The notes under the pieces were generated by a model. It made no database searches. It was not told the DNA's origin and saw only the letters and a program-made list of their open reading frames with translations. This document shows positions 1 through 55,319 of a stretch of 55,319 nucleotides of DNA, piece after piece (within the stretch, counting starts at the first letter, position 1; every line of letters starts with the position of its first letter). Origin of the DNA: a virus; IMG/VR virus record IMGVR_UViG_3300036835_000046, positions 1-55,319 of that record. One strand, given 5' to 3'. Both the position numbers and the translations under genes were made by a program.

Positions 1-412
1 CGAGCGGCCTCGGCGTGCCATCCGCGTGGAAACGCAGCCGCCAGGGCAGCCCCGCAGGGATGTCGTGTGCCCGCACCAAGTAGTCATCGTTGACACTTCG
101 GGTGGGGTTGCGCCACCACAGTCCGGCATGGCGGTAGACCTCGCCCTGCATGAGCAGGTTGACGAGGCAGCGCTCTGTGAACTTGGGTGGCAATTCGGCG
201 TTGAGGGCGACAGCGAGATCGCCATAGCCATGGTTGTACTCCAGCGCGGCAAGCACAAATGCCATACCAGCGCGATAGATCGCGGCCAGGTCTTCGTCGT
301 TGGCGGTGCCATCGGCGGCGCGCTCTGCTTCCGCATAGAACTGGGGTGACGGGTGCTCAACGTGACTTGTATCTCGCTCCCCTTTCGGGTCAATGCCGTT
401 GTCAGTTGGCAC
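1..412 (-). CDS. Hypothetical protein, truncated by window edge
   Basis: The frame opens with GTG at 412 and is still open at base 1, so at least 137 residues are visible and the C-terminus is missing. GTG is preferred because it overlaps the end of the upstream gene by 11 bases and a GAGGGGG ribosome-binding stretch lies about 9 bases upstream. The product looks soluble, with a hydrophobic helix (GMAFVLAALEY) and a tryptophan-rich stretch (HAGLWWRN). Third codon positions are mostly G or C, as in confident genes here. No family is recognised. It belongs to a leftward unit that continues outside the window. Confidence 0.65.
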   Translation of the reverse strand, partial: MPTDNGIDPKGERDTSHVEHPSPQFYAEAERAADGTANDEDLAAIYRAGMAFVLAALEYNHGYGDLAVALNAELPPKFTERCLVNLLMQGEVYRHAGLWWRNPTRSVNDDYLVRAHDIPAGLPWRLRFHADGTPRPL

Positions 413-590
413 CGATGTCCACCCCCTCTAGCAAGTCAGCTTCCACCTCCATCAGCGCTGCCACTTGTTCGGGGTAGCAGGCTCCTGGGAAGGGCCTGCC
501 GGGGGACGGGACCTCCTCGGCCACGTCGCGGAGCCTGCTTGCCGCCAAGCGAAGCTCAGTTGGGTCCTGCGCGAACTGGTTTGGGGCCAT
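402..590 (-). CDS. Small hypothetical protein (62 aa)
   Basis: A 62-residue helical, acidic protein beginning MAPNQFAQDPTELRLAA. It is the most upstream gene of the leftward unit at the left edge, and its stop overlaps the GTG start of the next gene, typical of translational coupling in this genome. The ATG at 590 has only a weak ribosome-binding site; another ATG at 597 is out of frame. No domain is recognised. The 750-base gene-free region upstream should hold its promoter, but no clear -35/-10 pair was found. Confidence 0.6.
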   Translation of the reverse strand: MAPNQFAQDPTELRLAASRLRDVAEEVPSPGRPFPGACYPEQVAALMEVEADLLEGVDIGAN

Positions 591-790
591 GGCTCATGCT
601 ACCACGTCGGGTCCGGCCCATCCGAATGTCACCTAACCTGTCAGTCTCGCTCAGACTTGAGTTGGGACTTCTGGGCGGACCAGGAACCATCCCGTGCCTG
701 GAATGCCGATTTACCGTAAGTCGGCAAGAGGGTGGGCACCATTTGTGTGAAGTCGATTGACAGTAAGTCAGAGTGACAGGGACAGTGACG

Positions 791-816
791 TTTTGAATCC
801 CTGAATGCGTTCAAAA
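791..816. promoter_or_regulatory. Inverted repeat TTTTGAA/TTCAAAA
   Basis: Seven-base arms (791-797 and 810-816) separated by 12 bases. AT-rich arms and a roughly two-turn centre spacing fit a dimeric protein binding site better than a terminator. A second small dyad, ACTCA-C-TGAGT, follows at 834-844. Confidence 0.4.
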
Positions 817-957
817 TCGTCAACGCAATTGATACTCACTGAGTGTCAACCTAAGCGACAGCTAAATCGCCTCTGAGGCCCCTAGCGGCCCGTCTGCGGG
901 CATCGGGGGGTCAACCCTACTGTCAGTATCGGCGCGCATTCTTTGGGGTTTTCCCTG

Positions 958-1155
958 CAATTGGGCACTTTTTGCCTCGCGCGCCCACGTGGCTGCGCAT
1001 GCAGGGGTGCGCACGCAGGCGCACATGCGCGTACGGGAGCGCGCACATGCGGGAGCGCACACTCGCGCATCCTGACCAGGATCTTCCGCTGCGCTGCGCT
1101 GCGCACTTGCGCGCAGATCTGTGCGCGCGGATCTGCGCACACACGAAGACGAACC
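958..1155. repeat. GC-rich alternating purine-pyrimidine tract
   Basis: About 200 bases dominated by TGCGCA, GCGCAC and GCGCGC steps. It includes three tandem copies of CTGCG near 1088-1103, two copies of a CGGGAGCGC-type element near 1033-1060, and a perfect inverted repeat GCGCAGATC/GATCTGCGC at 1111-1138 with a 10-base loop. Such sequence favours Z-DNA or hairpin extrusion. No tRNA or protein explains it. It could be part of an origin or a structural terminus; this is inference. Confidence 0.5.
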
Positions 1156-1172
1156 TGTAGGTAAGGTTGATA

Positions 1173-1192
1173 TTTGGCTCTACAGAGCCAAA
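1173..1192. promoter_or_regulatory. Perfect 9-bp palindrome, operator-like
   Basis: TTTGGCTCT-AC-AGAGCCAAA. The two-base centre is too short for a good RNA hairpin, so a DNA-binding dimer site is more likely. It overlaps a TTGATA (1168-1173) that could serve as a -35 for the rightward unit starting at 1341, although no convincing -10 was found. Confidence 0.5.
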
Positions 1193-1202
1193 ACAGCAAT
1201 CC

Positions 1203-1224
1203 GATTGTCATCCCCCTGACAATC
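1203..1224. promoter_or_regulatory. Inverted repeat GATTGTCA/TGACAATC
   Basis: Eight-base arms around a six-base centre (TCCCCC), just after the 1173-1192 palindrome and about 115 bases upstream of the first rightward gene. The arms contain the TGTCA/TGACA pentamer that is enriched across the window, making this a good candidate binding site for whatever recognises that motif. Confidence 0.45.
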
Positions 1225-1340
1225 CGCACTTCCGGTTCTCAAGTCCGGCCCTACAGTCACCGATGAAGGGATTGCAGGGCAGCGGGACCGACTGAATCGG
1301 CCACTCAGCGCCCGACACAGGGCAGATAGGACTCACCGAA

Positions 1341-1775
1341 ATGAACACTCCCACTCTCACGCAGATCATGGACGCGGCCAAGGCTGTCAAGTCCACTTCC
1401 AACACCGACAAGTCGGTGGGCGAGATCGTGGCCATGCTCATCATGGACATCGACAAGTCGCTCACTCCCGCACAGGTCGCTCCCGCTCCCGTCCGCTCCC
1501 GCGAGGCGCGCACTGCCCGCAAGTCGGCCGACTGGAAGTCCACTGTGACTGCCAGCACTGACCACTGCTATGTGCGCCTCGTCGCTTGCGAACTGGCGCT
1601 CATGGACGCCTACGCTGACAGCCCGATTGACGGTTACTCCACCCTGGATTGCGTGCCCACGCACGGCGCGGTGAGCGACGCCTACAAGGCGCTCATGCCC
1701 TACGTGGCCGCTGTCACTGTCAACTTTGGGCGCGGATCGGCGCACTACGCGGAGGCTGCCGCGCTGGTCGCGTAG
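1341..1775 (+). CDS. Hypothetical protein (144 aa), first rightward gene
   Basis: First gene of the long rightward unit. ATG at 1341 follows an AGGA at about 10 bases. The N-terminal 50 residues are helical (TQIMDAAKAVKS, EIVAMLIMDIDK), then comes a basic Arg/Lys patch (RSREARTARKS), then a mixed region containing CYVRLVACELALMDAYADS. No membrane segment or known motif is seen. Followed by three tandem hairpins and a kilobase without genes, so it may be transcribed separately. Function unknown. Confidence 0.7.
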   Translation: MNTPTLTQIMDAAKAVKSTSNTDKSVGEIVAMLIMDIDKSLTPAQVAPAPVRSREARTARKSADWKSTVTASTDHCYVRLVACELALMDAYADSPIDGYSTLDCVPTHGAVSDAYKALMPYVAAVTVNFGRGSAHYAEAAALVA

Positions 1776-1791
1776 CCCCACCATTGACAAG

Positions 1792-1850
1792 TCGGGCAGG
1801 CATGCCCGAATCGCGCCCACCATTGGCGCGACCGTCCCTGAAGCCGGGAC
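1792..1850 (+). terminator. Three tandem hairpins after first gene
   Basis: TCGGGC/GCCCGA (1792-1809), TCGCGCC/GGCGCGA (1811-1831) and GTCCC/GGGAC (1834-1850) follow each other with almost no spacing. There is no U-run, so this is a structured 3' end or processing/attenuation element rather than a classical intrinsic terminator. Confidence 0.4.
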
Positions 1851-2656
1851 GCTGACGAACCCTAACGGGTGACTTGTCAGACATAACCTCGCGGTGAGCG
1901 CGCTAGGCGCGCTAATGAGCACCACCATTGCTCCCGCGTACTCCAGTCGCATAGGAGTGACACCAGGGATGACATGTCGGCAAGCGACCGCTGTTGTCAT
2001 GGCGTGGGATGACTTCCCATTGTCACTACTAACGCACTCCGCGCCACCATAGGCGTGCGTACATATCCGTTCACATGTCACTATGGACATGGTTCACATA
2101 ACGACTTGATCTCGCGGTCAATCCTAGTAGCCGCTGTCAACTGAGTCTGCACTTTGATGGTAAGTCATGTTGACAGTCTGCGAGCTACACACCGACTGCA
2201 AGCGCTCCTTCTACAGTGAACCCCCCGGAATGACGAGTCAGGCCCCGCAGCTACAACAGCGGATACCATGGGGCAATGGCACTGACAATGTGACTCCCCG
2301 CAGGGAGAAATAAGCTCGGATGACAGTTGTTACTGACTGTCAACCATAGTGTCCGATTAGGTGGAAGTGGCGTGTCCCGCTTGCACAAGTAGCTCGGGTG
2401 GCATTGTGGTGCTAGTAATTCGATGCCCGCTGACAGTGCGATTGACAGTGTACGGCGCGATGGCCATGGTCTGAGTGAGGTAGGGAAGACGGTGCAAGTA
2501 GGCCGGAACCTTAGCCTGAGCGGGGAGCTTGAATGCGGCAATCATGCTGACATGTTCAACTGCCAATACCAAGGTGTTGCAGAGTCAGAGCCGCTAGCGG
2601 GAGTCAGTGGACATGCCTCATAGTCCTGCCCGCGAACTGGTACTAGAGAGGCGTCT

Positions 2657-2740
2657 GGGCAGCTTGGAGTCCCTGCCAGCACCCCCTAACTGGGTGACTG
2701 GAGTGTGCGGAACGGCGCGGTTCGATCCCGTCCCTGCCCG
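2657..2740 (+). tRNA. Degenerate tRNA-like fold
   Basis: Seen: acceptor arms GGGCAGC/CCTGCCC (6 of 7 pairs), a perfect 5-pair anticodon stem CACCC/GGGTG with a 7-base loop CCTAACT, and a T arm with the canonical loop TTCGATC on a 4-pair stem. Against a working tRNA: the D arm is poor and lacks the GG pair, position 33 is C not U, the extra arm is about 19 bases without a clear stem, and no CCA is encoded. The implied anticodon would be TAA. It could be a decaying tRNA, a tRNA mimic, or chance. Confidence 0.3.
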
Positions 2741-2801
2741 ATTCAACCGAATAGATAGTCAACTCAACTCACACAACACCAGTCCTAAGGAGGACACCAC
2801 C

Positions 2802-2975
2802 ATGGGCTACATCGCCAACCCGACCGACGAGCGTATCCTCGTCGCCAGTAGCACCGACAACTACACTGTCATCAACCGTGACTACGCTCAGGAGCGCGCT
2901 GAGCGTGCCCAGGAGCGCCTGGAGCGTGACATGCGGGCTGTCGGATTCGGTGCCCGCCGCTCCTACTGCGGCTAG
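2802..2975 (+). CDS. Small hypothetical protein (57 aa)
   Basis: ATG at 2802 follows a strong AAGGAGG ribosome-binding site; the longer open frame upstream runs through the tRNA-like fold and is not used. The protein starts MGYIANPTDERILVAS and has a charged, coiled-coil-like helix with heptad-like Ala/Glu/Arg spacing (QERAERAQERLERDM), ending in a basic tail. Function unknown. The strong ribosome-binding site and isolated position suggest high expression. Confidence 0.7.
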   Translation: MGYIANPTDERILVASSTDNYTVINRDYAQERAERAQERLERDMRAVGFGARRSYCG

Positions 2976-3336
2976 CTCCACAGTGTGTGTCATGTAAGTG
3001 TACATGTCACACTCCACAATTGCTGTAAGTTCACTTGTCACCCGGCCGCTCTCCGCATGGTAAAGCGGGGAGTCAGGCTGGGTGATAGGAGAATTGGCGT
3101 CGATTCAAGCGTATTGTCATATGTCAATGGGCTTGAATGGGCATGCCAATGTCCAATGATCCCGGGATGCAAGTGGGTTGACAGTCTGAGGCTACTCAGA
3201 TCGTCTGCTCACGCACTCCTGGAGCCACACAGACTCCCTCCTGACTCTCTAGGAAGTGAGTCCTCTACTGGAGAGGCATTCCGGCCGATCCGGTGCCCTA
3301 GTGCAACCCCACAACGATCCTGAATGGAGGGTCACA
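2976..3336. other. 361-bp gap with two hairpins
   Basis: No gene is supported. It contains CTCTCCGC/GCGGGGAG at 3049-3072 (8 pairs including one G-U, 8-base loop) and a bulged hairpin GGCA-CCGG/CCGG-TGCC at 3275-3297, plus six TGACA/TGTCA pentamers and TTGACAGTCTG at 3179, which also occurs at 2170. No -10 matches at the right spacing were found. Confidence 0.45.
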
Positions 3337-3591
3337 ATGAGCAACTCCTACAACACTGACAGTCCGGCGCTGGCAAGCGCTGCCGCACTGGCGCGCATGA
3401 TCGCCGCTGCCGCTGCCTTCCAGTCGGATGGCACTTTGCCGCCGCAGCGTCGGTCCTCCGACCACACGGTTGTCATCAATTCCGGCCACGTCGCCTTCAA
3501 TGGCGCGACCGAGCCGCCCGCTGGCCACCGCGACTGGGATCACATCCGCGCCCAGGAGCCGCAGCCGCTCGGTCCCTGGAGCCACTGCTAG
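3337..3591 (+). CDS. Hypothetical protein (84 aa)
   Basis: ATG at 3337 lies behind GGAGG. The protein has an Ala-rich helix (ALASAAALARMIAAAAAF) followed by a polar segment containing HTVVINSGHVAFNG. The INSGH pattern recurs in the next small protein (VINSGHKLF), hinting at a shared short module. Its stop overlaps a GTG that could start a longer version of the downstream gene. Function unknown. Confidence 0.65.
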   Translation: MSNSYNTDSPALASAAALARMIAAAAAFQSDGTLPPQRRSSDHTVVINSGHVAFNGATEPPAGHRDWDHIRAQEPQPLGPWSHC

Positions 3592-3725
3592 TGCTCCCTG
3601 GACTGTCCTACGGTGGCAACTCACTTGCCGCCCGACTCGGCTACTACGCCGACCCTGACGTTCGCAACCCCGGCCTGATTCTGGCCACCGACCCCGACCA
3701 CACTGTCAACAAGGAGAACACCGGA

Positions 3726-3860
3726 ATGAGCATCGAGCGCACCGAGAAGAACGGCCAGCAGGGCTGGCAGGTCATCAACAGCGGCCACAAGCTGTTCGCC
3801 GCCTACGGCGTCGGCAGCAAGCGCCGCGCGCTGGCCTACATCGCCGCCCGCAAGGGCTAG
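3726..3860 (+). CDS. Small basic protein (44 aa)
   Basis: ATG at 3726 is chosen because AAGGAG sits 9 bases upstream. The same frame extends back to a GTG at 3591 that overlaps the previous stop, giving an 89-residue alternative with weaker support. The short form begins MSIERTEKNGQQGWQVINS and ends in a basic helix (GSKRRALAYIAARKG). The INSGH motif is shared with the preceding protein. Function unknown. A strong hairpin follows the stop. Confidence 0.6.
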   Translation: MSIERTEKNGQQGWQVINSGHKLFAAYGVGSKRRALAYIAARKG

Positions 3861-3871
3861 TCACTGTCAAT

Positions 3872-3897
3872 GGGGGAGAGTGAAGCTGCTCTCCCCC
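3872..3897 (+). terminator. Hairpin GGGGGAGAG/CTCTCCCCC
   Basis: Nine G-C-rich pairs around an 8-base loop, 12 bases after a stop codon. No U-run follows. It belongs to a recurring family in this window (also 6962-6985, 12532-12559 and 45821-45842) that marks gene-cluster ends. Confidence 0.6.
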
Positions 3898-3932
3898 ACC
3901 CTCACGCCGAATCGACAAGGAGATTCACAGAA

Positions 3933-4178
3933 ATGAGCATCACGATCACCACTCCGCAGAGCGTGGCCATGGACGCGCTGGTCAAGATGGACTACGCGAT
4001 CTCGCGGATCTGGCATGACGGCATCATTCAGATGACGCTGCGTGCCGACACCTCGGTTCACGTCTCGGTCCGGCCGGACGGCTCCTGCACGCCGCCCTAC
4101 ACCGATGTCACCCGCGTCCAGTCGGCTGCCATGCACGCCGCCGGACTGACCGTCAGCACCACGCCGATCAACGACTAG
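3933..4178 (+). CDS. Hypothetical protein (81 aa)
   Basis: ATG at 3933 follows AAGGAGA; the open frame extends upstream only into the hairpin. The protein begins MSITITTPQSVAMDALVKMD, has a helix followed by alternating hydrophobic strands (DGIIQMTLRADTSVHVSVRPDG), and looks like a compact alpha/beta fold. No known motif. First gene of a closely spaced run of six (3933-5424) separated by only 2-22 bases, likely one transcript. Confidence 0.65.
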   Translation: MSITITTPQSVAMDALVKMDYAISRIWHDGIIQMTLRADTSVHVSVRPDGSCTPPYTDVTRVQSAAMHAAGLTVSTTPIND

Positions 4179-4192
4179 CAAGGAGACTTACA

Positions 4193-4453
4193 GTGAACAC
4201 CGAGTACAGCATCCGCGAGATCATGGTCAAGGACTTCAACTCGCTCGGGCTGCGCAACAGCGCCTTCACGCTCGACATCATGGCCAACACCGGCTGCTCC
4301 TACAGCGCCGCGTGCTCGGCCATCGCCATCTGGGACGCGCTGCGCTGCCACGACAGCGACCGCATGTTCGACAACGGCAAGGCCAAGCGCTCCGTCAAGA
4401 TCGGCGTCCGTCAGGCCGACGACGAGATCGAGTGGATCGCCACCGTCAAGTAA
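4193..4453 (+). CDS. Hypothetical protein (86 aa)
   Basis: GTG start with AAGGAGA upstream. It begins MNTEYSIREIMVKDFNSLGL and contains LDIMANTGCSYSAACSAIAIWDAL, a helix-turn-helix-like pattern (helix, short turn with Gly/Cys, second helix). A small DNA-binding protein is possible but not demonstrated. Basic C-terminal part. Same transcript as its neighbours. Confidence 0.65.
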   Translation: MNTEYSIREIMVKDFNSLGLRNSAFTLDIMANTGCSYSAACSAIAIWDALRCHDSDRMFDNGKAKRSVKIGVRQADDEIEWIATVK

Positions 4454-4475
4454 CAACCAAGGAGTGAGTGTAAAC

Positions 4476-4649
4476 ATGCTTGGCTTCGCCATCTTCACCT
4501 CAATCCTCTGGGGCAGCGGTGGAACGCTGCTCTGGCGGATTGGCAAGGCGCAGGACGCACGCAAGGCCGCTGAGCGGGCAATTGCCAAGGTCGATGACGA
4601 CCTTGCCCACGCCAGCCGCTACCAGAATCGCCTAATCGGCAAGGAGTAA
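4476..4649 (+). CDS. Small single-pass membrane protein (57 aa)
   Basis: ATG at 4476 is used because AAGGAG lies at 4459-4464, 11 bases upstream; the in-frame GTG at 4464 overlaps that site. The N-terminus MLGFAIFTSILWGSGGTLLW is a membrane segment, followed by a charged helix (DARKAAERAIAKVDDDLAHA) predicted to sit in the cytoplasm. Anchor plus coiled coil is common among phage inner-membrane effectors; the function is not known. Confidence 0.65.
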   Translation: MLGFAIFTSILWGSGGTLLWRIGKAQDARKAAERAIAKVDDDLAHASRYQNRLIGKE

Positions 4650-4651
4650 CT

Positions 4652-4852
4652 GTGAACGCAACTGACAACTACGTCGTCATCTACGACTCGTCGTGGCCCG
4701 CGCTCAAGCTGACGTGGGACGAGTCGCTGATGCTCGGTGAGGATGAAGCCGCCTACAAGGATGGTGACATCACCGCTGACGACTTCACTGAGATGTGGGG
4801 AATCCACCCCGACGCCGACTTCATTGTCGAGCTTGACTTCAGCAAGGAGTAA
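4652..4852 (+). CDS. Small acidic protein (66 aa)
   Basis: GTG start two bases after the preceding stop, with the previous gene's terminal AAGGAG codons acting as ribosome-binding site. The protein is strongly acidic (SLMLGEDEAAYKDGDITADD; WGIHPDADFIVELDFSKE). The final Lys-Glu codons again provide AAGGAG for the next gene, so the chain 4476-4652-4855 is built with embedded ribosome-binding sites. Function unknown. Confidence 0.65.
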   Translation: MNATDNYVVIYDSSWPALKLTWDESLMLGEDEAAYKDGDITADDFTEMWGIHPDADFIVELDFSKE

Positions 4853-4854
4853 CT

Positions 4855-5424
4855 GTGAACAAGGGTAACATCGTCAACTTCGAGCGCGGTGACACTGGCA
4901 TCGTGCTCGCACTGACCCGCGACGGCAAGCGGGCGCTGGTCTACCGCTACGGCCCGGACTTCTCCAACTGGGTCCCGCTGGACTGGCTCACCGTGGAAGT
5001 GGCAGGCGACGAGACGTGCTACAAGTGCGGCGGCTCGGGCCTGTACTACTACGGCGGGATGGTCCTCAACGGTGTCTACCAGGGCAAGACCGGCCCCTGC
5101 TTTGGCTGCGAGGGCGACGGCATCCAGACCGATGCCGACCGCCTCCGCTGTCACCACTACTGGCATCGCCAGTCGGAGGAGGGCAAGGCCACCGAGTCGC
5201 CGCTGGAGCGCTCTCCGGAGCCGGAAGTGGTCAAGCCGAACCCCTACGTGCCGACCGAGAAGGCTGCCAAGAAGACTGCCAGTAAGTCGGCCGCCGACCG
5301 TCGCCGCAACCGGCGCGCTGCCTCCCCGCAGGCTCCCATCGTCAACGGTGACGACGGTAGCAAGCTGATCGACTGCAAGGGCTGCGGCACGCTGCACCGC
5401 GACGACACGCTCTGCCCCTGGTAA
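4855..5424 (+). CDS. Zinc-binding protein with DnaJ-type CxxCxGxG motifs (189 aa)
   Basis: GTG start behind AAGGAG. Residues about 1-55 form a beta-rich domain (NFERGDTGIVLALTRDGKRA). Two CxxC knuckles follow, CYKCGGSG and CFGCEGDG, the arrangement found in DnaJ/Hsp40-type zinc centres. A basic Ala/Lys/Arg linker leads to a C-terminal CKGCGTL...CPW segment. The pattern supports zinc binding and possibly nucleic-acid or protein contact; it lacks a J domain, so it is not a DnaJ. Last gene before the hairpin at 5449. Confidence 0.7.
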   Translation: MNKGNIVNFERGDTGIVLALTRDGKRALVYRYGPDFSNWVPLDWLTVEVAGDETCYKCGGSGLYYYGGMVLNGVYQGKTGPCFGCEGDGIQTDADRLRCHHYWHRQSEEGKATESPLERSPEPEVVKPNPYVPTEKAAKKTASKSAADRRRNRRAASPQAPIVNGDDGSKLIDCKGCGTLHRDDTLCPW

Positions 5425-5448
5425 CAACCAAGCTGCTAGTAAGTGGGT

Positions 5449-5467
5449 GGGCACCGACCGGGTGCCC
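5449..5467 (+). terminator. Hairpin GGGCACC/GGTGCCC
   Basis: Seven pairs around a 5-base loop (GACCG), 25 bases after the stop at 5424. It lacks a U-run. Confidence 0.5.
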
Positions 5468-5501
5468 GCCGAAACCCCTGCACACAAGGACTTTTCACTC
5501 C

Positions 5502-5684
5502 ATGCACATGCTCGTCAATCCGCCGATCAACTCGATCTGGGAGGACACCACCCTCGAAATCACCTACCAAGTCAAGGCGATTGGCAAGGACTACATCCTT
5601 GTCAACTGCCAGCACAAGAGCCGTCGCTGGACGGACGGCATCGACGTGAGCCTGTTCAACACCGAGTTGACTCCCGTCAACTAA
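5502..5684 (+). CDS. Small hypothetical protein (60 aa)
   Basis: ATG at 5502 behind AAGGA (13 bases); an in-frame ATG at 5508 is an alternative. Beta-rich composition (WEDTTLEITYQVKAIGKDYI) followed by a basic segment (HKSRRWTDGIDV). It resembles in length and pattern the first 80 residues of the next gene (a short beta domain with VRIKT/GINTV strands), so the two may be distantly related. Function unknown. Confidence 0.6.
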   Translation: MHMLVNPPINSIWEDTTLEITYQVKAIGKDYILVNCQHKSRRWTDGIDVSLFNTELTPVN

Positions 5685-5718
5685 CCGTACAACTTCGACC
5701 CCGAAAGCTGAGAACAAC

Positions 5719-6948
5719 ATGGTTGCCAAGGATGTGTCGGTCGGCCTGACTTACAACGTCATGGTCAGCGACAAGATCGTGCCGGTGCGCCTGACTGGCG
5801 AGTGCCCCTACGGCGGCTGGTACGGCATCAACACTGTCACTGACCAGAAGGTCAGGATCAAGACGGCGGGACGCCTGCGCGAGCAGGTCATCGTCAACTC
5901 GGACCACCGTGGCCAGACGGACTCTGGCAAGATCACCCCGATTCAGGAGAGCAACACCGTGAGCACCACCCAGACCCCCACCGTGACCGCCGCCGACCGC
6001 CGCGCCAAGCGTGCCAAGTCGGCCAAGGTGACGGCCCCCGAGCCGGACGGCCCCAAGATGGCCGACGTGCCCGCCAAGCCGCCCGTCGCGGTCAAGCCGA
6101 CCGCCGTCAAGTCGGCTGCCAAGAAGACGACGGCCAGCAAGCCGACCGTAGCCAAGAAGACGGCTGCCAAGTCGGTGGCCAGCAAGCCCGCGAGCAAGCC
6201 CGCTGCCGCCAAGTCGGCGGCCAAGCCCACCCCTGCCAAGCCCGCTGCCAAGAAGGCGGCTCCGGCCAAGCCGACCGCCAAGGTGACGGTCAACAAGGAC
6301 ACCCCCACCGACAACTCGGTGGACATCGACAAGCTGGCGGCGATGGTCGTCGCCAAGCTCATGCAGGACAACAACGACAACAACAAGGAGAGCAACACCG
6401 TGCCCACCCGCAAGATCAAGGGCGGCAACGCCGCCGCCAAGAAGTCCACGACCACCCGCTCGACGGCCAAGCCCGCCGCCAAGCGCTCGACCGCCAAGGT
6501 CGCTGCCAAGCGCTCGACCGCCAAGGTCGCTGCCAAGCCGACGACGGCCGCGCCGTCCGTCACCGTCAACGACGACGGCTCCGTGACCGTCATCCTGACG
6601 GCGCTCAAGGAGACGCCGAACAAGTTCCAGTTCGGCCAGCCCAAGGGCACCGCCAACCCGCTGGTCACCGGCTTCTACGTGACCAAGGAGGGCATCGACG
6701 CGCTGGTCGCGGCGACCGACGAGGACGCCGACGCGGTGCTGGAGTTGACCTACGAGCCGCACGGCGGCAACCAGCCCAAGCACTCGACCCGCTGGGACGA
6801 GCAGCACGGCAACGACTCCCCGGCGTCCACGCTCTACCTGATGAACGCGGCGCTGTCCTCGCTCGGTGCCAAGGAGGGCGACAAGATCAACGCCGACGTG
6901 GCCATCGAGGGCGACAGCAGCATCGCGCTGACCCTCTGGGTCGCCTAG
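5719..6948 (+). CDS. Histone H1-like Ala/Lys-rich protein with internal in-frame starts (409 aa)
   Basis: Three parts are visible. Residues 1-80 are a small beta-rich domain. Residues about 81-280 are two Ala/Lys/Thr/Pro-rich tails with KKTAAKS-type repeats like bacterial histone H1 tails, split by an acidic helix (VDIDKLAAMVVAKLMQD). Residues about 280-409 form a folded C-terminal domain (SVTVNDDGSVTVILTALKE). Codon 81 (GTG at 5959) and codon 228 (GTG at 6400) are each preceded by the same GGAGAGCAACACC, a ribosome-binding site at good spacing, both in frame. Shorter products of 329 and 182 residues are therefore likely, or the gene is a fusion of three. DNA binding is inferred from composition. 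Confidence 0.75.
   Translation: MVAKDVSVGLTYNVMVSDKIVPVRLTGECPYGGWYGINTVTDQKVRIKTAGRLREQVIVNSDHRGQTDSGKITPIQESNTVSTTQTPTVTAADRRAKRAKSAKVTAPEPDGPKMADVPAKPPVAVKPTAVKSAAKKTTASKPTVAKKTAAKSVASKPASKPAAAKSAAKPTPAKPAAKKAAPAKPTAKVTVNKDTPTDNSVDIDKLAAMVVAKLMQDNNDNNKESNTVPTRKIKGGNAAAKKSTTTRSTAKPAAKRSTAKVAAKRSTAKVAAKPTTAAPSVTVNDDGSVTVILTALKETPNKFQFGQPKGTANPLVTGFYVTKEGIDALVAATDEDADAVLELTYEPHGGNQPKHSTRWDEQHGNDSPASTLYLMNAALSSLGAKEGDKINADVAIEGDSSIALTLWVA
5944..5961 (+). promoter_or_regulatory. Internal ribosome-binding site and GTG (site 1)
   Basis: AGGAGAGCAACACC-GTG inside the 409-residue gene, in frame. Repeated almost exactly at 6385-6402. Confidence 0.5.
6385..6402 (+). promoter_or_regulatory. Internal ribosome-binding site and GTG (site 2)
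   Basis: AAGGAGAGCAACACC-GTG, in frame with the 409-residue gene. It would start a 182-residue product with one basic tail plus the folded C-terminal domain. Confidence 0.5.
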
Positions 6949-6961
6949 CAGTAACCGTCAA

Positions 6962-6985
6962 GGGGGAGGGCTTCGGCTCTCCCCC
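6962..6985 (+). terminator. UUCG-capped hairpin terminator
   Basis: Ten pairs, GGGGGAG-GGC with a TTCG tetraloop and GCT-CTCCCCC, 13 bases after the stop. A very stable stem without a U-run. Same family as 3872-3897. Confidence 0.65.
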
Positions 6986-7023
6986 GCTTCACCGTCAAAG
7001 TAACAACTAGGAGAACAACAACC

Positions 7024-7416
7024 ATGAAGAATGTCCGTATTGCCCTGCTCGTCGGTGCTGGTGCCCTGCTGATCGGTGCGGTCGGGCCGTGGGCCTCGAT
7101 GCTCGGTGTCATCAACGTCGGCCCGACGGCCAACGGTGAGACGGCCGCTGTCGTGTTCGGTGGCGCTGCCATCCTGGCGGTCAGCGCGTTCACCCTGCGT
7201 GCCACTCGCGCGATCTCGATCAGCGTCGGCCTGCTCGCTCTGGCCGAATCGATCTACACGCTCGTCAAGATCGCTGACATCAAGTCGAGCGCCGGTGAGT
7301 TCGGTGGCCTGATCCAGCCGGGTTGGGGCGTCTACCTCACTGTCATCGCCGGTCTGTACCTCGTCGTCTCGACGTTCGTCGTCAAGCGCACTGGCAACGT
7401 GCCGGTCGCCGCGTAG
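7024..7416 (+). CDS. Four-helix membrane protein (130 aa)
   Basis: ATG behind GGAGA. Four hydrophobic segments are visible at about residues 6-26, 40-57, 65-84 and 102-122, with a basic N-terminus (MKNVRIALL) and short polar loops; the first loop carries GPWASMLGVINVGPT. The layout matches small actinobacterial integral membrane proteins. It may alter the host membrane or be a holin-like accessory, but the canonical lysis genes are at 35.8-37.5 kb. Sits with the exported protein that follows. Confidence 0.7.
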   Translation: MKNVRIALLVGAGALLIGAVGPWASMLGVINVGPTANGETAAVVFGGAAILAVSAFTLRATRAISISVGLLALAESIYTLVKIADIKSSAGEFGGLIQPGWGVYLTVIAGLYLVVSTFVVKRTGNVPVAA

Positions 7417-7456
7417 TTCACCCTCAGTCCACAACAACAACCAAGAGTACAACACA

Positions 7457-7774
7457 ATGCGCAAGCTCATCACCCTCGCTCTCGTCACCCTCGTCGGCAG
7501 CGGCATCGCCGCCTCGTCGGCCAGCGCCTACGGCTGGATGTCGGTCGCCAAGGGCAGGCAGCAGGTCCGGCTGTTCAACCAGGAGGTCGCCAATGGACTG
7601 GACGACGTGATCTCCACCAGCGTCCGGGGCTGCTTCCGGCGCACTGCCAAGAGCGTCGAATGCACGTCGATCATCACCTTCAGTGACATGACGTGCGAGT
7701 CCCAGGACCGCGCCGACTGGAAGTCCTGGACCTACATCCGCGTCCACGGCATCGGCAAGGCGCACTGCTACTAG
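7457..7774 (+). CDS. Small exported protein with four cysteines (105 aa)
   Basis: A clear Sec signal peptide: basic start MRKLITLALV, hydrophobic core, and SSASA with cleavage expected after Ala-Xaa-Ala near residue 24. The mature part is about 80 residues, basic, with four cysteines (GCFR, VECTS, MTCES, KAHCY) that could form two disulfides. Only a weak AAGAG ribosome-binding site is seen. Together with the preceding membrane protein this suggests cell-envelope action. Function unknown. Confidence 0.7.
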   Translation: MRKLITLALVTLVGSGIAASSASAYGWMSVAKGRQQVRLFNQEVANGLDDVISTSVRGCFRRTAKSVECTSIITFSDMTCESQDRADWKSWTYIRVHGIGKAHCY

Positions 7775-7781
7775 CAACACC

Positions 7782-7805
7782 GCTGCCATCCTAACGGGTG
7801 GCGGC
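7782..7805 (+). terminator. Hairpin GCTGCCATCC/GGGTGGCGGC
   Basis: Ten pairs including two G-U, with a TAAC loop, 8 bases after the stop at 7774. A second small hairpin, CCGCT-GAA-AGCGG, follows at 7848-7860 before the next gene. Confidence 0.6.
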
Positions 7806-7887
7806 GACTCAGCGTCAGTCTAAATGGGCCTGGGCTGGCGCTGAGCCGCTGAAAGCGGACCCCACACACGTTCCAAGGAGAACAGCA

Positions 7888-8148
7888 ATGTCTGCACCCC
7901 TGATTGACGACGGCACCTACGAGCCGCGTACGCCGGAAGATGGCACCGACCTTGACTATGCCAGTCTGCATGGAGTCGAGTGCCCGACCTGTGGCAGCTT
8001 CCCGATGGGACAAGGCTGCTACCACATCTGCCCCAACTCGGTGTGCTACTACAGCCCCGAGCAGGAGAAGGCCGACGACCCCTGGTACGGCATGGACGAT
8101 CAGCGCGAGCGTTACGCTGGCGAACTGATCGGCCTAGAGGACAACTGA
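7888..8148 (+). CDS. Zinc-ribbon protein (86 aa)
   Basis: ATG at 7888 follows AAGGAGA; an upstream in-frame ATG at 7798 lies in the hairpin region and is rejected. Residues about 30-55 carry CPTCGSFPMGQGCYHICPN, a four-cysteine/histidine zinc knuckle. The rest is acidic. It starts a dense run of overlapping small genes (7888-10161). Likely a protein- or nucleic-acid-binding adaptor; the exact role is unknown. Confidence 0.7.
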   Translation: MSAPLIDDGTYEPRTPEDGTDLDYASLHGVECPTCGSFPMGQGCYHICPNSVCYYSPEQEKADDPWYGMDDQRERYAGELIGLEDN

Positions 8149-8149
8149 C

Positions 8150-8392
8150 ATGGCATTCGGCCTGCGTACTGGCGACCATGTGGCCGATCTCGGTGGGCGC
8201 TATCTGACAGTGATCCTGTCAGGTGGGCTGCGCTCACTGTGTCGGCGCGACGGTGACAACGCCATCGACTACTACTACAACCACGATCTCGTCAAGCTGA
8301 CGGTGTGTCCTGGTTGTGGACATCTGACCGAACCCTACGCTCCGTGCGGCTCGCCGGAGTGTCACATTCGACCGGAGGACGACCATGAATAA
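8150..8392 (+). CDS. Zinc-ribbon protein (80 aa)
   Basis: ATG one base after the previous stop. An SH3-like beta N-terminus (GDHVADLGGRYLTVILSGG) is followed by CPGCGHLTEPYAPCGSPECH, a four-ligand zinc motif. Its 3' end overlaps the next gene by 8 bases. Domain order, beta barrel then zinc knuckle, parallels the 4855-5424 protein. Function unknown. Confidence 0.7.
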   Translation: MAFGLRTGDHVADLGGRYLTVILSGGLRSLCRRDGDNAIDYYYNHDLVKLTVCPGCGHLTEPYAPCGSPECHIRPEDDHE

Positions 8393-8774
8393 CAACTCGT
8401 TTGACAACTACGTCAAGGAGATCGAGGCTCGCGCCAATCCGGCCGAGCGTGAGATGCTGACGCAGGCTCGCAATCGCGCGATGATGGAGCTTGACGAGAT
8501 CGAGCGCCGCCAGCGCAAGCGCGAGATCGTGGAGGCGTTCGGCAAGCGGCTGGAGAGCGAGTTCCCGACCGGCGTCGTCTGGCTGGCCCCGCCGACGATG
8601 TACGGCCAGTGCATCCAACTGGCCTTGCCGGGAGGCTGGGACGTGACTATGATCCCGGCCAACGGTGAGGTCTGGGTCACACTGCCAAGTGGGAACCGCT
8701 TGACCGACGCGCCGGTCTACCAGCCCGACGACAACGACATGATCGCTTACATCAAGGAGAACACATCCGCATGA
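8385..8774 (+). CDS. Hypothetical protein (129 aa)
   Basis: ATG at 8385 behind GGAGG. N-terminal 60 residues are a long charged helix (MLTQARNRAMMELDEIERRQ; RKREIVEAFGKRLESEF), likely coiled coil, followed by a beta-rich region (WDVTMIPANGEVWVTLPSGN). No recognised family. Its terminal AAGGAGA supplies the ribosome-binding site of the overlapping next gene. Confidence 0.65.
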   Translation: MNNNSFDNYVKEIEARANPAEREMLTQARNRAMMELDEIERRQRKREIVEAFGKRLESEFPTGVVWLAPPTMYGQCIQLALPGGWDVTMIPANGEVWVTLPSGNRLTDAPVYQPDDNDMIAYIKENTSA

Positions 8775-9031
8775 GCAGTGACATTCCCAACCGCAGCGGC
8801 GGCAAGACGCTGATGGATCGCCTCTACACAGTGGCGCTGGCCGTCGGCATCGACAGCAACAACCCCGAGGGCGGTGTCAATCATGACAGCGCAGATGACG
8901 ACATCATCGAGGTCATCTGTGACATCGCTCGCGGCAACCCCTTCAACCTGCCGATCCACATGGACCGGCTGACCGAGTACCAGCGCGCCACTGTGCTGCG
9001 CGCCTTCTACGACGGAGCGTACGACCGATGA
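8771..9031 (+). CDS. Hypothetical acidic protein (86 aa)
   Basis: ATGA overlap with the previous gene. Contains helices LMDRLYTVALAVG and DDDIIEVICDIAR and an RLTEYQRATVLRAFYDGAYD C-terminus. Soluble and acidic. Function unknown; position in an unbroken chain of overlapping genes implies co-translation with neighbours. Confidence 0.65.
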   Translation: MSSDIPNRSGGKTLMDRLYTVALAVGIDSNNPEGGVNHDSADDDIIEVICDIARGNPFNLPIHMDRLTEYQRATVLRAFYDGAYDR

Positions 9032-9390
9032 ACACCACGCTTGACGGGACCGACCTGGACCTGTACTGCAACGAGATCGACGGCACGCTGCATCAACTGC
9101 TCGCGCCGATCACGTACCAGTACGTGCCTGCCGAGGGTCCCATCAAGGAGGGTTACACCGACCCGCCGACGCACTGTGTGCGGCTCGACCTGTCGGACAT
9201 CCCGTCCGATGACCAGCGGGTTGCCTTCTTGCTCATGCGGATGCTGCTCCAGAGCGCCAATTCGCTGACTGGCACGCTGCGCTATGACCTGTGCGCCGAT
9301 CACACCGACTGCCCGGAGCATGATGCTCACGTGCGCCGGACGGTCACGCGCATCCTTCACCGGCTCGCCAACTTCGACGGCAAGGACTGA
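9028..9390 (+). CDS. Hypothetical protein (120 aa)
   Basis: ATGA overlap with the preceding gene. Mixed alpha/beta; hydrophobic helix RVAFLLMRMLLQSANSLTG in the middle and a histidine/cysteine cluster (CADHTDCPEHDAHVRRT) that could bind a metal. No known family. Followed one base later by the next ATG. Confidence 0.65.
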   Translation: MNTTLDGTDLDLYCNEIDGTLHQLLAPITYQYVPAEGPIKEGYTDPPTHCVRLDLSDIPSDDQRVAFLLMRMLLQSANSLTGTLRYDLCADHTDCPEHDAHVRRTVTRILHRLANFDGKD

Positions 9391-9391
9391 C

Positions 9392-9583
9392 ATGCCCTGT
9401 ATCGACATCTACCTTGTCATCGTGGACAACGGTGACATCGAACCGGAACTGTGGGCCTTCCACAACGGCACGCAGGCCGAGGAGTTCGCTGCACTTCGTG
9501 GTGGTGACATCCATGATGTCACTGTCATGGACAGGCAGGCCGCCCAGACGCTCATCGATGAAGAAGAAGTGGAGCCGCACTAG
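9392..9583 (+). CDS. Small acidic protein (63 aa)
   Basis: ATG at 9392 one base after the preceding stop. It begins MPCIDIYLVIVDNGDIEPEL and ends in an acidic tail EEEVEPH, with a beta-alpha-beta pattern. The 190 bases contain five TGACA/TGTCA pentamers, a good illustration of that bias within codons. Function unknown. Confidence 0.6.
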   Translation: MPCIDIYLVIVDNGDIEPELWAFHNGTQAEEFAALRGGDIHDVTVMDRQAAQTLIDEEEVEPH

Positions 9584-9991
9584 ATGCACTGCGTCATCAA
9601 CCAGCACGGCGTGGCCTGCCTGATCGACACCGAGACGCGCTGCCGTGAGTACGCCGACAAGTTCGGCGGCACCGTTCACCTCTACGTAAGGACAAGCAAC
9701 ATGACACAGCCTCAGTTCAGCATCGGGGACCGGGTGTTCTCCCACTACACCAAGAACACCGCCGCCGGGGTGAGCGGGTGGGGAACCATCGCTCGCATTG
9801 ACACCACCTACCGTGACCAGAAACACGGTGTCACCGGCTCGCCGCTGCCCGACACCACGTGGTACGAGGTCACGTCCGACGAGGGTGCCACGCACCTGCT
9901 GGACGACGCCCACGGCAACTGGGACATGGCCCGCATCGTGCCGCCGCACATCGCCATGCGCTACGGCTACGGACCCGATCCCAAGCCGTAA
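9584..9991 (+). CDS. Hypothetical protein with a conserved-looking core (135 aa)
   Basis: ATG directly abuts the previous stop. A second in-frame ATG at 9701 has AAGGA at 9 bases and begins MTQPQFSIGDRVFSHY, so two products or a 96-residue main product are possible. The C-terminal 90 residues are an SH3-like beta domain with a block GNWDMARIVPPHIAMRYGYG that resembles, from memory, small proteins of other actinobacteriophages. Biochemical function unknown. Confidence 0.65.
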   Translation: MHCVINQHGVACLIDTETRCREYADKFGGTVHLYVRTSNMTQPQFSIGDRVFSHYTKNTAAGVSGWGTIARIDTTYRDQKHGVTGSPLPDTTWYEVTSDEGATHLLDDAHGNWDMARIVPPHIAMRYGYGPDPKP

Positions 9992-10161
9992 TGGAGCAGC
10001 GCGTCAAGTTCATTGCCAGCGGCTCGCTGGCGAGCTTCCGGCAGACGCTCCAGACAGTCGCCAACATGATGACGGAGGATGGTTTTCGGATCACCTCCAC
10101 ATCAACCTTCGTCAACCCCAGCTTCTACTACGCGACCATCGTCGCAATCAAGGAGGACTAG
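9991..10161 (+). CDS. Small hypothetical protein (56 aa)
   Basis: The ATG shares its A with the preceding TAA. Sequence starts MEQRVKFIASGSLASFRQTL, followed by a helix and ending with FVNPSFYYATIVAIKED; the final codons contain the AAGGAGG used by the next gene. Mixed alpha/beta. Function unknown. Confidence 0.6.
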   Translation: MEQRVKFIASGSLASFRQTLQTVANMMTEDGFRITSTSTFVNPSFYYATIVAIKED

Positions 10162-10165
10162 CAAC

Positions 10166-10456
10166 ATGCTTGCCAGTGTCACACAGAACCTCATCGTTCG
10201 AGTCAGCCCCGTCAACACGCCGCTCAAGGAGAACGGCTGGGGTGAAGTGCTCGGCTACTACCGGGCCTATGTCGCCGGTGGTGACAACGACGAGCGGGTG
10301 TTCATTGCTGCCGAGTCGGAGACGATGCGTGGCATCGTACCGATGACGGTCGGCTATGGCACCCACGCCACGGCCCGGATGGCGGTTCTCAACGCCATTG
10401 ACGACTACGAGAGCAAGTTCGGCCCCATCGCGGTGGCCGACACCGACAACAACTAG
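10166..10456 (+). CDS. Hypothetical protein (96 aa)
   Basis: ATG at 10166 with AAGGAGG 9 bases upstream. Beta strand NLIVRVSPVN, then WGEVLGYYRAYVAGGDNDER, a helix rich in Ala/Met (GTHATARMAVLNAIDDYES) and an acidic tail. No motif recognised. The reverse strand also has a long open frame here, but it is a codon-bias shadow. Confidence 0.65.
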   Translation: MLASVTQNLIVRVSPVNTPLKENGWGEVLGYYRAYVAGGDNDERVFIAAESETMRGIVPMTVGYGTHATARMAVLNAIDDYESKFGPIAVADTDNN

Positions 10457-10468
10457 GAGGACACACTC

Positions 10469-11071
10469 ATGGAGAACGAGAACCCCATCGACATGGCGCA
10501 GGTTCGCGCCAACGTCGTCCAGCGCATCCTCGACAAGATCAAGGCGCGTGACAACCTGCGTGGCTTCGTGTTCAACGTCGAGCACTCGCCCGACATCGAC
10601 AACGTGGGTCGCCGTGACTACAACGGTGACATCGTGGCGCTGTCGGTGCTGGCCGAGAGCACGGCGTTCCACATGGAGAACGACATGAACCTGGACATCG
10701 AGCAGTTGGGCTTCCTCATCGCCCGCGATGTCATCCAGCCGATGCTGCGCGACGACGACGGCTCGCCGCACCCCACCGAGGGTGCGGTCGTCTGGATCAC
10801 CTCCAACCGCTACATGCCTCCCTGGCGCGATCTGGAGGACGTGGAGGCGATCTGGCAGGCCGAGGGCAATGAGGACGGCTATTGCAGCCATCTGATCGAG
10901 CGGATCGAGGAGGTGTGTGGCAATCAGCTTGGCTTGTTCATCGCCACGCCCGACTATGACAACGCGCTCTACGCGGTCGATCTGAAGGTCTGGGAGTACA
11001 TCGACCCGGACGACCAGGAGCACGATCCGTCCGACCTCAACGACGAGTGGCGTCGGATCGAGGACGAGTAG
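10469..11071 (+). CDS. Hypothetical acidic protein (200 aa)
   Basis: ATG behind AGGAGG. Strongly acidic, largely helical (QVRANVVQRILDKIKARDN; EQLGFLIARDVIQPMLRDDD). A central segment EGAVVWITSNRYMPPWRDLE and a C-terminal LFIATPDYDNALYAVDLKVW suggest a folded alpha/beta protein. No catalytic motif recognised. It may pair with the following larger gene. Confidence 0.65.
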   Translation: MENENPIDMAQVRANVVQRILDKIKARDNLRGFVFNVEHSPDIDNVGRRDYNGDIVALSVLAESTAFHMENDMNLDIEQLGFLIARDVIQPMLRDDDGSPHPTEGAVVWITSNRYMPPWRDLEDVEAIWQAEGNEDGYCSHLIERIEEVCGNQLGLFIATPDYDNALYAVDLKVWEYIDPDDQEHDPSDLNDEWRRIEDE

Positions 11072-11103
11072 TAACAACCCGCAATCCTGACAGGAGGATT
11101 CAC

Positions 11104-12519
11104 ATGTCACATCACATCCCTTGGCTTCAGGCCGAGATCAAGCGTGCCCGCGACCCGCGTGGCCGTGGCCGCAAGCTCCAGAACAACACCTACCTGCGTC
11201 AGTTGGAGGACGGCTCGCTGGTCGTCCGCCTCCATGCCACCGACATCGTGACTGTCACTCCGGATGGCGACTTCATCCTCCGCAGCGGCGGCTATCACAC
11301 GAACACGACCAGGGACCGGATCACCTCCTACTCCCCGATGACGTGGCGCACGCTGCTGTCGGAGCACGGTGACTGGTACGTGCGGCTGACGCCGGACCCC
11401 AGCGATCCGCGTCCGGAGGTCGTCCACCGCTCCGTCTGCAAGCCCTATACGGCCGACAACCCCGGCGACGAGCCGGTCAAGTCGAGCGCGGGCTGCATAG
11501 CGGGCGACCTGCTGGCCGTCCCGCACGTCAACGAGAAGCTGCACATCTTCCGCAAGGACATGCAGGCGGGCGATGTCATCGTCTATGACAATGCGGTGGA
11601 GAACGGCCGCGAGCCGGACAAGTACGACTTCATCGACATCGAGCGGTCGTGGGTCAGCCACGTCTACTACGGCGAGTCGGCCCAGTGCTACCAGGACGAC
11701 GGCTGGGGCATGCTGGATGACAACAGCAACCCTCACAGAAGCTCGTTCGTCAACGACGACGGTGAGACGGTCCAGTACGAGCAGTGCGCTCACTGTGCGG
11801 CGTTCGATCTGGTCCATGAGCAGTGGCGCTATGCCATGCACGGCGGTCGCTGGGAGCGGCGCTATGACCGCTGGCGCGGCTATGCCCTCTACGCGGCCAA
11901 CCTGAACCTGCATGGCAGCATGGAGGCGTGGCAGGCGGCGTACATCGAGGACTTCCGTGCCCGCCGTGCCTACCTGAAGGCCGAGCGTGAGTGGGACGAG
12001 CGCAATCGGGTGCCCTTCTATGAGGGCATCGTGGTTGACAGTGACGGTTACGCTCAGCGTGAGGGTGGCCCGTCGAAGGCCAAGCTCGACCGCCACAAGC
12101 GCGAGGTCGCCCGCATTCGTCGCGCCGTCAACAGGTTCATTGACGGTTACGTCAAGGAGCTTCGCAAGGGCACGATGCCGATGCCCAGCGGTGCCGACTG
12201 CTGGTATTGCTCGCTGCGTACGGAGAGCGGGCAGCCGATGGGTGACAATGCCCAGACGCTTCACAGTGACGGCACGGTGACGCGGGAGGTCAACACCGAC
12301 CACCTGTGGAGCCACATCGAGGAGGGCTACTACGTGCCGAGCCTCGCTGTCAACGCTCTGCGGGAGCGCGGTTACAAGGACGTTGGCATCTACTTCTGGC
12401 TCGACATGGACCAGGAGGCTGGCACGATGGGCAAGGCCAGCAGCGACTACAAGGGCTTGCGCCGCGACCTGCGCAAGTACATGCTCAAGCGGCTGCTGCC
12501 GACCGCACCGACCGCCTAA
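11104..12519 (+). CDS. Large hypothetical protein (471 aa)
   Basis: ATG at 11104 with AGGAGG 7 bases upstream; the frame is open further back to 11047 inside the previous gene. Residues about 20-75 (NNTYLRQLEDGSLVVRLHAT...TPDGDFILRSGG) form a beta-rich domain of a type I recall in other phage hypothetical proteins. A central part has aromatic-rich helices (EQWRYAMHGGRWERRYDRWR) and a CAHC pair; near residue 370 a CWYCSL pair suggests zinc binding. Catalytic function unknown. The long reverse frame here is a shadow. Confidence 0.7.
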   Translation: MSHHIPWLQAEIKRARDPRGRGRKLQNNTYLRQLEDGSLVVRLHATDIVTVTPDGDFILRSGGYHTNTTRDRITSYSPMTWRTLLSEHGDWYVRLTPDPSDPRPEVVHRSVCKPYTADNPGDEPVKSSAGCIAGDLLAVPHVNEKLHIFRKDMQAGDVIVYDNAVENGREPDKYDFIDIERSWVSHVYYGESAQCYQDDGWGMLDDNSNPHRSSFVNDDGETVQYEQCAHCAAFDLVHEQWRYAMHGGRWERRYDRWRGYALYAANLNLHGSMEAWQAAYIEDFRARRAYLKAEREWDERNRVPFYEGIVVDSDGYAQREGGPSKAKLDRHKREVARIRRAVNRFIDGYVKELRKGTMPMPSGADCWYCSLRTESGQPMGDNAQTLHSDGTVTREVNTDHLWSHIEEGYYVPSLAVNALRERGYKDVGIYFWLDMDQEAGTMGKASSDYKGLRRDLRKYMLKRLLPTAPTA

Positions 12520-12531
12520 GACAACGACAAC

Positions 12532-12559
12532 GAGGGGGCTGGCTACGGCTGGCCCCCTC
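12532..12559 (+). terminator. TACG-capped 12-pair hairpin
   Basis: GAGGGGGC-TGGC / GCTG-GCCCCCTC with a TACG loop, 12 bases after the stop at 12519 and 18 bases before the next start. Two G-U pairs. No U-run. Same family as the other G-rich hairpins in the window. Confidence 0.6.
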
Positions 12560-12577
12560 ATCCCTACGGAGGACAAC

Positions 12578-13231
12578 ATGAACAACAAGTCACTTGACTT
12601 TCCGATCCCGCAAGACTTCCTCGACATCGACCCGGTGGCCGCACACTGGGTCGCTGCCCACCCCGGCGACAACCGCACGTACTTCGTGCCGGACACCGAT
12701 GTCCACAACGACATGACCGCTGCCATGATGTCGGAGATCCCCGGTCAGGACGACACGGTGACGCCGCGCGACCTCAAGGCGAGCCGCTTCTGGGGCTTCT
12801 GCATGAGCTACTTGATGCAGGACGGCAACCTCGCAGTGCCCGGTGGGCGCTACGGCCGCGACACCCGCGACTGCGCCGAGTTCGCCATCATCATGGCGCT
12901 TGTCATGCGCTACCACGGCGGCGAGCCGATCAGCTACTACCAGTTGAACAGCGACATGGGCCTCGTCGTCAACTCCAGCGACGGGGTGGCCGACCTGCTG
13001 AGCGAGAGCCAGTACATGATGGATGACATCGGTCTGGAGAGTGTCAACCTCAAGGAACTGCTCGGTGACGAGTACATCCCGCAGACGAAGCTCGAACGGC
13101 TCGCCAAGTGGGCCGAGGTCAGCATGGGCAGCGACGAGGACACCGTGACGATCACGTTCGATGAAGATGACGCCGAGCGGCTCGTCAGCGACATCATGGA
13201 TGGCAAGTTCATGGATCGGCAGGGCGAATGA
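12578..13231 (+). CDS. Hypothetical protein (217 aa)
   Basis: ATG at 12578 behind GGAGGA. The frame is open far upstream into the preceding gene but that part is a shadow. Features: SLDFPIPQDFLDIDPVAAHW at the N-terminus, a helix RDCAEFAIIMALVMRYHGG, and an acidic C-terminus (TFDEDDAERLVSDIMDG). No family recognised. It overlaps the next gene by ATGA. Confidence 0.65.
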   Translation: MNNKSLDFPIPQDFLDIDPVAAHWVAAHPGDNRTYFVPDTDVHNDMTAAMMSEIPGQDDTVTPRDLKASRFWGFCMSYLMQDGNLAVPGGRYGRDTRDCAEFAIIMALVMRYHGGEPISYYQLNSDMGLVVNSSDGVADLLSESQYMMDDIGLESVNLKELLGDEYIPQTKLERLAKWAEVSMGSDEDTVTITFDEDDAERLVSDIMDGKFMDRQGE

Positions 13232-13482
13232 GCCGCCACCTCCTGACCAACGAGAAGGGCGAGTGGGCGGTTGGCTGGGATCAGCCGCTCCAGTCCTTCT
13301 ACCTGCAACTGTACGACGAGAACCTGCCGGAAGATGACAACCCTGTCATCTGGGCCGGGGCCACGCGGGAGAGCCGCATGTATGAGGTCGATGACCTTGT
13401 GCGTGTCGCTCGCCGCAATGGCCTTGCCATCCCCTACAGCCTGCAAGTGACCCTCTACGGTGACAAGGACGACGGCAAGTGA
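13228..13482 (+). CDS. Small hypothetical protein (84 aa)
   Basis: ATGA overlap. Starts MSRHLLTNEKGEWAVGWDQP and contains FYLQLYDENLPEDDNPVIW followed by a helix with VDDLVRVARRNGLAIP, which reads like a small beta-then-helix domain. Function unknown. Co-translated with neighbours. Confidence 0.65.
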   Translation: MSRHLLTNEKGEWAVGWDQPLQSFYLQLYDENLPEDDNPVIWAGATRESRMYEVDDLVRVARRNGLAIPYSLQVTLYGDKDDGK

Positions 13483-13655
13483 AGCCGACCAGCACCGTCA
13501 TCCACCTGTGGCTGCCCCAGAAGGGCTATGCCAAGGTTGGCGAAGCGCGGGCCTACGGGGCCTGTGGGACCAGCGTGGGGCGCTTCTCGCCCCGCATCGA
13601 GGAAGTCAACTGTTCGGCCTGCATCGAGGCCAACGACAAGGAGAACGACAAGTGA
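13479..13655 (+). CDS. Small zinc-finger-like protein (58 aa)
   Basis: GTG at 13479 overlaps the preceding stop by 4 bases (GTGA). The frame gives VKPTSTVIHLWLPQKGYAKV, then YGACGTSVGRF and VNCSACIEANDKENDK: one Cys plus a CSAC pair, a short zinc-ribbon-like layout. Good codon use and perfect packing between flanking genes support it. Its last codons carry AAGGAGA for the next gene. Confidence 0.6.
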   Translation: MKPTSTVIHLWLPQKGYAKVGEARAYGACGTSVGRFSPRIEEVNCSACIEANDKENDK

Positions 13656-13819
13656 TCCGCATCATCATCACCGACGAGCAGGGCACGCTGTTGGGTGCCA
13701 CGACGCTCGACATGACCGACCTGAACGCCAACGGCCATCTGCCTTCCGTCTACGTGGGCGACAAGGTGAAGGCCGAACTGCCGACCAACACGGACGCGCT
13801 GAAGGCGCTGCTCGCCTGA
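13652..13819 (+). CDS. Small hypothetical protein (55 aa)
   Basis: GTG at 13652 in a GTGA overlap with AAGGAG 8 bases upstream. It begins VIRIIITDEQGTLLGATTLD, continues with VGDKVKAELPTNTDALKALL. A ubiquitin-like or small beta-grasp pattern is possible. Function unknown. Confidence 0.6.
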   Translation: MIRIIITDEQGTLLGATTLDMTDLNANGHLPSVYVGDKVKAELPTNTDALKALLA

Positions 13820-13820
13820 T

Positions 13821-14210
13821 ATGCCACTCGACCTGAAGGACAAGGCACTCGACTTCGACGTGCTCTGGGACCAGGCCACCGACAACGCCGAATGCGATCT
13901 CGATCTCAACCTGCTTGACGAGAACGAGCAGGAGGAGTTCGAGTCGCTGCGCAAGCTCGCCAGCGAGGTCTGCAACATCGCTGTCGCTGACGTTGACAAG
14001 TACGACTTCGATCACGCGACCAACAACGTCGAGGTCGTGCGCGAGGACGAGTTCGAGGACTACGCCCGCGACTGGGCGAACGGCATCGAGACGATCCCCG
14101 ACCACTGGCCGTACGACCACATCGACTGGAAGGCCGCTGCTGAAGCGCTGAAGGCCGACTGGCGCGAGTTCGAGTACGACGGCTACACCTACCTGATCCG
14201 CGACATCTAA
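13821..14210 (+). CDS. Acidic ArdA-like antirestriction protein candidate (129 aa)
   Basis: The protein is extremely acidic (DNAECDLDLNLLDENEQEEF). Its C-terminal half reads FEDYARDWANGIETIPDHWP, then YDHIDWKAAAEALKADW, then FEYDGYTYLIRDI. That spacing of YxxD, P-x-H/Y-IDW, a helix and a final DGYxYxxR strand matches what I know of the C-terminal region of ArdA, a DNA-mimic inhibitor of type I restriction. This is a motif-level assignment, not a search result. The length is shorter than full ArdA (about 165 residues), so it may be a reduced version. Early-region position fits host-defence evasion. Confidence 0.5.
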   Translation: MPLDLKDKALDFDVLWDQATDNAECDLDLNLLDENEQEEFESLRKLASEVCNIAVADVDKYDFDHATNNVEVVREDEFEDYARDWANGIETIPDHWPYDHIDWKAAAEALKADWREFEYDGYTYLIRDI

Positions 14211-14219
14211 GGAGACAAC

Positions 14220-14780
14220 ATGCCGGAACTGAATCTGAACGGCCGCAACGACATGAAGTTGCTGGCCGAGGAGGTCAAGACCAGCCTCCGTGGTGCCAAG
14301 ATCATTGGCATCATCCACGACCGCACCGAACAGGGCAGCCCGCGCCTCTACCACTACGGCGGGATGCGCTCGGCCGACAAGCTCAACTACTGGGAGGCGT
14401 GGTACGTCATCGCCTGGGAGCGTGAGGACCAGTGCGGCACGCACATCGGCCACGTCGATGCGTTTGGTCAGTCGATGCTGACGACCGGACACTATGACAT
14501 GGACCGTGGCAGGGCGCTGGAGGACATGCTGCGGCGCTCGAACACGCCGCTGCTGATCGCCCGCCAGCCCGACGAACCGGAGACGTTCGTCCAGCTTGTC
14601 ATCAGCGAGCGCGACTTCAAGGCCGAAAACGACGGCTCGGAGTTCACCGACGCCGATCTCGTCAGCTTTGCCAAGGAGGCCAACGACGTGGCTTCCCACT
14701 GGAACGGCTACGAGGGGTGGCGTGCCAAGCGGGGCGACAGGTTCGTGTTCGACCCCGACGAGATCCGGACGGGCTACTAA
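14220..14780 (+). CDS. Hypothetical protein (186 aa)
   Basis: ATG behind AAGGAGA. Begins MPELNLNGRNDMKLLAEEVK; central strands IIGIIHDRTEQGSPRLYHYG and WEAWYVIAWEREDQCGTHIG; a helix with RGRALEDMLRRSNTPLLIA. The C-terminus is aromatic (WNGYEGWRAKRGDRFVFDP). Likely a globular alpha/beta protein. No family recognised. Confidence 0.65.
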   Translation: MPELNLNGRNDMKLLAEEVKTSLRGAKIIGIIHDRTEQGSPRLYHYGGMRSADKLNYWEAWYVIAWEREDQCGTHIGHVDAFGQSMLTTGHYDMDRGRALEDMLRRSNTPLLIARQPDEPETFVQLVISERDFKAENDGSEFTDADLVSFAKEANDVASHWNGYEGWRAKRGDRFVFDPDEIRTGY

Positions 14781-14781
14781 C

Positions 14782-14991
14782 ATGGCCCGTACGACGCGCA
14801 CCTCTCCCGCCAAGCGGCGGGAAGCCGAGGCGGTGCAGGAGCTTCGTGACGCGGTTGACAAGGTGAACCGCGCCAGCAGCAAGTTCCGCGCCGACTCCAC
14901 CGCTACCATCCTGTCAGGGATGTTGCACGCAGCCACGGGGATCATCGACAACGTGGCTGACACAATCGAACAGCGAACCGAGGAGGACTAG
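14782..14991 (+). CDS. Small helical protein (69 aa)
   Basis: ATG at 14782 one base after the preceding stop. A basic N-terminus (MARTTRTSPAKRREAE) leads into a long amphipathic helix (AVQELRDAVDKVNRASSKF) and a second helix (GMLHAATGIIDNVADTIEQ). Possibly DNA-binding or dimeric; no motif decides. Its last codons carry the AGGAGG of the next gene. Confidence 0.6.
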   Translation: MARTTRTSPAKRREAEAVQELRDAVDKVNRASSKFRADSTATILSGMLHAATGIIDNVADTIEQRTEED

Positions 14992-14995
14992 CAAC

Positions 14996-15460
14996 ATGGT
15001 TGCAGAAGACAAGCAGATCGGGTGGTTCATCACCAAGGTCCACGACGCCAGCGACAGCGAGCGGGTGGGCTACGGCCAGTCCATCGACACCGCCCGCAAG
15101 ACGATGACCAGCTACGAGATGATGTTCGGCCGCACGCTGTTCGTGGAGACGGGCCTGTCGCTTCAGGACATCCCGTATGACAAGCGGGTGAAGTGGCGCT
15201 CGTTCTCCGACGACGGCGACCCTGCCTATGACGGGGTGGTTCACATCGACTGGCTGTACCCGACCGACGAGTCGGAGAACGACACCCAGGACGACGACCT
15301 GGCCTACAACCTGGATAGGTTCTGCATGGAGGACTGGGGCGCGGTCCACGTCGCCTACAACATCGGTGACATCAAGCGGTGCCGTCCGGACCTGGCGGAC
15401 TACATCGACCGTCACTCGCCCTGTCAGTACGCCAAGGCGTACACCGAGATCTACGGCTGA
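14996..15460 (+). CDS. Hypothetical protein (154 aa)
   Basis: ATG behind AGGAGG. Helical N-terminus (SIDTARKTMTSYEMMFGRTL), acidic middle (PTDESENDTQDDDLAYN) and a C-terminus containing CMEDWGAVHVAYNIGDIKRC. Two C-terminal cysteines about 20 residues apart. No known family. Confidence 0.65.
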   Translation: MVAEDKQIGWFITKVHDASDSERVGYGQSIDTARKTMTSYEMMFGRTLFVETGLSLQDIPYDKRVKWRSFSDDGDPAYDGVVHIDWLYPTDESENDTQDDDLAYNLDRFCMEDWGAVHVAYNIGDIKRCRPDLADYIDRHSPCQYAKAYTEIYG

Positions 15461-15470
15461 AAGGAGCCGC

Positions 15471-15902
15471 ATGCTCTACGTCAACTACAAGCACATCCCC
15501 TTCTGGCAGGACAAGTTCCTGCTCAACACGCCCGAGGGCACCGTCGAGGACCCCTGGGTGTTCGTCGTCGGCATCCTGTCGATGCACACCGGCATCAACC
15601 GGATCACTCGCAAGAACGCGGCCGAGTTCTACAAGCGCGCTCGGCTGGTCGAGGCGTGCTACAACGGCGGCCTCATGCAGTCCGGCAAGGATGGCAGCCT
15701 CGTTGGCATCACGCCCGAGATCGTGGAACGCTTCATCGGTGTCACCACGAATGCCAGCAGCTACACCGAGCCGCAGTTCTACCGGCATCTGCGCGAGGAC
15801 GTGAGCGTGGAGCTTCGCCGCCACTACGAGGCGCGGATCACGGTGCTGGAGGACGAGCGGCGGGCCGCTGTCCACGCCAGTATCGCCACTGAGCAGGGCT
15901 AA
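15471..15902 (+). CDS. Hypothetical protein (143 aa)
   Basis: ATG at 15471 with AAAGGAG 5 bases upstream; the longer upstream frame is a shadow of the preceding gene. Begins MLYVNYKHIPFWQDKFLLN, contains WVFVVGILSMHTGINRITRK and a C-terminal helix rich in Arg/Glu (RHYEARITVLEDERRAAV). Possibly replication-associated given its position before the helicase, but nothing proves this. Last gene before the hairpin and promoter at 15918-15954. Confidence 0.65.
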   Translation: MLYVNYKHIPFWQDKFLLNTPEGTVEDPWVFVVGILSMHTGINRITRKNAAEFYKRARLVEACYNGGLMQSGKDGSLVGITPEIVERFIGVTTNASSYTEPQFYRHLREDVSVELRRHYEARITVLEDERRAAVHASIATEQG

Positions 15903-15917
15903 CAGGGATCGTAGTCG

Positions 15918-15945
15918 GGTCGGACTTCCGCAAGGGGGTCCGGCC
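15918..15945 (+). terminator. Hairpin GGTCGGAC/GTCCGGCC
   Basis: Eight pairs (one G-U) with a 12-base loop, 15 bases after the stop at 15902, directly followed by a candidate promoter. It probably separates two transcripts. Confidence 0.5.
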
Positions 15946-15954
15946 TGCTACGCT
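15926..15954 (+). promoter_or_regulatory. Candidate extended -10 promoter for the helicase gene
   Basis: TGC-TACGCT at 15946-15954 is an extended -10 element. The -35 position (15926-15931, TTCCGC) matches poorly. CTGCTACG is shared with the element at 29200-29208. The start at 15987 would have a leader of about 25 bases containing GGAGGA. Confidence 0.4.
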
Positions 15955-15986
15955 GTCCGCACTATCGAACCGACGGAGGAAACTAC

Positions 15987-17543
15987 ATGAAGTTCGTTCC
16001 GACAGGGGAACAGCTAAACGCCCGTCACAACGTGCTCGACGGCGAGCACACGGTCATGAGCGCCTACGCTGGCGCATCGAAGACCACGACTTGCATCTTC
16101 GTCAGCAAGTCGCTTGACACGGAGAAGGGCATGTACCTTGCCTTCAACCGTGACATCGCCACGGAGGCGAAGGGCAAGTTCCCCCGGCACGTCGAGTGCC
16201 GCACCACCCACTCGCTCGCCTTCCAGGCGGTCGGCAAGCACTACGTCAACGCCGGTCGCCGCATCCCCGGCCGCGACGTGCGCCGCCTGCGCATCGATGA
16301 GGTGTGCTACATCCTCGGCTTGCAGGATGGCTACAAGGGTGACAACGCCAAGTTCACCAAGCAAGGGCTGGCGTATCTCGTCAAGGAGACTGTCACTCGC
16401 TTCTGCTACTCGGCCGACACCGAGGTCGGCTGGCGTCACTTCCCCTATGTCAATGGCATGGAGAAGTGGAGCGAGACGGAGAAGCAGGAGGTGCGTTCCC
16501 TCGTCATCCACTTCGCTGGCATCTACTGGGCCAACACGATGCGCAAGAACGGCGACGTGGACTACGAGCACGACCACTACCTGAAGCAGTTCCAACTCTC
16601 GGAGCCGGTGATCGAGAAGGACTTCATCATGATCGATGAGGGGCAGGATACCAACCCTGCTGTCTTCGACATCTTCCGGCGACAGGGTGGGCACGCGCAA
16701 CTCATCATGGTCGGTGACTCCTACCAGAGCATCTACCAGTGGCGCGGAGCCATCGACGCCATGGCTGCCTTCGAGGAGGCCGTCAACCACGTTCACCTGA
16801 CCAAGAGCTTCCGCTTCGGTGAGGCGGTCGCCAACGAGGCGAACAAGTGGCTGAAGATGCTCGGCGCTGTCAAGCCACTTGTCGGCTTCGAGGAGATCGA
16901 GAGCGAGGTCTGCGAGCTTGACCTGCCGCGAGCGATCCTCTGCCGCACGAACGCTCAGGTGATCGCTGAGACGCTGGCAGCGCAGGAACATGACAAGAAG
17001 GTGTACGTGCAGGGCGGCACGTACGAGATCGAGCAGTTCGCCAAGGGTGCCCGCGATCTCATGCAGGGCCAGCCGTCCAACCATCCGGAGTTGATCGGCT
17101 TCAAGTCGTGGGACGATGTGGTCGCCTACGTCAACGCCGACAAGTCGGCCAAGGATCTCCGGACCTACGTCAAGGTCATTGATGACTACGGCGTGGAGAA
17201 GGTGCTGACGATCACCGAGCGGTGCGTGGACCGTGAGACGTACGCCGACGTGACGACCAGCACCGCGCACAAGTCCAAGGGTAAGGAGTGGGAGAGCGTG
17301 CGAATCGCCTCCGACTTCTCCGAGCCTGAGGATGACATGGAGACTGGCCAACCGGCCCGTCTGACCGAGAGTGAGATGCGACTTGCCTACGTGGCTGTCA
17401 CTCGCGCTCAGCGCCAGCTTGACTGCACGGCGCTGGAGTGGGTGGACCGCTGGGTGGCACGGTACGCCGCTGGCGAGCCGATCACCAAGTCGCATGACAA
17501 ACTGACCGAGCAGGAGGCCGCTCAGGAGGCGGCGACAGCATGA
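15987..17543 (+). CDS. Superfamily 1 DNA helicase, UvrD/FBH1-like (518 aa)
   Basis: An ATP-dependent 3'-5' DNA helicase by family. Visible motifs: P-loop AYAGASKTTT (26-35), Walker B IMIDEGQD (214-221), motif III VGDSYQSIYQWRGA (242-255), motif IV KSFRFGEAVANEAN (273-286), motif V STAHKSKGKEW (425-435), motif VI AYVAVTRA (467-474). The order and spacing are those of UvrD/Rep/FBH1, and the compact size (518 versus about 700) with QSIYQWRGA suggests the FBH1-like branch. The P-loop has Ser where Gly normally precedes Lys (SKT, not GKT), which could affect ATP use. Role inferred: phage DNA repair, recombination control or replication. It starts its own transcript with GGAGGA before ATG. Confidence 0.9.
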   Translation: MKFVPTGEQLNARHNVLDGEHTVMSAYAGASKTTTCIFVSKSLDTEKGMYLAFNRDIATEAKGKFPRHVECRTTHSLAFQAVGKHYVNAGRRIPGRDVRRLRIDEVCYILGLQDGYKGDNAKFTKQGLAYLVKETVTRFCYSADTEVGWRHFPYVNGMEKWSETEKQEVRSLVIHFAGIYWANTMRKNGDVDYEHDHYLKQFQLSEPVIEKDFIMIDEGQDTNPAVFDIFRRQGGHAQLIMVGDSYQSIYQWRGAIDAMAAFEEAVNHVHLTKSFRFGEAVANEANKWLKMLGAVKPLVGFEEIESEVCELDLPRAILCRTNAQVIAETLAAQEHDKKVYVQGGTYEIEQFAKGARDLMQGQPSNHPELIGFKSWDDVVAYVNADKSAKDLRTYVKVIDDYGVEKVLTITERCVDRETYADVTTSTAHKSKGKEWESVRIASDFSEPEDDMETGQPARLTESEMRLAYVAVTRAQRQLDCTALEWVDRWVARYAAGEPITKSHDKLTEQEAAQEAATA

Positions 17544-17809
17544 CCGACACCCGTTCACTGCGCGCCGCGATGGACAACCTGAGCGTGCTCACCAGCGGCG
17601 ACTGTGAACTGCGCGCCAAGCTCATCATCCATGAGCAGCATGGCACGTGGCTTCACATCAAGGCGCAGCTTCCCGGCACCGGCCTGTTCGTCCACGTCCT
17701 CTTTGACGAGGACGCGGCGCTGATGGCCATGACCACTGGCAAGGCCGACTCCGACGCCTGGACTCGGCTCCGTAGCGACATGGCCCGCAGGGGCTTCGAC
17801 ATCGACTGA
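17540..17809 (+). CDS. Hypothetical protein (89 aa)
   Basis: ATGA overlap with the helicase gene, implying coupled translation. N-terminal helix (SLRAAMDNLSVLTSGD), then strands (LRAKLIIHEQHGTWLHIKAQ; GTGLFVHVLFDEDAALMAM) and a C-terminal helix (WTRLRSDMARRGFDID). Possibly a helicase partner by proximity. No family recognised. Confidence 0.65.
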   Translation: MTDTRSLRAAMDNLSVLTSGDCELRAKLIIHEQHGTWLHIKAQLPGTGLFVHVLFDEDAALMAMTTGKADSDAWTRLRSDMARRGFDID

Positions 17810-17818
17810 GGAGACAAC

Positions 17819-18571
17819 ATGTCACCTGACATCATCGAGAAGTACAGCAAGATCCGCGCTCGCTATCCCTTCATGCCCGCTTCCAGCGCCTTCCGCTGGG
17901 CCAAGCATCCGGACGCAGCAGAGGGGTGGGAGGCCAACACCCACGGCGACGTGTGGACCAAGGAGGTTGACGGCTTCGAGATCCGACTGACGGTCGAGGA
18001 CGAGTCGATCTTCCCGATCCCTGACAAGAAGGGTGACACCGACTACGGTCGGTACGCCGGGGAGGCGCACCGTCGCTACAACGACGACTATGACTGGGAC
18101 GGCCAGTGGGCACGCCCGGAGGAGCTTGCCTGCTTCTCGCTGGTCGAGACGACGGGCAGCAAGCCGCGCCGCCGCGAGATCATCTTCCCTTACACGGCGA
18201 TCCACTACAGCGGCCCCGGCTGGACGCAGAGCGAGGGCAGCGGCTACTTCATCCCCGATGGCATCAAGGACGAGTACGAGTCCTACCGCCGTCGCGGGGC
18301 CAGCCGTTCGGTGGCATGGGACATGACGTATCAGTTCATCGAGAGTCAGATCAAGATGCTGTTCTCGTCGCCGCTGACCAACTGCTGCGTCTGGGTCAAG
18401 GCGTACCGCAAGGGAGTTGACATCGAGCTTGGCTCGGCTTGCATGGGCACCGATGTCAGCGGTGATGACGAGGGCCGCGCCTACATCTTCGAGATGGTCA
18501 ATGACTATGGCATGATCTCGGAGGCCATCGAGGAGGCCAAGACCGCCATCGTCAAGATCGTGGGTGAGTGA
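17819..18571 (+). CDS. Hypothetical protein (250 aa)
   Basis: ATG behind GAGGAGA. N-terminal helix MSPDIIEKYSKIRARYPF with PASSAFRWAKH, a beta-rich middle (FEIRLTVEDESIFPIPDKKG), then a C-terminal half with helix SVAWDMTYQFIESQIKMLF followed by strands CCVWVKAYRKGVDIELGSA. The arrangement looks like a conserved phage protein of unknown function. No catalytic motif seen. It ends in TGATG with the next gene. Confidence 0.65.
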   Translation: MSPDIIEKYSKIRARYPFMPASSAFRWAKHPDAAEGWEANTHGDVWTKEVDGFEIRLTVEDESIFPIPDKKGDTDYGRYAGEAHRRYNDDYDWDGQWARPEELACFSLVETTGSKPRRREIIFPYTAIHYSGPGWTQSEGSGYFIPDGIKDEYESYRRRGASRSVAWDMTYQFIESQIKMLFSSPLTNCCVWVKAYRKGVDIELGSACMGTDVSGDDEGRAYIFEMVNDYGMISEAIEEAKTAIVKIVGE

Positions 18572-18834
18572 TGGCGCTCATCCAGCCAGGCGACATCTTC
18601 GTCCGGCGCTACCCCAACCGCGAGGCGATCCACATGTACCTGGAGCGCGGCCTGGGTAGTGGCAAGCAGCCATACATCGTCCTGACCGGCATCACGACCG
18701 ACTCGACATGGGTCACGACGCGCGAAGGAGTCGAGCGTCGGCCGCGCCGCCAAGGTAGCAACTGGCGCTACGTCGGCACGGTGCCGCAGGGCTACATCCT
18801 GGAGTTGATCGAGCGAAGGACGTTCCGTGCATAG
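18571..18834 (+). CDS. Small basic hypothetical protein (87 aa)
   Basis: ATG at 18571 overlaps the previous stop (TGATG); a GTG one codon earlier is equally in frame. Begins MALIQPGDIFVRRYPNREAI, then beta strands (YIVLTGITTDSTWVTTREG) and a basic loop (VERRPRRQGSNWRYVGTV). An SH3-like fold is plausible. Overlaps the next gene by 8 bases. Confidence 0.6.
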   Translation: MALIQPGDIFVRRYPNREAIHMYLERGLGSGKQPYIVLTGITTDSTWVTTREGVERRPRRQGSNWRYVGTVPQGYILELIERRTFRA

Positions 18835-19819
18835 GTTCGAGGACGCTGCGTTCCTGCAAGAGCAGCTTGCGCACAACATCCTCTCTGGCGGCTACCTGGG
18901 ACGGCTCTGCAACGGCTTCCAGGCCGAACGCTACCCCGATCTACCAAGAGGGGTTGTGCATAGCGTGACGTGGCACACGCTGAAGCGGGCCGACCCGATC
19001 TATGTCAGTGATGATGTCATGACGTTGTGGGAGCATGCCAGCGAGTCGTTCAAGACGGAGGTCTTCCGCCGCGACGATCTCATCATCCCGGCTGGGTTTG
19101 CCCTGCTCCCACGCCCTTTCACCATGATTGACATTCATGGCAAGAAGGTGGCCTACAGGGTGATCGCCTGGTTGCCGATCTCCCAGAACGAAACGTTCAA
19201 CTGGGACGAGGGTGCAGAGGGCCAGGGCGTCTGGATCACGCTGCTCTCGCACATGGATGACATCGATGACTACTGGCTTGCCACTCACACGCTCAGTGAT
19301 GGCACCAGCGGGGCGGTGATCCGCGAGGCGGCGCTGCTGATGAACGAGCCGTGGACACTGATGCACGGCTCTCCGATTCAGTTCGACCAGCCGCCTGCTG
19401 GCATCCTCCACGTCGATCCCGAGACGGGGGAGCGGCGCATCCTGGAGGGTGAGGAGAACGAGCGCGGTGCCAGCCTCTACGGTCACATCCAGTGCTTCTG
19501 GCGCTTGATGAGCCAACTGATCCTGACGCCTGAGCCGTTGCCACGACAAGCAAGGCGACAGCGCCAGCGAGCCGGGATCGTGGATCATGTCAAGGTGCTG
19601 CGCCTGCGTCGTCACAAGCACCCGCTACCGGACGACCATGAGCCGCAGGAGGCCAACTACAGCCACCGCTTCATCGTGGAAGGCCACTGGCGCAACCAGC
19701 AATATGGCAAGAAGGGCGAGGAAACCTACTACCGGCAGAAGTGGATCGCTCCTTATGTCAAGGGGCCTGACGACAAGCCACTCATCATCAAGCAACGAGG
19801 AGTCGAGTTCACCAGATGA
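18827..19819 (+). CDS. Conserved-type hypothetical protein with C-terminal HWRNQ domain (330 aa)
   Basis: GTG at 18827 overlaps the previous gene. N-terminal helix (AFLQEQLAHNILSGGYLGRL), strand-rich centre, a long helical part (LYGHIQCFWRLMSQLIL) and a basic linker (RQARRQRQRAGIVDHVKVLR). The last 60 residues contain RFIVEGHWRNQQYGKKG, RQKWIAPYVKGPDDKPLII, a block I associate with hypothetical proteins in actinobacterial phages and mobile elements. No enzymatic function is assigned; nucleic-acid binding is a guess from basic charge. Confidence 0.65.
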   Translation: MHRFEDAAFLQEQLAHNILSGGYLGRLCNGFQAERYPDLPRGVVHSVTWHTLKRADPIYVSDDVMTLWEHASESFKTEVFRRDDLIIPAGFALLPRPFTMIDIHGKKVAYRVIAWLPISQNETFNWDEGAEGQGVWITLLSHMDDIDDYWLATHTLSDGTSGAVIREAALLMNEPWTLMHGSPIQFDQPPAGILHVDPETGERRILEGEENERGASLYGHIQCFWRLMSQLILTPEPLPRQARRQRQRAGIVDHVKVLRLRRHKHPLPDDHEPQEANYSHRFIVEGHWRNQQYGKKGEETYYRQKWIAPYVKGPDDKPLIIKQRGVEFTR

Positions 19820-20232
19820 CAACCGAGATGGAACCGCTGTGCGACCTGCGTGAGAGCATGGTCGCCAAGTACGTGACGATCACCCACCGCAGGGCCGGAC
19901 AGACTGTCAGGGAGGAGCACTGGATCTTCACCCATGACAGCTACCCGCGCATCTTCCGCTGGGATGTCAACACGTTCATGCCCGGCCGGGGCCGTTACCA
20001 GATCGGTGACAGGCTGGAGTACACCGGCAAGGGACCGCAGTACGTCGAGGACGTGCCCATCGGCACGAAGGCGACGATCACCCATGACAATGGGTTTGAC
20101 TACCGCTACACGCTGACGTTCGATGAGCCGGTTCGGATCAGCTTCTCATCGCTGCATCCCGAGGGCGAGTTCGAGCCACGTGAGAAGCTGCGTAGCGGTG
20201 GCTCAGGCTGGACCAAGATCAACGACGACTGA
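19816..20232 (+). CDS. Hypothetical protein (138 aa)
   Basis: ATGA overlap with the preceding gene. Predominantly beta (KYVTITHRRAGQTVREEHWI; TKATITHDNGFDYRYTLTF). A block GDRLEYTGKGPQYVEDVPIG resembles SH3/KOW-like barrels. Soluble. Function unknown. Confidence 0.65.
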   Translation: MTTEMEPLCDLRESMVAKYVTITHRRAGQTVREEHWIFTHDSYPRIFRWDVNTFMPGRGRYQIGDRLEYTGKGPQYVEDVPIGTKATITHDNGFDYRYTLTFDEPVRISFSSLHPEGEFEPREKLRSGGSGWTKINDD

Positions 20233-20246
20233 GAGAGGAAGACGCT

Positions 20247-20735
20247 GTGTCTAGCGGCAAGACAGAGCAGACGTACTTCGACGCCCACCCGCTCAGGGTA
20301 GATGGCACTATGCCTCACAACTTGGGCGAGGAGGAGTTCCTGGAATGGCAGATCCTCAACGCGATGAGCGAGGACGCCTACTGGGAGAGCGTCAAGCTGG
20401 GCGAGGAGTTCGTCCAGTTCATCATCGACCACGGTCGTCCGGTGTCAACTGACAACCTGACGGACGACCAGAAGGGCTGGGCGAAGGCCGATTTCCCGCA
20501 GCACTTCCACAACGAGATGGCACGCTGGGTCGTGACCGAGGGCAGCGGCAAGGTGCAGCCCTACGTCGCCCGCATCTACGTCCATGACAGGACGTACCGG
20601 AGCCGCTGTGACTGTGAGCAGCCGGTGCGCAAGTTCTGGGGCACCCGCTGGGATGGCGTCAAGCTGATGCAGTGCCACAACTGCGGCGAGGTGCTGGAGT
20701 CCCTCGCCCGTACCAACCACGCCAACAGCAACTAG
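20247..20735 (+). CDS. Zinc-ribbon protein (162 aa)
   Basis: GTG at 20247 with GAGAGGAAG upstream. Helical acidic N-terminal half (EEEFLEWQILNAMSEDAYWE). C-terminal CDCEQPVRKFWGTRWDG followed by MQCHNCGEVLESLA gives a C-x-C...C-x2-C zinc ribbon at about residues 120-148. Such ribbons often mediate nucleic-acid or polymerase contact. No family recognised. Confidence 0.65.
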   Translation: MSSGKTEQTYFDAHPLRVDGTMPHNLGEEEFLEWQILNAMSEDAYWESVKLGEEFVQFIIDHGRPVSTDNLTDDQKGWAKADFPQHFHNEMARWVVTEGSGKVQPYVARIYVHDRTYRSRCDCEQPVRKFWGTRWDGVKLMQCHNCGEVLESLARTNHANSN

Positions 20736-20743
20736 GAGGACAT

Positions 20744-20962
20744 GTGAAGTACATAGACATTCGTGTCGAGGTCAGCGAGGACGTGCTGCGCCAGCAGGTA
20801 TCGGCGCAGTCGATCCATGAGCAGGGGATAGTGACGGTGGCCGAGGAGGGGCTGCTCAGTTGCATGCTGGCTGACATTCCCTTCGTCACGTCAGGCGTCA
20901 TCCTGCGCAACAACGGCTTCGCCCATCTGCTGCCGGACGAGTCCACGCGGATGGAGCGCTGA
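20744..20962 (+). CDS. Small hypothetical protein (72 aa)
   Basis: GTG at 20744 behind AGGAGGAC; an ATG at 20742 is out of frame. Begins VKYIDIRVEVSEDVLRQQVS, then a helix and LSCMLADIPFVTSGVILRN. Alpha/beta miniprotein. Function unknown. Adjacent gene starts one base after its stop. Confidence 0.6.
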   Translation: MKYIDIRVEVSEDVLRQQVSAQSIHEQGIVTVAEEGLLSCMLADIPFVTSGVILRNNGFAHLLPDESTRMER

Positions 20963-20963
20963 C

Positions 20964-21137
20964 GTGCGCGGCACAACGACAATCGAGTTGCCGTCACGTG
21001 TCGGCCCGATCACCGTCGAGGTCGGGCGGCGTGAGTGGGTGTTCGCCACCCCGGAGAGCGCCGACCGCTGGGCGATGCTCACCTCCGACGAGCACCAGGC
21101 GCTCCGCGAGCAGATCTGGAGCGGTCGTGGCGTCTGA
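20964..21137 (+). CDS. Small hypothetical protein (57 aa)
   Basis: GTG at 20964, one base after the preceding stop. Translation starts VRGTTTIELPSRVGPITVEV, then WVFATPESADRWAMLTSDEH and a helix to a C-terminal RGV. Codon third positions are mainly G/C and it fills the space between neighbours exactly. Beta strands then a helix; function unknown. Confidence 0.6.
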   Translation: MRGTTTIELPSRVGPITVEVGRREWVFATPESADRWAMLTSDEHQALREQIWSGRGV

Positions 21138-21303
21138 CTCGGTGATGACGGAGGCGCAGGAATCCACCTGGGCCTACATCAACAACTCCTGGCCCATTGA
21201 CACCTATGTTGTCGATGGGTCGGGCTACGTCCAGTTCGTCTGTGACGACGGCGACACCGGCTGGATCGATCCCGAGGGCGAGTGGGGATGGGATAAATAC
21301 TGA
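21127..21303 (+). CDS. Small acidic protein (58 aa)
   Basis: GTG at 21127 with GGAG five bases upstream, overlapping the previous gene by 11 bases; ATG at 21145 is an alternative giving 52 residues. Aromatic and acidic (TWAYINNSWPIDTYVVDGSG; CDDGDTGWIDPEGEWGWDKY). A DNA-mimic-like charge pattern is possible. Function unknown. Confidence 0.55.
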   Translation: MASDSVMTEAQESTWAYINNSWPIDTYVVDGSGYVQFVCDDGDTGWIDPEGEWGWDKY

Positions 21304-21617
21304 TGCCAGTTGGTGCCAATGTACCTGAACCGATGCGCTCTGCCCTCCTCGCCATGGAGGGCAGCGTGCAATCAACCAAGGCGTCACTCGCCTTCGCTGC
21401 CCCGGAGATGATGGATCAGTTCTGGGCGCAGCTACAGATGGACCTGGCCGACACGATGTTCACCCTGTACGACCGCTATGACAAGCTGCTGAAGGTCGCT
21501 GCGGCTGCTCTGGAGCGGACGGACGTGGGTGACGCCGAGGAGGCCACCGCGATCCTGAGGGCTGTCGTCAACCTTGACGGCACAGCCGTCGAACCCGAAC
21601 CCAAGGAGGACAACTAG
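21303..21617 (+). CDS. Helical protein (104 aa)
   Basis: ATG shares a base with the previous TGA. Almost entirely helical (MRSALLAMEGSVQSTKASLA; MFTLYDRYDKLLKVAAAALE; EEATAILRAVVNLDG). No membrane segment. C-terminal acidic tail carries the AAGGAGG for the next gene. Function unknown. Confidence 0.6.
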   Translation: MPVGANVPEPMRSALLAMEGSVQSTKASLAFAAPEMMDQFWAQLQMDLADTMFTLYDRYDKLLKVAAAALERTDVGDAEEATAILRAVVNLDGTAVEPEPKEDN

Positions 21618-21950
21618 ATGGACGAATACAAGTGGGGCAACGTCACGATGCTGGCGGACGGCCACCGGCTGTTCCAGGAGCTTGAGGAGCCGAAGCGCTA
21701 TGCCATCGCGGATGACAGCGGCCGCGAGCCGCAGGACTGCGACGACGGCATCCTCTGGCTCGACTTCGACCGCGACCTGGAGATCGGCAGTGACAACGGA
21801 CGCGAGATCTTCACGATCCCGGTGATCGTGGACCGTCAAGACGAGAACTCGCGCACGATCTCGAACGCCGCCACGCTGCTCTGGCTGGCCGTCAACGTGT
21901 CGTGGCCGCTGACGGTGGATCACACCACCTACGCCGTCCAGGAGGTGTGA
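21618..21950 (+). CDS. Hypothetical protein (110 aa)
   Basis: ATG immediately after the preceding stop, with AAGGAGG upstream. Acidic (DDSGREPQDCDDGILWLDFD), then strands (IFTIPVIVDRQDENSRTISN) and a hydrophobic helix AATLLWLAVNVSWPL. Soluble alpha/beta. No family recognised. Confidence 0.6.
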   Translation: MDEYKWGNVTMLADGHRLFQELEEPKRYAIADDSGREPQDCDDGILWLDFDRDLEIGSDNGREIFTIPVIVDRQDENSRTISNAATLLWLAVNVSWPLTVDHTTYAVQEV

Positions 21951-21951
21951 C

Positions 21952-22149
21952 GTGATCGTTGTCATCAATCAGGGCAGCGAGCAGGCTGTCTTCGTCGGCG
22001 TCCAGCGGATCATCGAGGACACCACGCACAGCGGTCGCAAGATCGTCAACCTGCATGATGAAGTCGGCCTGGTGATTCCAGGCGGCGACGGCATCGACCT
22101 GACCAACACGGAGGTTTATCTCCTCCCGAATCCCGAAAGGAACAACTGA
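21952..22149 (+). CDS. Small hypothetical protein (65 aa)
   Basis: GTG at 21952 one base after the previous stop. Begins VIVVINQGSEQAVFVGVQRI and continues with HDEVGLVIPGGDGIDLTN. Beta-rich. Two tyrosine/leucine strands at the end. Function unknown. The next ATG follows one base after its stop. Confidence 0.6.
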   Translation: MIVVINQGSEQAVFVGVQRIIEDTTHSGRKIVNLHDEVGLVIPGGDGIDLTNTEVYLLPNPERNN

Positions 22150-22150
22150 C

Positions 22151-22459
22151 ATGGCAAAGCTGACCGATGAGAAGTGGACGCTCGTCCAGCACAGCGCCTA
22201 CGGCTACCAGGAGAAGCCGGGGTGGGAGAACGCCGTCGAGACGCGGCGGCTCACCACCGAGGCCGAACTGAAGCGTGTGCAGGACGTGGGCGGCTTCGTG
22301 TTCGATGACTACAACGCGGCCGACAAGCAGGAGTACGACTCCAACTACCCGGAGGGTGCGGGCAGCCGTCTCACCTATCCGCGTGTCAAGGGCACGTTCT
22401 CCGACCGCGAGATCGACGGCCTCAAGATCTACATCCCTGTCAAGGTCGTGCTGGGATGA
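22151..22459 (+). CDS. Hypothetical protein (102 aa)
   Basis: ATG with GAAAGGA upstream. Begins MAKLTDEKWTLVQHSAYGYQ. A central helix (TTEAELKRVQDVGGFVFDDY) precedes a polar loop and a strand LKIYIPVKVVLG. Overlaps the next gene by ATGA. Function unknown. Confidence 0.6.
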   Translation: MAKLTDEKWTLVQHSAYGYQEKPGWENAVETRRLTTEAELKRVQDVGGFVFDDYNAADKQEYDSNYPEGAGSRLTYPRVKGTFSDREIDGLKIYIPVKVVLG

Positions 22460-22725
22460 GCGACGATGACAAGCTGGAGTACGAGGTCGAGGTCAGCGGG
22501 CGCACTGACCCGCGCATTGCTGAGGCTGCTGAGGCGCTGAGCACTGACACCGACCTCATCATGGGCGTGTCCCAGTTCGACGGTGAGGTCACCGTCCTCT
22601 ACACGCCCGATCTCAACAAGGGTGACAACACCGTGTGGCAGTCGAAGCTGACGCGCGGCACGGACGGCATCCTGATCCTGATCGAGTCCATCGCTCGCCC
22701 CGAGTGGTGGGAAAAGAACCGCTAA
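22456..22725 (+). CDS. Hypothetical acidic protein (89 aa)
   Basis: ATGA overlap. Begins MSDDDKLEYEVEVSGRTDPR; helix RIAEAAEALSTDTDL; strands GEVTVLYTPDLNKGDN and GILILIESIARPEWW. A small ferredoxin-like alpha/beta fold would fit. No family recognised. Confidence 0.6.
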   Translation: MSDDDKLEYEVEVSGRTDPRIAEAAEALSTDTDLIMGVSQFDGEVTVLYTPDLNKGDNTVWQSKLTRGTDGILILIESIARPEWWEKNR

Positions 22726-22745
22726 GTAGCAACAAGGAGAACAAC

Positions 22746-23129
22746 ATGAGCACTAACACGAAGATCACCCTGCCCTTCGGCTGCAACAAGGGCCTCCCCA
22801 ACGGCGTCGAGATCGCCTGGGGTGCCCGTCTGATCGCCCCGGCCGATCTGGTCTGGGACCGGCAGGGCTGCGCTGGCGGCGAGGAGGGTGGCCCCGAGCG
22901 CGCCGAACTGCTGGAGTGGATGAACGGCGGCAGCATGAATGAGGCGCGCGAGTTCTGCCGCCTGCATGGGATCGGCACGCCGTTCAGCAGCATCGCTGAC
23001 AGCCGCTCCGAGGATGTCATCCAGCTTTACAGCGACGGACAGGGCCGGATCTACGGCTCGCCGCAGGGCAGCCACGGCTACGTCTACGTCTGCGCCTACC
23101 TCTACAAGCACATGAAGACGAGCGAGTAG
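22746..23129 (+). CDS. Hypothetical protein (127 aa)
   Basis: ATG at 22746 behind AAGGAGA. Begins MSTNTKITLPFGCNKGLPNG; contains helix RAELLEWMNGGSMNEAREFC and a glycine/tyrosine-rich C-terminus (GQGRIYGSPQGSHGYVYVCA). Four cysteines scattered. Directly abuts the winged-helix gene. Function unknown. Confidence 0.6.
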   Translation: MSTNTKITLPFGCNKGLPNGVEIAWGARLIAPADLVWDRQGCAGGEEGGPERAELLEWMNGGSMNEAREFCRLHGIGTPFSSIADSRSEDVIQLYSDGQGRIYGSPQGSHGYVYVCAYLYKHMKTSE

Positions 23130-23471
23130 ATGGCGCGCGGGAAGCGACCTACCGCGCTGTCAACCAAGGCGTTGGCAGCATTCCTGACATGGAAGCAGTA
23201 CGACGTGCTGCTGCTGCTCCAGCAGGAGGGGGCGCTTCCCGCCTGGCAGCTTGCCAGCTTCATGGATGACATCCGGGAGTATGACAAGGGCCATGGCGGG
23301 GAGTTCTACATCTCCAGCACGCCTGCGTCAGTCGGCAGTACGCTGCGCTCACTGGAGCGCAGGCTGCTGGTGAAGCGCACGCGCCACACCCAGCCCCACT
23401 GGACGATCACGCCACGTGGGGAGACAGCGATCAACTTCCTCGCTGACAACATCACGGCAGGAAAGAGGTGA
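23130..23471 (+). CDS. Winged-helix DNA-binding protein, MarR-like (113 aa)
   Basis: Residues about 15-60 read LAAFLTWKQYDVLLLLQQEG, ALPAWQLASFMDD, then SVGSTLRSLERRLLVKRTR and WTITPRGETAINFL, the helix-helix-recognition-helix-wing order of MarR/PadR-type proteins. The basic N-terminus (MARGKRPTALS) would add DNA contact. Likely a small transcription regulator. It lies 4 bases upstream of an XRE-type regulator, so the pair could control the early switch. It lacks the long dimer helices of full MarR (about 140 residues). Confidence 0.65.
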   Translation: MARGKRPTALSTKALAAFLTWKQYDVLLLLQQEGALPAWQLASFMDDIREYDKGHGGEFYISSTPASVGSTLRSLERRLLVKRTRHTQPHWTITPRGETAINFLADNITAGKR

Positions 23472-23475
23472 CAAT

Positions 23476-23733
23476 ATGCCTGCTCTAAATGAGCAGCGGC
23501 AGGAGCGCCGCGACGACTTCAACGAGGTTGTCGGCCACAACATCCGTGTGCTGCGCAACCGCAAGGGGATCGCTCCTGCGGAGATCGCCGCCGCTGCTGA
23601 CATCGACTACTCGAAGCTGTACGCCGTCGAGGCGGGACAGCGTTCGTTGAGCTTCTACGAGGCGTGCCTACTGGCTGACTGCCTCGAAGTGAGCCTGGAG
23701 TACCTGACCAAGCGCAAGCTGGCAGTTCGCTAG
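23476..23733 (+). CDS. XRE/Cro-CI-type helix-turn-helix regulator (85 aa)
   Basis: ATG at 23476 after AGAGGTGA. Residues about 18-75 match the HTH_3 fold: GHNIRVLRNRKGIAPAEIAA, AADIDYSKLYAVEAGQRSLS, FYEACLLADCLEVSLEYLTK. Such proteins are phage repressors, Cro-like factors or antitoxins. A promoter with a CCCCG-AC-CGGGG dyad in its spacer starts at the stop codon (23731), so autoregulation or control of the downstream unit is plausible but inferred. No partner toxin was recognised. Confidence 0.8.
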   Translation: MPALNEQRQERRDDFNEVVGHNIRVLRNRKGIAPAEIAAAADIDYSKLYAVEAGQRSLSFYEACLLADCLEVSLEYLTKRKLAVR

Positions 23734-23759
23734 ACAATCCCCGACCGGGGTGCTATGAT
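23731..23759 (+). promoter_or_regulatory. Sigma-70-like promoter with internal dyad
   Basis: TAGACA (23731-23736), 17-base spacer, TATGAT (23754-23759) with TGC just upstream. The spacer contains CCCCG-AC-CGGGG (23739-23750), an operator-like dyad. The ATG at 23766 is exactly six bases after the -10, fitting a leaderless transcript. Confidence 0.7.
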
Positions 23760-23792
23760 CCCTGTATGCCCAAACACGTCCGAGGAGGACAC

Positions 23793-24053
23793 ATGATCGG
23801 CTACATCGTCAAGGTCAAGGTCAGTCTGAGCCGCGACCCCGAGTGCAACCCCTTCACGCTGGTCGAGAGCCGTGATTTCGGCATCGACCGCCCGACGCCC
23901 GACAAGCTCAAGGCGTTCATCCAGGAGTGCCGCCAGCGCTACATGGATACCTACCCGACCAGGCAGGGCCGTCCGATCATGGACGCGCTGCTGCCGACCG
24001 ATGTCGAGGTCATCGACCTTGACACTCTGGAGAAGCTGGCGGTGGCGTCATGA
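23793..24053 (+). CDS. Hypothetical protein (86 aa, or 95 aa if leaderless)
   Basis: Two starts compete. ATG at 23793 has GAGGAGG 5 bases upstream and gives MIGYIVKVKVSLSRDPECNP. ATG at 23766 in the same frame lies where transcription should start and would add nine residues (MPKHVRGGH). Both may be used. The protein is strand-helix-strand with helix DKLKAFIQECRQRYMDTY. Function unknown. First gene of a new transcript running to about 25.9 kb. Confidence 0.65.
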   Translation: MIGYIVKVKVSLSRDPECNPFTLVESRDFGIDRPTPDKLKAFIQECRQRYMDTYPTRQGRPIMDALLPTDVEVIDLDTLEKLAVAS

Positions 24054-24232
24054 TCTTCCGCTTCGTCGTTGACGTGGAGGTCGAGAAGGAGAGCGGCAAG
24101 TTCGCCAGCCGCGACGAGATCGCTGAGAAGCTGATCGAGGCGATCACCGACGCCGACCCGCAGCAGATCGACACCGACAACGACGCCCTCTACAACACGA
24201 CCAACTGGGATGTCCAGGAGGACAGCAAGTGA
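24050..24232 (+). CDS. Small acidic protein (60 aa)
   Basis: ATGA overlap. Begins MIFRFVVDVEVEKESGKFAS, then helix DEIAEKLIEAITDADP and polar tail. Similar in plan to the preceding protein (strand, helix, acidic tail). GTGA overlap with the next gene. Function unknown. Confidence 0.6.
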   Translation: MIFRFVVDVEVEKESGKFASRDEIAEKLIEAITDADPQQIDTDNDALYNTTNWDVQEDSK

Positions 24233-24507
24233 CAAGCACACAGACACCGCCCCGCGACAACACCAAGCACGAATGGGAATTCGTGCCCATCGTCGGCGGC
24301 GTTCACAAGTACCCGGCTCGCTACGTCGGCCAGTGGAAGCGCGAGGAGACGGGCCAGCGCAAGGCCATCGTCGCCGCCCGCGACTACATAGCTGCTCATG
24401 AGGACGTGGAGCGCTGCCACATCTACCACACCCACCCTTCGCCGGGGCCGGTCAGCCGCTACTGCGGCATCGTCACCCGCGACGGCAAGTTCCGTCAGCC
24501 CAACTGA
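24229..24507 (+). CDS. Hypothetical protein (92 aa)
   Basis: GTG in GTGA overlap. Contains WEFVPIVGGVHKYPARYVGQ, a helix RKAIVAARDYIAAHEDV and a histidine/cysteine cluster (RCHIYHTHPSPGPVSRYCG) that could coordinate a metal. No family recognised. Confidence 0.6.
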   Translation: MTSTQTPPRDNTKHEWEFVPIVGGVHKYPARYVGQWKREETGQRKAIVAARDYIAAHEDVERCHIYHTHPSPGPVSRYCGIVTRDGKFRQPN

Positions 24508-24508
24508 C

Positions 24509-24997
24509 ATGGCTGGCGAGGAGAAGATGTATATCGAGGTGACATTCAACCGTCACCTCGACTCCGATGCGGATCGCAACCGCTTCGCACAACTGCTGGC
24601 CGACCAGTTGGTCAACGAGTACGGCGACATGCCGGGGATGCCCTCCAGCTACGGCCAGCGCATCACCAAGCGTGGCTGGGGCATGGGGCAGTCGATGGTC
24701 ATCGACCTGCGGCGCGTGGACGGCGGTGCGCACATCGCCAAGCGTGCTTACATGAACCAGGATCTCGTCGTCAAGCTCAGCAGCGGACTGGGGGCGATGG
24801 CTCCTGAAGATCCTGTCAAGGGCCGCTTCTTCCTCCGTGGCAGGGTCGTGGAGGGGATCAAGTCAGCAGTCGGCAGGCCCACCCGCATCGACCTGACGTT
24901 CGCTCAGGCTGAGGGCTTGTGCAACCGGCTGGCAGATGCGATGCTCCGACATCCCAAGTGCGGGATCAGTCCCGCCGTCGAGGAGGACGACGACTAG
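24509..24997 (+). CDS. Hypothetical protein (162 aa)
   Basis: ATG at 24509 one base after the preceding stop. Begins MAGEEKMYIEVTFNRHLDSD; helices NRFAQLLADQLVNEYGDMPG and FAQAEGLCNRLADAMLRHP; strand FFLRGRVVEGIKSAVGRPT. Mixed alpha/beta, acidic tail. No motif recognised. Confidence 0.6.
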   Translation: MAGEEKMYIEVTFNRHLDSDADRNRFAQLLADQLVNEYGDMPGMPSSYGQRITKRGWGMGQSMVIDLRRVDGGAHIAKRAYMNQDLVVKLSSGLGAMAPEDPVKGRFFLRGRVVEGIKSAVGRPTRIDLTFAQAEGLCNRLADAMLRHPKCGISPAVEEDDD

Positions 24998-24999
24998 CA

Positions 25000-25569
25000 A
25001 TGGCGAATCCATATCTACCCAAGGGCAAGGGAGGTGCAAAGCGCCGCTCGAACCCCTGGGACCCCACTGGCAACGGTCAGCCGCAGGCTGGGCTGGCCGG
25101 ACTGCTGTCACGTGGCCCGAAGCAGAGGCCGGTCCCGAAGCCGAAGACCAAGGAGGACTTCCGGCACGGCGGCTTGCTGTTCCATAATGCCAAGCTGCTT
25201 GGCGAAGACATCCGTGGCTACAAGGATGGAGTCTTCAGGCCCTTCGGCAGTGTGGATGTCAGCAATGGCGACATGACCTACACGCTCCACAACACCTACG
25301 GGTCGTGGATGGCGAATGTGGGCAGGAGCCACAACATGATGGAGATGGCGGCGGTCAGCCGAGCGATGGGCATCACCATGGGCACCGTGGAGATGTACCA
25401 CAACCTCGTCGCCCGCTTCGAGGCCGAGTTGAAGCTGCTCGGCGTCCCCACGCTCGCACAGCAGCGGCGCGAAGTCGAACGCCAGCACGAAGCAGCACGT
25501 AAACGTACACGACAGAAGGAGGCAGCGTTGCACGACGAGAACCCCTGGGTCAAGAAGGCCAAGAAGTGA
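25000..25569 (+). CDS. Basic hypothetical protein (189 aa)
   Basis: ATG at 25000 follows AGGAGGA at about 12 bases. A basic N-terminus (NPYLPKGKGGAKRRSNPW; RGPKQRPVPKPKTKEDF), a beta-like middle (FRPFGSVDVSNGDMTYTLHN), a helical segment MMEMAAVSRAMGITMGTVEM that could be helix-turn-helix, and a long basic C-terminal helix (QQRREVERQHEAARKRTRQK). DNA or RNA binding is likely from charge; specific role unknown. Confidence 0.6.
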   Translation: MANPYLPKGKGGAKRRSNPWDPTGNGQPQAGLAGLLSRGPKQRPVPKPKTKEDFRHGGLLFHNAKLLGEDIRGYKDGVFRPFGSVDVSNGDMTYTLHNTYGSWMANVGRSHNMMEMAAVSRAMGITMGTVEMYHNLVARFEAELKLLGVPTLAQQRREVERQHEAARKRTRQKEAALHDENPWVKKAKK

Positions 25570-25658
25570 ACTACGGCCAGGTCTGGGCCTTGTGCTTCTG
25601 GGGCTTCATCATCCTGCTCCTGCTAGGCGTGGGCAGCGCCACCTACATGGGCGTGTAA
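25566..25658 (+). CDS. Single-pass membrane miniprotein (30 aa)
   Basis: GTG at 25566 in a GTGA overlap. The whole product is essentially one membrane segment: VNYGQVWALCFWGFIILLLL followed by GVGSATYMGV. It fits precisely between two genes (2-base gap downstream), supporting reality. Small membrane peptides of this kind can tune host membrane proteins; that is speculation. Confidence 0.55.
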   Translation: MNYGQVWALCFWGFIILLLLGVGSATYMGV

Positions 25659-25660
25659 AC

Positions 25661-25933
25661 GTGCCTGTCAAGGCGAAGTCAGCGCGGCGACCGTACAGCG
25701 TGCAGATGCGCGCCAAGCCGTTTCGCTTGGTCGTACTGGACGGGCTGGGCGTGGACTGGATCGAGGTGTCCGTGTCTGCCTACCCACATGACGCAGGACC
25801 GGCACTCGACTTCCACAAGCTCGGCATCCACCGCGAGCCGCAGCACCTCATGACGCTGCCACTGCCAGCCGTCAGGGGCCTTGTCCGGCTCCTGCCCACC
25901 GCCATCAACGCGGCCTACAGAGCCAAACCGTAA
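25661..25933 (+). CDS. Small basic protein (90 aa)
   Basis: GTG at 25661 two bases after the previous stop. Starts VPVKAKSARRPYSVQMRAKP; strands FRLVVLDGLGVDWIEVSVSA; C-terminal hydrophobic helix LPLPAVRGLVRLLPTAINA. Last gene before the promoter at 25953. Function unknown. Confidence 0.6.
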   Translation: MPVKAKSARRPYSVQMRAKPFRLVVLDGLGVDWIEVSVSAYPHDAGPALDFHKLGIHREPQHLMTLPLPAVRGLVRLLPTAINAAYRAKP

Positions 25934-25952
25934 CCGCGTTGCCACAGCGCCC

Positions 25953-25980
25953 TTGATACTTTCGTCCAGGTCGCTATAGT
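25953..25980 (+). promoter_or_regulatory. Sigma-70-like promoter
   Basis: TTGATA (25953-25958), 16-base spacer, TATAGT (25975-25980). The nearest downstream gene starts at 26057 with GAGGAGG, giving a leader of about 70 bases. One of the best promoter matches in the window. Confidence 0.65.
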
Positions 25981-26056
25981 CTTTCCACCGCCCGACCGAT
26001 ACAGTGGTCAGGCAACACCGTCAACCGCAATACCAAACCCAATCGAGGAGGCCAAC

Positions 26057-26665
26057 GTGCCCATCACCATCCGCTCCAGCCGCAAGCCCGCCAAGGCGAC
26101 CGGCAACAGCCGTACCACGTCCACCCGGACGCGCACCACCCGCTCCGCTGCCAAGCCGTCCACGGCTCGGACGCGCAAGCCCGCCGCGAAGCAGACCGCC
26201 GCGAAGACCAACGGCGAGGTCGAGACGCGCATGACCCCGCCCGAGGGCATGACGGCGCGCGAACTCGCCACGTACGTCAAGAACGCGGAGAAGCTGGCCG
26301 CGCGGCGCGACAGCATGCGCGAGGAGATGGACGAGGTTGTCAAGGAGGTTCACACCCTCGCCATGGAGATGCTGGTCGAAGGGATCAGCATGGCCATCGT
26401 CAGCAAGACCCTGGGCATGTCGCGCCAGTGGCTCTACAAGCTGATCGAGGACAACGACCTCAACACCAACGCCCGCGACAACGGCGGGCGGGCCAAGAGC
26501 AAGCGCGCGAGCCGCAGCAAGCCCGCCGCGAAGCCCACCGCCCGCAAGAGCACGGCCCGCAAGAGCGCGGCCAAGAAGACCACCACACGGGCGCGGCGCG
26601 GCTCCAGCAAGCCCGCCAGCAAGGCCACGGCCAGCCGGGGTCGTCTCTCGATTCGCTCCCGCTAG
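26057..26665 (+). CDS. HTH protein flanked by histone-like basic tails (202 aa)
   Basis: GTG at 26057 behind GAGGAGG. Residues 1-55 are Arg/Thr/Lys/Ala-rich (RSSRKPAKATGNSRTTSTRT). Residues about 65-140 form a folded part: a helix GMTARELATYVKNAEKLAAR, a coiled-coil stretch, then AMEMLVEGISMAIVSKTLGM and SRQWLYKLIEDND, a resolvase-type helix-turn-helix. Residues 150-202 are a second Lys/Ala/Arg tail (KSTARKSAAKKTTTRARRGS). The combination suggests an abundant nucleoid-associated or chromatin-like protein with sequence recognition. It has its own promoter and terminators. Confidence 0.75.
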   Translation: MPITIRSSRKPAKATGNSRTTSTRTRTTRSAAKPSTARTRKPAAKQTAAKTNGEVETRMTPPEGMTARELATYVKNAEKLAARRDSMREEMDEVVKEVHTLAMEMLVEGISMAIVSKTLGMSRQWLYKLIEDNDLNTNARDNGGRAKSKRASRSKPAAKPTARKSTARKSAAKKTTTRARRGSSKPASKATASRGRLSIRSR

Positions 26666-26724
26666 GAGTGGGTAGGTAGACCAAGCCCGCCGCGTCAGGT
26701 GTGGCACGGACTGCCCTGGCCTTG

Positions 26725-26788
26725 TGCCTGCGTAGGCGGGCATCACGGAAGATGACGTAAGTGGAGCGCCCGCCTAGTGCGGGCGTTC
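26725..26788 (+). terminator. Two tandem hairpins
   Basis: TGCCTGC/GCGGGCA with GTAG loop (26725-26742) and GAGCGCCCGC/GCGGGCGTTC with CTAGT loop (26764-26788, ten pairs with one G-U), the latter followed by TGCTGTTCT. A good terminator for the 26057 gene. Confidence 0.6.
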
Positions 26789-26813
26789 TGCTGTTCTGAC
26801 AGCTAGGAGGACA

Positions 26814-27029
26814 ATGCGCATCCAGGATGCCAAGCGTGAGATCGAGCGTTCGCTCGGCCGTCGTGTCAATGTGATTGACCACGGTCGGATCGATCCCAAC
26901 GTGCTGGCGATGACCACCGAGGACACGCTGGAGGTGAGCGGCGTGAAGCAAACGTCAGTTCGCTTGACAACATGGTCGGGTGACAAGCAGACCCACCAGG
27001 CGATCCTCTCAACCGTGAATGAGAGGTGA
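26814..27029 (+). CDS. Small hypothetical protein (71 aa)
   Basis: ATG behind AGGAGG. Begins MRIQDAKREIERSLGRRVNV (amphipathic helix), then DHGRIDPNVLAMTTEDTLEV and a polar C-terminus. Could be an RNA- or DNA-binding domain by charge; nothing specific. GTGA overlap with the next gene. Confidence 0.6.
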   Translation: MRIQDAKREIERSLGRRVNVIDHGRIDPNVLAMTTEDTLEVSGVKQTSVRLTTWSGDKQTHQAILSTVNER

Positions 27030-27313
27030 CAGCAGGCACGTTCAGCCGACGCGCCAGGCTCAACGACATGCACCTCCACCACGTCAACGTACAGAAGGCT
27101 GCTCACTACCTGGGTGACATCGTGGTCTGCACTCTGCACGATGGCAAGTTCGTTTACGGTCGTGTAGACGCCGTTGACGAGTGGAAGGTGTATCTCGGGC
27201 GAGCGCAACCACCCAATGCAACAGATGTCAAGCTCCATGATGTAAAGGAGATTGACTACTACCGGGGTCCGGAGAGCCTTCCCGGCACCTCGACAGTCAC
27301 ACCGGGATCGTAG
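27026..27313 (+). CDS. Hypothetical protein with Sm/SH3-like pattern (95 aa)
   Basis: GTG in GTGA overlap. Residues 25-65 (KAAHYLGDIVVCTLHDGKF, VYGRVDAVDEWKVYLGRAQ) show the D-G-K/R-x-x-x-G-x-V rhythm of LSm/Hfq-like barrels, but the resemblance is short and not conclusive. Its stop lies in the first arm of the hairpin at 27301. Function unknown. Confidence 0.55.
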   Translation: MTAGTFSRRARLNDMHLHHVNVQKAAHYLGDIVVCTLHDGKFVYGRVDAVDEWKVYLGRAQPPNATDVKLHDVKEIDYYRGPESLPGTSTVTPGS

Positions 27314-27326
27314 GTCAGATCCCGGT
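27301..27326 (+). terminator. Hairpin ACCGGGATC/GATCCCGGT
   Basis: Nine perfect pairs, 8-base loop, overlapping the stop codon of the upstream gene. Further structured sequence follows to 27400, including GGCCCGC...GCGGGGCC and CCGC-TCTTT-GCGG. Confidence 0.6.
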
Positions 27327-27529
27327 CCGTCAGACCCCCTACAGGCCCGCCGAAGGGCTAGTCCCGGCTTCAGAAACACCGCTCTTTGCGGGGCCTTTAG
27401 GGGGACTGGACGTTTGTTCGATGGCGCTCCTAAGCCGCGCCTAAATAGGGTGCCGCCGTCCGCTGGGGAGAACCCCGGAGGCTCTGGCCAGCGCGACGGT
27501 CCTGTAACGCGAGTGAAAGGACTTCACTC
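27327..27529 (+). promoter_or_regulatory. Structured leader region of the 478-aa exported protein
   Basis: About 200 bases without a gene. Contains paired elements near 27341-27400 and GGCGC...GCGCC at about 27425-27443, and an AT-rich TAAATA at about 27443. No convincing -35/-10 pair. A GAAAGGA ribosome-binding site precedes the ATG at 27530. It may be a structured 5' untranslated region controlling the next gene. Confidence 0.4.
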
Positions 27530-28966
27530 ATGAGGCATAAGCCTCTCGTCATGGCGGCTGTGACAGCCGTGATGACAATCGGATCGGCGGGGGTGGCCAA
27601 CGCGCTCCCCGGCGACCGCGCCGTGTCGGACCTCAGCCCCTACCGGCTGAACGATCACACGCTGGAGCCGGGTTGCTTCGTCAACTCGTACCGGCTGCCG
27701 CAGTCGATCCAGGACCACCTCGACCTGTCCCTGCTGGATGCCGGGACCATCGGGGAGGATCTGCACGTGTCGGTGGACACCGGGGCCGATGCGTCGGTCG
27801 ATCAGGTGCTCGTCGCTGACAACGTGGGCTACAAGGTCTACAACACGTTCGACACCGGCACGATCAACAACGACCCTGACATCGATCCGGGCCAGACCGG
27901 CACCGGCATGAACGGGTTCACGGCGCGCGGCACCACCAGCACCCGCGACACCATCGTCTGCGTCTCCGACCACGGCGATGCGGGCCAGAACGAGCCGTAC
28001 CAGCAGGAGGCCGACGGCATGGTGTCGGCCAAGAACCGGCCCATCCTGTCACCCAAGGTGACGGCGGTCGGCGTCTCGGCCATCACGAACCTGAAGACGT
28101 TCAAGGTCGGGTTCGGGTACGACACCGAGCGGTGGTACAAGGTCCCGACGTACGACGGCCACTCGGCCTTCGCCAACGTGACCGACCCCAACGCCTTCCC
28201 GTCGCCGGTCTTCGGTGACAGCCGTCTGCCGCGTGTGGTGGACCTGTTCCCCCGTCAGGGTGGCAACGGGGTTTCCACCGACCCGGCCGACTTCACCTAT
28301 GACACCCGGCGTGTCAACGACTTCGACTCGTCGCGCGAGCCGTGGGCGTTCGGTGATCCGTTCGACGGTCAGACCGCGTTCTTCAAGCAGGACGGCGACG
28401 ACACCGCCTGGACCGACACGGCGACGACCAACAACGGGCTGTTCAACCTGCTGGCCACGCTGACCCAGGGCGACCTCCCGCTGTCCTGGAGCCTGCGTCC
28501 CTCGCTGGGCGCTCCGGACACCCTCCGGATCGGCACGTTCACACGTGACGACTACGACGCCTGGAACGCGGCGTGGCAGGCGTACTACAAGGGCGGCAAG
28601 CTGTGCGACGGCCCGGACGGCATGCGCGGTGTCAACGTGGGCGACCTCGGCTGCATCGTGCTCGTCCCCGGCACCAACTCGCCGGACCCGGACCAGAGCG
28701 TGACGGTCATCGTCAACCCACCTGTCACCCAGCCCGCGCCGACCCCGGCTGCCCCGGCCCCCGCTCCCATCGTGGTCAACCCGACCCCGGTGACGGTGCA
28801 GGCCCCGGCCGCTCCCGCGTCGGTCACCCCGTCGTCCGTGACCCACAAGGCCAAGGCGACGAAGACGCAGAAGAAGGCGTACGCCAAGTGCGTCAAGGCG
28901 GCTTCCAAGAAGCACGGCAGCAAGCACCGCAAGGCGCTCGCCAAGTGCCGCCGGATGCCGCACTAA
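27530..28966 (+). CDS. Exported protein with Pro/Ala linker and basic Cys-containing tail (478 aa)
   Basis: Sec signal peptide: MRHKPLVMAAVTAVMTIGSA with cleavage expected after VANA (residue 26). The mature domain (about 27-390) is Asp/Gly-rich with several cysteines (PGCFVNS, TIVCVSDHG, LCDGPDG, LGCIVL). Then a Pro/Ala/Val linker (PAPTPAAPAPAPIVV) about 60 residues long and a Lys-rich tail with KAYAKCVKAASKK and KALAKCRRMPH, a pattern common at the ends of actinobacterial secreted proteins. No enzymatic motif is recognised. It is the last rightward gene, has its own long leader and very biased G/C codons, suggesting high expression. It could be surface-exposed on the host or a virion part. 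Confidence 0.8.
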   Translation: MRHKPLVMAAVTAVMTIGSAGVANALPGDRAVSDLSPYRLNDHTLEPGCFVNSYRLPQSIQDHLDLSLLDAGTIGEDLHVSVDTGADASVDQVLVADNVGYKVYNTFDTGTINNDPDIDPGQTGTGMNGFTARGTTSTRDTIVCVSDHGDAGQNEPYQQEADGMVSAKNRPILSPKVTAVGVSAITNLKTFKVGFGYDTERWYKVPTYDGHSAFANVTDPNAFPSPVFGDSRLPRVVDLFPRQGGNGVSTDPADFTYDTRRVNDFDSSREPWAFGDPFDGQTAFFKQDGDDTAWTDTATTNNGLFNLLATLTQGDLPLSWSLRPSLGAPDTLRIGTFTRDDYDAWNAAWQAYYKGGKLCDGPDGMRGVNVGDLGCIVLVPGTNSPDPDQSVTVIVNPPVTQPAPTPAAPAPAPIVVNPTPVTVQAPAAPASVTPSSVTHKAKATKTQKKAYAKCVKAASKKHGSKHRKALAKCRRMPH

Positions 28967-29037
28967 GGAGCTAGAGCCTCCGGCTCAGCACACCGGCTCG
29001 GGCGGCGAACCCAACCCTCCGTCGCCCAGCCGGTGAA

Positions 29038-29056
29038 GTGTCAGGTAAACTGACAC
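29038..29056. promoter_or_regulatory. Dyad GTGTCAG-GTAAA-CTGACAC
   Basis: Seven perfect pairs. Both arms contain the TGTCA/TGACA pentamer enriched throughout. May act as hairpin or as protein site. Confidence 0.45.
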
Positions 29057-29210
29057 AGCGGCGGGTAACCCTCTGACCCCCCGCCCGCCGCACACGAAGG
29101 TCCTCATCTCGGCGCTCTCAGACCCGGCGTCGGGGTGGGGGCCTTCGTCATGTAGTAGCAAGGTCCTTCACACTGTCCCGGCTTCAGGTAAGGACCGCCT
29201 GCTACGATGT

Positions 29211-29330
29211 CTCTGTTCGAGTGGCCTCACTCGTTCGGTTGACGCCGCCGAGCCTCGTCCTCCCTACGCAGACAGGGGAGGGCGAGGCTCACTGCGGCCT
29301 AGCGAGGGGGCCGGTCCAGCACCCCCTCGT
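29211..29330 (+). ncRNA. Candidate small structured RNA
   Basis: Begins about 6 bases after the extended -10 element TGC-TACGAT (29200-29208). Contains three consecutive stems: CGAGTG-GCCT-CACTCG (29218-29233), GAGCCTCG...CGAGGCTC with inner CCTCCC/GGGAGG (29250-29290), and CGAGGGGG/CCCCCTCG (29303-29329). The last two also look like terminators for the leftward unit read on the other strand, so the alternative is a bidirectional terminator. RNA status is inference. Confidence 0.4.
29250..29329. terminator. Bidirectional terminator hairpins
   Basis: GAGCCTCG-T-CCTCCC / GGGAGG-G-CGAGGCTC (14 pairs) and CGAGGGGG/CCCCCTCG. They lie ten bases past the last leftward stop (29339) and downstream of the last rightward gene, where a two-way terminator is expected. 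Confidence 0.6.
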
Positions 29331-29338
29331 CGGCGTCC

Positions 29339-29569
29339 CTAGTGGACGTTGACGAAGCGCATCGAGAACCCGTTGTGCGGGATGATCGTGCGCGGCTTGT
29401 TGTCCAGTGCGGGATCGGGCGTCATGCCACGTGCCCTGTCATAGCGCGGGACGAACCCGAGCTTGTCCGCTCCCGGCGTGTTGCCGGGGAGGACGTAGTT
29501 GCCCGCTGGCAGGTGCGTACCAAATGGCATGGTCGGTGTCACCGGGGTTGGCAGGACCGTCACGCTCAT
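29339..29569 (-). CDS. Small proline-rich protein, paralogue of next (76 aa)
   Basis: Last gene of the leftward arm; ATGA overlap with the preceding gene. Begins MSVTVLPTPVTPTMPFGTHL, rich in Pro/Thr/Gly, and ends with KPRTIIPHNGFSMRFVNVH. The RTIIPxNG motif also ends the upstream neighbour, so the two are related and may interact. The composition suggests an extended virion or scaffold peptide. Function unknown. Confidence 0.65.
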   Translation of the reverse strand: MSVTVLPTPVTPTMPFGTHLPAGNYVLPGNTPGADKLGFVPRYDRARGMTPDPALDNKPRTIIPHNGFSMRFVNVH

Positions 29570-29886
29570 GTCAACGGACTCCCGAGTGAGCGTCCGTTGA
29601 GCGGGATGATCGTGCGTCCCTTCATGCCCATCCGGTCGGGTGGTGACTGGGTGAGCTTGACCCGGTGCGGATGCACTCCACGGTCCGGGCCTGGTGCTGT
29701 GTGCCCCTTGACGATGGCCCCCGGCGTCTTCGTGGCCATGTCACTGGGGTAGCCACTGGCCGGACGACGCGGACCGAGCTTGAGCACGTATCCGGCCGGT
29801 GTGTCCATCGTGGCCGGACGGTAGCCGGTCACCCGGTTGGCCTCGACCATCGCTGGCTTGCGCTTGATGACCTCGGCTGTCGCCAT
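29566..29886 (-). CDS. Small basic protein with optimal ribosome-binding site (106 aa)
   Basis: ATG at 29886 is preceded by AAGGAGGTGA, a perfect match to the 16S anti-Shine-Dalgarno sequence, implying very strong translation. Basic and Pro/Gly-rich: EVIKRKPAMVEANRVTGYRP, YVLKLGPRRPASGYPSDM, and RTIIPLNGRSLGSPLT at the end, shared with the downstream paralogue. High translation and position at the end of the late arm suggest an abundant structural or head-associated protein. No known family. Confidence 0.7.
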   Translation of the reverse strand: MATAEVIKRKPAMVEANRVTGYRPATMDTPAGYVLKLGPRRPASGYPSDMATKTPGAIVKGHTAPGPDRGVHPHRVKLTQSPPDRMGMKGRTIIPLNGRSLGSPLT

Positions 29887-29925
29887 CTTCCTTCACCTCC
29901 TTCCTGTCTCGTTGGTTGTCAGTTT

Positions 29926-30111
29926 CTAGTCCGGCTCCTCGTCCTCGTCCTCGTCCTCGCCGTCGGGCGCGTCCTCCGTCTCCGGGGCGTCCTGCTCCTG
30001 GATCGCGTCCTCGCCGCCGACTGGGACTGGCTGCGGCTCCTCGACCGGCACGCCTTGGCGCGAGCGCTCGTCGGCGTCGTCGTCCTCCATGTGAAGCTCC
30101 TTGTCCTCCAT
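29926..30111 (-). CDS. Very acidic small protein (61 or 54 aa)
   Basis: ATG at 30111 overlaps the previous stop (TGATG); ATG at 30090 has a better AAGGAG site and would give 54 residues. Nearly half of the residues are Asp or Glu (EDAPDGEDEDEDEEPD), no hydrophobic core. Probably disordered. It neighbours several very basic small proteins, so charge pairing or DNA mimicry is possible. Confidence 0.6.
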   Translation of the reverse strand: MEDKELHMEDDDADERSRQGVPVEEPQPVPVGGEDAIQEQDAPETEDAPDGEDEDEDEEPD

Positions 30112-30290
30112 CAGAGCTTCCCGGTGAACTCGGTCGAGCGCTGGCGGTACGTGTCCTTGGCAGGAAGGCTCGCGCCGCCCTGCATCCGGATCGTCGCGTA
30201 CTGCGCAGTCGTGCGCTTGGTGCCACGCCGCTTGCGCGGGTAGCCGGACGCTCGCCGGTTGGCGGCGAACACTGCGGCTGCTCCTGGCAT
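30111..30290 (-). CDS. Small basic protein (59 aa)
   Basis: ATG at 30290 with CAGGAGG upstream. Translation starts MPGAAAVFAANRRASGYPRK, continues RRGTKRTTAQYATIRMQGGA and ends TDRQ-like polar residues then FTGKL. About a fifth of residues are Arg/Lys. It shares the RRxASGYP pattern with the 106-residue protein (RRPASGYPS). Likely nucleic-acid binding or virion-associated; not proven. Confidence 0.6.
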   Translation of the reverse strand: MPGAAAVFAANRRASGYPRKRRGTKRTTAQYATIRMQGGASLPAKDTYRQRSTEFTGKL

Positions 30291-30308
30291 CTACTGACCT
30301 CCTGGTTG

Positions 30309-30437
30309 TTACTTCTTGCGAGATGTACGACGAGTTGACTTCTTGGCAGCGGACTTCTTTCTCCTGCCGCCCAGCTTGCCCGCCTTCATCTTCTCCATGT
30401 TCGCCTTGAACGACGCCGGGAGCTTACGTTTCGCCAC
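30309..30437 (-). CDS. Tiny Lys/Arg-rich protein (42 aa)
   Basis: GTG at 30437 with GGAGG six bases upstream, overlapping the end of the upstream gene by 14 bases. Sequence VAKRKLPASFKANMEKMKAG then GRRKKSAAKKSTRRTSRKK, more than 40 percent basic. It resembles histone tails or phage DNA-condensing peptides. Confidence 0.6.
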   Translation of the reverse strand: MAKRKLPASFKANMEKMKAGKLGGRRKKSAAKKSTRRTSRKK

Positions 30438-30624
30438 GGTGGGCCTCCACGTAGTCGGGGGTATTGCCATCTTCGTCTCGCTCCTCCGGGAGCCAGGCGG
30501 GCGGATCGTCCTCCAGGTAGATGACAAGCGCCCCGTCACAGATCGTCCAGCACTCGCCCCACACGGCGTTCTCCACGTCCTTGCTGGCGATGATCTGCTG
30601 AAGCCGTTCGTCTGGCATCGGCAT
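30424..30624 (-). CDS. Small acidic protein (66 aa)
   Basis: ATG at 30624 with GAGGGT upstream; overlaps the tail of the membrane miniprotein gene. Begins MPMPDERLQQIIASKDVENA, contains WGECWTICDGALVIYLEDDP and an acidic end (ERDEDGNTPDYVEAH). Function unknown. Confidence 0.55.
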   Translation of the reverse strand: MPMPDERLQQIIASKDVENAVWGECWTICDGALVIYLEDDPPAWLPEERDEDGNTPDYVEAHRGET

Positions 30625-30626
30625 TG

Positions 30627-30776
30627 TCAGACCCTCCCTCGACGGGCCGTCAGCAGGTGCCAGATCAAGACGATTGCCAGCACCACGACGACGAGCCAGA
30701 TGATGCTGGAGACGTAGGCACCACCGGCAAGTGCCAACACGATCAACACCAGCAGGATGATGAGTATCAGGTCCAT
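30627..30776 (-). CDS. Two-helix membrane miniprotein (49 aa)
   Basis: ATG at 30776 directly after the upstream stop. MDLILIILLVLIVLALAGGA, then YVSSIIWLVVVVLAIVLIW, then HLLTARRGRV: two membrane segments with a short turn and basic C-terminus. The layout fits a holin-like or membrane-remodelling peptide; a holin candidate also exists at 35836, so this could be an antiholin or unrelated. Confidence 0.6.
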   Translation of the reverse strand: MDLILIILLVLIVLALAGGAYVSSIIWLVVVVLAIVLIWHLLTARRGRV

Positions 30777-30998
30777 TTACTTCTTCTTCCTGCCGCCCTT
30801 GTTCCACTTCCTCGCGTTGAGCGCGAAAGTGGCCCGCTTACGGGTCGTCGGGTTCTTGCTCCGCTTCATCTGCTGGAGCTTCTTGACAGGGATCTTGCTG
30901 CCCTTCTTGACCCTCGCCGTCTTGCGCAGCTTGCCCCTGTTGGCAGGCTTGATGTTGATCCCGCTCTTGCGCTTGCGGGTACTCCGCTTGCGTGCCAT
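30777..30998 (-). CDS. Extremely basic small protein (73 aa), leaderless
   Basis: About 45 percent Lys/Arg: MARKRSTRKRKSGINIKPAN, RGKLRKTARVKKGSKIPVKK, ending WNKGGRKKK. No acidic residues are visible. The ATG at 30998 is exactly six bases downstream of a -10 box TAGAAT (31010-31005), so it is probably translated from a leaderless mRNA. Function by composition: DNA or RNA binding, possibly packaged with or condensing DNA. Confidence 0.7.
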   Translation of the reverse strand: MARKRSTRKRKSGINIKPANRGKLRKTARVKKGSKIPVKKLQQMKRSKNPTTRKRATFALNARKWNKGGRKKK

Positions 30999-31004
30999 GG
31001 GGGC

Positions 31005-31010
31005 ATTCTA
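31005..31010 (-). promoter_or_regulatory. -10 box TAGAAT, leaderless arrangement
   Basis: TAGAAT-GCCCCC-ATG on the minus strand. A TTGCAG at 15-base spacing could be a -35. The same TAGAAT-N6-ATG layout occurs at 44076. Confidence 0.55.
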
Positions 31011-31022
31011 CCCCCTCTGGAG

Positions 31023-31436
31023 CTACTGCAACCGCTTTAGCACGCCCCGACGGCGCTCCGCTGCCTTATCCAGCGGTACGTAGGCCGGGGCCTCCCCGGT
31101 GGCCAGGGCGGCATGGTCCTCCAACCTGACAAGGACCAGGAGTTCGCCGTCGAGTTCAAAGATGACGCCAGGCTTGGCACCATCACCGTGCCCCGCTGGG
31201 CCGCGCGTGCCTTGGACCGCCTCTCGCCATAGGCGAGCAATGGCCCGTAAAGCTGTCTCCCGAATTGTCTCAGTTGCCTTGACGCTGTAGACGAAGCCTC
31301 CGCCATCCTTGCCATCGAGCTTGAGAAAGCGGCCACTGCCCGACGCAGCGACGACACGTCCGCCGACAACTTCCATCGCACGTACTTCTGCGGATCTGCC
31401 GATGTCATTGCTACTCCTCCGGAGCTTCCGGCTCAT
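31023..31436 (-). CDS. Small nuclease-like protein, PD-(D/E)XK resolvase pattern (137 aa)
   Basis: ATG at 31436 has GGAGAG seven bases upstream and overlaps the upstream gene. Residues 12-60: IGRSAEVRAMEVVGGRVVAA, SGSGRFLKLDG, FVYSVKATETIRETALRAI. The order E...GG-R-V-x-x-SG...D...V-K-A-T-E is that of small phage Holliday-junction/PD-(D/E)XK nucleases, with Glu (AEV), Asp (KLDG) and the VKATE strand as candidate catalytic residues. An out-of-frame ATG at 31408 with GGAGGAG is a decoy or an overlapping leader; codon bias supports the frame reported here. Confidence 0.5.
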   Translation of the reverse strand: MSRKLRRSSNDIGRSAEVRAMEVVGGRVVAASGSGRFLKLDGKDGGGFVYSVKATETIRETALRAIARLWREAVQGTRGPAGHGDGAKPGVIFELDGELLVLVRLEDHAALATGEAPAYVPLDKAAERRRGVLKRLQ

Positions 31437-31680
31437 CGCCAGGCTCTCCCGTCCACTCGGCACCGTCGAGCGCCCACTGGAACAAGCCGGTCTGATAGAC
31501 ACGGCTCTTGGCAGTGCAAAACGTCGGCGTGTGGCATTCGCCATCCTCGTTGTCTTCCGAGGGACGGCGTAGCTCCACGACGATCCCGACCTCCAGCAGT
31601 TCGTCCTCGCCGTGGTTCTCCTCCAGGTAGGCCATGAACAACTGAGCCGCCTCGGCCACCTTCAGAGTGTTGATCGTCAC
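31411..31680 (-). CDS. Acidic hypothetical protein (89 aa)
   Basis: GTG at 31680 with AAGGAG 11 bases upstream; the longer upstream frame is not favoured. Helix KVAEAAQLFMAYLEENHGED, strand LLEVGIVVELRRPS, two cysteines (ECHTPTFCTAKS), acidic tail EPGDEPEAPEE. No family recognised. Confidence 0.6.
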   Translation of the reverse strand: MTINTLKVAEAAQLFMAYLEENHGEDELLEVGIVVELRRPSEDNEDGECHTPTFCTAKSRVYQTGLFQWALDGAEWTGEPGDEPEAPEE

Positions 31681-31850
31681 GTCTTGTCCCGCTCCTTGAC
31701 GGTAATCGTCATCTTGGTTGGCAGTCCCACATGTTCTGTCTCGACCCGCCGCAACGCCTCCCTGCATGCCTGCATCACGCGGTCGATGTCCAGCGGCGTG
31801 CCAGTGATCTTGACTTCAGATCCATCCGAGATGTCAAGTAGCACGCACAC
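31677..31850 (-). CDS. Small hypothetical protein (57 aa)
   Basis: GTG at 31850 behind GGAGAGG, one base after the previous stop. Beta-alpha-beta: VCVLLDISDGSEVKITGTPL, DIDRVMQACREALRRVET, KMTITVKERDKT. A small ferredoxin-like fold is likely. GTGA overlap with the next gene. Function unknown. Confidence 0.6.
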   Translation of the reverse strand: MCVLLDISDGSEVKITGTPLDIDRVMQACREALRRVETEHVGLPTKMTITVKERDKT

Positions 31851-31851
31851 C

Positions 31852-32019
31852 TTACTCGGTCCTCTCCAAGATGGCATTCGGCACGATCTCGATGGCCTCG
31901 ACCGGCCGCTCCTCGTTGAGCATCGCGTCAAGCACGATGCCAGCGGCGGCGAATGGCCCTTCCATCCAGATCTCGGACTGGACGCCGTGGGCGTAGCTGA
32001 GTGTTATCTGGATTGCCAT
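31852..32019 (-). CDS. Small hypothetical protein (55 aa)
   Basis: ATG at 32019. Translation begins MAIQITLSYAHGVQSEIWME, then GPFAAAGIVLDAMLNEERPV and EAIEIVPNAILERTE. It shares the strand-helix-strand plan and size with the next gene, so the two could be related. It fills a gap between neighbours, and its stop overlaps the start region of the next gene. Confidence 0.6.
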   Translation of the reverse strand: MAIQITLSYAHGVQSEIWMEGPFAAAGIVLDAMLNEERPVEAIEIVPNAILERTE

Positions 32020-32534
32020 TAGAACTGCCTTCCGTGCTTGAAGGGACGCTCGGCGTTCCTGGCCATCTTGCGCACCATCAGGTCGCCCAGCGCGATCTTC
32101 AGCGCCGTGGCCACGTCTCCGATCCGGATCTCGGCGTCGGCCAGTTCCTCTCCGAACTGCTCGGCCTCGTCGGAGAAGTCCGGGTTCAGGAGCTTGTCAA
32201 CGCCGAGGTCACGCAGCGGCTCGACCGCCTCGCAGATCTCGGTGATGATTAGTAGCAGCTTGGTTGCCACCACGTTGTTGCGCAGCGCCTCTGCCGCCAG
32301 CTTGAGGCCGTCCACCGTGGAGCAGCCCAGGAAGGTGACATCGGTGGTGAAGCGCTCCTCCTTGCTGAGATAGTCGCTCAGCGCGCCCAGCCAGTCGGCC
32401 AGCTTCCAGTCCTCATGGAAGCCGTGGTCCTCGCTCGTCTGCCAATGCTCCTGCGCAAGCGCATTGACAACTGCCGCCTCGACACTGGGGCCGTGGCCAT
32501 CGGTGTCCTGCGGAGACTGCGTGACGTGTCTCAT
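32019..32534 (-). CDS. MazG-like nucleotide pyrophosphohydrolase (171 aa)
   Basis: Hydrolysis of (d)NTPs to NMPs and pyrophosphate is the family activity. Helical core: VATKLLLIITEICEAVEPLR carries the E-x2-E metal site (EICE), and EELADAEIRIGDVATALKIA carries the second E-E-x2-D-x site. The C-terminal KMARNAERPFKHGRQF matches the KxxxNxxRPxxHG ending of MazG-like/MazZ-type proteins. The N-terminal 60 residues are extra and contain aromatic helices (EDWKLADWLGALSDYLS). Neighbouring dCTP deaminase suggests nucleotide-pool control. It might instead clear modified or alarm nucleotides. Confidence 0.7.
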   Translation of the reverse strand: MRHVTQSPQDTDGHGPSVEAAVVNALAQEHWQTSEDHGFHEDWKLADWLGALSDYLSKEERFTTDVTFLGCSTVDGLKLAAEALRNNVVATKLLLIITEICEAVEPLRDLGVDKLLNPDFSDEAEQFGEELADAEIRIGDVATALKIALGDLMVRKMARNAERPFKHGRQF

Positions 32535-32785
32535 CCCTCTTGGTACTCCTTCTCCGCTTCGCTGTTGGCGTTCCCTGGCATCCCGTCAATCAGGTAGTCA
32601 GGGTAGGTGAAGTTCTTCAGGTCTTTGGCCCGTAGCTCGATGCGCCTGTTCGGTGGCCTGCCGACATGGACGCGCTCCTGGATCTGGTCGAATCCCTGGC
32701 AGAACTGGCAAGGGAGATGACTGGTCCGGAAGTTGGCATGCGGCATTCCACGCTCGTCCCTGCATTTCGAGCAGTACACCGCCAT
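32531..32785 (-). CDS. Zinc-finger protein (84 aa)
   Basis: ATGA overlap at its 3' end with the MazG-like gene. N-terminal MAVYCSKCRDERGMPHANFR and HLPCQFCQGFDQIQERV form two CxxC knuckles (residues 5-8 and 26-29), a single zinc site. The C-terminus is polar. Possibly an RNA- or DNA-binding adaptor. Function unknown. Confidence 0.65.
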   Translation of the reverse strand: MAVYCSKCRDERGMPHANFRTSHLPCQFCQGFDQIQERVHVGRPPNRRIELRAKDLKNFTYPDYLIDGMPGNANSEAEKEYQEG

Positions 32786-32790
32786 GACAT

Positions 32791-33435
32791 TTACTCCTCT
32801 CTGAGCGGCCTGACAATGCCTGGTCGCCTCGGTTGTTCCTCCTCAGCCCACTCGCGCAGGCGCTCCATGTCCACCAGACCCCCCAGACGGCCCGCCTGAA
32901 CCGCTGAATCGCTCCAGCCGTACTTGGACGCCTCGACGCCTGTGGCGTTCTGGTAGCGGCCCTGGTAGGGGTTCCGGCACTGCGCTGCCAGGTACTCGAA
33001 CACCATCTGGCAAATCGGCTTGCCGGGGCGCAGCTTGATCGGCACCCTCCGAGCGTTGAACAACTCCATTGTCACCGGCCCCTGGAAACCAGGATCGATG
33101 TTGCCGCCGGTGATGTGAATGAAGATGCCAAGTCGGGCGCAGGAGGACTTGCCGTCCAACCGTCCGGCGATGTTGTTCGGCAGGTACACCGTCTCGGCGG
33201 TGACTCCCAACATGAACTCGCCAGGGTGGATGATGATCCCGTCAGGGCGCTCGACCTTGTGTGCGCCGCTGTCCTGGACATCACCCAGGTCGATCATCGC
33301 CTGATCGTGCTCGGAGAAGACGATGAACTCGGTGCCAAGCGTCATGTCATATGACGCTGGATTTAGTCGCTCCGCATTCCACGGCACGATCATCCCGGTC
33401 TGGGATTCAATGTGCCAATCGGGGAGAATCGTCAT
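32791..33435 (-). CDS. dcd: dCTP deaminase (dUTPase-fold family, 214 aa)
   Basis: Converts dCTP to dUTP (and to dUMP if bifunctional), feeding dTMP synthesis. Family signatures: LNPASYDMTLG near residue 24, GKSSCARLGIFIHITGG near 94-110 containing the nucleotide-binding Ser and Arg, IDPGFQGPVTMELFN (113-127) with the catalytic Glu, and GKPICQMVFEYL plus YQGRYQNATG for the C-terminal lid. Length is close to the usual 190. It sits next to a MazG-like enzyme. Whether it is mono- or bifunctional cannot be decided from sequence alone. ATGA overlap with the next gene. Confidence 0.9.
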   Translation of the reverse strand: MTILPDWHIESQTGMIVPWNAERLNPASYDMTLGTEFIVFSEHDQAMIDLGDVQDSGAHKVERPDGIIIHPGEFMLGVTAETVYLPNNIAGRLDGKSSCARLGIFIHITGGNIDPGFQGPVTMELFNARRVPIKLRPGKPICQMVFEYLAAQCRNPYQGRYQNATGVEASKYGWSDSAVQAGRLGGLVDMERLREWAEEEQPRRPGIVRPLREE

Positions 33436-33698
33436 GCGACCTTCTTGAAGCGCGGCACCTGTTCACCGTCGCGCTCGACCATGCTGTTCCAGCAGTCCTC
33501 ACCGTCGTCCTCGTTCAGTGGCCTGACAGTGAACATGACGTTCTCGTAGAAGCGATCCCGCTGGCGCTCTGGGTCGAGTGTCATGTAGGCGACACCTTGG
33601 CCACCGTTCCACTCCAGCCGCACCAGACCGATGGCAATGTAGTGGCCACCCTTGTAGTGCTCGTAGATGCCAGGACCCTGCCAGTTGTCAATCATCAT
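33432..33698 (-). CDS. DUF1653-type small protein (88 aa)
   Basis: ATG at 33698 (overlapping the end of the upstream gene) is preferred; a TTG five codons earlier is possible. The motif GPGIYEHYKGGHYIAIGLVR near the N-terminus, AYMTLDPER and VRPLNEDD in the middle, and VPRFKKVA at the end follow the GxYxHYKGxxY...VRP...RF pattern of DUF1653. The biochemical role of this family is unknown. Confidence 0.65.
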   Translation of the reverse strand: MMIDNWQGPGIYEHYKGGHYIAIGLVRLEWNGGQGVAYMTLDPERQRDRFYENVMFTVRPLNEDDGEDCWNSMVERDGEQVPRFKKVA

Positions 33699-34092
33699 CA
33701 GGCACCTTGTCAATCCATACGGAAACGGGGAAGGGTGGGATCTGGCTCACCTGGAGGCAGAAGTAGCCGCCGTCCATCAGCAGCATGATCTCGCTCTCGG
33801 TGAAGCGAGCACCGGCCAAGTAGCTGCCATCACGCCAGCGCCCCGGCTGCACGTCGCGCAACTCGACCGTCTCGCCATCGGGTGTGGCCAGTCCGAGTTT
33901 GATGACACCTGGGTTGCCCATCACCCTGACAAAGATGCCACCTCCCTCAACGATGTTGTCGAGTGGGTCTGGCTGCCAGAACGAGCGCACGTAGCCCTCG
34001 TCCATGTTGCGCTCACACGGCATGACGCCCGCATCCTGCCGCTCCGCTAGGTGGTAGCGGAAGTTGCAGGCCGGTGTCTCGACCGGGATCAT
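33688..34092 (-). CDS. Hypothetical protein (134 aa)
   Basis: ATG at 34092 forms an ATGA overlap with the preceding gene; the frame is open nine codons further. Beta-rich: GGGIFVRVMGNPGVIKLGLA, TPDGETVELRDVQPGRWRDG, then FTESEIMLLMDGGYFCLQVS. No known family. Lies between the cupin-like and DUF1653 proteins in one transcript from 34775. Confidence 0.6.
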   Translation of the reverse strand: MIPVETPACNFRYHLAERQDAGVMPCERNMDEGYVRSFWQPDPLDNIVEGGGIFVRVMGNPGVIKLGLATPDGETVELRDVQPGRWRDGSYLAGARFTESEIMLLMDGGYFCLQVSQIPPFPVSVWIDKVPDDD

Positions 34093-34751
34093 GCCAAGGC
34101 AGCTTTCACCGCCGCCCACAGGTACTCCGGTGTACTGGCAGAGGCGCGGTCGAACTCGTTGTCAGGTTCGATGTTGGTCGGCACCAGCACGTAGGCATCG
34201 CCGGGGTGGATCTCCGTCTTCTCCATGATCGTCACGACGCAGTTGCGCGCATCGCTGTCATGGAAGGTGTGCGCTGGCTGGGTGTAGCTCTGACCGGCGC
34301 TGATCCCCCAGGTGAAGTCCTGCACCGCCAGACCCCGGATGCCGGTGTCCTCCAGGCGACTGTCACTCGCCTTGCCATAGACGGCCTTGTAGAGCTTGAC
34401 CTTCATCGCTGAGGCGCTGACGCCCCGGTGCTCATGCCACTCGCTGCCGACAACCAGGGAGTAGATGCGCTGCTGCATCGTCCCCTTGATGATCGAGGAG
34501 TGCATGTCGAAGACGTGCGTGTGAAGCTCGTTGTGTGTCTCCTGCCTTGGCAATGCAAAGCCAGGCGGGTTCCAGATGTGCAGCCGCAGCGATGCGCCGC
34601 TGTGCCCCTTGTGATGACTGGCTCGCCAGTTCTCCTCCACCGGCTGCAAGTCAACCTGGATGAAGCCGTTCGGGTGGATGCGGATGTTGCCACCGCCATC
34701 CTCCTTGACATCTTCTACTGCTCCGCGAACCCACTCGATATCGTACTGCAC
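34089..34751 (-). CDS. Cupin-like protein (220 aa)
   Basis: GTG at 34751 behind GAGGAGA. Central segment HNELHTHVFDMHSSIIKGTM gives an HxxxHxH metal-ligand cluster near residue 75-80, and SAGQSYTQPAHTFHDSDAR supplies a second histidine motif about 80 residues later; strands between them fit a cupin barrel (cysteine-dioxygenase-like arrangement). Metal-dependent oxygenase, isomerase or binding protein are all possible. It opens a transcript with its own promoter (34781-34786). No substrate can be inferred. Confidence 0.55.
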   Translation of the reverse strand: MQYDIEWVRGAVEDVKEDGGGNIRIHPNGFIQVDLQPVEENWRASHHKGHSGASLRLHIWNPPGFALPRQETHNELHTHVFDMHSSIIKGTMQQRIYSLVVGSEWHEHRGVSASAMKVKLYKAVYGKASDSRLEDTGIRGLAVQDFTWGISAGQSYTQPAHTFHDSDARNCVVTIMEKTEIHPGDAYVLVPTNIEPDNEFDRASASTPEYLWAAVKAALA

Positions 34752-34780
34752 GCCGCTCTCCTCGCTCGGTTGATAGCGGG

Positions 34781-34786
34781 ATCATA
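34781..34786 (-). promoter_or_regulatory. -10 box TATGAT of a leftward promoter
   Basis: TATGATCCC on the minus strand, matching TATGATCCC at 23754 (+) and 47767 (-). The -35 is poor. It lies between a terminator-like hairpin and the GTG at 34751. Confidence 0.5.
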
Positions 34787-34794
34787 CAGCAAAC

Positions 34795-34844
34795 GGGAAG
34801 CCCCGTCGGGAGGGGAACTGCTATGGGTTTTGACGGAGCTTCCC
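34795..34844 (-). terminator. Hairpin GGGAAGC-CCGTC / GACGG-GCTTCCC
   Basis: Twelve pairs with one unpaired base and a 24-base loop, followed on the minus strand by GTTTGC. It separates the 34940-36 kb genes from the 34751 transcript. Confidence 0.55.
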
Positions 34845-34856
34845 GGAGCGAGGCTA

Positions 34857-34943
34857 TCACAGCCCCAGAGCGGCGATCACGCCGATAGCGGCGAGCGCGC
34901 AGATACAGAGCAGACAGAGCAGGAAGACGGCCTCTCCGCTCAG
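34857..34943 (-). CDS. Possible CTG-started membrane miniprotein (28 aa)
   Basis: The frame after CTG at 34943 reads LSGEAVFLLCLLCICALAAI then GVIAALGL (first codon would be read as Met), one membrane helix with three cysteines. There is no ATG, GTG or TTG, but CTG overlaps the preceding stop as CTGA, the same geometry as the ATGA/GTGA overlaps elsewhere, and GAGG lies five bases upstream. Could be a remnant whose start was lost. Confidence 0.35.
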   Translation of the reverse strand: MSGEAVFLLCLLCICALAAIGVIAALGL

Positions 34944-35245
34944 GCCGACCTCACCACGACCTCGAACTGTGCCAAGCGCATTGGCTGGCTGCCGCGCCGG
35001 GGCAGTCGCCGCGCGCTGTCGTCCATCACGACGAGTTGTGTCAACTCACGCGGAACTCGCACCACGTCGCGGTCGCCGCTCGCGTGCAGACGCGCGTAGC
35101 GCAGCGCTGTCTCGATGCCGAATGCGACTGGAGTGTCACACGGCGCATCCTCGCTGAGTCGCGTGATGTAGACGTGGACGCCGCCACAGCGGTCGCACGT
35201 GAGCGACTTCGAGTTGACGATCAGTCTCGGATGTCCATCTGCCAT
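34940..35245 (-). CDS. Small protein with one CxxC pair (101 aa)
   Basis: ATG at 35245 behind AAGGGAGC; upstream extension rejected. Begins MADGHPRLIVNSKSLTCDRC and continues GGVHVYITRLSEDAPCDTPV; the CDRC pair plus a later Cys and His could bind zinc. Helix AFGIETALRYARLHAS and a basic end. Function unknown. Confidence 0.6.
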   Translation of the reverse strand: MADGHPRLIVNSKSLTCDRCGGVHVYITRLSEDAPCDTPVAFGIETALRYARLHASGDRDVVRVPRELTQLVVMDDSARRLPRRGSQPMRLAQFEVVVRSA

Positions 35246-35256
35246 GTAAAGCTCCC

Positions 35257-35583
35257 TTACACCGTTTCGCGGCGGAACGAGTCGCCCATCAGCTTGCAGC
35301 GTTCGTGCTCTCGCTCCGAGATCACCACGAAGGGTATCTGCTGGGCGTTGCCCTCGGCGTCGATCACGTACATGTTGTCGCCGTGCTGAGCGAAGCCGAC
35401 CATCCCAGGCGGCGCGGAGATCAGCCCGTCGATCATGTCGAGATCCCATGGCTCCTCAGTGTCGAGCACGAACACCGGCACCGCTCCCCTTGACATGTAG
35501 GGGAGCCGCATGCCGCGCACAGCGCTCTCCTCCTTGTCCACCAGGAGGCGACCTTCCTTCATGACCATCAACGACGCTTTCAT
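35257..35583 (-). CDS. Hypothetical protein (108 aa)
   Basis: ATG at 35583 behind GGGAGT. Begins MKASLMVMKEGRLLVDKEES; strands VPVFVLDTEEPWDLDMIDGL; VGFAQHGDNMYVIDAEGNA; IPFVVISEREHERCKLMGD. Mostly beta. ATGA overlap with the upstream gene. No family recognised. Confidence 0.6.
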   Translation of the reverse strand: MKASLMVMKEGRLLVDKEESAVRGMRLPYMSRGAVPVFVLDTEEPWDLDMIDGLISAPPGMVGFAQHGDNMYVIDAEGNAQQIPFVVISEREHERCKLMGDSFRRETV

Positions 35584-35819
35584 ATGTGACTCCCTTGATC
35601 CGTGGAGGCCCAGCGCGCACTCACCGGCACACGCTGTCGCTCGCCCTGCTGATCGATTGGCGCAGGTTGGATGTCGCGTGCTGACAGGCAGCCTGTCGGC
35701 TGGACCTGAAGCTGCATTCGCCGCACGCCGTCGCCTTGGCGGATGAGCACGGTGCCGTCGCTCTCCCACGCCAGGATGTCGCGCGGCTTCAGGTCATCGA
35801 ATCCTGTCAACAGAGTCAC
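35580..35819 (-). CDS. Small hypothetical protein (79 aa)
   Basis: GTG at 35819. Begins MTLLTGFDDLKPRDILAWES and continues DGTVLIRQGDGVRRMQLQVQ, a short beta domain, then a polar Gln/Arg-rich tail. Function unknown. Lies just downstream of the holin candidate. Confidence 0.55.
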   Translation of the reverse strand: MTLLTGFDDLKPRDILAWESDGTVLIRQGDGVRRMQLQVQPTGCLSARDIQPAPIDQQGERQRVPVSARWASTDQGSHI

Positions 35820-35835
35820 TTGTCTCGCCCCTTGT

Positions 35836-36186
35836 CTACTGCTCGGTAAAGCCCTGCACTTGCGCTTCTGACGTTGCCGGTGCCAGCGGCAACTCCTCGG
35901 AGTCAGGAGTGATGACGTTCTGGACGACCGTCATGCCGCTTGCCTTTGGCACGCCTGCCTCAGACAGCGAGTCCCAGTTCTGGGACCCCTCCATGAACTT
36001 GACGATGATCCCCCACACCGCCGCCACCGCGCTGAGCATGACACTGCCCTTGGCAATCGCCTCTGTCGCTGGCGAGCCGGGGACAAGGTTAGTTTCCAGC
36101 GTCGTGACGAACGCTGCAATGGCAGCAAGGATGCCGCTGATCGCGGCGATCCGATTCGGTGTGAAGACTTGCTTGATCTTCTTCAT
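35836..36186 (-). CDS. Holin candidate (116 aa)
   Basis: Located next to the endolysin, as expected for a holin. Basic N-terminus MKKIKQVFTPNRIAAISGIL, membrane segment 1 at about 10-30, and segment 2 at about 45-65 (GSVMLSAVAAVWGIIVKFME), followed by a hydrophilic acidic C-terminus. Two membrane spans and the ISGILAAIAAF/AVAAVWGI pattern match actinobacteriophage holins in general layout. Would form membrane lesions that time lysis. ATGA overlap with the next gene upstream. Confidence 0.7.
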   Translation of the reverse strand: MKKIKQVFTPNRIAAISGILAAIAAFVTTLETNLVPGSPATEAIAKGSVMLSAVAAVWGIIVKFMEGSQNWDSLSEAGVPKASGMTVVQNVITPDSEELPLAPATSEAQVQGFTEQ

Positions 36187-36455
36187 ACGCCCAGTGGGTT
36201 GCCGTCAGGGACGTTCGGCTCCTCGGGCAGCGGGTCGAAGTCGGGCGCGTTGGGGTCGTCATCCGGGTTGTCGTACTCCGGAGACGGCAGCGGCTCATCG
36301 CCCTGCGGCTCCGTGTTCTCGGGCTGACCGGCGACGAACTCCTCCTCGACCTCGCTGTCGTCGTGGACCTCCTGGTAGTCGTTGATGGCATCGGACATGT
36401 AGCCGTCCGGCAGATGGGCGTCCGACCCCTTCGGATTCAGGTCAGGTGTTGACAT
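36183..36455 (-). CDS. Very acidic small protein (90 aa)
   Basis: ATG at 36455 behind AGGAGGA. Strongly acidic and Pro-rich (DDSEVEEEFVAGQPENTEPQ; EYDNPDDDPNAPDFDPLPEE), disordered. Between endolysin and holin genes. Similar in composition to the 29926 protein. Function unknown. Confidence 0.6.
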   Translation of the reverse strand: MSTPDLNPKGSDAHLPDGYMSDAINDYQEVHDDSEVEEEFVAGQPENTEPQGDEPLPSPEYDNPDDDPNAPDFDPLPEEPNVPDGNPLGV

Positions 36456-36468
36456 CCGTGTTGTCCTC

Positions 36469-37518
36469 CTAGCTGGGGTCGCGGACCAGGCACCAGCCGA
36501 CCACTTGGCCACGCCGGTTGTGGCGCGCGACCTCGCCGCCGTTGAAGTTGGAGCCGTTGCTGGACGAGGTGTTGCCCTCGATCATGTCGTACGGGGCCTT
36601 CTCGACCGTGGCGAAGTGACAGGTCGAGCAGGAGATCACCGCATGGTCACCTGGCCTGACACGACTGGGATCGGTGGTGAACGCCTTGTAGATGCCCTGG
36701 CCCTTGATGGCCAGTTGCATGTTCAGGAACACCGACGCCGTGCCGCTGCCCTTGACACCGACATCCCACGCCTGGCAGACCGCGAAGCAGGCGCACCAGG
36801 CCACGCCGTCGCCGCCGAACACGCGCTTCTGCCAGCCGCTCGGCTGCGGTGAGCCACGGTTGGAGCCACGCGGGCTTTCGTGGACGCCGATGAAGCTGGC
36901 AGCTTGCTTGACGGCCTTCGCGCGCCAGTCGGCCGGTGTGTTCTTCTCGGCCTTGCCCCACTTGTCATGGGACTTGTCCCAGGACTTGTACGCCTCGCCG
37001 GTCCTGGTGGCCACGCACAGCGCACGCCAGCGAGCGCGCCGCCCGTACTTCTCGTTGTTGGGGTCGTTGTTGCTCAGCAGCCGGTACAACTGCTTGCGCC
37101 GGTTGACAAGCCAGTTGGTGCAGTCCTGCTTGCGCTTCTTCTGCTCGGCCGTCGTGCTGGTGACCCACATCCAGCACTCGCGCTCCTCGATGTACGCCTT
37201 CTCGGCATCGGTGCAGACCGCAGGAGCAGGCAGATTGACACGGTGCTTGGGCGCACCGCTCTTGCACTTGCCGAGGAAGTTGTAGCGCGAGCGCCGATGC
37301 GCATGCTCCCAGCCCGGCGTTCCAGCAACATCGCCGTTGGCAAGGTCCTTGATGAGCTTGCGCTGCTTCTCGATCCAGGTGTGACACTCGGCCTGACGCT
37401 TCCGCTGGGCCGTGTCAAACCCCGGCCAATGCTCGATCAGCCGTAGGGTCGTGAACTCGTTCCAGTGCGCCTTCTCGGCGTCTGTCAGGTCACTGTACTT
37501 TCCTACTGGTGCCGCCAT
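36469..37518 (-). CDS. Endolysin with C-terminal CHAP-like domain (349 aa)
   Basis: Peptidoglycan-degrading lysis enzyme. The N-terminal ~190 residues are helical with two similar halves (TDAEKAHWNEF and TDAEKAYIEER; QRKRQAECHTWIEKQRKLIK and KKRKQDCTNWLVNRRKQLYR), a tandem repeat likely for wall binding. The C-terminal part has a CHAP/NlpC-type layout: GDGVAWCACFAVCQAWDVGV with the candidate catalytic Cys, PGDHAVISCSTCHFATVEKA with the His, and DMIEGNTSS. No signal peptide, so release needs a holin, found downstream at 35836. Confidence 0.8.
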   Translation of the reverse strand: MAAPVGKYSDLTDAEKAHWNEFTTLRLIEHWPGFDTAQRKRQAECHTWIEKQRKLIKDLANGDVAGTPGWEHAHRRSRYNFLGKCKSGAPKHRVNLPAPAVCTDAEKAYIEERECWMWVTSTTAEQKKRKQDCTNWLVNRRKQLYRLLSNNDPNNEKYGRRARWRALCVATRTGEAYKSWDKSHDKWGKAEKNTPADWRAKAVKQAASFIGVHESPRGSNRGSPQPSGWQKRVFGGDGVAWCACFAVCQAWDVGVKGSGTASVFLNMQLAIKGQGIYKAFTTDPSRVRPGDHAVISCSTCHFATVEKAPYDMIEGNTSSSNGSNFNGGEVARHNRRGQVVGWCLVRDPS

Positions 37519-38240
37519 TAGGCTGCCGCCCCCTGTGGTTGTGGCGCAGGGATCGGAGCAGGCTCGCCAAACAACTGCTCCAGTTGCTCCTTGCGCTTCT
37601 TGTTGGCTGTGTTCTTGACAAGTGTGTTGGCTACGTCTTCGGGGTCGAAGCCCTGGCCGACGAGCCGCCGATGCAGTTCCACGAACTCCGCATCGGTCAG
37701 TGAGTTGAGCGTGGCCGACGACCAGCCCTTCGGTGCCTTGACCTGCACGACCACGTTGTCCTGCGGGTTGCTGTCGAGCGTGCTGCGCAGTGTCGGGGCC
37801 ATCTGGTCAACCATGTAGTCGAGCCGCTGGGAGCGCACATCGTTGAGCCAGAGATCGACGCGGGCCTGCGTGACATCGATCCCGTACTGCTCCAGCCACT
37901 TTGACGCCTCGCCCATGTTCATCTCCTCCATCAGCCCCGCCGCACGGCGCACCAAGTCGCGTCGCTTGTCAAGTGCTGACTGAGGGATGTTTGCCTTCTG
38001 GGCCTGCGTCTGCTTGACCACCTTGGCAGCAGTTCCACCGCCACCGTCGCCTCCCTTGGCCTTGCCATCGCCCTTGGCAGTGAAGCGACCGGAGGCCACG
38101 TCGGCGTTCGGGTTGCCGCTGACCGCACCTCGGAAGATGGCACCGGCGTTGTCGGGTTGAGCAGCGACCTGGCCTGGCGCTCGGGCTGCCAGCATGATCG
38201 GCGGCGTGTCATCATCACTGGTGATTACAAACTCGCTCAT
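37518..38240 (-). CDS. Hypothetical protein (240 aa)
   Basis: Overlaps the endolysin gene start by one base. A low-complexity Gly/Lys linker (KGDGKAKGGDGGGGTAAK) follows a short N-terminal region; the middle is helical (LDKRRDLVRRAAGLMEEMNM; KWLEQYGIDVTQARVDLWLN), and the C-terminus is helical then Pro/Ala-rich. The plan (disordered N-term, helical core) is typical of structural or scaffold-like phage proteins, and it lies between portal and lysis genes. Function unproven. Confidence 0.6.
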   Translation of the reverse strand: MSEFVITSDDDTPPIMLAARAPGQVAAQPDNAGAIFRGAVSGNPNADVASGRFTAKGDGKAKGGDGGGGTAAKVVKQTQAQKANIPQSALDKRRDLVRRAAGLMEEMNMGEASKWLEQYGIDVTQARVDLWLNDVRSQRLDYMVDQMAPTLRSTLDSNPQDNVVVQVKAPKGWSSATLNSLTDAEFVELHRRLVGQGFDPEDVANTLVKNTANKKRKEQLEQLFGEPAPIPAPQPQGAAA

Positions 38241-38243
38241 CGT

Positions 38244-38735
38244 TCACCCCACTACGCAGGCCAGAATCCTCTTTTGACCGCCAGGACTATTGACGGTGAT
38301 CTGCTGGAGCGAAGATCCGGCCGGACAGTTCATTGCTCCTGACGGACCCTGGGGGCCTTCTGGTCCTTGAGGACCACGCGGGCCGGTAGCTCCTTGTGGC
38401 CCACGCGCTCCAGTCTCTCCCTTGTTTCCATCAGCGCCCTTGTCACCCTTCGAGCCGGTGGCACCTGTCTCACCCTTGGGGCCTGTTGCTCCTGTCGCTC
38501 CAGCGGGTCCCTGCGGCCCCGGAGGGCCTTGCGTGAGCTTGACCGGCCCCAATTGCAGGGTGATGTTGCGTGGTCCCTTGCACGACCCCTCACGCACGTT
38601 GAGATCGCCCTTCGTCTCGATCCCGCCCCAGTTCTGCGCGCAGACATGGATGACACCAGGGTTGCCTTGCGCCCCAGCGATCCCTGCCCCGGCCAGCAGG
38701 GTCGATACCACCGCTATTGCTAGTACGTGTCTCAT
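38244..38735 (-). CDS. Collagen-like exported protein (163 aa)
   Basis: Signal peptide [20 protein letters not shown] with cleavage after AGAQ region. A small N-terminal domain with two cysteines ([15 protein letters not shown]), then about 20 Gly-X-Y triplets ([20 protein letters not shown] and onward), then a short C-terminal domain with MNCPAG and LACVVG. A collagen triple helix with terminal trimer domains is expected. In phages collagen-like stretches usually belong to tail fibres, but the signal peptide implies export instead. ATGA overlap with the portal gene. Confidence 0.8.
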
Positions 38736-41491
38736 GGGTGTGCGATCAGCCAGCCGCCCAACTCGGTCAGGTACTCGTCGGTGCCATCGGCGTCGAACAT
38801 GATGAACGCGGTTGACGTGTCGTTGTCGAAGTAGGCCGTCGCTCCCTCGGGGGCGTCGTCCGGCATCTCATGGACGTACACGATGGAGAAGTTGGCGCGG
38901 GCGATGGGGACGAAGCCGAGCACGCCGTAGGGGTGCTCCTTCCACATCTCCTTCCACGCCTCCTTGACGGTGAACAGGGTGTTGTCACGGCGCTTGCACT
39001 CCTCGTCGTGCTCGATCCCATCCGTCGCCCTGACGTACTTGATCCCGTTGGCCTCGGCACTGATGAGCGTGGCCGCGTTCACCGCATCGCGTGTCTCCGA
39101 CCTTGCCACTCGGTCGGCCTTGTGGCCCTCGAAGCCGCTGAAGTGCGCCCGCACCTGATCCGCGATCTCGTCAGCGGTCAGCCCATCCTGCATCTGCTTG
39201 ACGAGGAAGTCGCGTAGCTCGTTGCGGACCGTCTGGTGGGTGAGCTTGATGAGCCGTGCCGACTGGCGCGCCAGCCAGTCGTCAAGTTGCTTGTCGTCCC
39301 ACTCGGTGTCGATCCGGCTCCGGGACTTCTCCAAGTCCTGCGCTCGCTCCGCGATCCGCCGCAGCAGCGCCTCCGACTTCTCCCGTAGCTGCTGCATCTT
39401 CTCGGACTCGTCGCCCCAGGTGGCGAGCAGCGTGTTCGCCAGCTTCGTCGCTGCCTTCTTCGTCATGGCGATGATCTTGTCAGGCTTCTTGTCAGCGAAC
39501 ATCATGATGATCGACTCGACGTTGACCGAGCGGAACTCGTCGTCGTCCAGGTTGACATCTGCTGGTTCGAGCTTGGCCGTGGCCACGTGACCGGCGAACT
39601 CCGGGTAGAGGTTGCGGTAGTAGCCGAGCCACAGCCGCCGCAGTTGCAGCATCAGCGAGCGGATCGTCCTGTCGCTGTAGTGGTAGGTGCTGGGCAGGCC
39701 CGCCACGAAGTCATCGATCTCGCTCAGTTCGATCAACTCGCGTCCGGCCACGTACATCATCGGCGTCACGTGCGGCTCGTCGCTGAAGCCCATGGCCGAA
39801 TTGTTGTTGCCATTGGCAGTGACACCCGGCGCTGAGCCACCGGCCTGAAAGCCGGGGTTGACAGCCGGGTTGCGAATGATGCCGATGCCGTTGGCAGTCG
39901 GCGTCACGCCGGGAGGCTGCGCGTTGGCCTGCTGCTGGATCATGAGCGCCTGGTCGGCTGCCAACTGGGCTGGCGTCTTCAGTGGCGTTCCAGAGCGCCG
40001 GAAGATCTCGACCAGATCGACCATGGAGAAGGCGTTCGGGTTGCTCTGGCCGATCAACTGGAGCACCTGCTTGTAGAACTCGATGTCCTCCTTGCGGAAG
40101 CCGTGCGACACCTTCTTCGCCCTGCCACCATTGTTGATGAAATCGGGGAAGTTGAGCGTGAGCAACTGCGGCAGCCACAGCCGGTTGATCTCGTCATCGA
40201 TCTCGGCCATGTCGAGTTCGAGCGATTCGGTCAGCATCTCGGCCATCTGCTCCGCGATGTTGCCACCTGTGTTGCCACCGCTCTGGTTGCCGCCGATGAA
40301 GGCCAGGTCCGGCACCCAGATCGAGCGCAGCTTCATGATGTTGATGTAGTTGAACCTGTCATCGAACACCTTGAGCGATTCCCAGGGCGTCTCCATGAAC
40401 TTGAAGTCCCACTCGCGCTGGGTGGCCGACGAGTCGAGGCCCGCTGTCGCCATAGTTGACGGGACGGCGGCGACAGCGTTCGCCCTGATCCGCTCCGCTG
40501 CCTCCAGCGCGATCTCCCAGTTGGGCCGCGTCTCGCCCGTCTCGGCATCGACAAGCGTGCTGCCCTCCGGGTGGTAGGCAAGCACTGGCGGGATCGCCAG
40601 GCGCTCATACGCCCGGTTGGACATCATGAACAGGAAGCGGTAGGCCCACCAGTAGTCCCGCGCGAAGCCGATGCGCGGGTAGCCGTACATCGAGCCGTGC
40701 TCCTCGTTCTTCTGGTTGACAGCCCAGTACGAGTGCCAGATGTCAATCTGCCTGACGCTCTGGTTGCCCTTCTGGCTGCTGGCCTTGAAGCCCGACGCCT
40801 TGTTGCGCTGGGCGGGCGGCACCTCGTAGGCCATGCCGGTGAACTCGCCCGTCTTGTCATCGAACTGCGGCGTCGTCTGCTCGGGCCGCAGCGCCACCGG
40901 GTTCTTGTAGATGATCGGGTTGACGTTGCCCTCGTTCCAGGCGGGCTGCTGCGCCTTGGCAGGGTCGGTGGCAGTCGGGTCACTCCAGGTGCCACCGGGG
41001 TTCTGGAAGATGAAGCGCTTGACGATCCCCTGGAAGCCGAAGTCCTTGCATAGCTCGCGCTGGAAGATCAGCGTGGCGTAGATGCCCCGCAGGCAAGCGT
41101 CAAGAAAGGCGCTGATCTGCGGATTGGGACCGTTGTTGTCATACGCCTCGATGTGCCACTCCGCGCGCACCAGCGGCACCTTCATGTAGTGCAGTCCGAA
41201 CGCGACCATCGGGTCCTTGCGGATCTGGCGAAGCTGCGCCAGCGTCACGCGCTCCGCATCGAACGGCGGACCGAGCGTGTCTCGCTGGGCTTGCCATGTG
41301 GTCTGGTCCGGCGTCTGCTCCGCGAGCGTCGGAGCCTGCTCGGACCCCAGCACCGACTTGACTTGCTTGTCAAGCTCCTTGGGATCGATGACGGTCGTCT
41401 CGATCTTCGCCTTGGCCTGCTGAGCCGCGCCCATCTTCACCGCTCTGGCGGTTGACACCGGGGCGCGAGCACCGCGTGCGACAGTGGGCAT
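38732..41491 (-). CDS. Portal protein fused to MuF-type minor head protein (919 aa)
   Basis: ATG at 41491 with GGAAGG upstream. The first ~560 residues show a portal-type plan ([60 protein letters not shown]), forming the dodecameric DNA gate at one capsid vertex. The last ~250 include a long coiled-coil region and the MuF signature [20 protein letters not shown]...[14 protein letters not shown]. Fusion of portal and MuF in one chain is unusual but known in some actinobacteriophages as separate adjacent genes. A Met/Asn/Gly/Pro-rich linker ([14 protein letters not shown]) separates halves. Confidence 0.8.
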
Positions 41492-41504
41492 GTCAACTAC
41501 CTTC

Positions 41505-43565
41505 CTATCTCAATGTGAACTGGGGGTCCAGGTGAACCTGCGTGCCGCCTGAGAACGCCACCTCGCCGTGGCGCTCCTGTCCATCTTCCATCGCTCGTCG
41601 TCCTGCTGAGACGGTCATCGCACGCCGCTCTCGCCGGTTGGCAGAAGGCATCCCTTGCTGCACTCCACCAGCCGTCACACGCTTGCGGGTCTTGTCCTGC
41701 TCGATGACCTCCGCATTGGCAATTCCGTACCGCCACGCCGCCATTGCGTGATTGTATCTGTCAAGTTCCTTGCCTGTCTTCGGGTTCTTCTGCCAGACCT
41801 CGACCTCCTCGCAGAACATCTCGCAAGCGTCGATGTCAACAGCAAACCTGTCATCCACGACGAGGTTCTGCACGACCTCGATCAGACGCCCCTTGTCGCG
41901 CGTCTTGACAGGCCAATCGGACTTCATGCCATGGTTGACGAAGATCAGCCGGTCACCCTTGCCAGCCGGATCACAGAAGCGCCCGTTCACTCGCCAGGCT
42001 TGACCGCCAACTTCCTTGTCGCGCTTGTAGGCGTCCTCTACCTGGACGACTCTCTTTGCGAGCGTAGCGCTGTCAATACCAGCGACATAGATCTCGCGGA
42101 AGCAGACATACGTGCCCGCCGCCAACCAGATGGGTTGGTAGTTGAAGTCGATGCCTGGGACCTCTGAGGTGAGGTACTGGAACCAGAGCACGCAGGCAGG
42201 ATGCCCGGTTCCCCAGTCAACGCCCTGGTAGATCGGTCCGTAGAGCCGGTGCGGGACGTAGTTTCTGATCCCGTACTGGGGGAGCGACCAGCCAGGGATG
42301 TATGCGTTCTCGTCTTTTCCTTCACGACACTCATGTTGTAGCACCCACGTCCCCGGCGTGTTGCGCTTGAATGTCTGTCGCACATCGATGTAAGGTTTCC
42401 AACCACGGCCCCGGAACGCCTTGCCGTCAACAACCTTGCCATCTTCGTAGACGGCGCAGACGTGGTTGAGTCTACGTGGTTCACCGACCAACTCAGGTGT
42501 CGGTGCCTCGTTGCCCCAGCGGCCCTTGGCCACGCGGTGACACTGACAAGTCTCTTTCGGGTCCAGCCCCAGTTCCTTGCAGCGCTTGCGCCGCTCACGC
42601 AGAGGTGCGCACTGGCAGTTTGCCACCTCGGCTGCCGTCTCCCAGATGCACCAGCGGTACACCTCGAACAACGGAATGTCACCTGCCTTGAGATCCGCTG
42701 CCACCTCGTCCAAGAGCGTCTGCATGCGGCCCTTGAGCGAGTTCCGGGTGGACGTGGCGATGTCCTGCGGCGGGATCACACCCCGGAACTGCTCCATGAA
42801 CGAGGGCAGTTGCCCCTTCGCTGGCAAGGACACTGCCATGCCTCGGGACTGGTTCCAGACCGCTTCCTCCATCATGTCGATCTCGTCGGCATGCGCCTTG
42901 GCAGGGTGCGGGCCAGAGACGGCATTCTCTGAACCGGCAACCACCTCGACCTTGGAGCCGGTCTTCCAGACGGTGTGCGACTGGAGCGGCTTGCCCCGGA
43001 TGAAGTCCTTTACTATGTCAGTACGCCTGCCAGTCTCCTTGTCGATCTCGTAGCACCATTCCTCGATGTGCGCATAGCAGCGCTGACCCTGGCCCTCGGT
43101 GGCACCGAAGGACATCGACTCGCACCCAGCCTTGTAGGTGGAGTTCAGGAAGTGCAGACAGGCGACAATGAACGTCTTAGAGCCACCTCGGTTGGCAAGT
43201 GCCAAGGCTGCTGATACACGCTCGAAGTAGAGATCGGCTAGGAACTGAAAGGGTGCGACGTGATCCGGGCAGACAGCGACACGTGGGATGTCAACTCGAA
43301 GGTTGACCTTCACCCACAGATGAAGCTCGTCGTCGTTCTGCGGACCGTCGCTTCGCAGCTTCCTCGTAAGCGTTTGGACGCGGCGCACGATCTCGCGCAG
43401 TGCCACCTCGTCCATTTCCGTTAGCACCTGAGGTGTCACTCCCAGCTTCCGCAGCAGCGGCGGGATGTCCTGCTCCGTTATGTCGCTGAGGATGACCTTC
43501 TCCCGCTCCTTCTTCTTGCGGGATGTCTTCGTAGGCGGTGGCTTCGATGACCTCTGGGAGCGCAC
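41505..43565 (-). CDS. Terminase large subunit (about 673-686 aa)
   Basis: ATP-driven DNA packaging motor and nuclease. P-loop-like LANRGGSKTF near residue 130, Walker B AKAHADEID near 230, and nuclease-domain acids in QGVDWGTGHPACVLW, NGRFCDPAGKGD and DACEMFCEEVEVW. An unusual cysteine-rich insertion (NCQCAPLRERRKRCKELG and KETCQCHRVAKG) may bind zinc. The start is uncertain: coding-type codon use begins near 43524, yet no ATG/GTG/TTG with a ribosome-binding site is there. GTG at 43565 lacks such a site, and the next GTG is about 70 bases inside. A +1 frameshift from the overlapping upstream gene is a serious alternative. Confidence 0.75.
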   Translation of the reverse strand: MRSQRSSKPPPTKTSRKKKEREKVILSDITEQDIPPLLRKLGVTPQVLTEMDEVALREIVRRVQTLTRKLRSDGPQNDDELHLWVKVNLRVDIPRVAVCPDHVAPFQFLADLYFERVSAALALANRGGSKTFIVACLHFLNSTYKAGCESMSFGATEGQGQRCYAHIEEWCYEIDKETGRRTDIVKDFIRGKPLQSHTVWKTGSKVEVVAGSENAVSGPHPAKAHADEIDMMEEAVWNQSRGMAVSLPAKGQLPSFMEQFRGVIPPQDIATSTRNSLKGRMQTLLDEVAADLKAGDIPLFEVYRWCIWETAAEVANCQCAPLRERRKRCKELGLDPKETCQCHRVAKGRWGNEAPTPELVGEPRRLNHVCAVYEDGKVVDGKAFRGRGWKPYIDVRQTFKRNTPGTWVLQHECREGKDENAYIPGWSLPQYGIRNYVPHRLYGPIYQGVDWGTGHPACVLWFQYLTSEVPGIDFNYQPIWLAAGTYVCFREIYVAGIDSATLAKRVVQVEDAYKRDKEVGGQAWRVNGRFCDPAGKGDRLIFVNHGMKSDWPVKTRDKGRLIEVVQNLVVDDRFAVDIDACEMFCEEVEVWQKNPKTGKELDRYNHAMAAWRYGIANAEVIEQDKTRKRVTAGGVQQGMPSANRRERRAMTVSAGRRAMEDGQERHGEVAFSGGTQVHLDPQFTLR

Positions 43566-44076
43566 GCGCCGCTGTGTCGATGTAGGCGGCGGTTTGTCGG
43601 TCACCAAAGAGTGCAAAGAGCGTGCCAAGCAACTCCTCCTTCGTCTGGTTGTCGATGTCGGCGGACTCCTCGTCCAGTTGCAGCTTGGCCTCGCGGTTCT
43701 CGATGTCCATCGCCAAGCGAACGGCATCAAGGTTGGCCTTTGTGCCAGCGTCAGGATCAAGTGCCCTGTCAAGAGCCTGGCGCAGCTTGGGCTGGAGGCG
43801 AGTGCGGACGTACTCCGCAAGCGACTGCGCGGCACGCTGACGCGGCCGTCCTGCTCCAGCTTGAGCGCCGCCAAAGCGACCCTGGAAGATCATCTGGTAG
43901 GCACGGACCTGCGGCTCCTTGTGGTACACGTACTTGCCAAGGGCCGTGTCATACTTGGGCGGCTCATGCCCCCTGTCAACCAGCCATTCGAGCGCCGCGA
44001 CCTGATGTTCGTTCAGACCAACGTCGTTCTCAGGCGGGATGTCATCACCGTCTGGAGGGACCAATGCCGCTGCCAT
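43291..44076 (-). CDS. Terminase small-subunit-like protein, possibly +1-fused to large subunit (261 aa ORF)
   Basis: Residues 1-184 look native: EHQVAALEWLVDRGHEP, RAYQMIFQGRFGGAQAGAGR, SLAEYVRTRLQPKLRQALDR, LFALFGDRQTAAYIDTAARA, a helical DNA-binding plan like TerS or an N-terminal TerL domain. After about residue 184 (near 43525) the third-position G/C bias disappears in this frame and appears in the +1 frame, which is the terminase large-subunit frame. Hence either a programmed +1 frameshift near CCCGCAAGAAGAAGG, or a sequence indel, joins them. The ATG is exactly six bases after TAGAAT, so translation is probably leaderless. Confidence 0.6.
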   Translation of the reverse strand: MAAALVPPDGDDIPPENDVGLNEHQVAALEWLVDRGHEPPKYDTALGKYVYHKEPQVRAYQMIFQGRFGGAQAGAGRPRQRAAQSLAEYVRTRLQPKLRQALDRALDPDAGTKANLDAVRLAMDIENREAKLQLDEESADIDNQTKEELLGTLFALFGDRQTAAYIDTAARALPEVIEATAYEDIPQEEGAGEGHPQRHNGAGHPAAAAEAGSDTSGANGNGRGGTARDRAPRPNAYEEAAKRRSAERRRASSVGEGQPSS

Positions 44077-44082
44077 GCAGGC

Positions 44083-44088
44083 ATTCTA
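44083..44088 (-). promoter_or_regulatory. -10 box TAGAAT, leaderless terminase start
   Basis: TAGAAT-GCCTGC-ATG on the minus strand, the same spacing as at 31005-31010. No good -35 was found. It lies inside the end of the upstream zinc/HTH gene region. Confidence 0.5.
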
Positions 44089-44094
44089 CATGCC

Positions 44095-45072
44095 CTATGG
44101 ATGGGATGCTGGCTTGAAGCGCGTATCGTGCGCCCTGGACGGCGGAAGCAGCATCCGCTCGCGGAAATGGCCCGTCTCGCTCTCGTAGCCGATGTACGTG
44201 CGGTTGGGGCCGTCCTCGATCACCCAGTCCCACTCTGGCAGGTCCCTGAGGTCCAGTTCCCGGACCCTCAGCACCACTTCCAGCAGCCCCAGATCGACCG
44301 TCAGGACAGGACTTCTGTAACTTCTATTGGCACGTTTCGTGATGCCGTACCCGATCAGAGCGCGACGTATCACCCGCTCTGACACATTGGCCTGCCCCAT
44401 AATCGTCTGGAGATATGTCAAGCCACCTATCGTGAAGTTGGCTGTCTCCATGCCACGGTAGCGCTCGATCCGCTCCTTGTGGCCACGTGCGTTGAAGCTG
44501 CGCTCCGACGCCTCCCACTCACGCAGGAAGACGTAACGCGGCACCCTGCCCTTCTTCAGTGCGCGCCGGAATATGACAGCTTTGTTGTCATCAGCCTGGC
44601 AGTTGCGACACTTGGCCTTCAGGTAAAGCGCTTTAGTATCAGTACCACTGACAGGCATCTTGTGCGTGTTGTAGTCATCCTTGTCTTTGACCACGCCACA
44701 GCCCGAGCAGCGCTTGGCTGGCGGTCGCCGGTCGAAGCAGCCATCGACAATTGGACTGTCACGTACAGCCAGTCGGCGGGGCTGGCAGACCTCGCATGTC
44801 TCGGCCCGAGGCGAGATCTCACCGCCGCAGCGCGGACAAGTGCCACGCTGGTTGGCATACCAGTCATGCTTGGCCTTGCGTGTGCGTCGGCCGTCAGGAT
44901 CACTCAGCAGGGTTGACACAAAGCTGGGTGAAAAGCCCATCTCACGTGCTACCGCTGTCACCGACATGCCTTCGCCGCCACCGCCCTCCGTGCGCAGTGA
45001 CAGTGCGATTGCCGCTAGCTGACGGCGCGACTTACTTGCGTCGTTCGAGGACCGTCGGGGCGGCAAGGGCAT
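44095..45072 (-). CDS. Zinc-finger and HTH protein (325 aa)
   Basis: N-terminal basic region and helix-turn-helix GMSVTAVAREMGFSPSFVST (about residues 36-55). Then two zinc ribbons: CPRCGGEISPRAETCEVC (79-96) and CSGCGVVKDKDDY ... CRNC (about 118-157). The C-terminal half is a mixed domain with a second HTH-like segment (ANVSERVIRRALIGYGITKR). Likely DNA-binding, either a regulator of the packaging genes just downstream or a packaging/recombination cofactor. It overlaps the resolvase gene by 41 bases. No homing-endonuclease signature (HNH) was seen. Confidence 0.65.
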   Translation of the reverse strand: MPLPPRRSSNDASKSRRQLAAIALSLRTEGGGGEGMSVTAVAREMGFSPSFVSTLLSDPDGRRTRKAKHDWYANQRGTCPRCGGEISPRAETCEVCQPRRLAVRDSPIVDGCFDRRPPAKRCSGCGVVKDKDDYNTHKMPVSGTDTKALYLKAKCRNCQADDNKAVIFRRALKKGRVPRYVFLREWEASERSFNARGHKERIERYRGMETANFTIGGLTYLQTIMGQANVSERVIRRALIGYGITKRANRSYRSPVLTVDLGLLEVVLRVRELDLRDLPEWDWVIEDGPNRTYIGYESETGHFRERMLLPPSRAHDTRFKPASHP

Positions 45073-45520
45073 GGGTATAAGCGTCCATTTGATCCGTGCC
45101 TCCCGATGTTTTGGCTAGTACCTTGACATCAGGATACTGCTTCTTGAACGCCTCCCACGCCTTGTCCTTGGACATGTTGCCCTGCCCCTTGAAGACGATG
45201 CTGCGGCTCTGAGAGGTGCCGGGGTTGAGCACGACCCCTCCGTAGCGGCTGGCGGCGAGCAGGGCGACTCCCTCATGGTGTGAGAGTGCTCGGATCACCG
45301 GCTTGGACTGGAACACGTCCAGCTTCTCAACCGCAATGACATCTGGCTTCATCGTCCGCAGCCAGAACCAGAGCCAGTTGTACTTGTCGCCCAGCATCTT
45401 GGGTGCACTGTCCTTTGGGTTGTCAGGTTTCCAGGTCACGGCCTGGATGCACTCGCCATTGACAACTAGGGCGATGGCAGAGAACCCGGTCTTCGCGTTG
45501 TCTACGCCACAACACCTCAT
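45032..45520 (-). CDS. RuvC-like Holliday junction res olvase (162 aa)
   Basis: Cuts four-way DNA junctions; in phages this clears branched DNA before packaging. RNase H-fold signature: GVDNAKTGFSAIALV near the N-terminus (first Asp), IAVEKLDVF (Glu) about residue 63, and the C-terminal GGTDQMDAYTHALAA with the last two acids. Length matches RuvC (about 170). The QSRSIVFKGQGNMSKDKAWE stretch resembles the substrate loop region. Position between recombination genes and terminase supports the role. Confidence 0.8.
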   Translation of the reverse strand: MRCCGVDNAKTGFSAIALVVNGECIQAVTWKPDNPKDSAPKMLGDKYNWLWFWLRTMKPDVIAVEKLDVFQSKPVIRALSHHEGVALLAASRYGGVVLNPGTSQSRSIVFKGQGNMSKDKAWEAFKKQYPDVKVLAKTSGGTDQMDAYTHALAAPTVLERRK

Positions 45521-45801
45521 CGGTCCCTCTCAGCTTGAGCGCCTACGGTCAGCCCGCTAGCGTAGCAGGCCACGAACAGATCCAGCGCGTACTTCTTGCG
45601 AGCGTGGAGGATTCGGTCGCTGTTCTCCCCCATCACCTCGCGGGCGAATGTCATTGTGCTTGGCACATCGAACTCGACCACGATCAGTCCGGCCTCGACG
45701 GTCGGCGTGTAGGCATCGAGCGAGCGCCGTCCAGGGAACACTCGCCCTGCCCGTTTGAGGACAAGTCCCCTGGCAGTCTCTAGGTCATCGTAGTCAATCA
45801 T
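45517..45801 (-). CDS. Hypothetical protein (94 aa)
   Basis: ATG at 45801 behind CAGGAGC; upstream extension rejected because it crosses the hairpin at 45821. Begins MIDYDDLETARGLVLKRAGR; strands SLDAYTPTVEAGLIVVEFDV; helix ARKKYALDLFVACYASG. Function unknown. ATGA overlap with the resolvase gene suggests coupled function. Confidence 0.6.
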   Translation of the reverse strand: MIDYDDLETARGLVLKRAGRVFPGRRSLDAYTPTVEAGLIVVEFDVPSTMTFAREVMGENSDRILHARKKYALDLFVACYASGLTVGAQAERDR

Positions 45802-45820
45802 GTTGCTCCTGAACGACGAA

Positions 45821-45842
45821 GGGGAGAGCCGAAGCCCTCCCC
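45821..45842 (-). terminator. Hairpin GGGGAG-GC / GC-CTCCCC
   Basis: Eight pairs plus one A-C mismatch and a CGAA loop, on the leftward strand between the membrane miniprotein (45871) and the 45801 start. Same family as 3872, 6962 and 12532. Confidence 0.5.
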
Positions 45843-45870
45843 TCCGCACCGGGCATGGTCGCCAGTGTTG

Positions 45871-45981
45871 TCAGTGTCGCTGCCGCAGGTACACGATGAG
45901 CGCCACGACGATGAGCAGTGCGACCACCGGCAGACGGCTCTCGTTGTGGCGGATCTTGACACTGATCTTGAAGTGGTCCAT
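45871..45981 (-). CDS. Single-pass membrane miniprotein (36 aa)
   Basis: ATG at 45981 forms a TGATG overlap with the upstream stop. MDHFKISVKIRHNESRLPVV then ALLIVVALIVYLRQRH: a charged N-terminus and one membrane helix with basic end. Good fit between neighbours. Function unknown. Confidence 0.55.
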   Translation of the reverse strand: MDHFKISVKIRHNESRLPVVALLIVVALIVYLRQRH

Positions 45982-46685
45982 CAGCGTGTCCGACGTGTCC
46001 GGGTCCTGGTCCTGGTTGCTCCTGCGCCCCTGCCAGCGCTGGTGCCGCGAGTCGAGAGGCGCGGGGCACCCATCTGGTCCTCGCTCTCAGCCTCGTCCCC
46101 GACGAAACCGCCAACCCTGCTGATGGTTGCGTGCTTGATCTTGAGCGTCGTGGCCAGGTCGCGGAAGCGCACGTAGTCGGAGTAGGCCGACTGGACAAGC
46201 GCCTTGGCAGAGACGACCGGCTCGCTGGTCGCCGCCTGCGCCTTGCGCTTGGCCTCGTTGCTCTGGTCGCTCTCCAGGATGGCGACCGCTTCCAGATAGT
46301 CAGCGATCTGGACATAGAAGCCGTGCTCGACGTAGGCCGTGCTGGCTCGCCAGGTCGCTGTGGAAAGGGCGTTGACAAAGCGCCCCATCAGGTTGGACAT
46401 CTCGTCGTGACTGGTGCTGGCCAGGTCATCGGGGATGACAGGCATCTCGCCCTCCCAGTCAGGAGGAGCACCCAGTCCGGCCACCGCAATGGCCTTGTCA
46501 TGAAGGCGGGCGTTGACGAACGCCGTCGCCAGCCCACCCGGCACCGCCGCCAGCAGTGCATCCTCGTCCGGGGCCTCCTTGCCCCTAGACGGCAGCTTGA
46601 GCGCTAGCTGGGATGAGCTAGCGCCCTTGCCGTTGCTGCTGCTGGCAGGGCGACGACGCCGAGTCCTTGTCGCCCCAGTTGGCAT
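45981..46685 (-). CDS. Hypothetical protein (234 aa)
   Basis: N-terminal Arg/Ser-rich region (ATRTRRRRPASSSNGKGASS), a mixed domain (FVNARLHDKAIAVAGLGAPP), a long helical part (AYVEHGFYVQIADYLEAVAI; SAKALVQSAYSDYVRFRDLA) and an Arg/Thr-rich tail (GATRTRTRTRRTR). Basic ends suggest nucleic-acid binding. It lies between the acidic 319-residue protein and the resolvase. No family recognised. Confidence 0.6.
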   Translation of the reverse strand: MPTGATRTRRRRPASSSNGKGASSSQLALKLPSRGKEAPDEDALLAAVPGGLATAFVNARLHDKAIAVAGLGAPPDWEGEMPVIPDDLASTSHDEMSNLMGRFVNALSTATWRASTAYVEHGFYVQIADYLEAVAILESDQSNEAKRKAQAATSEPVVSAKALVQSAYSDYVRFRDLATTLKIKHATISRVGGFVGDEAESEDQMGAPRLSTRGTSAGRGAGATRTRTRTRRTR

Positions 46686-47644
46686 CAGACCTCGATCTCG
46701 ATCTCGCCCTCGGCCAGCGCCTCCAGGATCATCTCCCTGGTCAGCGTGATCGTTCCCGCGCCGTTGGAGGAGGGCTTGGCCTTGCCGCCGGTCAGCCCCG
46801 CCAGCCCGCCACGGCGGCGCTGCGGCTTCTCCTCCTCGCCGTCGCCGTCGCCCTCGCCCAGCGCGGCCTCCAGTTCGTCCAGTCGCTTGAAGACGTTGGA
46901 GCGCGGGGCCTTGCGCCCGTTCTCGTAGGCCCTGACGTACTCGATCTGCTCCAGCGTCAGGTCGCCATCCTTGGCAGCCTGCGCCAGCACCTTACGGATG
47001 TCGGCGGCAGTCGCCTTGTCATAGCCCTCCCACGGCTCCTCGCTGGGGGCCTCGCCCTCGCCCTCGGCCTCGCCGTCATCGCCGCCCTCGCCCTCCGGGG
47101 GGATGATCTCATCGATGTAGGCGAGCACGCGGCTGGAGGGCTTGTCCTGCGCCTCCTCCCAGGACGCGATGGCGACGAGCGAGTTGTAGTCGTCGTCATC
47201 GTCCATGTCGAGTTCGAGCGCCTTGATGGCCTTGACCCGGCTGGCCGCGCTCAACTCCTCGTAGCCCTTGATGATGTCCTCGATGTCCACGGCGGCCTCG
47301 CCGTCGCCATCGTTGTCACCGTCGGAGCCGTCGAGTTCCGGCAGGTCCCCGAACTCCACCTCGTCGCCATCGACCGAGATCCCGGCGAGTTCCAGGATGT
47401 TCTCGATCAGTTCGCCCATGGCGGCGAACTCCTCGTCGTCGTTGTCCGGCGTGACGCCCTTGTTGACATAGGCGTCGAGCATCTGGGCGACGTTCTCGGC
47501 GGCGTCGTCGATGCGCTCCTTCTTCGTCTTCGGGACCGTGTAGTCATCGATGACGTTGTTCTCGATGGCCATCTCCAGGATCGCCGTCGCATGGGCGTCG
47601 TCCAGCTTCAGATCGGAGATGTCGATTGCCTGCTTGGTTGGCAC
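46685..47644 (-). CDS. Acidic multi-domain protein (319 aa)
   Basis: GTG at 47644 with AGGAGG five bases upstream; the frame is open to 47755 but that part is untranslated leader. Highly acidic, Asp/Glu/Gly-rich linkers (ELDGSDGDNDGDGEAAVDIE; GEGGDDGEAEGEGEAPSEEP) connecting three helical modules (DDAHATAILEMAIENNVIDD; EDIIKGYEELSAASRVKAIK; DIRKVLAQAAKDGDLTLEQI). The last 70 residues are basic then TITLTREMILEALAEGEIEI. It may be a single-stranded-DNA-binding or replication scaffold, by position in the recombination unit. Not established. Confidence 0.65.
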   Translation of the reverse strand: MPTKQAIDISDLKLDDAHATAILEMAIENNVIDDYTVPKTKKERIDDAAENVAQMLDAYVNKGVTPDNDDEEFAAMGELIENILELAGISVDGDEVEFGDLPELDGSDGDNDGDGEAAVDIEDIIKGYEELSAASRVKAIKALELDMDDDDDYNSLVAIASWEEAQDKPSSRVLAYIDEIIPPEGEGGDDGEAEGEGEAPSEEPWEGYDKATAADIRKVLAQAAKDGDLTLEQIEYVRAYENGRKAPRSNVFKRLDELEAALGEGDGDGEEEKPQRRRGGLAGLTGGKAKPSSNGAGTITLTREMILEALAEGEIEIEV

Positions 47645-47761
47645 TTGGCCTCCTACGTTGATGTGTACACTCGGTTGACGTTGTGGCCCGCCCCAAGCCC
47701 CTCTGACTGCCAGGTCGGAGGAGGGCACAGGGCCTCCCAGCCCGGAGCGGGCCACCCAGGG

Positions 47762-47789
47762 ATCATAGCGCCTCAGCGCCGAGAATCAA
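47762..47789 (-). promoter_or_regulatory. Sigma-70-like leftward promoter
   Basis: On the minus strand TTGATT, 16-base spacer, TATGAT followed by CCCTGG. The best leftward promoter seen. It drives the 47644 gene with a leader of about 110 bases that includes a CCCGC-TCC-GGG stem. Confidence 0.65.
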
Positions 47790-47802
47790 GTCCAGAACGC
47801 TT

Positions 47803-48897
47803 CTACGCTGCTCTGGCGGGCTTCTCGGCCCAGAACGTCTCGACCGCCTCACGCACGCGCGACGGGTCGTACTCAGGGCGTATCTCCCGCGTATCGTCCA
47901 CGCCTGCGCTGGCGCTCAGAGCGATCCTACCACCCGCAGCGACGGCAGCGCGGTGATCGTCCCGGCAGATCTGTCCCCAGTCGCACCATTTGCAAGGGTA
48001 GTTGTCTTTCGTCCACTGCCAGCCGAACGGGTGTGAGAAGCGCTTGTCATCGAAGTTGGTAGCAGGCAGCAGGTCATCGAGGAACGCCTGTCGCCAACTG
48101 GCAAGGCGCTTGCGGCCTGCCGCCATGAACGCCGGGTCGTACTCGAACATGAACTCGAATGTGTCAATCGGGTTCTCACGGCTGACGTAGTACAGGTAGC
48201 CGCGCCGGGGCGGTGCCAGCGTCACTTCCCGCAGGCACTTGGTGCCGCCGTGCAGCGGACACATGACAGCATCCTTGGCGACAATGATGGCGAAACGGCC
48301 TGAGTTGAGACAGCGCAGCTTCGTGATCGCGCCCGCCTCATGCGCCACGCCGATCTGCGCCTTGACCTGCATCACGTGCTTAGGGTCAGGCCCACGGATC
48401 AACCGGCGCATCTGCTCGATCACGTCAGCGTCCTTGCTCTTGACCTCGGCCACCAGCGGCTCGATGTCGCGTGGCCAGCAGACGATGCTGTCAACCGTGG
48501 AGGTGAACCAGTAGGCCGGGTCGATGTACTGGTCTTGGAGCACGAATGGCAAGTGTGCTGGCGCAGAGACGAGGTAACCGGCGTCGTACCACTTGCGCAC
48601 CAACGAGTCCTCAAGTGCCTTGCCAGCTTCAGCCACCTGGCGTAGCCAGCGCGGAGTGACAGGCTTGATGAAGTCCATCATCGTGTAGAGCGCCGCCCGC
48701 CCGCAGGCGAACTGCTCGGCCGGGAACGACGAGCCATGGAAGCTGACATGCCAGACCTGGCCGTGGGCATGTCCGATCCTCGGCTGCTCGCGCTCCAGCA
48801 GCGCCGCGAACTTGTACGACGCCTCGGTCAACGGGTCGATCTCCCGCATCAACCCGATCCTGGCCCAGAACTCTCCCCTTGTAAGTCCCACTGTCAC
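47803..48897 (-). CDS. Cas4/RecB-like PD-(D/E)XK nuclease with Fe-S cysteines (364 aa)
   Basis: GTG in GTGA overlap with the upstream gene. Nuclease core: FTSTVDSIVCW (Asp) and LVAEVKSKDADVIEQM (E-x-K), then HVMQVKAQIGVAH (Q-x-x-x-Y/H helix), about residues 130-190. Four cysteines fit a Cas4/AddB-type 4Fe-4S cluster: one at FACGRAALY (about 65) and three in YPCKWCDWGQICRDDH (about 303-313). Such phage enzymes are 5'-3' exonucleases for recombination or end processing. No CRISPR array is present, so an adaptation role is unlikely. Confidence 0.8.
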   Translation of the reverse strand: MTVGLTRGEFWARIGLMREIDPLTEASYKFAALLEREQPRIGHAHGQVWHVSFHGSSFPAEQFACGRAALYTMMDFIKPVTPRWLRQVAEAGKALEDSLVRKWYDAGYLVSAPAHLPFVLQDQYIDPAYWFTSTVDSIVCWPRDIEPLVAEVKSKDADVIEQMRRLIRGPDPKHVMQVKAQIGVAHEAGAITKLRCLNSGRFAIIVAKDAVMCPLHGGTKCLREVTLAPPRRGYLYYVSRENPIDTFEFMFEYDPAFMAAGRKRLASWRQAFLDDLLPATNFDDKRFSHPFGWQWTKDNYPCKWCDWGQICRDDHRAAVAAGGRIALSASAGVDDTREIRPEYDPSRVREAVETFWAEKPARAA

Positions 48898-49142
48898 TCC
48901 GTCCCTAGAAACTCCCCGAGCAGCACCCTGTCAGGTCGGTAGCGTGCTCGCCAGATCGTCTTGATCGTCCACTTGTGGCCGCGTGGACACAACAGGTAGC
49001 GCTCGAACGAGGGCTTGATGGCAATCGGCTTGAACATGGCGGCGTCAACGTCAAACACGTCCTGGTCCCAGTGCAGCGACAGATCAGTGATCCGCTCGCC
49101 GCAGGTCGGACAGTGAAGCTCACTGACATCGACACCTTGCAT
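48894..49142 (-). CDS. Zinc-binding small protein (82 aa)
   Basis: N-terminal HCPTCGERITDLSLHWDQDV supplies a CxxC knuckle, with a later YLLCPRGHKWTIKTIWRARY providing Cys/His, together a possible zinc ribbon. The GTGA overlap links it to the Cas4-like nuclease gene. Role as nuclease partner is a guess. Confidence 0.6.
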   Translation of the reverse strand: MQGVDVSELHCPTCGERITDLSLHWDQDVFDVDAAMFKPIAIKPSFERYLLCPRGHKWTIKTIWRARYRPDRVLLGEFLGTE

Positions 49143-49143
49143 G

Positions 49144-49809
49144 TCACTTCATCATCCGCACTTGCAGCGGACCGCAGGGCGACTCGAAGCGCACGTTGTC
49201 AGCCGACCTGGCGTATAGCCAGCCACGCTCGTCGTAGCGCTCGATGCAGCCGGTGAACTGGCCTAGCTCGCCTGGCGTGCGCGAGTAGGCGGCGTCGTAG
49301 GGCCACTCTATGACCACCCAACTGCCAACTGGAAAACTCGGCTGCAAGCGGCGAGCGCGGCGGGCATGGGCGCTGCCTGCGTGCGCGTCTCTGGAGCCGC
49401 CGAAGGGCTGACGGAGGGCTGGCGATCTCCCAGAGGGCGGCTTCGTCAATGTGGACGACAGGGGGATATCGCCCAGACGCAACCCAGGCACCGGCTCGCT
49501 GGTAGAGGGCTTCGGCTTGCTCTCGGGTTTCGACAACTGGGTAGGCGTAACGGCCGCTTTGGACCGCACCCGAGTTGATGCCTTCCGCGAAGCGCCAGAT
49601 CTCGAACTGCCGGTTCCACCACCGTCTGACAGCAGCGCGTTCAGCGGTCGGGTCGGGGAAGATGATCGGTCTTCCTTCGTAGAGGGCTTGGATGACGGCA
49701 AGTTGCCAGTCGGCAAGTTCGAGTCCGTGCCCAGCAGCGAAGCTAGCGATCCACCGCGTGATGTCTTCTTGGTTGTCTTCTTGCTTGCCCATGGGTTCTT
49801 GTCGCTCAT
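49144..49809 (-). CDS. Overlapping frame with native C-terminal KOW-like domain (221 aa ORF)
   Basis: ATG at 49809 forms an ATGA overlap with recA. The N-terminal 140 residues are Ser/Thr/Lys/Pro-rich (MSDKNPWASKKTTKKTSRGG), possibly disordered or a shadow of the other frame. The last 65 are clearly protein-like: FPVGSWVVIEWPYDAAYSRT, PGELGQFTGCIERYDERGWL, YARSADNVRFESPCG, a beta barrel of KOW/SH3 type. It may be the true C-terminus of the neighbouring frame. Confidence 0.5.
   Translation of the reverse strand: MSDKNPWASKKTTKKTSRGGSLASLLGTDSNLPTGNLPSSKPSTKEDRSSSPTRPLNALLSDGGGTGSSRSGASRKASTRVRSKAAVTPTQLSKPESKPKPSTSEPVPGLRLGDIPLSSTLTKPPSGRSPALRQPFGGSRDAHAGSAHARRARRLQPSFPVGSWVVIEWPYDAAYSRTPGELGQFTGCIERYDERGWLYARSADNVRFESPCGPLQVRMMK
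49199..49792 (-). CDS. Hypothetical protein, N-terminal coding frame of a frame-switched pair (197 aa ORF)
   Basis: ATG at 49792. The first ~140 residues look native: ITRWIASFAAGHGLELADWQ, LAVIQALYEGRPIIFPDPTA, WNRQFEIWRFAEGINSG, TREQAEALYQRAGAWVASGR. After about 49385 this frame becomes Arg/His-rich and shadow-like while the +1 frame (next entry) looks native. Either one protein made by +1 frameshifting or two overlapping genes. No known family; it follows recA in the replication unit. Confidence 0.5.
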   Translation of the reverse strand: MGKQEDNQEDITRWIASFAAGHGLELADWQLAVIQALYEGRPIIFPDPTAERAAVRRWWNRQFEIWRFAEGINSGAVQSGRYAYPVVETREQAEALYQRAGAWVASGRYPPVVHIDEAALWEIASPPSALRRLQRRARRQRPCPPRSPLAAEFSSWQLGGHRVALRRRLLAHARRARPVHRLHRALRRAWLAIRQVG

Positions 49810-51074
49810 GTGTCCAACTTCAGTCTGGTCAGGATGCGCTCGCGCAACTCGTCGTCCTCAGCGATGGCCTGCCGTGCCGCAGGCTCGCCCTTCCACCCGA
49901 AGTCGCCCTTGCCGCGCGCCTTGGGAATACGCTCGAAGTCGTCGTCAAGCGGGTAGAACATGCCGCCGCCGCCGCTGTCGATGATGTGGTAGTGCTCAGC
50001 CGCTTGCAGTAGCTCGAACTCGGTGTCGAAGCCGACCTCTTGGATCAACTCGCCGGTGTAAGTGTCAGTGACAGGGAACTGGAAGCGCATCTTGGCGTTG
50101 CGGAACGGCTTGCCGGTCGAGTTCTTGTCGAGCTTGCAGTTCATCTCCAGACCGGCAACCTCATGGCCATCCGTGCCGAGCGCCATGAAGTCGTTCGAGG
50201 CCCGCTTGTAGTCGTCGGTCAGCGCCCGGTCGTCGGTCATGTAGAGCTTCCTGCCAGGACTGAACTGGATCGAGAGCGAGTGGTTGTGCTTGAAGAAGCG
50301 CATCTGCGGCGGCGTCTCAGGGGCAACCTGCTTGCCACCCTTGAAGACCGTCTTGCCAAGCTGCGTGCGGACCTGATCCACGAAGATGATCGTGTTCTCT
50401 TGCCGGTCCATCCGCCGCCTGACCTTGCGCAGCCGCCGCCACGCCTGCGGAGCCGAGCCGCGCTCGTACTCCCCCGGCACCAGGCCCGCCTCCATCATCG
50501 ACTCGGCGTTGCTCACACTGTCAACGATGACGATGTGGTACGCCTCGACCATCTCGGCCATCTGCCAGGCGATGTTCTCGATGATGTTCTCGTCCAGGAC
50601 GATCAGCTTGTCCTCGTCCTTGACATCGATCCCGAGCGCAGCAGCGAAGTCCCAGGCGAACCGCTGCTCGGTGTCGTAGATGGCAACTGACATGCCATCA
50701 GGGAAGCGCGCCAGCAGCCGTTCGAGCTTCTTGGCCAGCAGGCGTGCGTAGATCTTGTTGCGCTGGGCCTCGTAGAAGCGGATCTCGCGCTCGTACTGCG
50801 CGCTGATGACCTCGCCGTAGTTCTGCGCCGTGTAGATCAGGCCGAGATTGGTAAGCGACTTGCCAGATCCCTCGTCGCCCCACCAGCGGTTCCAGTGGCC
50901 GATGGCCGCGCCGCCACCTGTCGCCCACGTGAGCATCGGGTTCCAAGGGAACGGCAGCCGGGGCACGCCGTCGAGAATGCCAGGCGTGTTGCCGGTGAAA
51001 ATGCGCGTCTCCCAGTCCTTGTTCTCCAGGACCCAGGCGCGTACTGCTGCTCTCTTTGTTGCGTCAACGGGCAA
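49806..51074 (-). CDS. recA: RecA-like recombinase (422 aa)
   Basis: DNA strand exchange and recombination-dependent replication. TTG at 51074, overlapping dnaE, with GAGG just upstream. Signatures: Walker A GDEGSGKS (66-73), catalytic-glutamate strand YDTEQRFAWDFAAALGID (133-150), Walker B IVIVDSVSNAE (181-191), IIFVDQVRTQLGK (229-241). It is longer than host RecA (about 350) and diverged, as in other large phages. No intein or LexA-type context seen. Overlaps both neighbours, implying coupled translation with the polymerase. Confidence 0.85.
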   Translation of the reverse strand: MPVDATKRAAVRAWVLENKDWETRIFTGNTPGILDGVPRLPFPWNPMLTWATGGGAAIGHWNRWWGDEGSGKSLTNLGLIYTAQNYGEVISAQYEREIRFYEAQRNKIYARLLAKKLERLLARFPDGMSVAIYDTEQRFAWDFAAALGIDVKDEDKLIVLDENIIENIAWQMAEMVEAYHIVIVDSVSNAESMMEAGLVPGEYERGSAPQAWRRLRKVRRRMDRQENTIIFVDQVRTQLGKTVFKGGKQVAPETPPQMRFFKHNHSLSIQFSPGRKLYMTDDRALTDDYKRASNDFMALGTDGHEVAGLEMNCKLDKNSTGKPFRNAKMRFQFPVTDTYTGELIQEVGFDTEFELLQAAEHYHIIDSGGGGMFYPLDDDFERIPKARGKGDFGWKGEPAARQAIAEDDELRERILTRLKLDT

Positions 51075-54000
51075 GTGCCCTCATCTTTCGGTTGAACTTG
51101 ACGCCGCCATTGCCATTGCGCTTGCCGGTGTTGAGCGGGGGTGGCTCCCAGCCGTGGTCCGCAGCGACCTCGATGACATCAAAGATGTCGTTGACTGTGA
51201 TCGCCCCACGATCATTCTTGCGCCCTCGGACGAGGAACGCGGTCGGCTCGCGCAGGTACTTGTGATCTCGTCGGTAGGTGTGTGGGAAGAAGGTAAGTGT
51301 GTAGACATCGGAGCCGAAGGCCATGTCCACGAACGCCATCTTGTCGCCACCCTTGGTGGTGATGACAGACGTGCGGGTGACCTCGCCGCCGACGGTCACG
51401 TTAGCAGCTTCGCACTCCTCACAGTCGCAATTCGAGCCGTGGAGCCAACTGCCCTTGACCTTGCGCCGCTTTGGGGCCTGCGGGATCTCGTCCACCTCGG
51501 CCATCGTCATGATCCGCTCCTCGATGAAGTCGTAGTAGCGGACGACTGGTGACCCACTTGTCATGCCGATGTTCAGCGACTCACGCTCGAACATGGCGAT
51601 GTCAGCCGGGGTCGGCGGCACCACCTCGTTAGTGGGATTGACACCCTTCTCGCGGATGAACTCAGCCACCGTGTAGGTGTCGTGGCGCTCCTCCCACGAC
51701 TCGGCATACTTGTCCTTGTGCTTGACGCAGTGCATCAGCGCCAGCGTCTCCTCGGCCTTTGCCCGTAGCTCCTGCGCCACGTCGATGTCAACCTTGCGCC
51801 GCTGGAGCATCTGGACTTGCTTCTCTGACAACTTGACTGTCTTAGGTCGGGAGCAGCCACAGGCCATCTGGACCTGGAACTTCAGCATCAGACCCTCCCA
51901 CTGGCCCGCCTGGCTGAGCAGGTACTCACGGTCATCGGTGCTGTCGAACGCGCCTGCCTTCACCAGTGCGATGGCATGCGTCTTGTTGGTGCCCTCGGGA
52001 TTGCGCTGGCAGTAGTCGGTGAACGACATGTAAGGACGGTTGGCCATGATCCCCTGCGCCGCCGCCCAGCCCATCTCGTTGATGCTGGCCAGCCCGAAGC
52101 GCAGATTGCCATCGTCCACGATCCAGCCTGCCTCGCTGGCATTGACATCAGGCGGCAGCGCCTCGACGCCGAACGTCCTGGCTTCACGCAGCCCGGACTT
52201 GAGGAACTGTTCCTGCTCCTTCTTGTCACCCTTGGTGCCAACCGTCAGAGCAGCGGCGTAGAAGGCCAGTGGGTAGTGGACCTTCAGCCACATGTCCTGG
52301 TACGCCTGAAGGCCGTAGGAGGCGCTGTGGGAGCGGTTGAAGCTGTAGCCGCCGAAGTTGAGGATGATCTGCCAGACCTCACGGATCAGCTTGTCCGGGA
52401 TGCCGTTCTTACGACAACCAGCTTCCCAGATCTCCCAGAACGGAGCCATCTCCTTCTGGGCCTCCTCTTTGCCAAGGCGGTAGAGCTTCGAGATCGCCTT
52501 GCGCATGAAGTCGGCCTGCGCCCCGGTGAAGTTGCCCATCGCCTTGCAAACCTGCATGACTTGTTCCTGGAAGGCGATGATGCCGTACGTGTAGCCCAGG
52601 TACGGCTCCAGCGAGTCATGCCACAGCTTCCACTTGCTCTTGCCCCGCTTGCGCTGGACGAACTCATCGATCTGCGCCGACGCTCCCGGTCGGTACAGCG
52701 CGTTGACCAACGCGATCTCGATTGTGTCCACTGGGGAGACAGCACGCATGGCGTCGGTCATCCCGCGCCCGGAAAGCTGGAACACGTCCCACGTCTTGCC
52801 TTCGATGAACGCATCCATGACAGGCCCCTCGACATCGCGTGGGTCACGCAGTGGCGATAGCTCGTTCGGCTCGACTGTCTCGCCGTAGTAGCGCTCGATC
52901 AGATCGACAGCGGCCTGGATCTTGTTCAGGGAGGTGATACCGAGCAGGTCGAACTTCTGCCAGCCGTACATCGAGACGATGGGGAACTCGATCCGGTCAG
53001 CCCACGCGGTGATGATCGACCGGCCGTCGCTGCCGGTCTGAAGTGCCATCCCAGTGTCCACTACCGGCTCGTCGGTGATGATGATCGCGCTGGCGTGACG
53101 ACTGTCGTTCTTGATCTGATCTTCGAGGTTGAGCATGTGCTGCCACCACTCGGGGTGGTTGCCCTTGAACTTGCCGACAAGCGGGTTGTTGGCAGCGATC
53201 TTCTCCAGCCCACGCTCAGTGTCCCCGATGCTGTCACAGACCTCCTTGATCTCCTTGAAGTCGGCGTCCTGGGTGTTGGACACCTCCCTGATGACTGCAC
53301 GCGGCCCGAAGGTCTGGTAGGCGATCACGTCAGCCACGCGGTTATAGCCGTAGACCACACGCAGGTATTCCTTGACAAGATCCCTGCCATACTCGCCACC
53401 CTCGAAGTCGGTGTCGATGTCTGGCATGCCCTCACGGTCGGGGTTCAGGAAGCGCTCGAACAGCAATTCATGCGGGATCGGATCGATCTGGGTGATGCCG
53501 ATCAGGTAGCTGATGATGCAGCCTGCGGCGCTGCCTCGGCCGAGTCCGACACGGATCGGTTTCTTGCGCTTGCCCTTTGGGTAGATGACCCTGGACCCGA
53601 TGCGGATCGGGAGCGGCTTGCTGCTCTTGGCCCACCGCACAAAGTCCCCGACGATGTAGAAGTAGGCGATGACATCTTTGTTGACAAGAACATCCCACTC
53701 CTCCTTGACCCGGCGCTCGTACTCCTCGTATGGGTAGCGCTTCCAATGCTGCGCCGGATAGGAGTCCTTGATGCGCGTTAGCCCCTCCTGCACCCACTCC
53801 CACACAACCTTGTTGACATCGAGGTCAACGTGAGGCATCTTGAGGGACTTGCCGAACGTGAACGGCCGGAAGCTGCCAAAGAAGTCATGGGTGTTGGCCA
53901 TCGCCTCCCGAACAACGGCAGTCGGAAGGTCAGGATGGTTGTCGGTGAACTGCTGAGCCATCTCCTCAGCCGACGTGAGGTACACGGAATCGATCTCCTC

Positions 54001-54813
54001 CGTGTAGGTGTCCTCACCCGACGCCTGTTTGCTCTCCTTCTTGGAGATCGTCTGGCGGTAGGAGATCATCCGAACTATCGACTGGGTTTGCATCCAGTGC
54101 TGGTATGGGGTGTGAACGTCCTGGGTAGCTATGAGCGGCTCGCCCAGATCATGCGCGACGTTGACAACCCCAATGTTGTACTGGCGCTGGAAGTCGAAGT
54201 TGTGCGGCATGATCTCCAGCCACACTGGCCCGAACTGCTGCATCTGGCGGACCCAACGCTTCGCCCCTCGTTCGTCGCCACCCATGATGTAGAAGGCCAG
54301 TGGCGAGGAGATACAAGCAGTGGAGAAGATCAGCCCTTCATGGTCGTTCTCCAACATGTCAAGATCGATGACGGGCTTACCGTAAAACCCGCCTCCAAAC
54401 TCCTTCTTGACCCACGATTTCGCACTCAGCCGCAGCAACGTCCGCCAACCCTGTAGCGAGCCAGCGTGGATGCAGAGATGCTGCGCCCAGTTGTGACCGT
54501 TCTTGCCATACCGCGACTCGTCCGACAGGTCCATGAACCGATCTGGACGGTAGTAAGCCTCGATGCCAAGCGTCGGCACCAGCCGTTCAGTGCCAGCCCG
54601 CATGACACTGGGGTCAAGGGGGTTCTCGTACTTCTCCGGGTGGCGGCAGGCGTGAACGTGTTCCAGCACACCACCCAACCGGCCATGGTTGGTGATCGCC
54701 AGGTAGTCCTGACCCTTGCGCACCGCCTCGTAGCTGAGTTGGTTGCGGTTGGCCGACCCGTCAAGCAGGCTGTATTCGTCGTGGCAGTGGGCGTGACCCG
54801 CAAACTTGACCAT
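51064..54813 (-). CDS. dnaE: DNA polymerase III alpha subunit (DnaE-type, PHP domain; 1249 aa)
   Basis: Replicative C-family polymerase. ATG at 54813 with GGGGAG is chosen over an upstream in-frame start. PHP domain at about 1-280: HAHCHDEYSLLDG, ITNHGRLGGVLEH, STACISSPL, IATQDVHTPY. Catalytic palm: GRGSAAGCIISYLIG then PDIDTDFEGG (about 462-471) with the catalytic aspartates, and FDLLGITSLNKIQ. Fingers region with RPGASAQIDEFV and FRRAISKLYR-like helix (ADFMRKAISKLYRLG), then a C-terminal OB-like region (FERESLNIGMTSGSPVVRY) and a CDCEEC cluster. Size is near host DnaE (about 1170). PHP metal ligands look largely kept, so proofreading by PHP is possible. Confidence 0.92.
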   Translation of the reverse strand: MVKFAGHAHCHDEYSLLDGSANRNQLSYEAVRKGQDYLAITNHGRLGGVLEHVHACRHPEKYENPLDPSVMRAGTERLVPTLGIEAYYRPDRFMDLSDESRYGKNGHNWAQHLCIHAGSLQGWRTLLRLSAKSWVKKEFGGGFYGKPVIDLDMLENDHEGLIFSTACISSPLAFYIMGGDERGAKRWVRQMQQFGPVWLEIMPHNFDFQRQYNIGVVNVAHDLGEPLIATQDVHTPYQHWMQTQSIVRMISYRQTISKKESKQASGEDTYTEEIDSVYLTSAEEMAQQFTDNHPDLPTAVVREAMANTHDFFGSFRPFTFGKSLKMPHVDLDVNKVVWEWVQEGLTRIKDSYPAQHWKRYPYEEYERRVKEEWDVLVNKDVIAYFYIVGDFVRWAKSSKPLPIRIGSRVIYPKGKRKKPIRVGLGRGSAAGCIISYLIGITQIDPIPHELLFERFLNPDREGMPDIDTDFEGGEYGRDLVKEYLRVVYGYNRVADVIAYQTFGPRAVIREVSNTQDADFKEIKEVCDSIGDTERGLEKIAANNPLVGKFKGNHPEWWQHMLNLEDQIKNDSRHASAIIITDEPVVDTGMALQTGSDGRSIITAWADRIEFPIVSMYGWQKFDLLGITSLNKIQAAVDLIERYYGETVEPNELSPLRDPRDVEGPVMDAFIEGKTWDVFQLSGRGMTDAMRAVSPVDTIEIALVNALYRPGASAQIDEFVQRKRGKSKWKLWHDSLEPYLGYTYGIIAFQEQVMQVCKAMGNFTGAQADFMRKAISKLYRLGKEEAQKEMAPFWEIWEAGCRKNGIPDKLIREVWQIILNFGGYSFNRSHSASYGLQAYQDMWLKVHYPLAFYAAALTVGTKGDKKEQEQFLKSGLREARTFGVEALPPDVNASEAGWIVDDGNLRFGLASINEMGWAAAQGIMANRPYMSFTDYCQRNPEGTNKTHAIALVKAGAFDSTDDREYLLSQAGQWEGLMLKFQVQMACGCSRPKTVKLSEKQVQMLQRRKVDIDVAQELRAKAEETLALMHCVKHKDKYAESWEERHDTYTVAEFIREKGVNPTNEVVPPTPADIAMFERESLNIGMTSGSPVVRYYDFIEERIMTMAEVDEIPQAPKRRKVKGSWLHGSNCDCEECEAANVTVGGEVTRTSVITTKGGDKMAFVDMAFGSDVYTLTFFPHTYRRDHKYLREPTAFLVRGRKNDRGAITVNDIFDVIEVAADHGWEPPPLNTGKRNGNGGVKFNRKMRALAR

Positions 54814-54839
54814 GGCTCCCCTTGATAAGCCAGGTTGGT

Positions 54840-55319
54840 TTACATACCTTTCAGCACGACTGGTACACCAGACGGCACCGAGCCGTCCCACACGCGGGCG
54901 AACTTCTTGTCAACCGGGTCGTCAGCGAACGTGTGACGATCTCCGACCTCACCCGTTGCCTGTTCGGGATCGTGCGGGCGCGCTGCCCACTCGCGCTGTG
55001 CCTTCTCGGCTGACATCTGCGCCTCGCTCTTGGTCTGGACCAGGCCCACGATGCCGGTTTCGACACCTCGCTTGACCCACGCGCCATCGACGCTGAACTC
55101 GACCAGCACGTCGGCTGTCTCGATGGCGCGCAGCACGCCCTCACGGCCCTCGACAGGTACGTTGATGTTTCCACCGTCGGCATAGACCTTGCCGTTGCGC
55201 GCGTCAATGATGACGACACGCTGTCGCTGCGTCGGCGTGGACATCAGCATCTCCCCTGTCTCCTGATCGACCAGCATCTCGCCTGTCACATCACTGACTG
55301 GCACCCACCGTTGAAGCGC
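54840..55319 (-). CDS. Hypothetical protein, possibly truncated at right edge
   Basis: The frame is open to the window edge, so the gene may begin outside. Internal starts are GTG at 55304 and ATG at 55244; the latter has GGGGAG six bases upstream and gives MSTPTQRQRVVIIDARNGKV. The N-terminal extension has a small repeat (TGEMLVDQETGEMLM). Middle: INVPVEGREGVLRAIETADV; the end is polar. No known family. First visible gene upstream of dnaE. Confidence 0.6.
   Translation of the reverse strand, partial: ALQRWVPVSDVTGEMLVDQETGEMLMSTPTQRQRVVIIDARNGKVYADGGNINVPVEGREGVLRAIETADVLVEFSVDGAWVKRGVETGIVGLVQTKSEAQMSAEKAQREWAARPHDPEQATGEVGDRHTFADDPVDKKFARVWDGSVPSGVPVVLKGM

Follow-up and report, generated by a model that had tools for sequence, protein, structure and literature searches.

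Gene organization and protein architecture

The sequence analysed is an IMG/VR virus record of 55,319 bases (the window), in which ORF 5719–6948 codes for a protein composed of an N-terminal beta domain, a Lys/Ala-rich linker (linker 1), a helix, a second Lys/Ala-rich linker (linker 2) and a C-terminal beta domain. Within this ORF the 13-mer GGAGAGCAACACC was found at positions 5946–5958 and 6387–6399 with zero mismatches, each copy being directly followed by an in-frame GTG (5959 and 6400). These two copies had been pointed out in the sequence-only reading, and the identity shared by the two sites proved to be longer than claimed, extending over 17 nt (AGGAGAGCAACACCGTG, twice in frame in the 409-codon ORF). 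Both internal starts are GTG codons in the frame of the full-length ORF and have a common stop codon with it. Each is preceded at initiation spacing by a Shine-Dalgarno (SD) sequence, with the cores at 5945–5949 and 6385–6390 and the same distance from GGAG to GTG at both sites (table 1). The computed products also agreed with the isoform sizes (full-length, 329 and 182 residues) and the numbers of basic tails (two, two and one) proposed in that reading. An ORF on the minus strand (5677–6807) overlaps the gene, and is likely a by-product of G+C-rich coding.

Table 1. Coordinates of ORF 5719–6948, its candidate internal initiation sites, predicted nested products and domains (positions in the window).
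Feature	Position	Strand	Remarks
Full-length ORF	5719..6948	+	ATG start, 409 aa, pI 9.8; homologue L001:6001-7083
Internal initiation site 1 (candidate)	5945..5961	+	AGGAG, 9-nt spacer, GTG = codon 81; would begin 329-aa product
Nested ORF 2 (predicted from site 1)	5959..6948	+	329 aa, pI 9.9; MSTTQTPTVTAADRRAKRAK... then linker 1, helix, linker 2, C domain
Internal initiation site 2 (candidate)	6385..6402	+	AAGGAG, 9-nt spacer, GTG = codon 228; would begin 182-aa product
Nested ORF 3 (predicted from site 2)	6400..6948	+	182 aa, pI 9.0; linker 2 and C-terminal beta domain
N-terminal small beta domain (residues 1-58)	5719..5892	+	relatives: Rctr197k_150, end of a Hydrogenedentota MAG contig
C-terminal beta domain, common to the three products	6559..6945	+	129 aa; AF2 pLDDT 75, pTM 0.68 when modelled alone; no firm fold match

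In the AlphaFold2 model, which was built from a two-row alignment and is of low overall confidence, both internal starts fall in disordered linkers, so that the shortened products would keep whole modules. The net charge was +20 for residues 81–200 and +14 for residues 228–278, and −11 for the C domain. Candidate folds for the C domain were not retained: a DUF1905- or AbrB-type barrel was unsupported by family models, a PDB sequence search and Foldseek, and an RPB8-type barrel, the top row of VIA-align, had a Z score (5.4) that was too weak to use.

The gene had been described as histone-like. Its composition supports this description, with Lys/Ala-rich basic tails, and membership of a histone-like family was not borne out, as the family models of Pfam, PHROG and NCBIfam gave no significant match to the ORF product. 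When histone H1-like, Hc1 and HU-type proteins were considered, the basic Lys/Ala-rich disordered tail was present and a family-model match was absent. The term is therefore used here as a description of composition only. In the Lys/Ala-rich H1-like proteins of bacteria (chlamydial Hc1, BpH1 and the tails of mycobacterial HupB and HBHA), Ala/Lys/Pro repeats form a basic disordered tail; the product of ORF 5719–6948 differs from these in its additional N and C beta domains and in having no significant family-model match. The 409-aa protein may bind DNA.

A homologous gene in a related genome

Synteny with the window over much of its length was found in G001 (IMG/VR contig 3300036759_000025, 112,874 bp), in which the large core proteins have about 50–75% identity to those of the window. 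The homologue of ORF 5719–6948 in this genome encodes a protein of 360 aa (38% identity) with the parts in the same order. Its reading frame likewise contains two internal starts, AGGAGGACACCAACATG (ATG, L001 6181, codon 61) and AAGGAGAACACCGTG (GTG, 6550, codon 184), and its nested products would be 360, 300 and 177 aa long.

The sequence of site 1 is ATT CAG GAG AGC AAC ACC GTG (IQESNTV) in the window and GTC CAG GAG GAC ACC AAC ATG (VQEDTNM) in the homologue. The SD, the 9-nt spacer and a start codon are all kept, whereas the residues S, N, T and V are all changed. With the alignment anchored by PTVTAADRRA(K/R)RAK, 6–8 residues downstream, site 1 is clearly homologous between the two genomes. 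The sequence-only reading had named loss of GGAG with the Glu-Ser-Asn-Thr codons retained as an outcome that would speak against it; the reverse was found in G001, where SD and start were kept and the residues changed.

Site 2 (NKESNTV in the window, PKENTV in the homologue) has spacers of 9 and 6 nt, respectively. The two sites correspond to each other in their order and in the length of protein that follows them (182 and 177 aa). Strict homology of site 2 is in doubt, since the window has an LxAMV amphipathic helix (residues 203–220, positions 6325–6378) ahead of internal start 2, and in the homologue this helix follows start 2 (at about codons 205–217). This helix would fall outside the shortest product in the window phage and inside it in the homologue.

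Among 57 pairs of genes from the window and G001, 28 internal SD-start sites were traceable and a counterpart was found for seven. Two of these seven are the sites in ORF 5719–6948 (two of two, at a local identity of 0.29), two are probable true starts of other genes, and three lie in protein that is locally 59–88% identical. Conservation of the signal beyond that of the protein was thus seen in ORF 5719–6948, for two genomes only and with strict homology at site 1 only.

IMG/VR was scanned for further homologues directly, by alignment and by DNA pattern, and G001 alone was returned. None of the relatives that were fetched by means of the terminase, the helicase and another conserved gene had a detectable copy, and no homologue of ORF 5719–6948 was detectable in the more distant relative G007. 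A search of genome contigs gave an N-domain fragment only, at the end of the contig of a Hydrogenedentota MAG, and the C domain was not found when it was looked for in the genome of this MAG. The whole three-part architecture is thus known from two genomes only.

Other parts of the window were also compared with related records. A non-coding stretch of about 830–865 nt (1776–2640, plus strand) lies directly after gene 1341–1775 and has a counterpart at L051:18395-19225 (minus strand). Its mean column identity to G001 was 91%, with about 60 identical bases in one run, and it is far better conserved than the neighbouring genes. RNAalifold gave 246 pairs for the two aligned sequences, 25 of them compensatory (both sides changed), a number reached in none of 500 shuffles, while slid structures gave 0–1; the structure comes from two sequences only, and a single alignment served both for its prediction and for the pair count. 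No Rfam match was found, and the stretch was absent from the isolated-phage collection and from the 12 related records searched. It is a candidate for a new large structured phage RNA.

The 478-aa protein encoded at 27530–28966 (plus strand) showed 83% identity to G001, which is above that of the terminase. It has a signal-peptide-like N-terminus and a Lys-rich C-terminus, and had no PHROG family and no match among isolated phages. For a 76-aa Lys/Arg-rich protein (30777–31007, minus strand; ...IKPANRGKLRKTARVKKG...NPTTRKRATFALNARKWNKGGRKKK), both G001 and G007 contain a close counterpart, and the distant records L129, L130 and L142 contain similar proteins. In Virus Rctr197k, GCTATAAAGTGAGCCATG precedes several genes (L003:3983-4004, 4620-4641 and 5740-5761), forming a repeated promoter- or leader-like motif that is fused to the start codon.

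Background frequency and RNA context of internal sites

The genes of the window were called by codon usage, and an internal SD site was defined by a match of at least 5 nt at a spacing of 4–11 to an in-frame ATG or GTG. By SD strength alone there were 31 such sites in the window (1.93 per 1000 codons; 0.95 per 1000 in G001), and six other genes of the window likewise had at least two. Since two internal SD sites in one gene are therefore not unusual, SD strength alone was dropped as evidence in the window. An argument from codon choice was dropped as well, because codon usage in this G+C-rich genome nearly dictates an SD once the peptide contains Q-E or K-E. The evidence thus lies in conservation and accessibility. 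In G001, no gene other than the homologous one had two internal SD sites of 6 nt.

When low RNA structure was required in addition (MFE of 60 nt of at least −11), four internal sites were left in the 10,967 codons of the window, two of them in ORF 5719–6948, and three in G001, two of them in the homologous gene; these thresholds were chosen post hoc, once the sites were known. The other two sites in the window (3591–3860, codon 46, and 9584–9991, codon 40, both on the plus strand) have a strong SD with ATG and SD-start counterparts in the G001 orthologues. They are probably the true starts of these genes, the called starts being too far upstream.

A threshold-free logistic classifier of starts was also used, each genome being scored by the model trained on the other (AUC 0.88 and 0.87). 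The sites in the window ranked 6 and 7 of 591 internal ATG/GTG codons (AUC 0.88; P = 0.015), and with the window-trained classifier the sites in G001 ranked 1 and 3 of 1162 (P = 1.6e-4).

The MFE, computed over 60 nt around each of the four sites, was −5.3, −9.2, −10.8 and −4.5 kcal/mol, in all four cases beyond the 95th percentile of internal ATG/GTG codons (−11.7 in the window, −11.3 in G001). The unpaired probabilities were 0.54, 0.61, 0.66 and 0.62, so that three of the four sites were beyond the 95th percentile (0.559 and 0.566, respectively) and the remaining one was just under it (0.543 vs 0.559). Some real leaders of the window are worded like the internal sites (AAGGAGGACACCACCATG at 2802, AAGGAGAACAGCAATG at 7888 and AGGAGAACAACAACCATG at 7024). 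A search of positions 5000–7500 for internal promoters of the sigma-70 type found none, and separate messages are therefore not indicated.

Probable nested isoforms and alternative explanations

Because a diverged relative keeps both signals in a changed protein, the gene probably gives rise to three nested isoforms (409, 329 and 182 aa), translated in one frame from different starts to a common stop; a probability of about 0.7 is assigned to this reading. The host ribosome would initiate at 5719 and also at 5959 and 6400, internal initiation proceeding by ordinary SD pairing in unstructured linker RNA. The products would be the complete protein and two forms lacking an N-terminal part, which keep the C domain with both basic linkers or with one. 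The isoforms may then mix in a nucleic-acid-coating assembly, in which all subunits have the C domain in common and differ in the N domain and in how many basic tails they carry. The comparison supports the view that the signals are kept by selection, and we infer that ribosomes use the internal starts and that the isoforms mix.

The sites might instead be the relic of an in-frame fusion, in which three small adjacent genes lost their stops and the former leaders are now mere linker codons. Such an origin would fit the resemblance of the internal sites to the intergenic leaders of this phage, the N-termini predicted for the two shorter products (MAAKPNAKPTVTAADRR and MSTTQTPTVTAADRR), which resemble natural gene starts, the modular nature of the segments, and the occurrence of the N domain beside other sequence in Rctr197k_150. 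Dead leaders would be expected to erode at a protein identity of 38%, but all four places still have an intact SD and start, and in each genome the two sites score near the top of the internal sites. Moreover, no relative with the segments as separate genes was found in the IMG/VR scans or the related records, and the N domain alone was seen in another context. As the signals survive such deep divergence, a dead relic is unlikely. Fusion as the origin of the gene is possible and compatible with nested isoforms, and is not favoured as the whole story.

Chance is likewise an improbable explanation. It would require that, in a G+C-rich genome, the codons for Gln/Lys-Glu, Asn/Thr-rich linker residues and Val/Met produce an SD and a start by accident. 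The low complexity of the linkers and the density of internal 5-nt SD matches (about 1.9 and 0.95 per 1000 codons in the window and G001) provide some opportunity for this. However, the coincidence must then recur at corresponding places in a relative with different residues and with accessible RNA each time, and the top ranks of the sites (P = 0.015 and 1.6e-4) also argue against it. It is far less probable still that the SD-like stretches are not starts and serve to pause elongating ribosomes between domains to aid folding. Both stretches do lie at domain boundaries, but for pausing there is no need of a start codon at the spacing of a start site, or of unstructured RNA, and GTG/ATG is kept across a Val/Met exchange.

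The nested isoforms favoured here have parallels, as in-frame embedded genes are already established in phages. Serial in-frame internal starts give rise to the IF2 isoforms of E. coli infB, and Nu3 within C of phage lambda is a nested C-terminal product of a phage structural gene; the proteins differ from the product of ORF 5719–6948. For lysA of mycobacteriophage Ms6 with its embedded lysA241, both products have been shown (PMC3111421). That case concerns an enzyme gene with one internal start, whereas ORF 5719–6948 has two and codes for a basic low-complexity protein, probably nucleic-acid-binding, that is known from sequence alone. In the two-polypeptide endolysins of phages, an in-frame internal start and a common stop yield a short form that is the C-terminal part, and in some of them both forms join one complex (PMC9430671, PMC4777826, PMC7098653). 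These proteins are unrelated to the one described here and, unlike it, have one internal start. Cas11b is the small product of an internal in-frame start in a larger gene, and works in the same interference complex (PMC11899642). It is an archaeal CRISPR-Cas protein, and its likeness to ORF 5719–6948 lies in the internal in-frame start, a sequence relation not being expected. In the literature searched, no case was found of a basic, low-complexity phage protein from an undescribed family whose gene has two internal starts in series.

Gene callers give one 409-aa protein at this locus. The test applied here (internal SD and start kept, residues changed, RNA accessible) can be used on any related pair of phages, and if the nested starts are real, other low-complexity basic proteins, which are poorly handled by sequence searches, may conceal isoforms as well. 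More tentatively, and with less than even confidence, the gene product may be a chromatin-like protein of the phage that is supplied in three nested isoforms forming a graded set. Three ribosome-binding sites would then control the ratio of the isoforms, and the subunits of an assembly built on the C domain would differ in how many tails they carry and in whether they have the N domain. The start signals would be under selection at the RNA level while the protein drifts. Real nested starts would mean that translation sets the stoichiometry and the charge of a nucleic-acid-coating protein of the phage.
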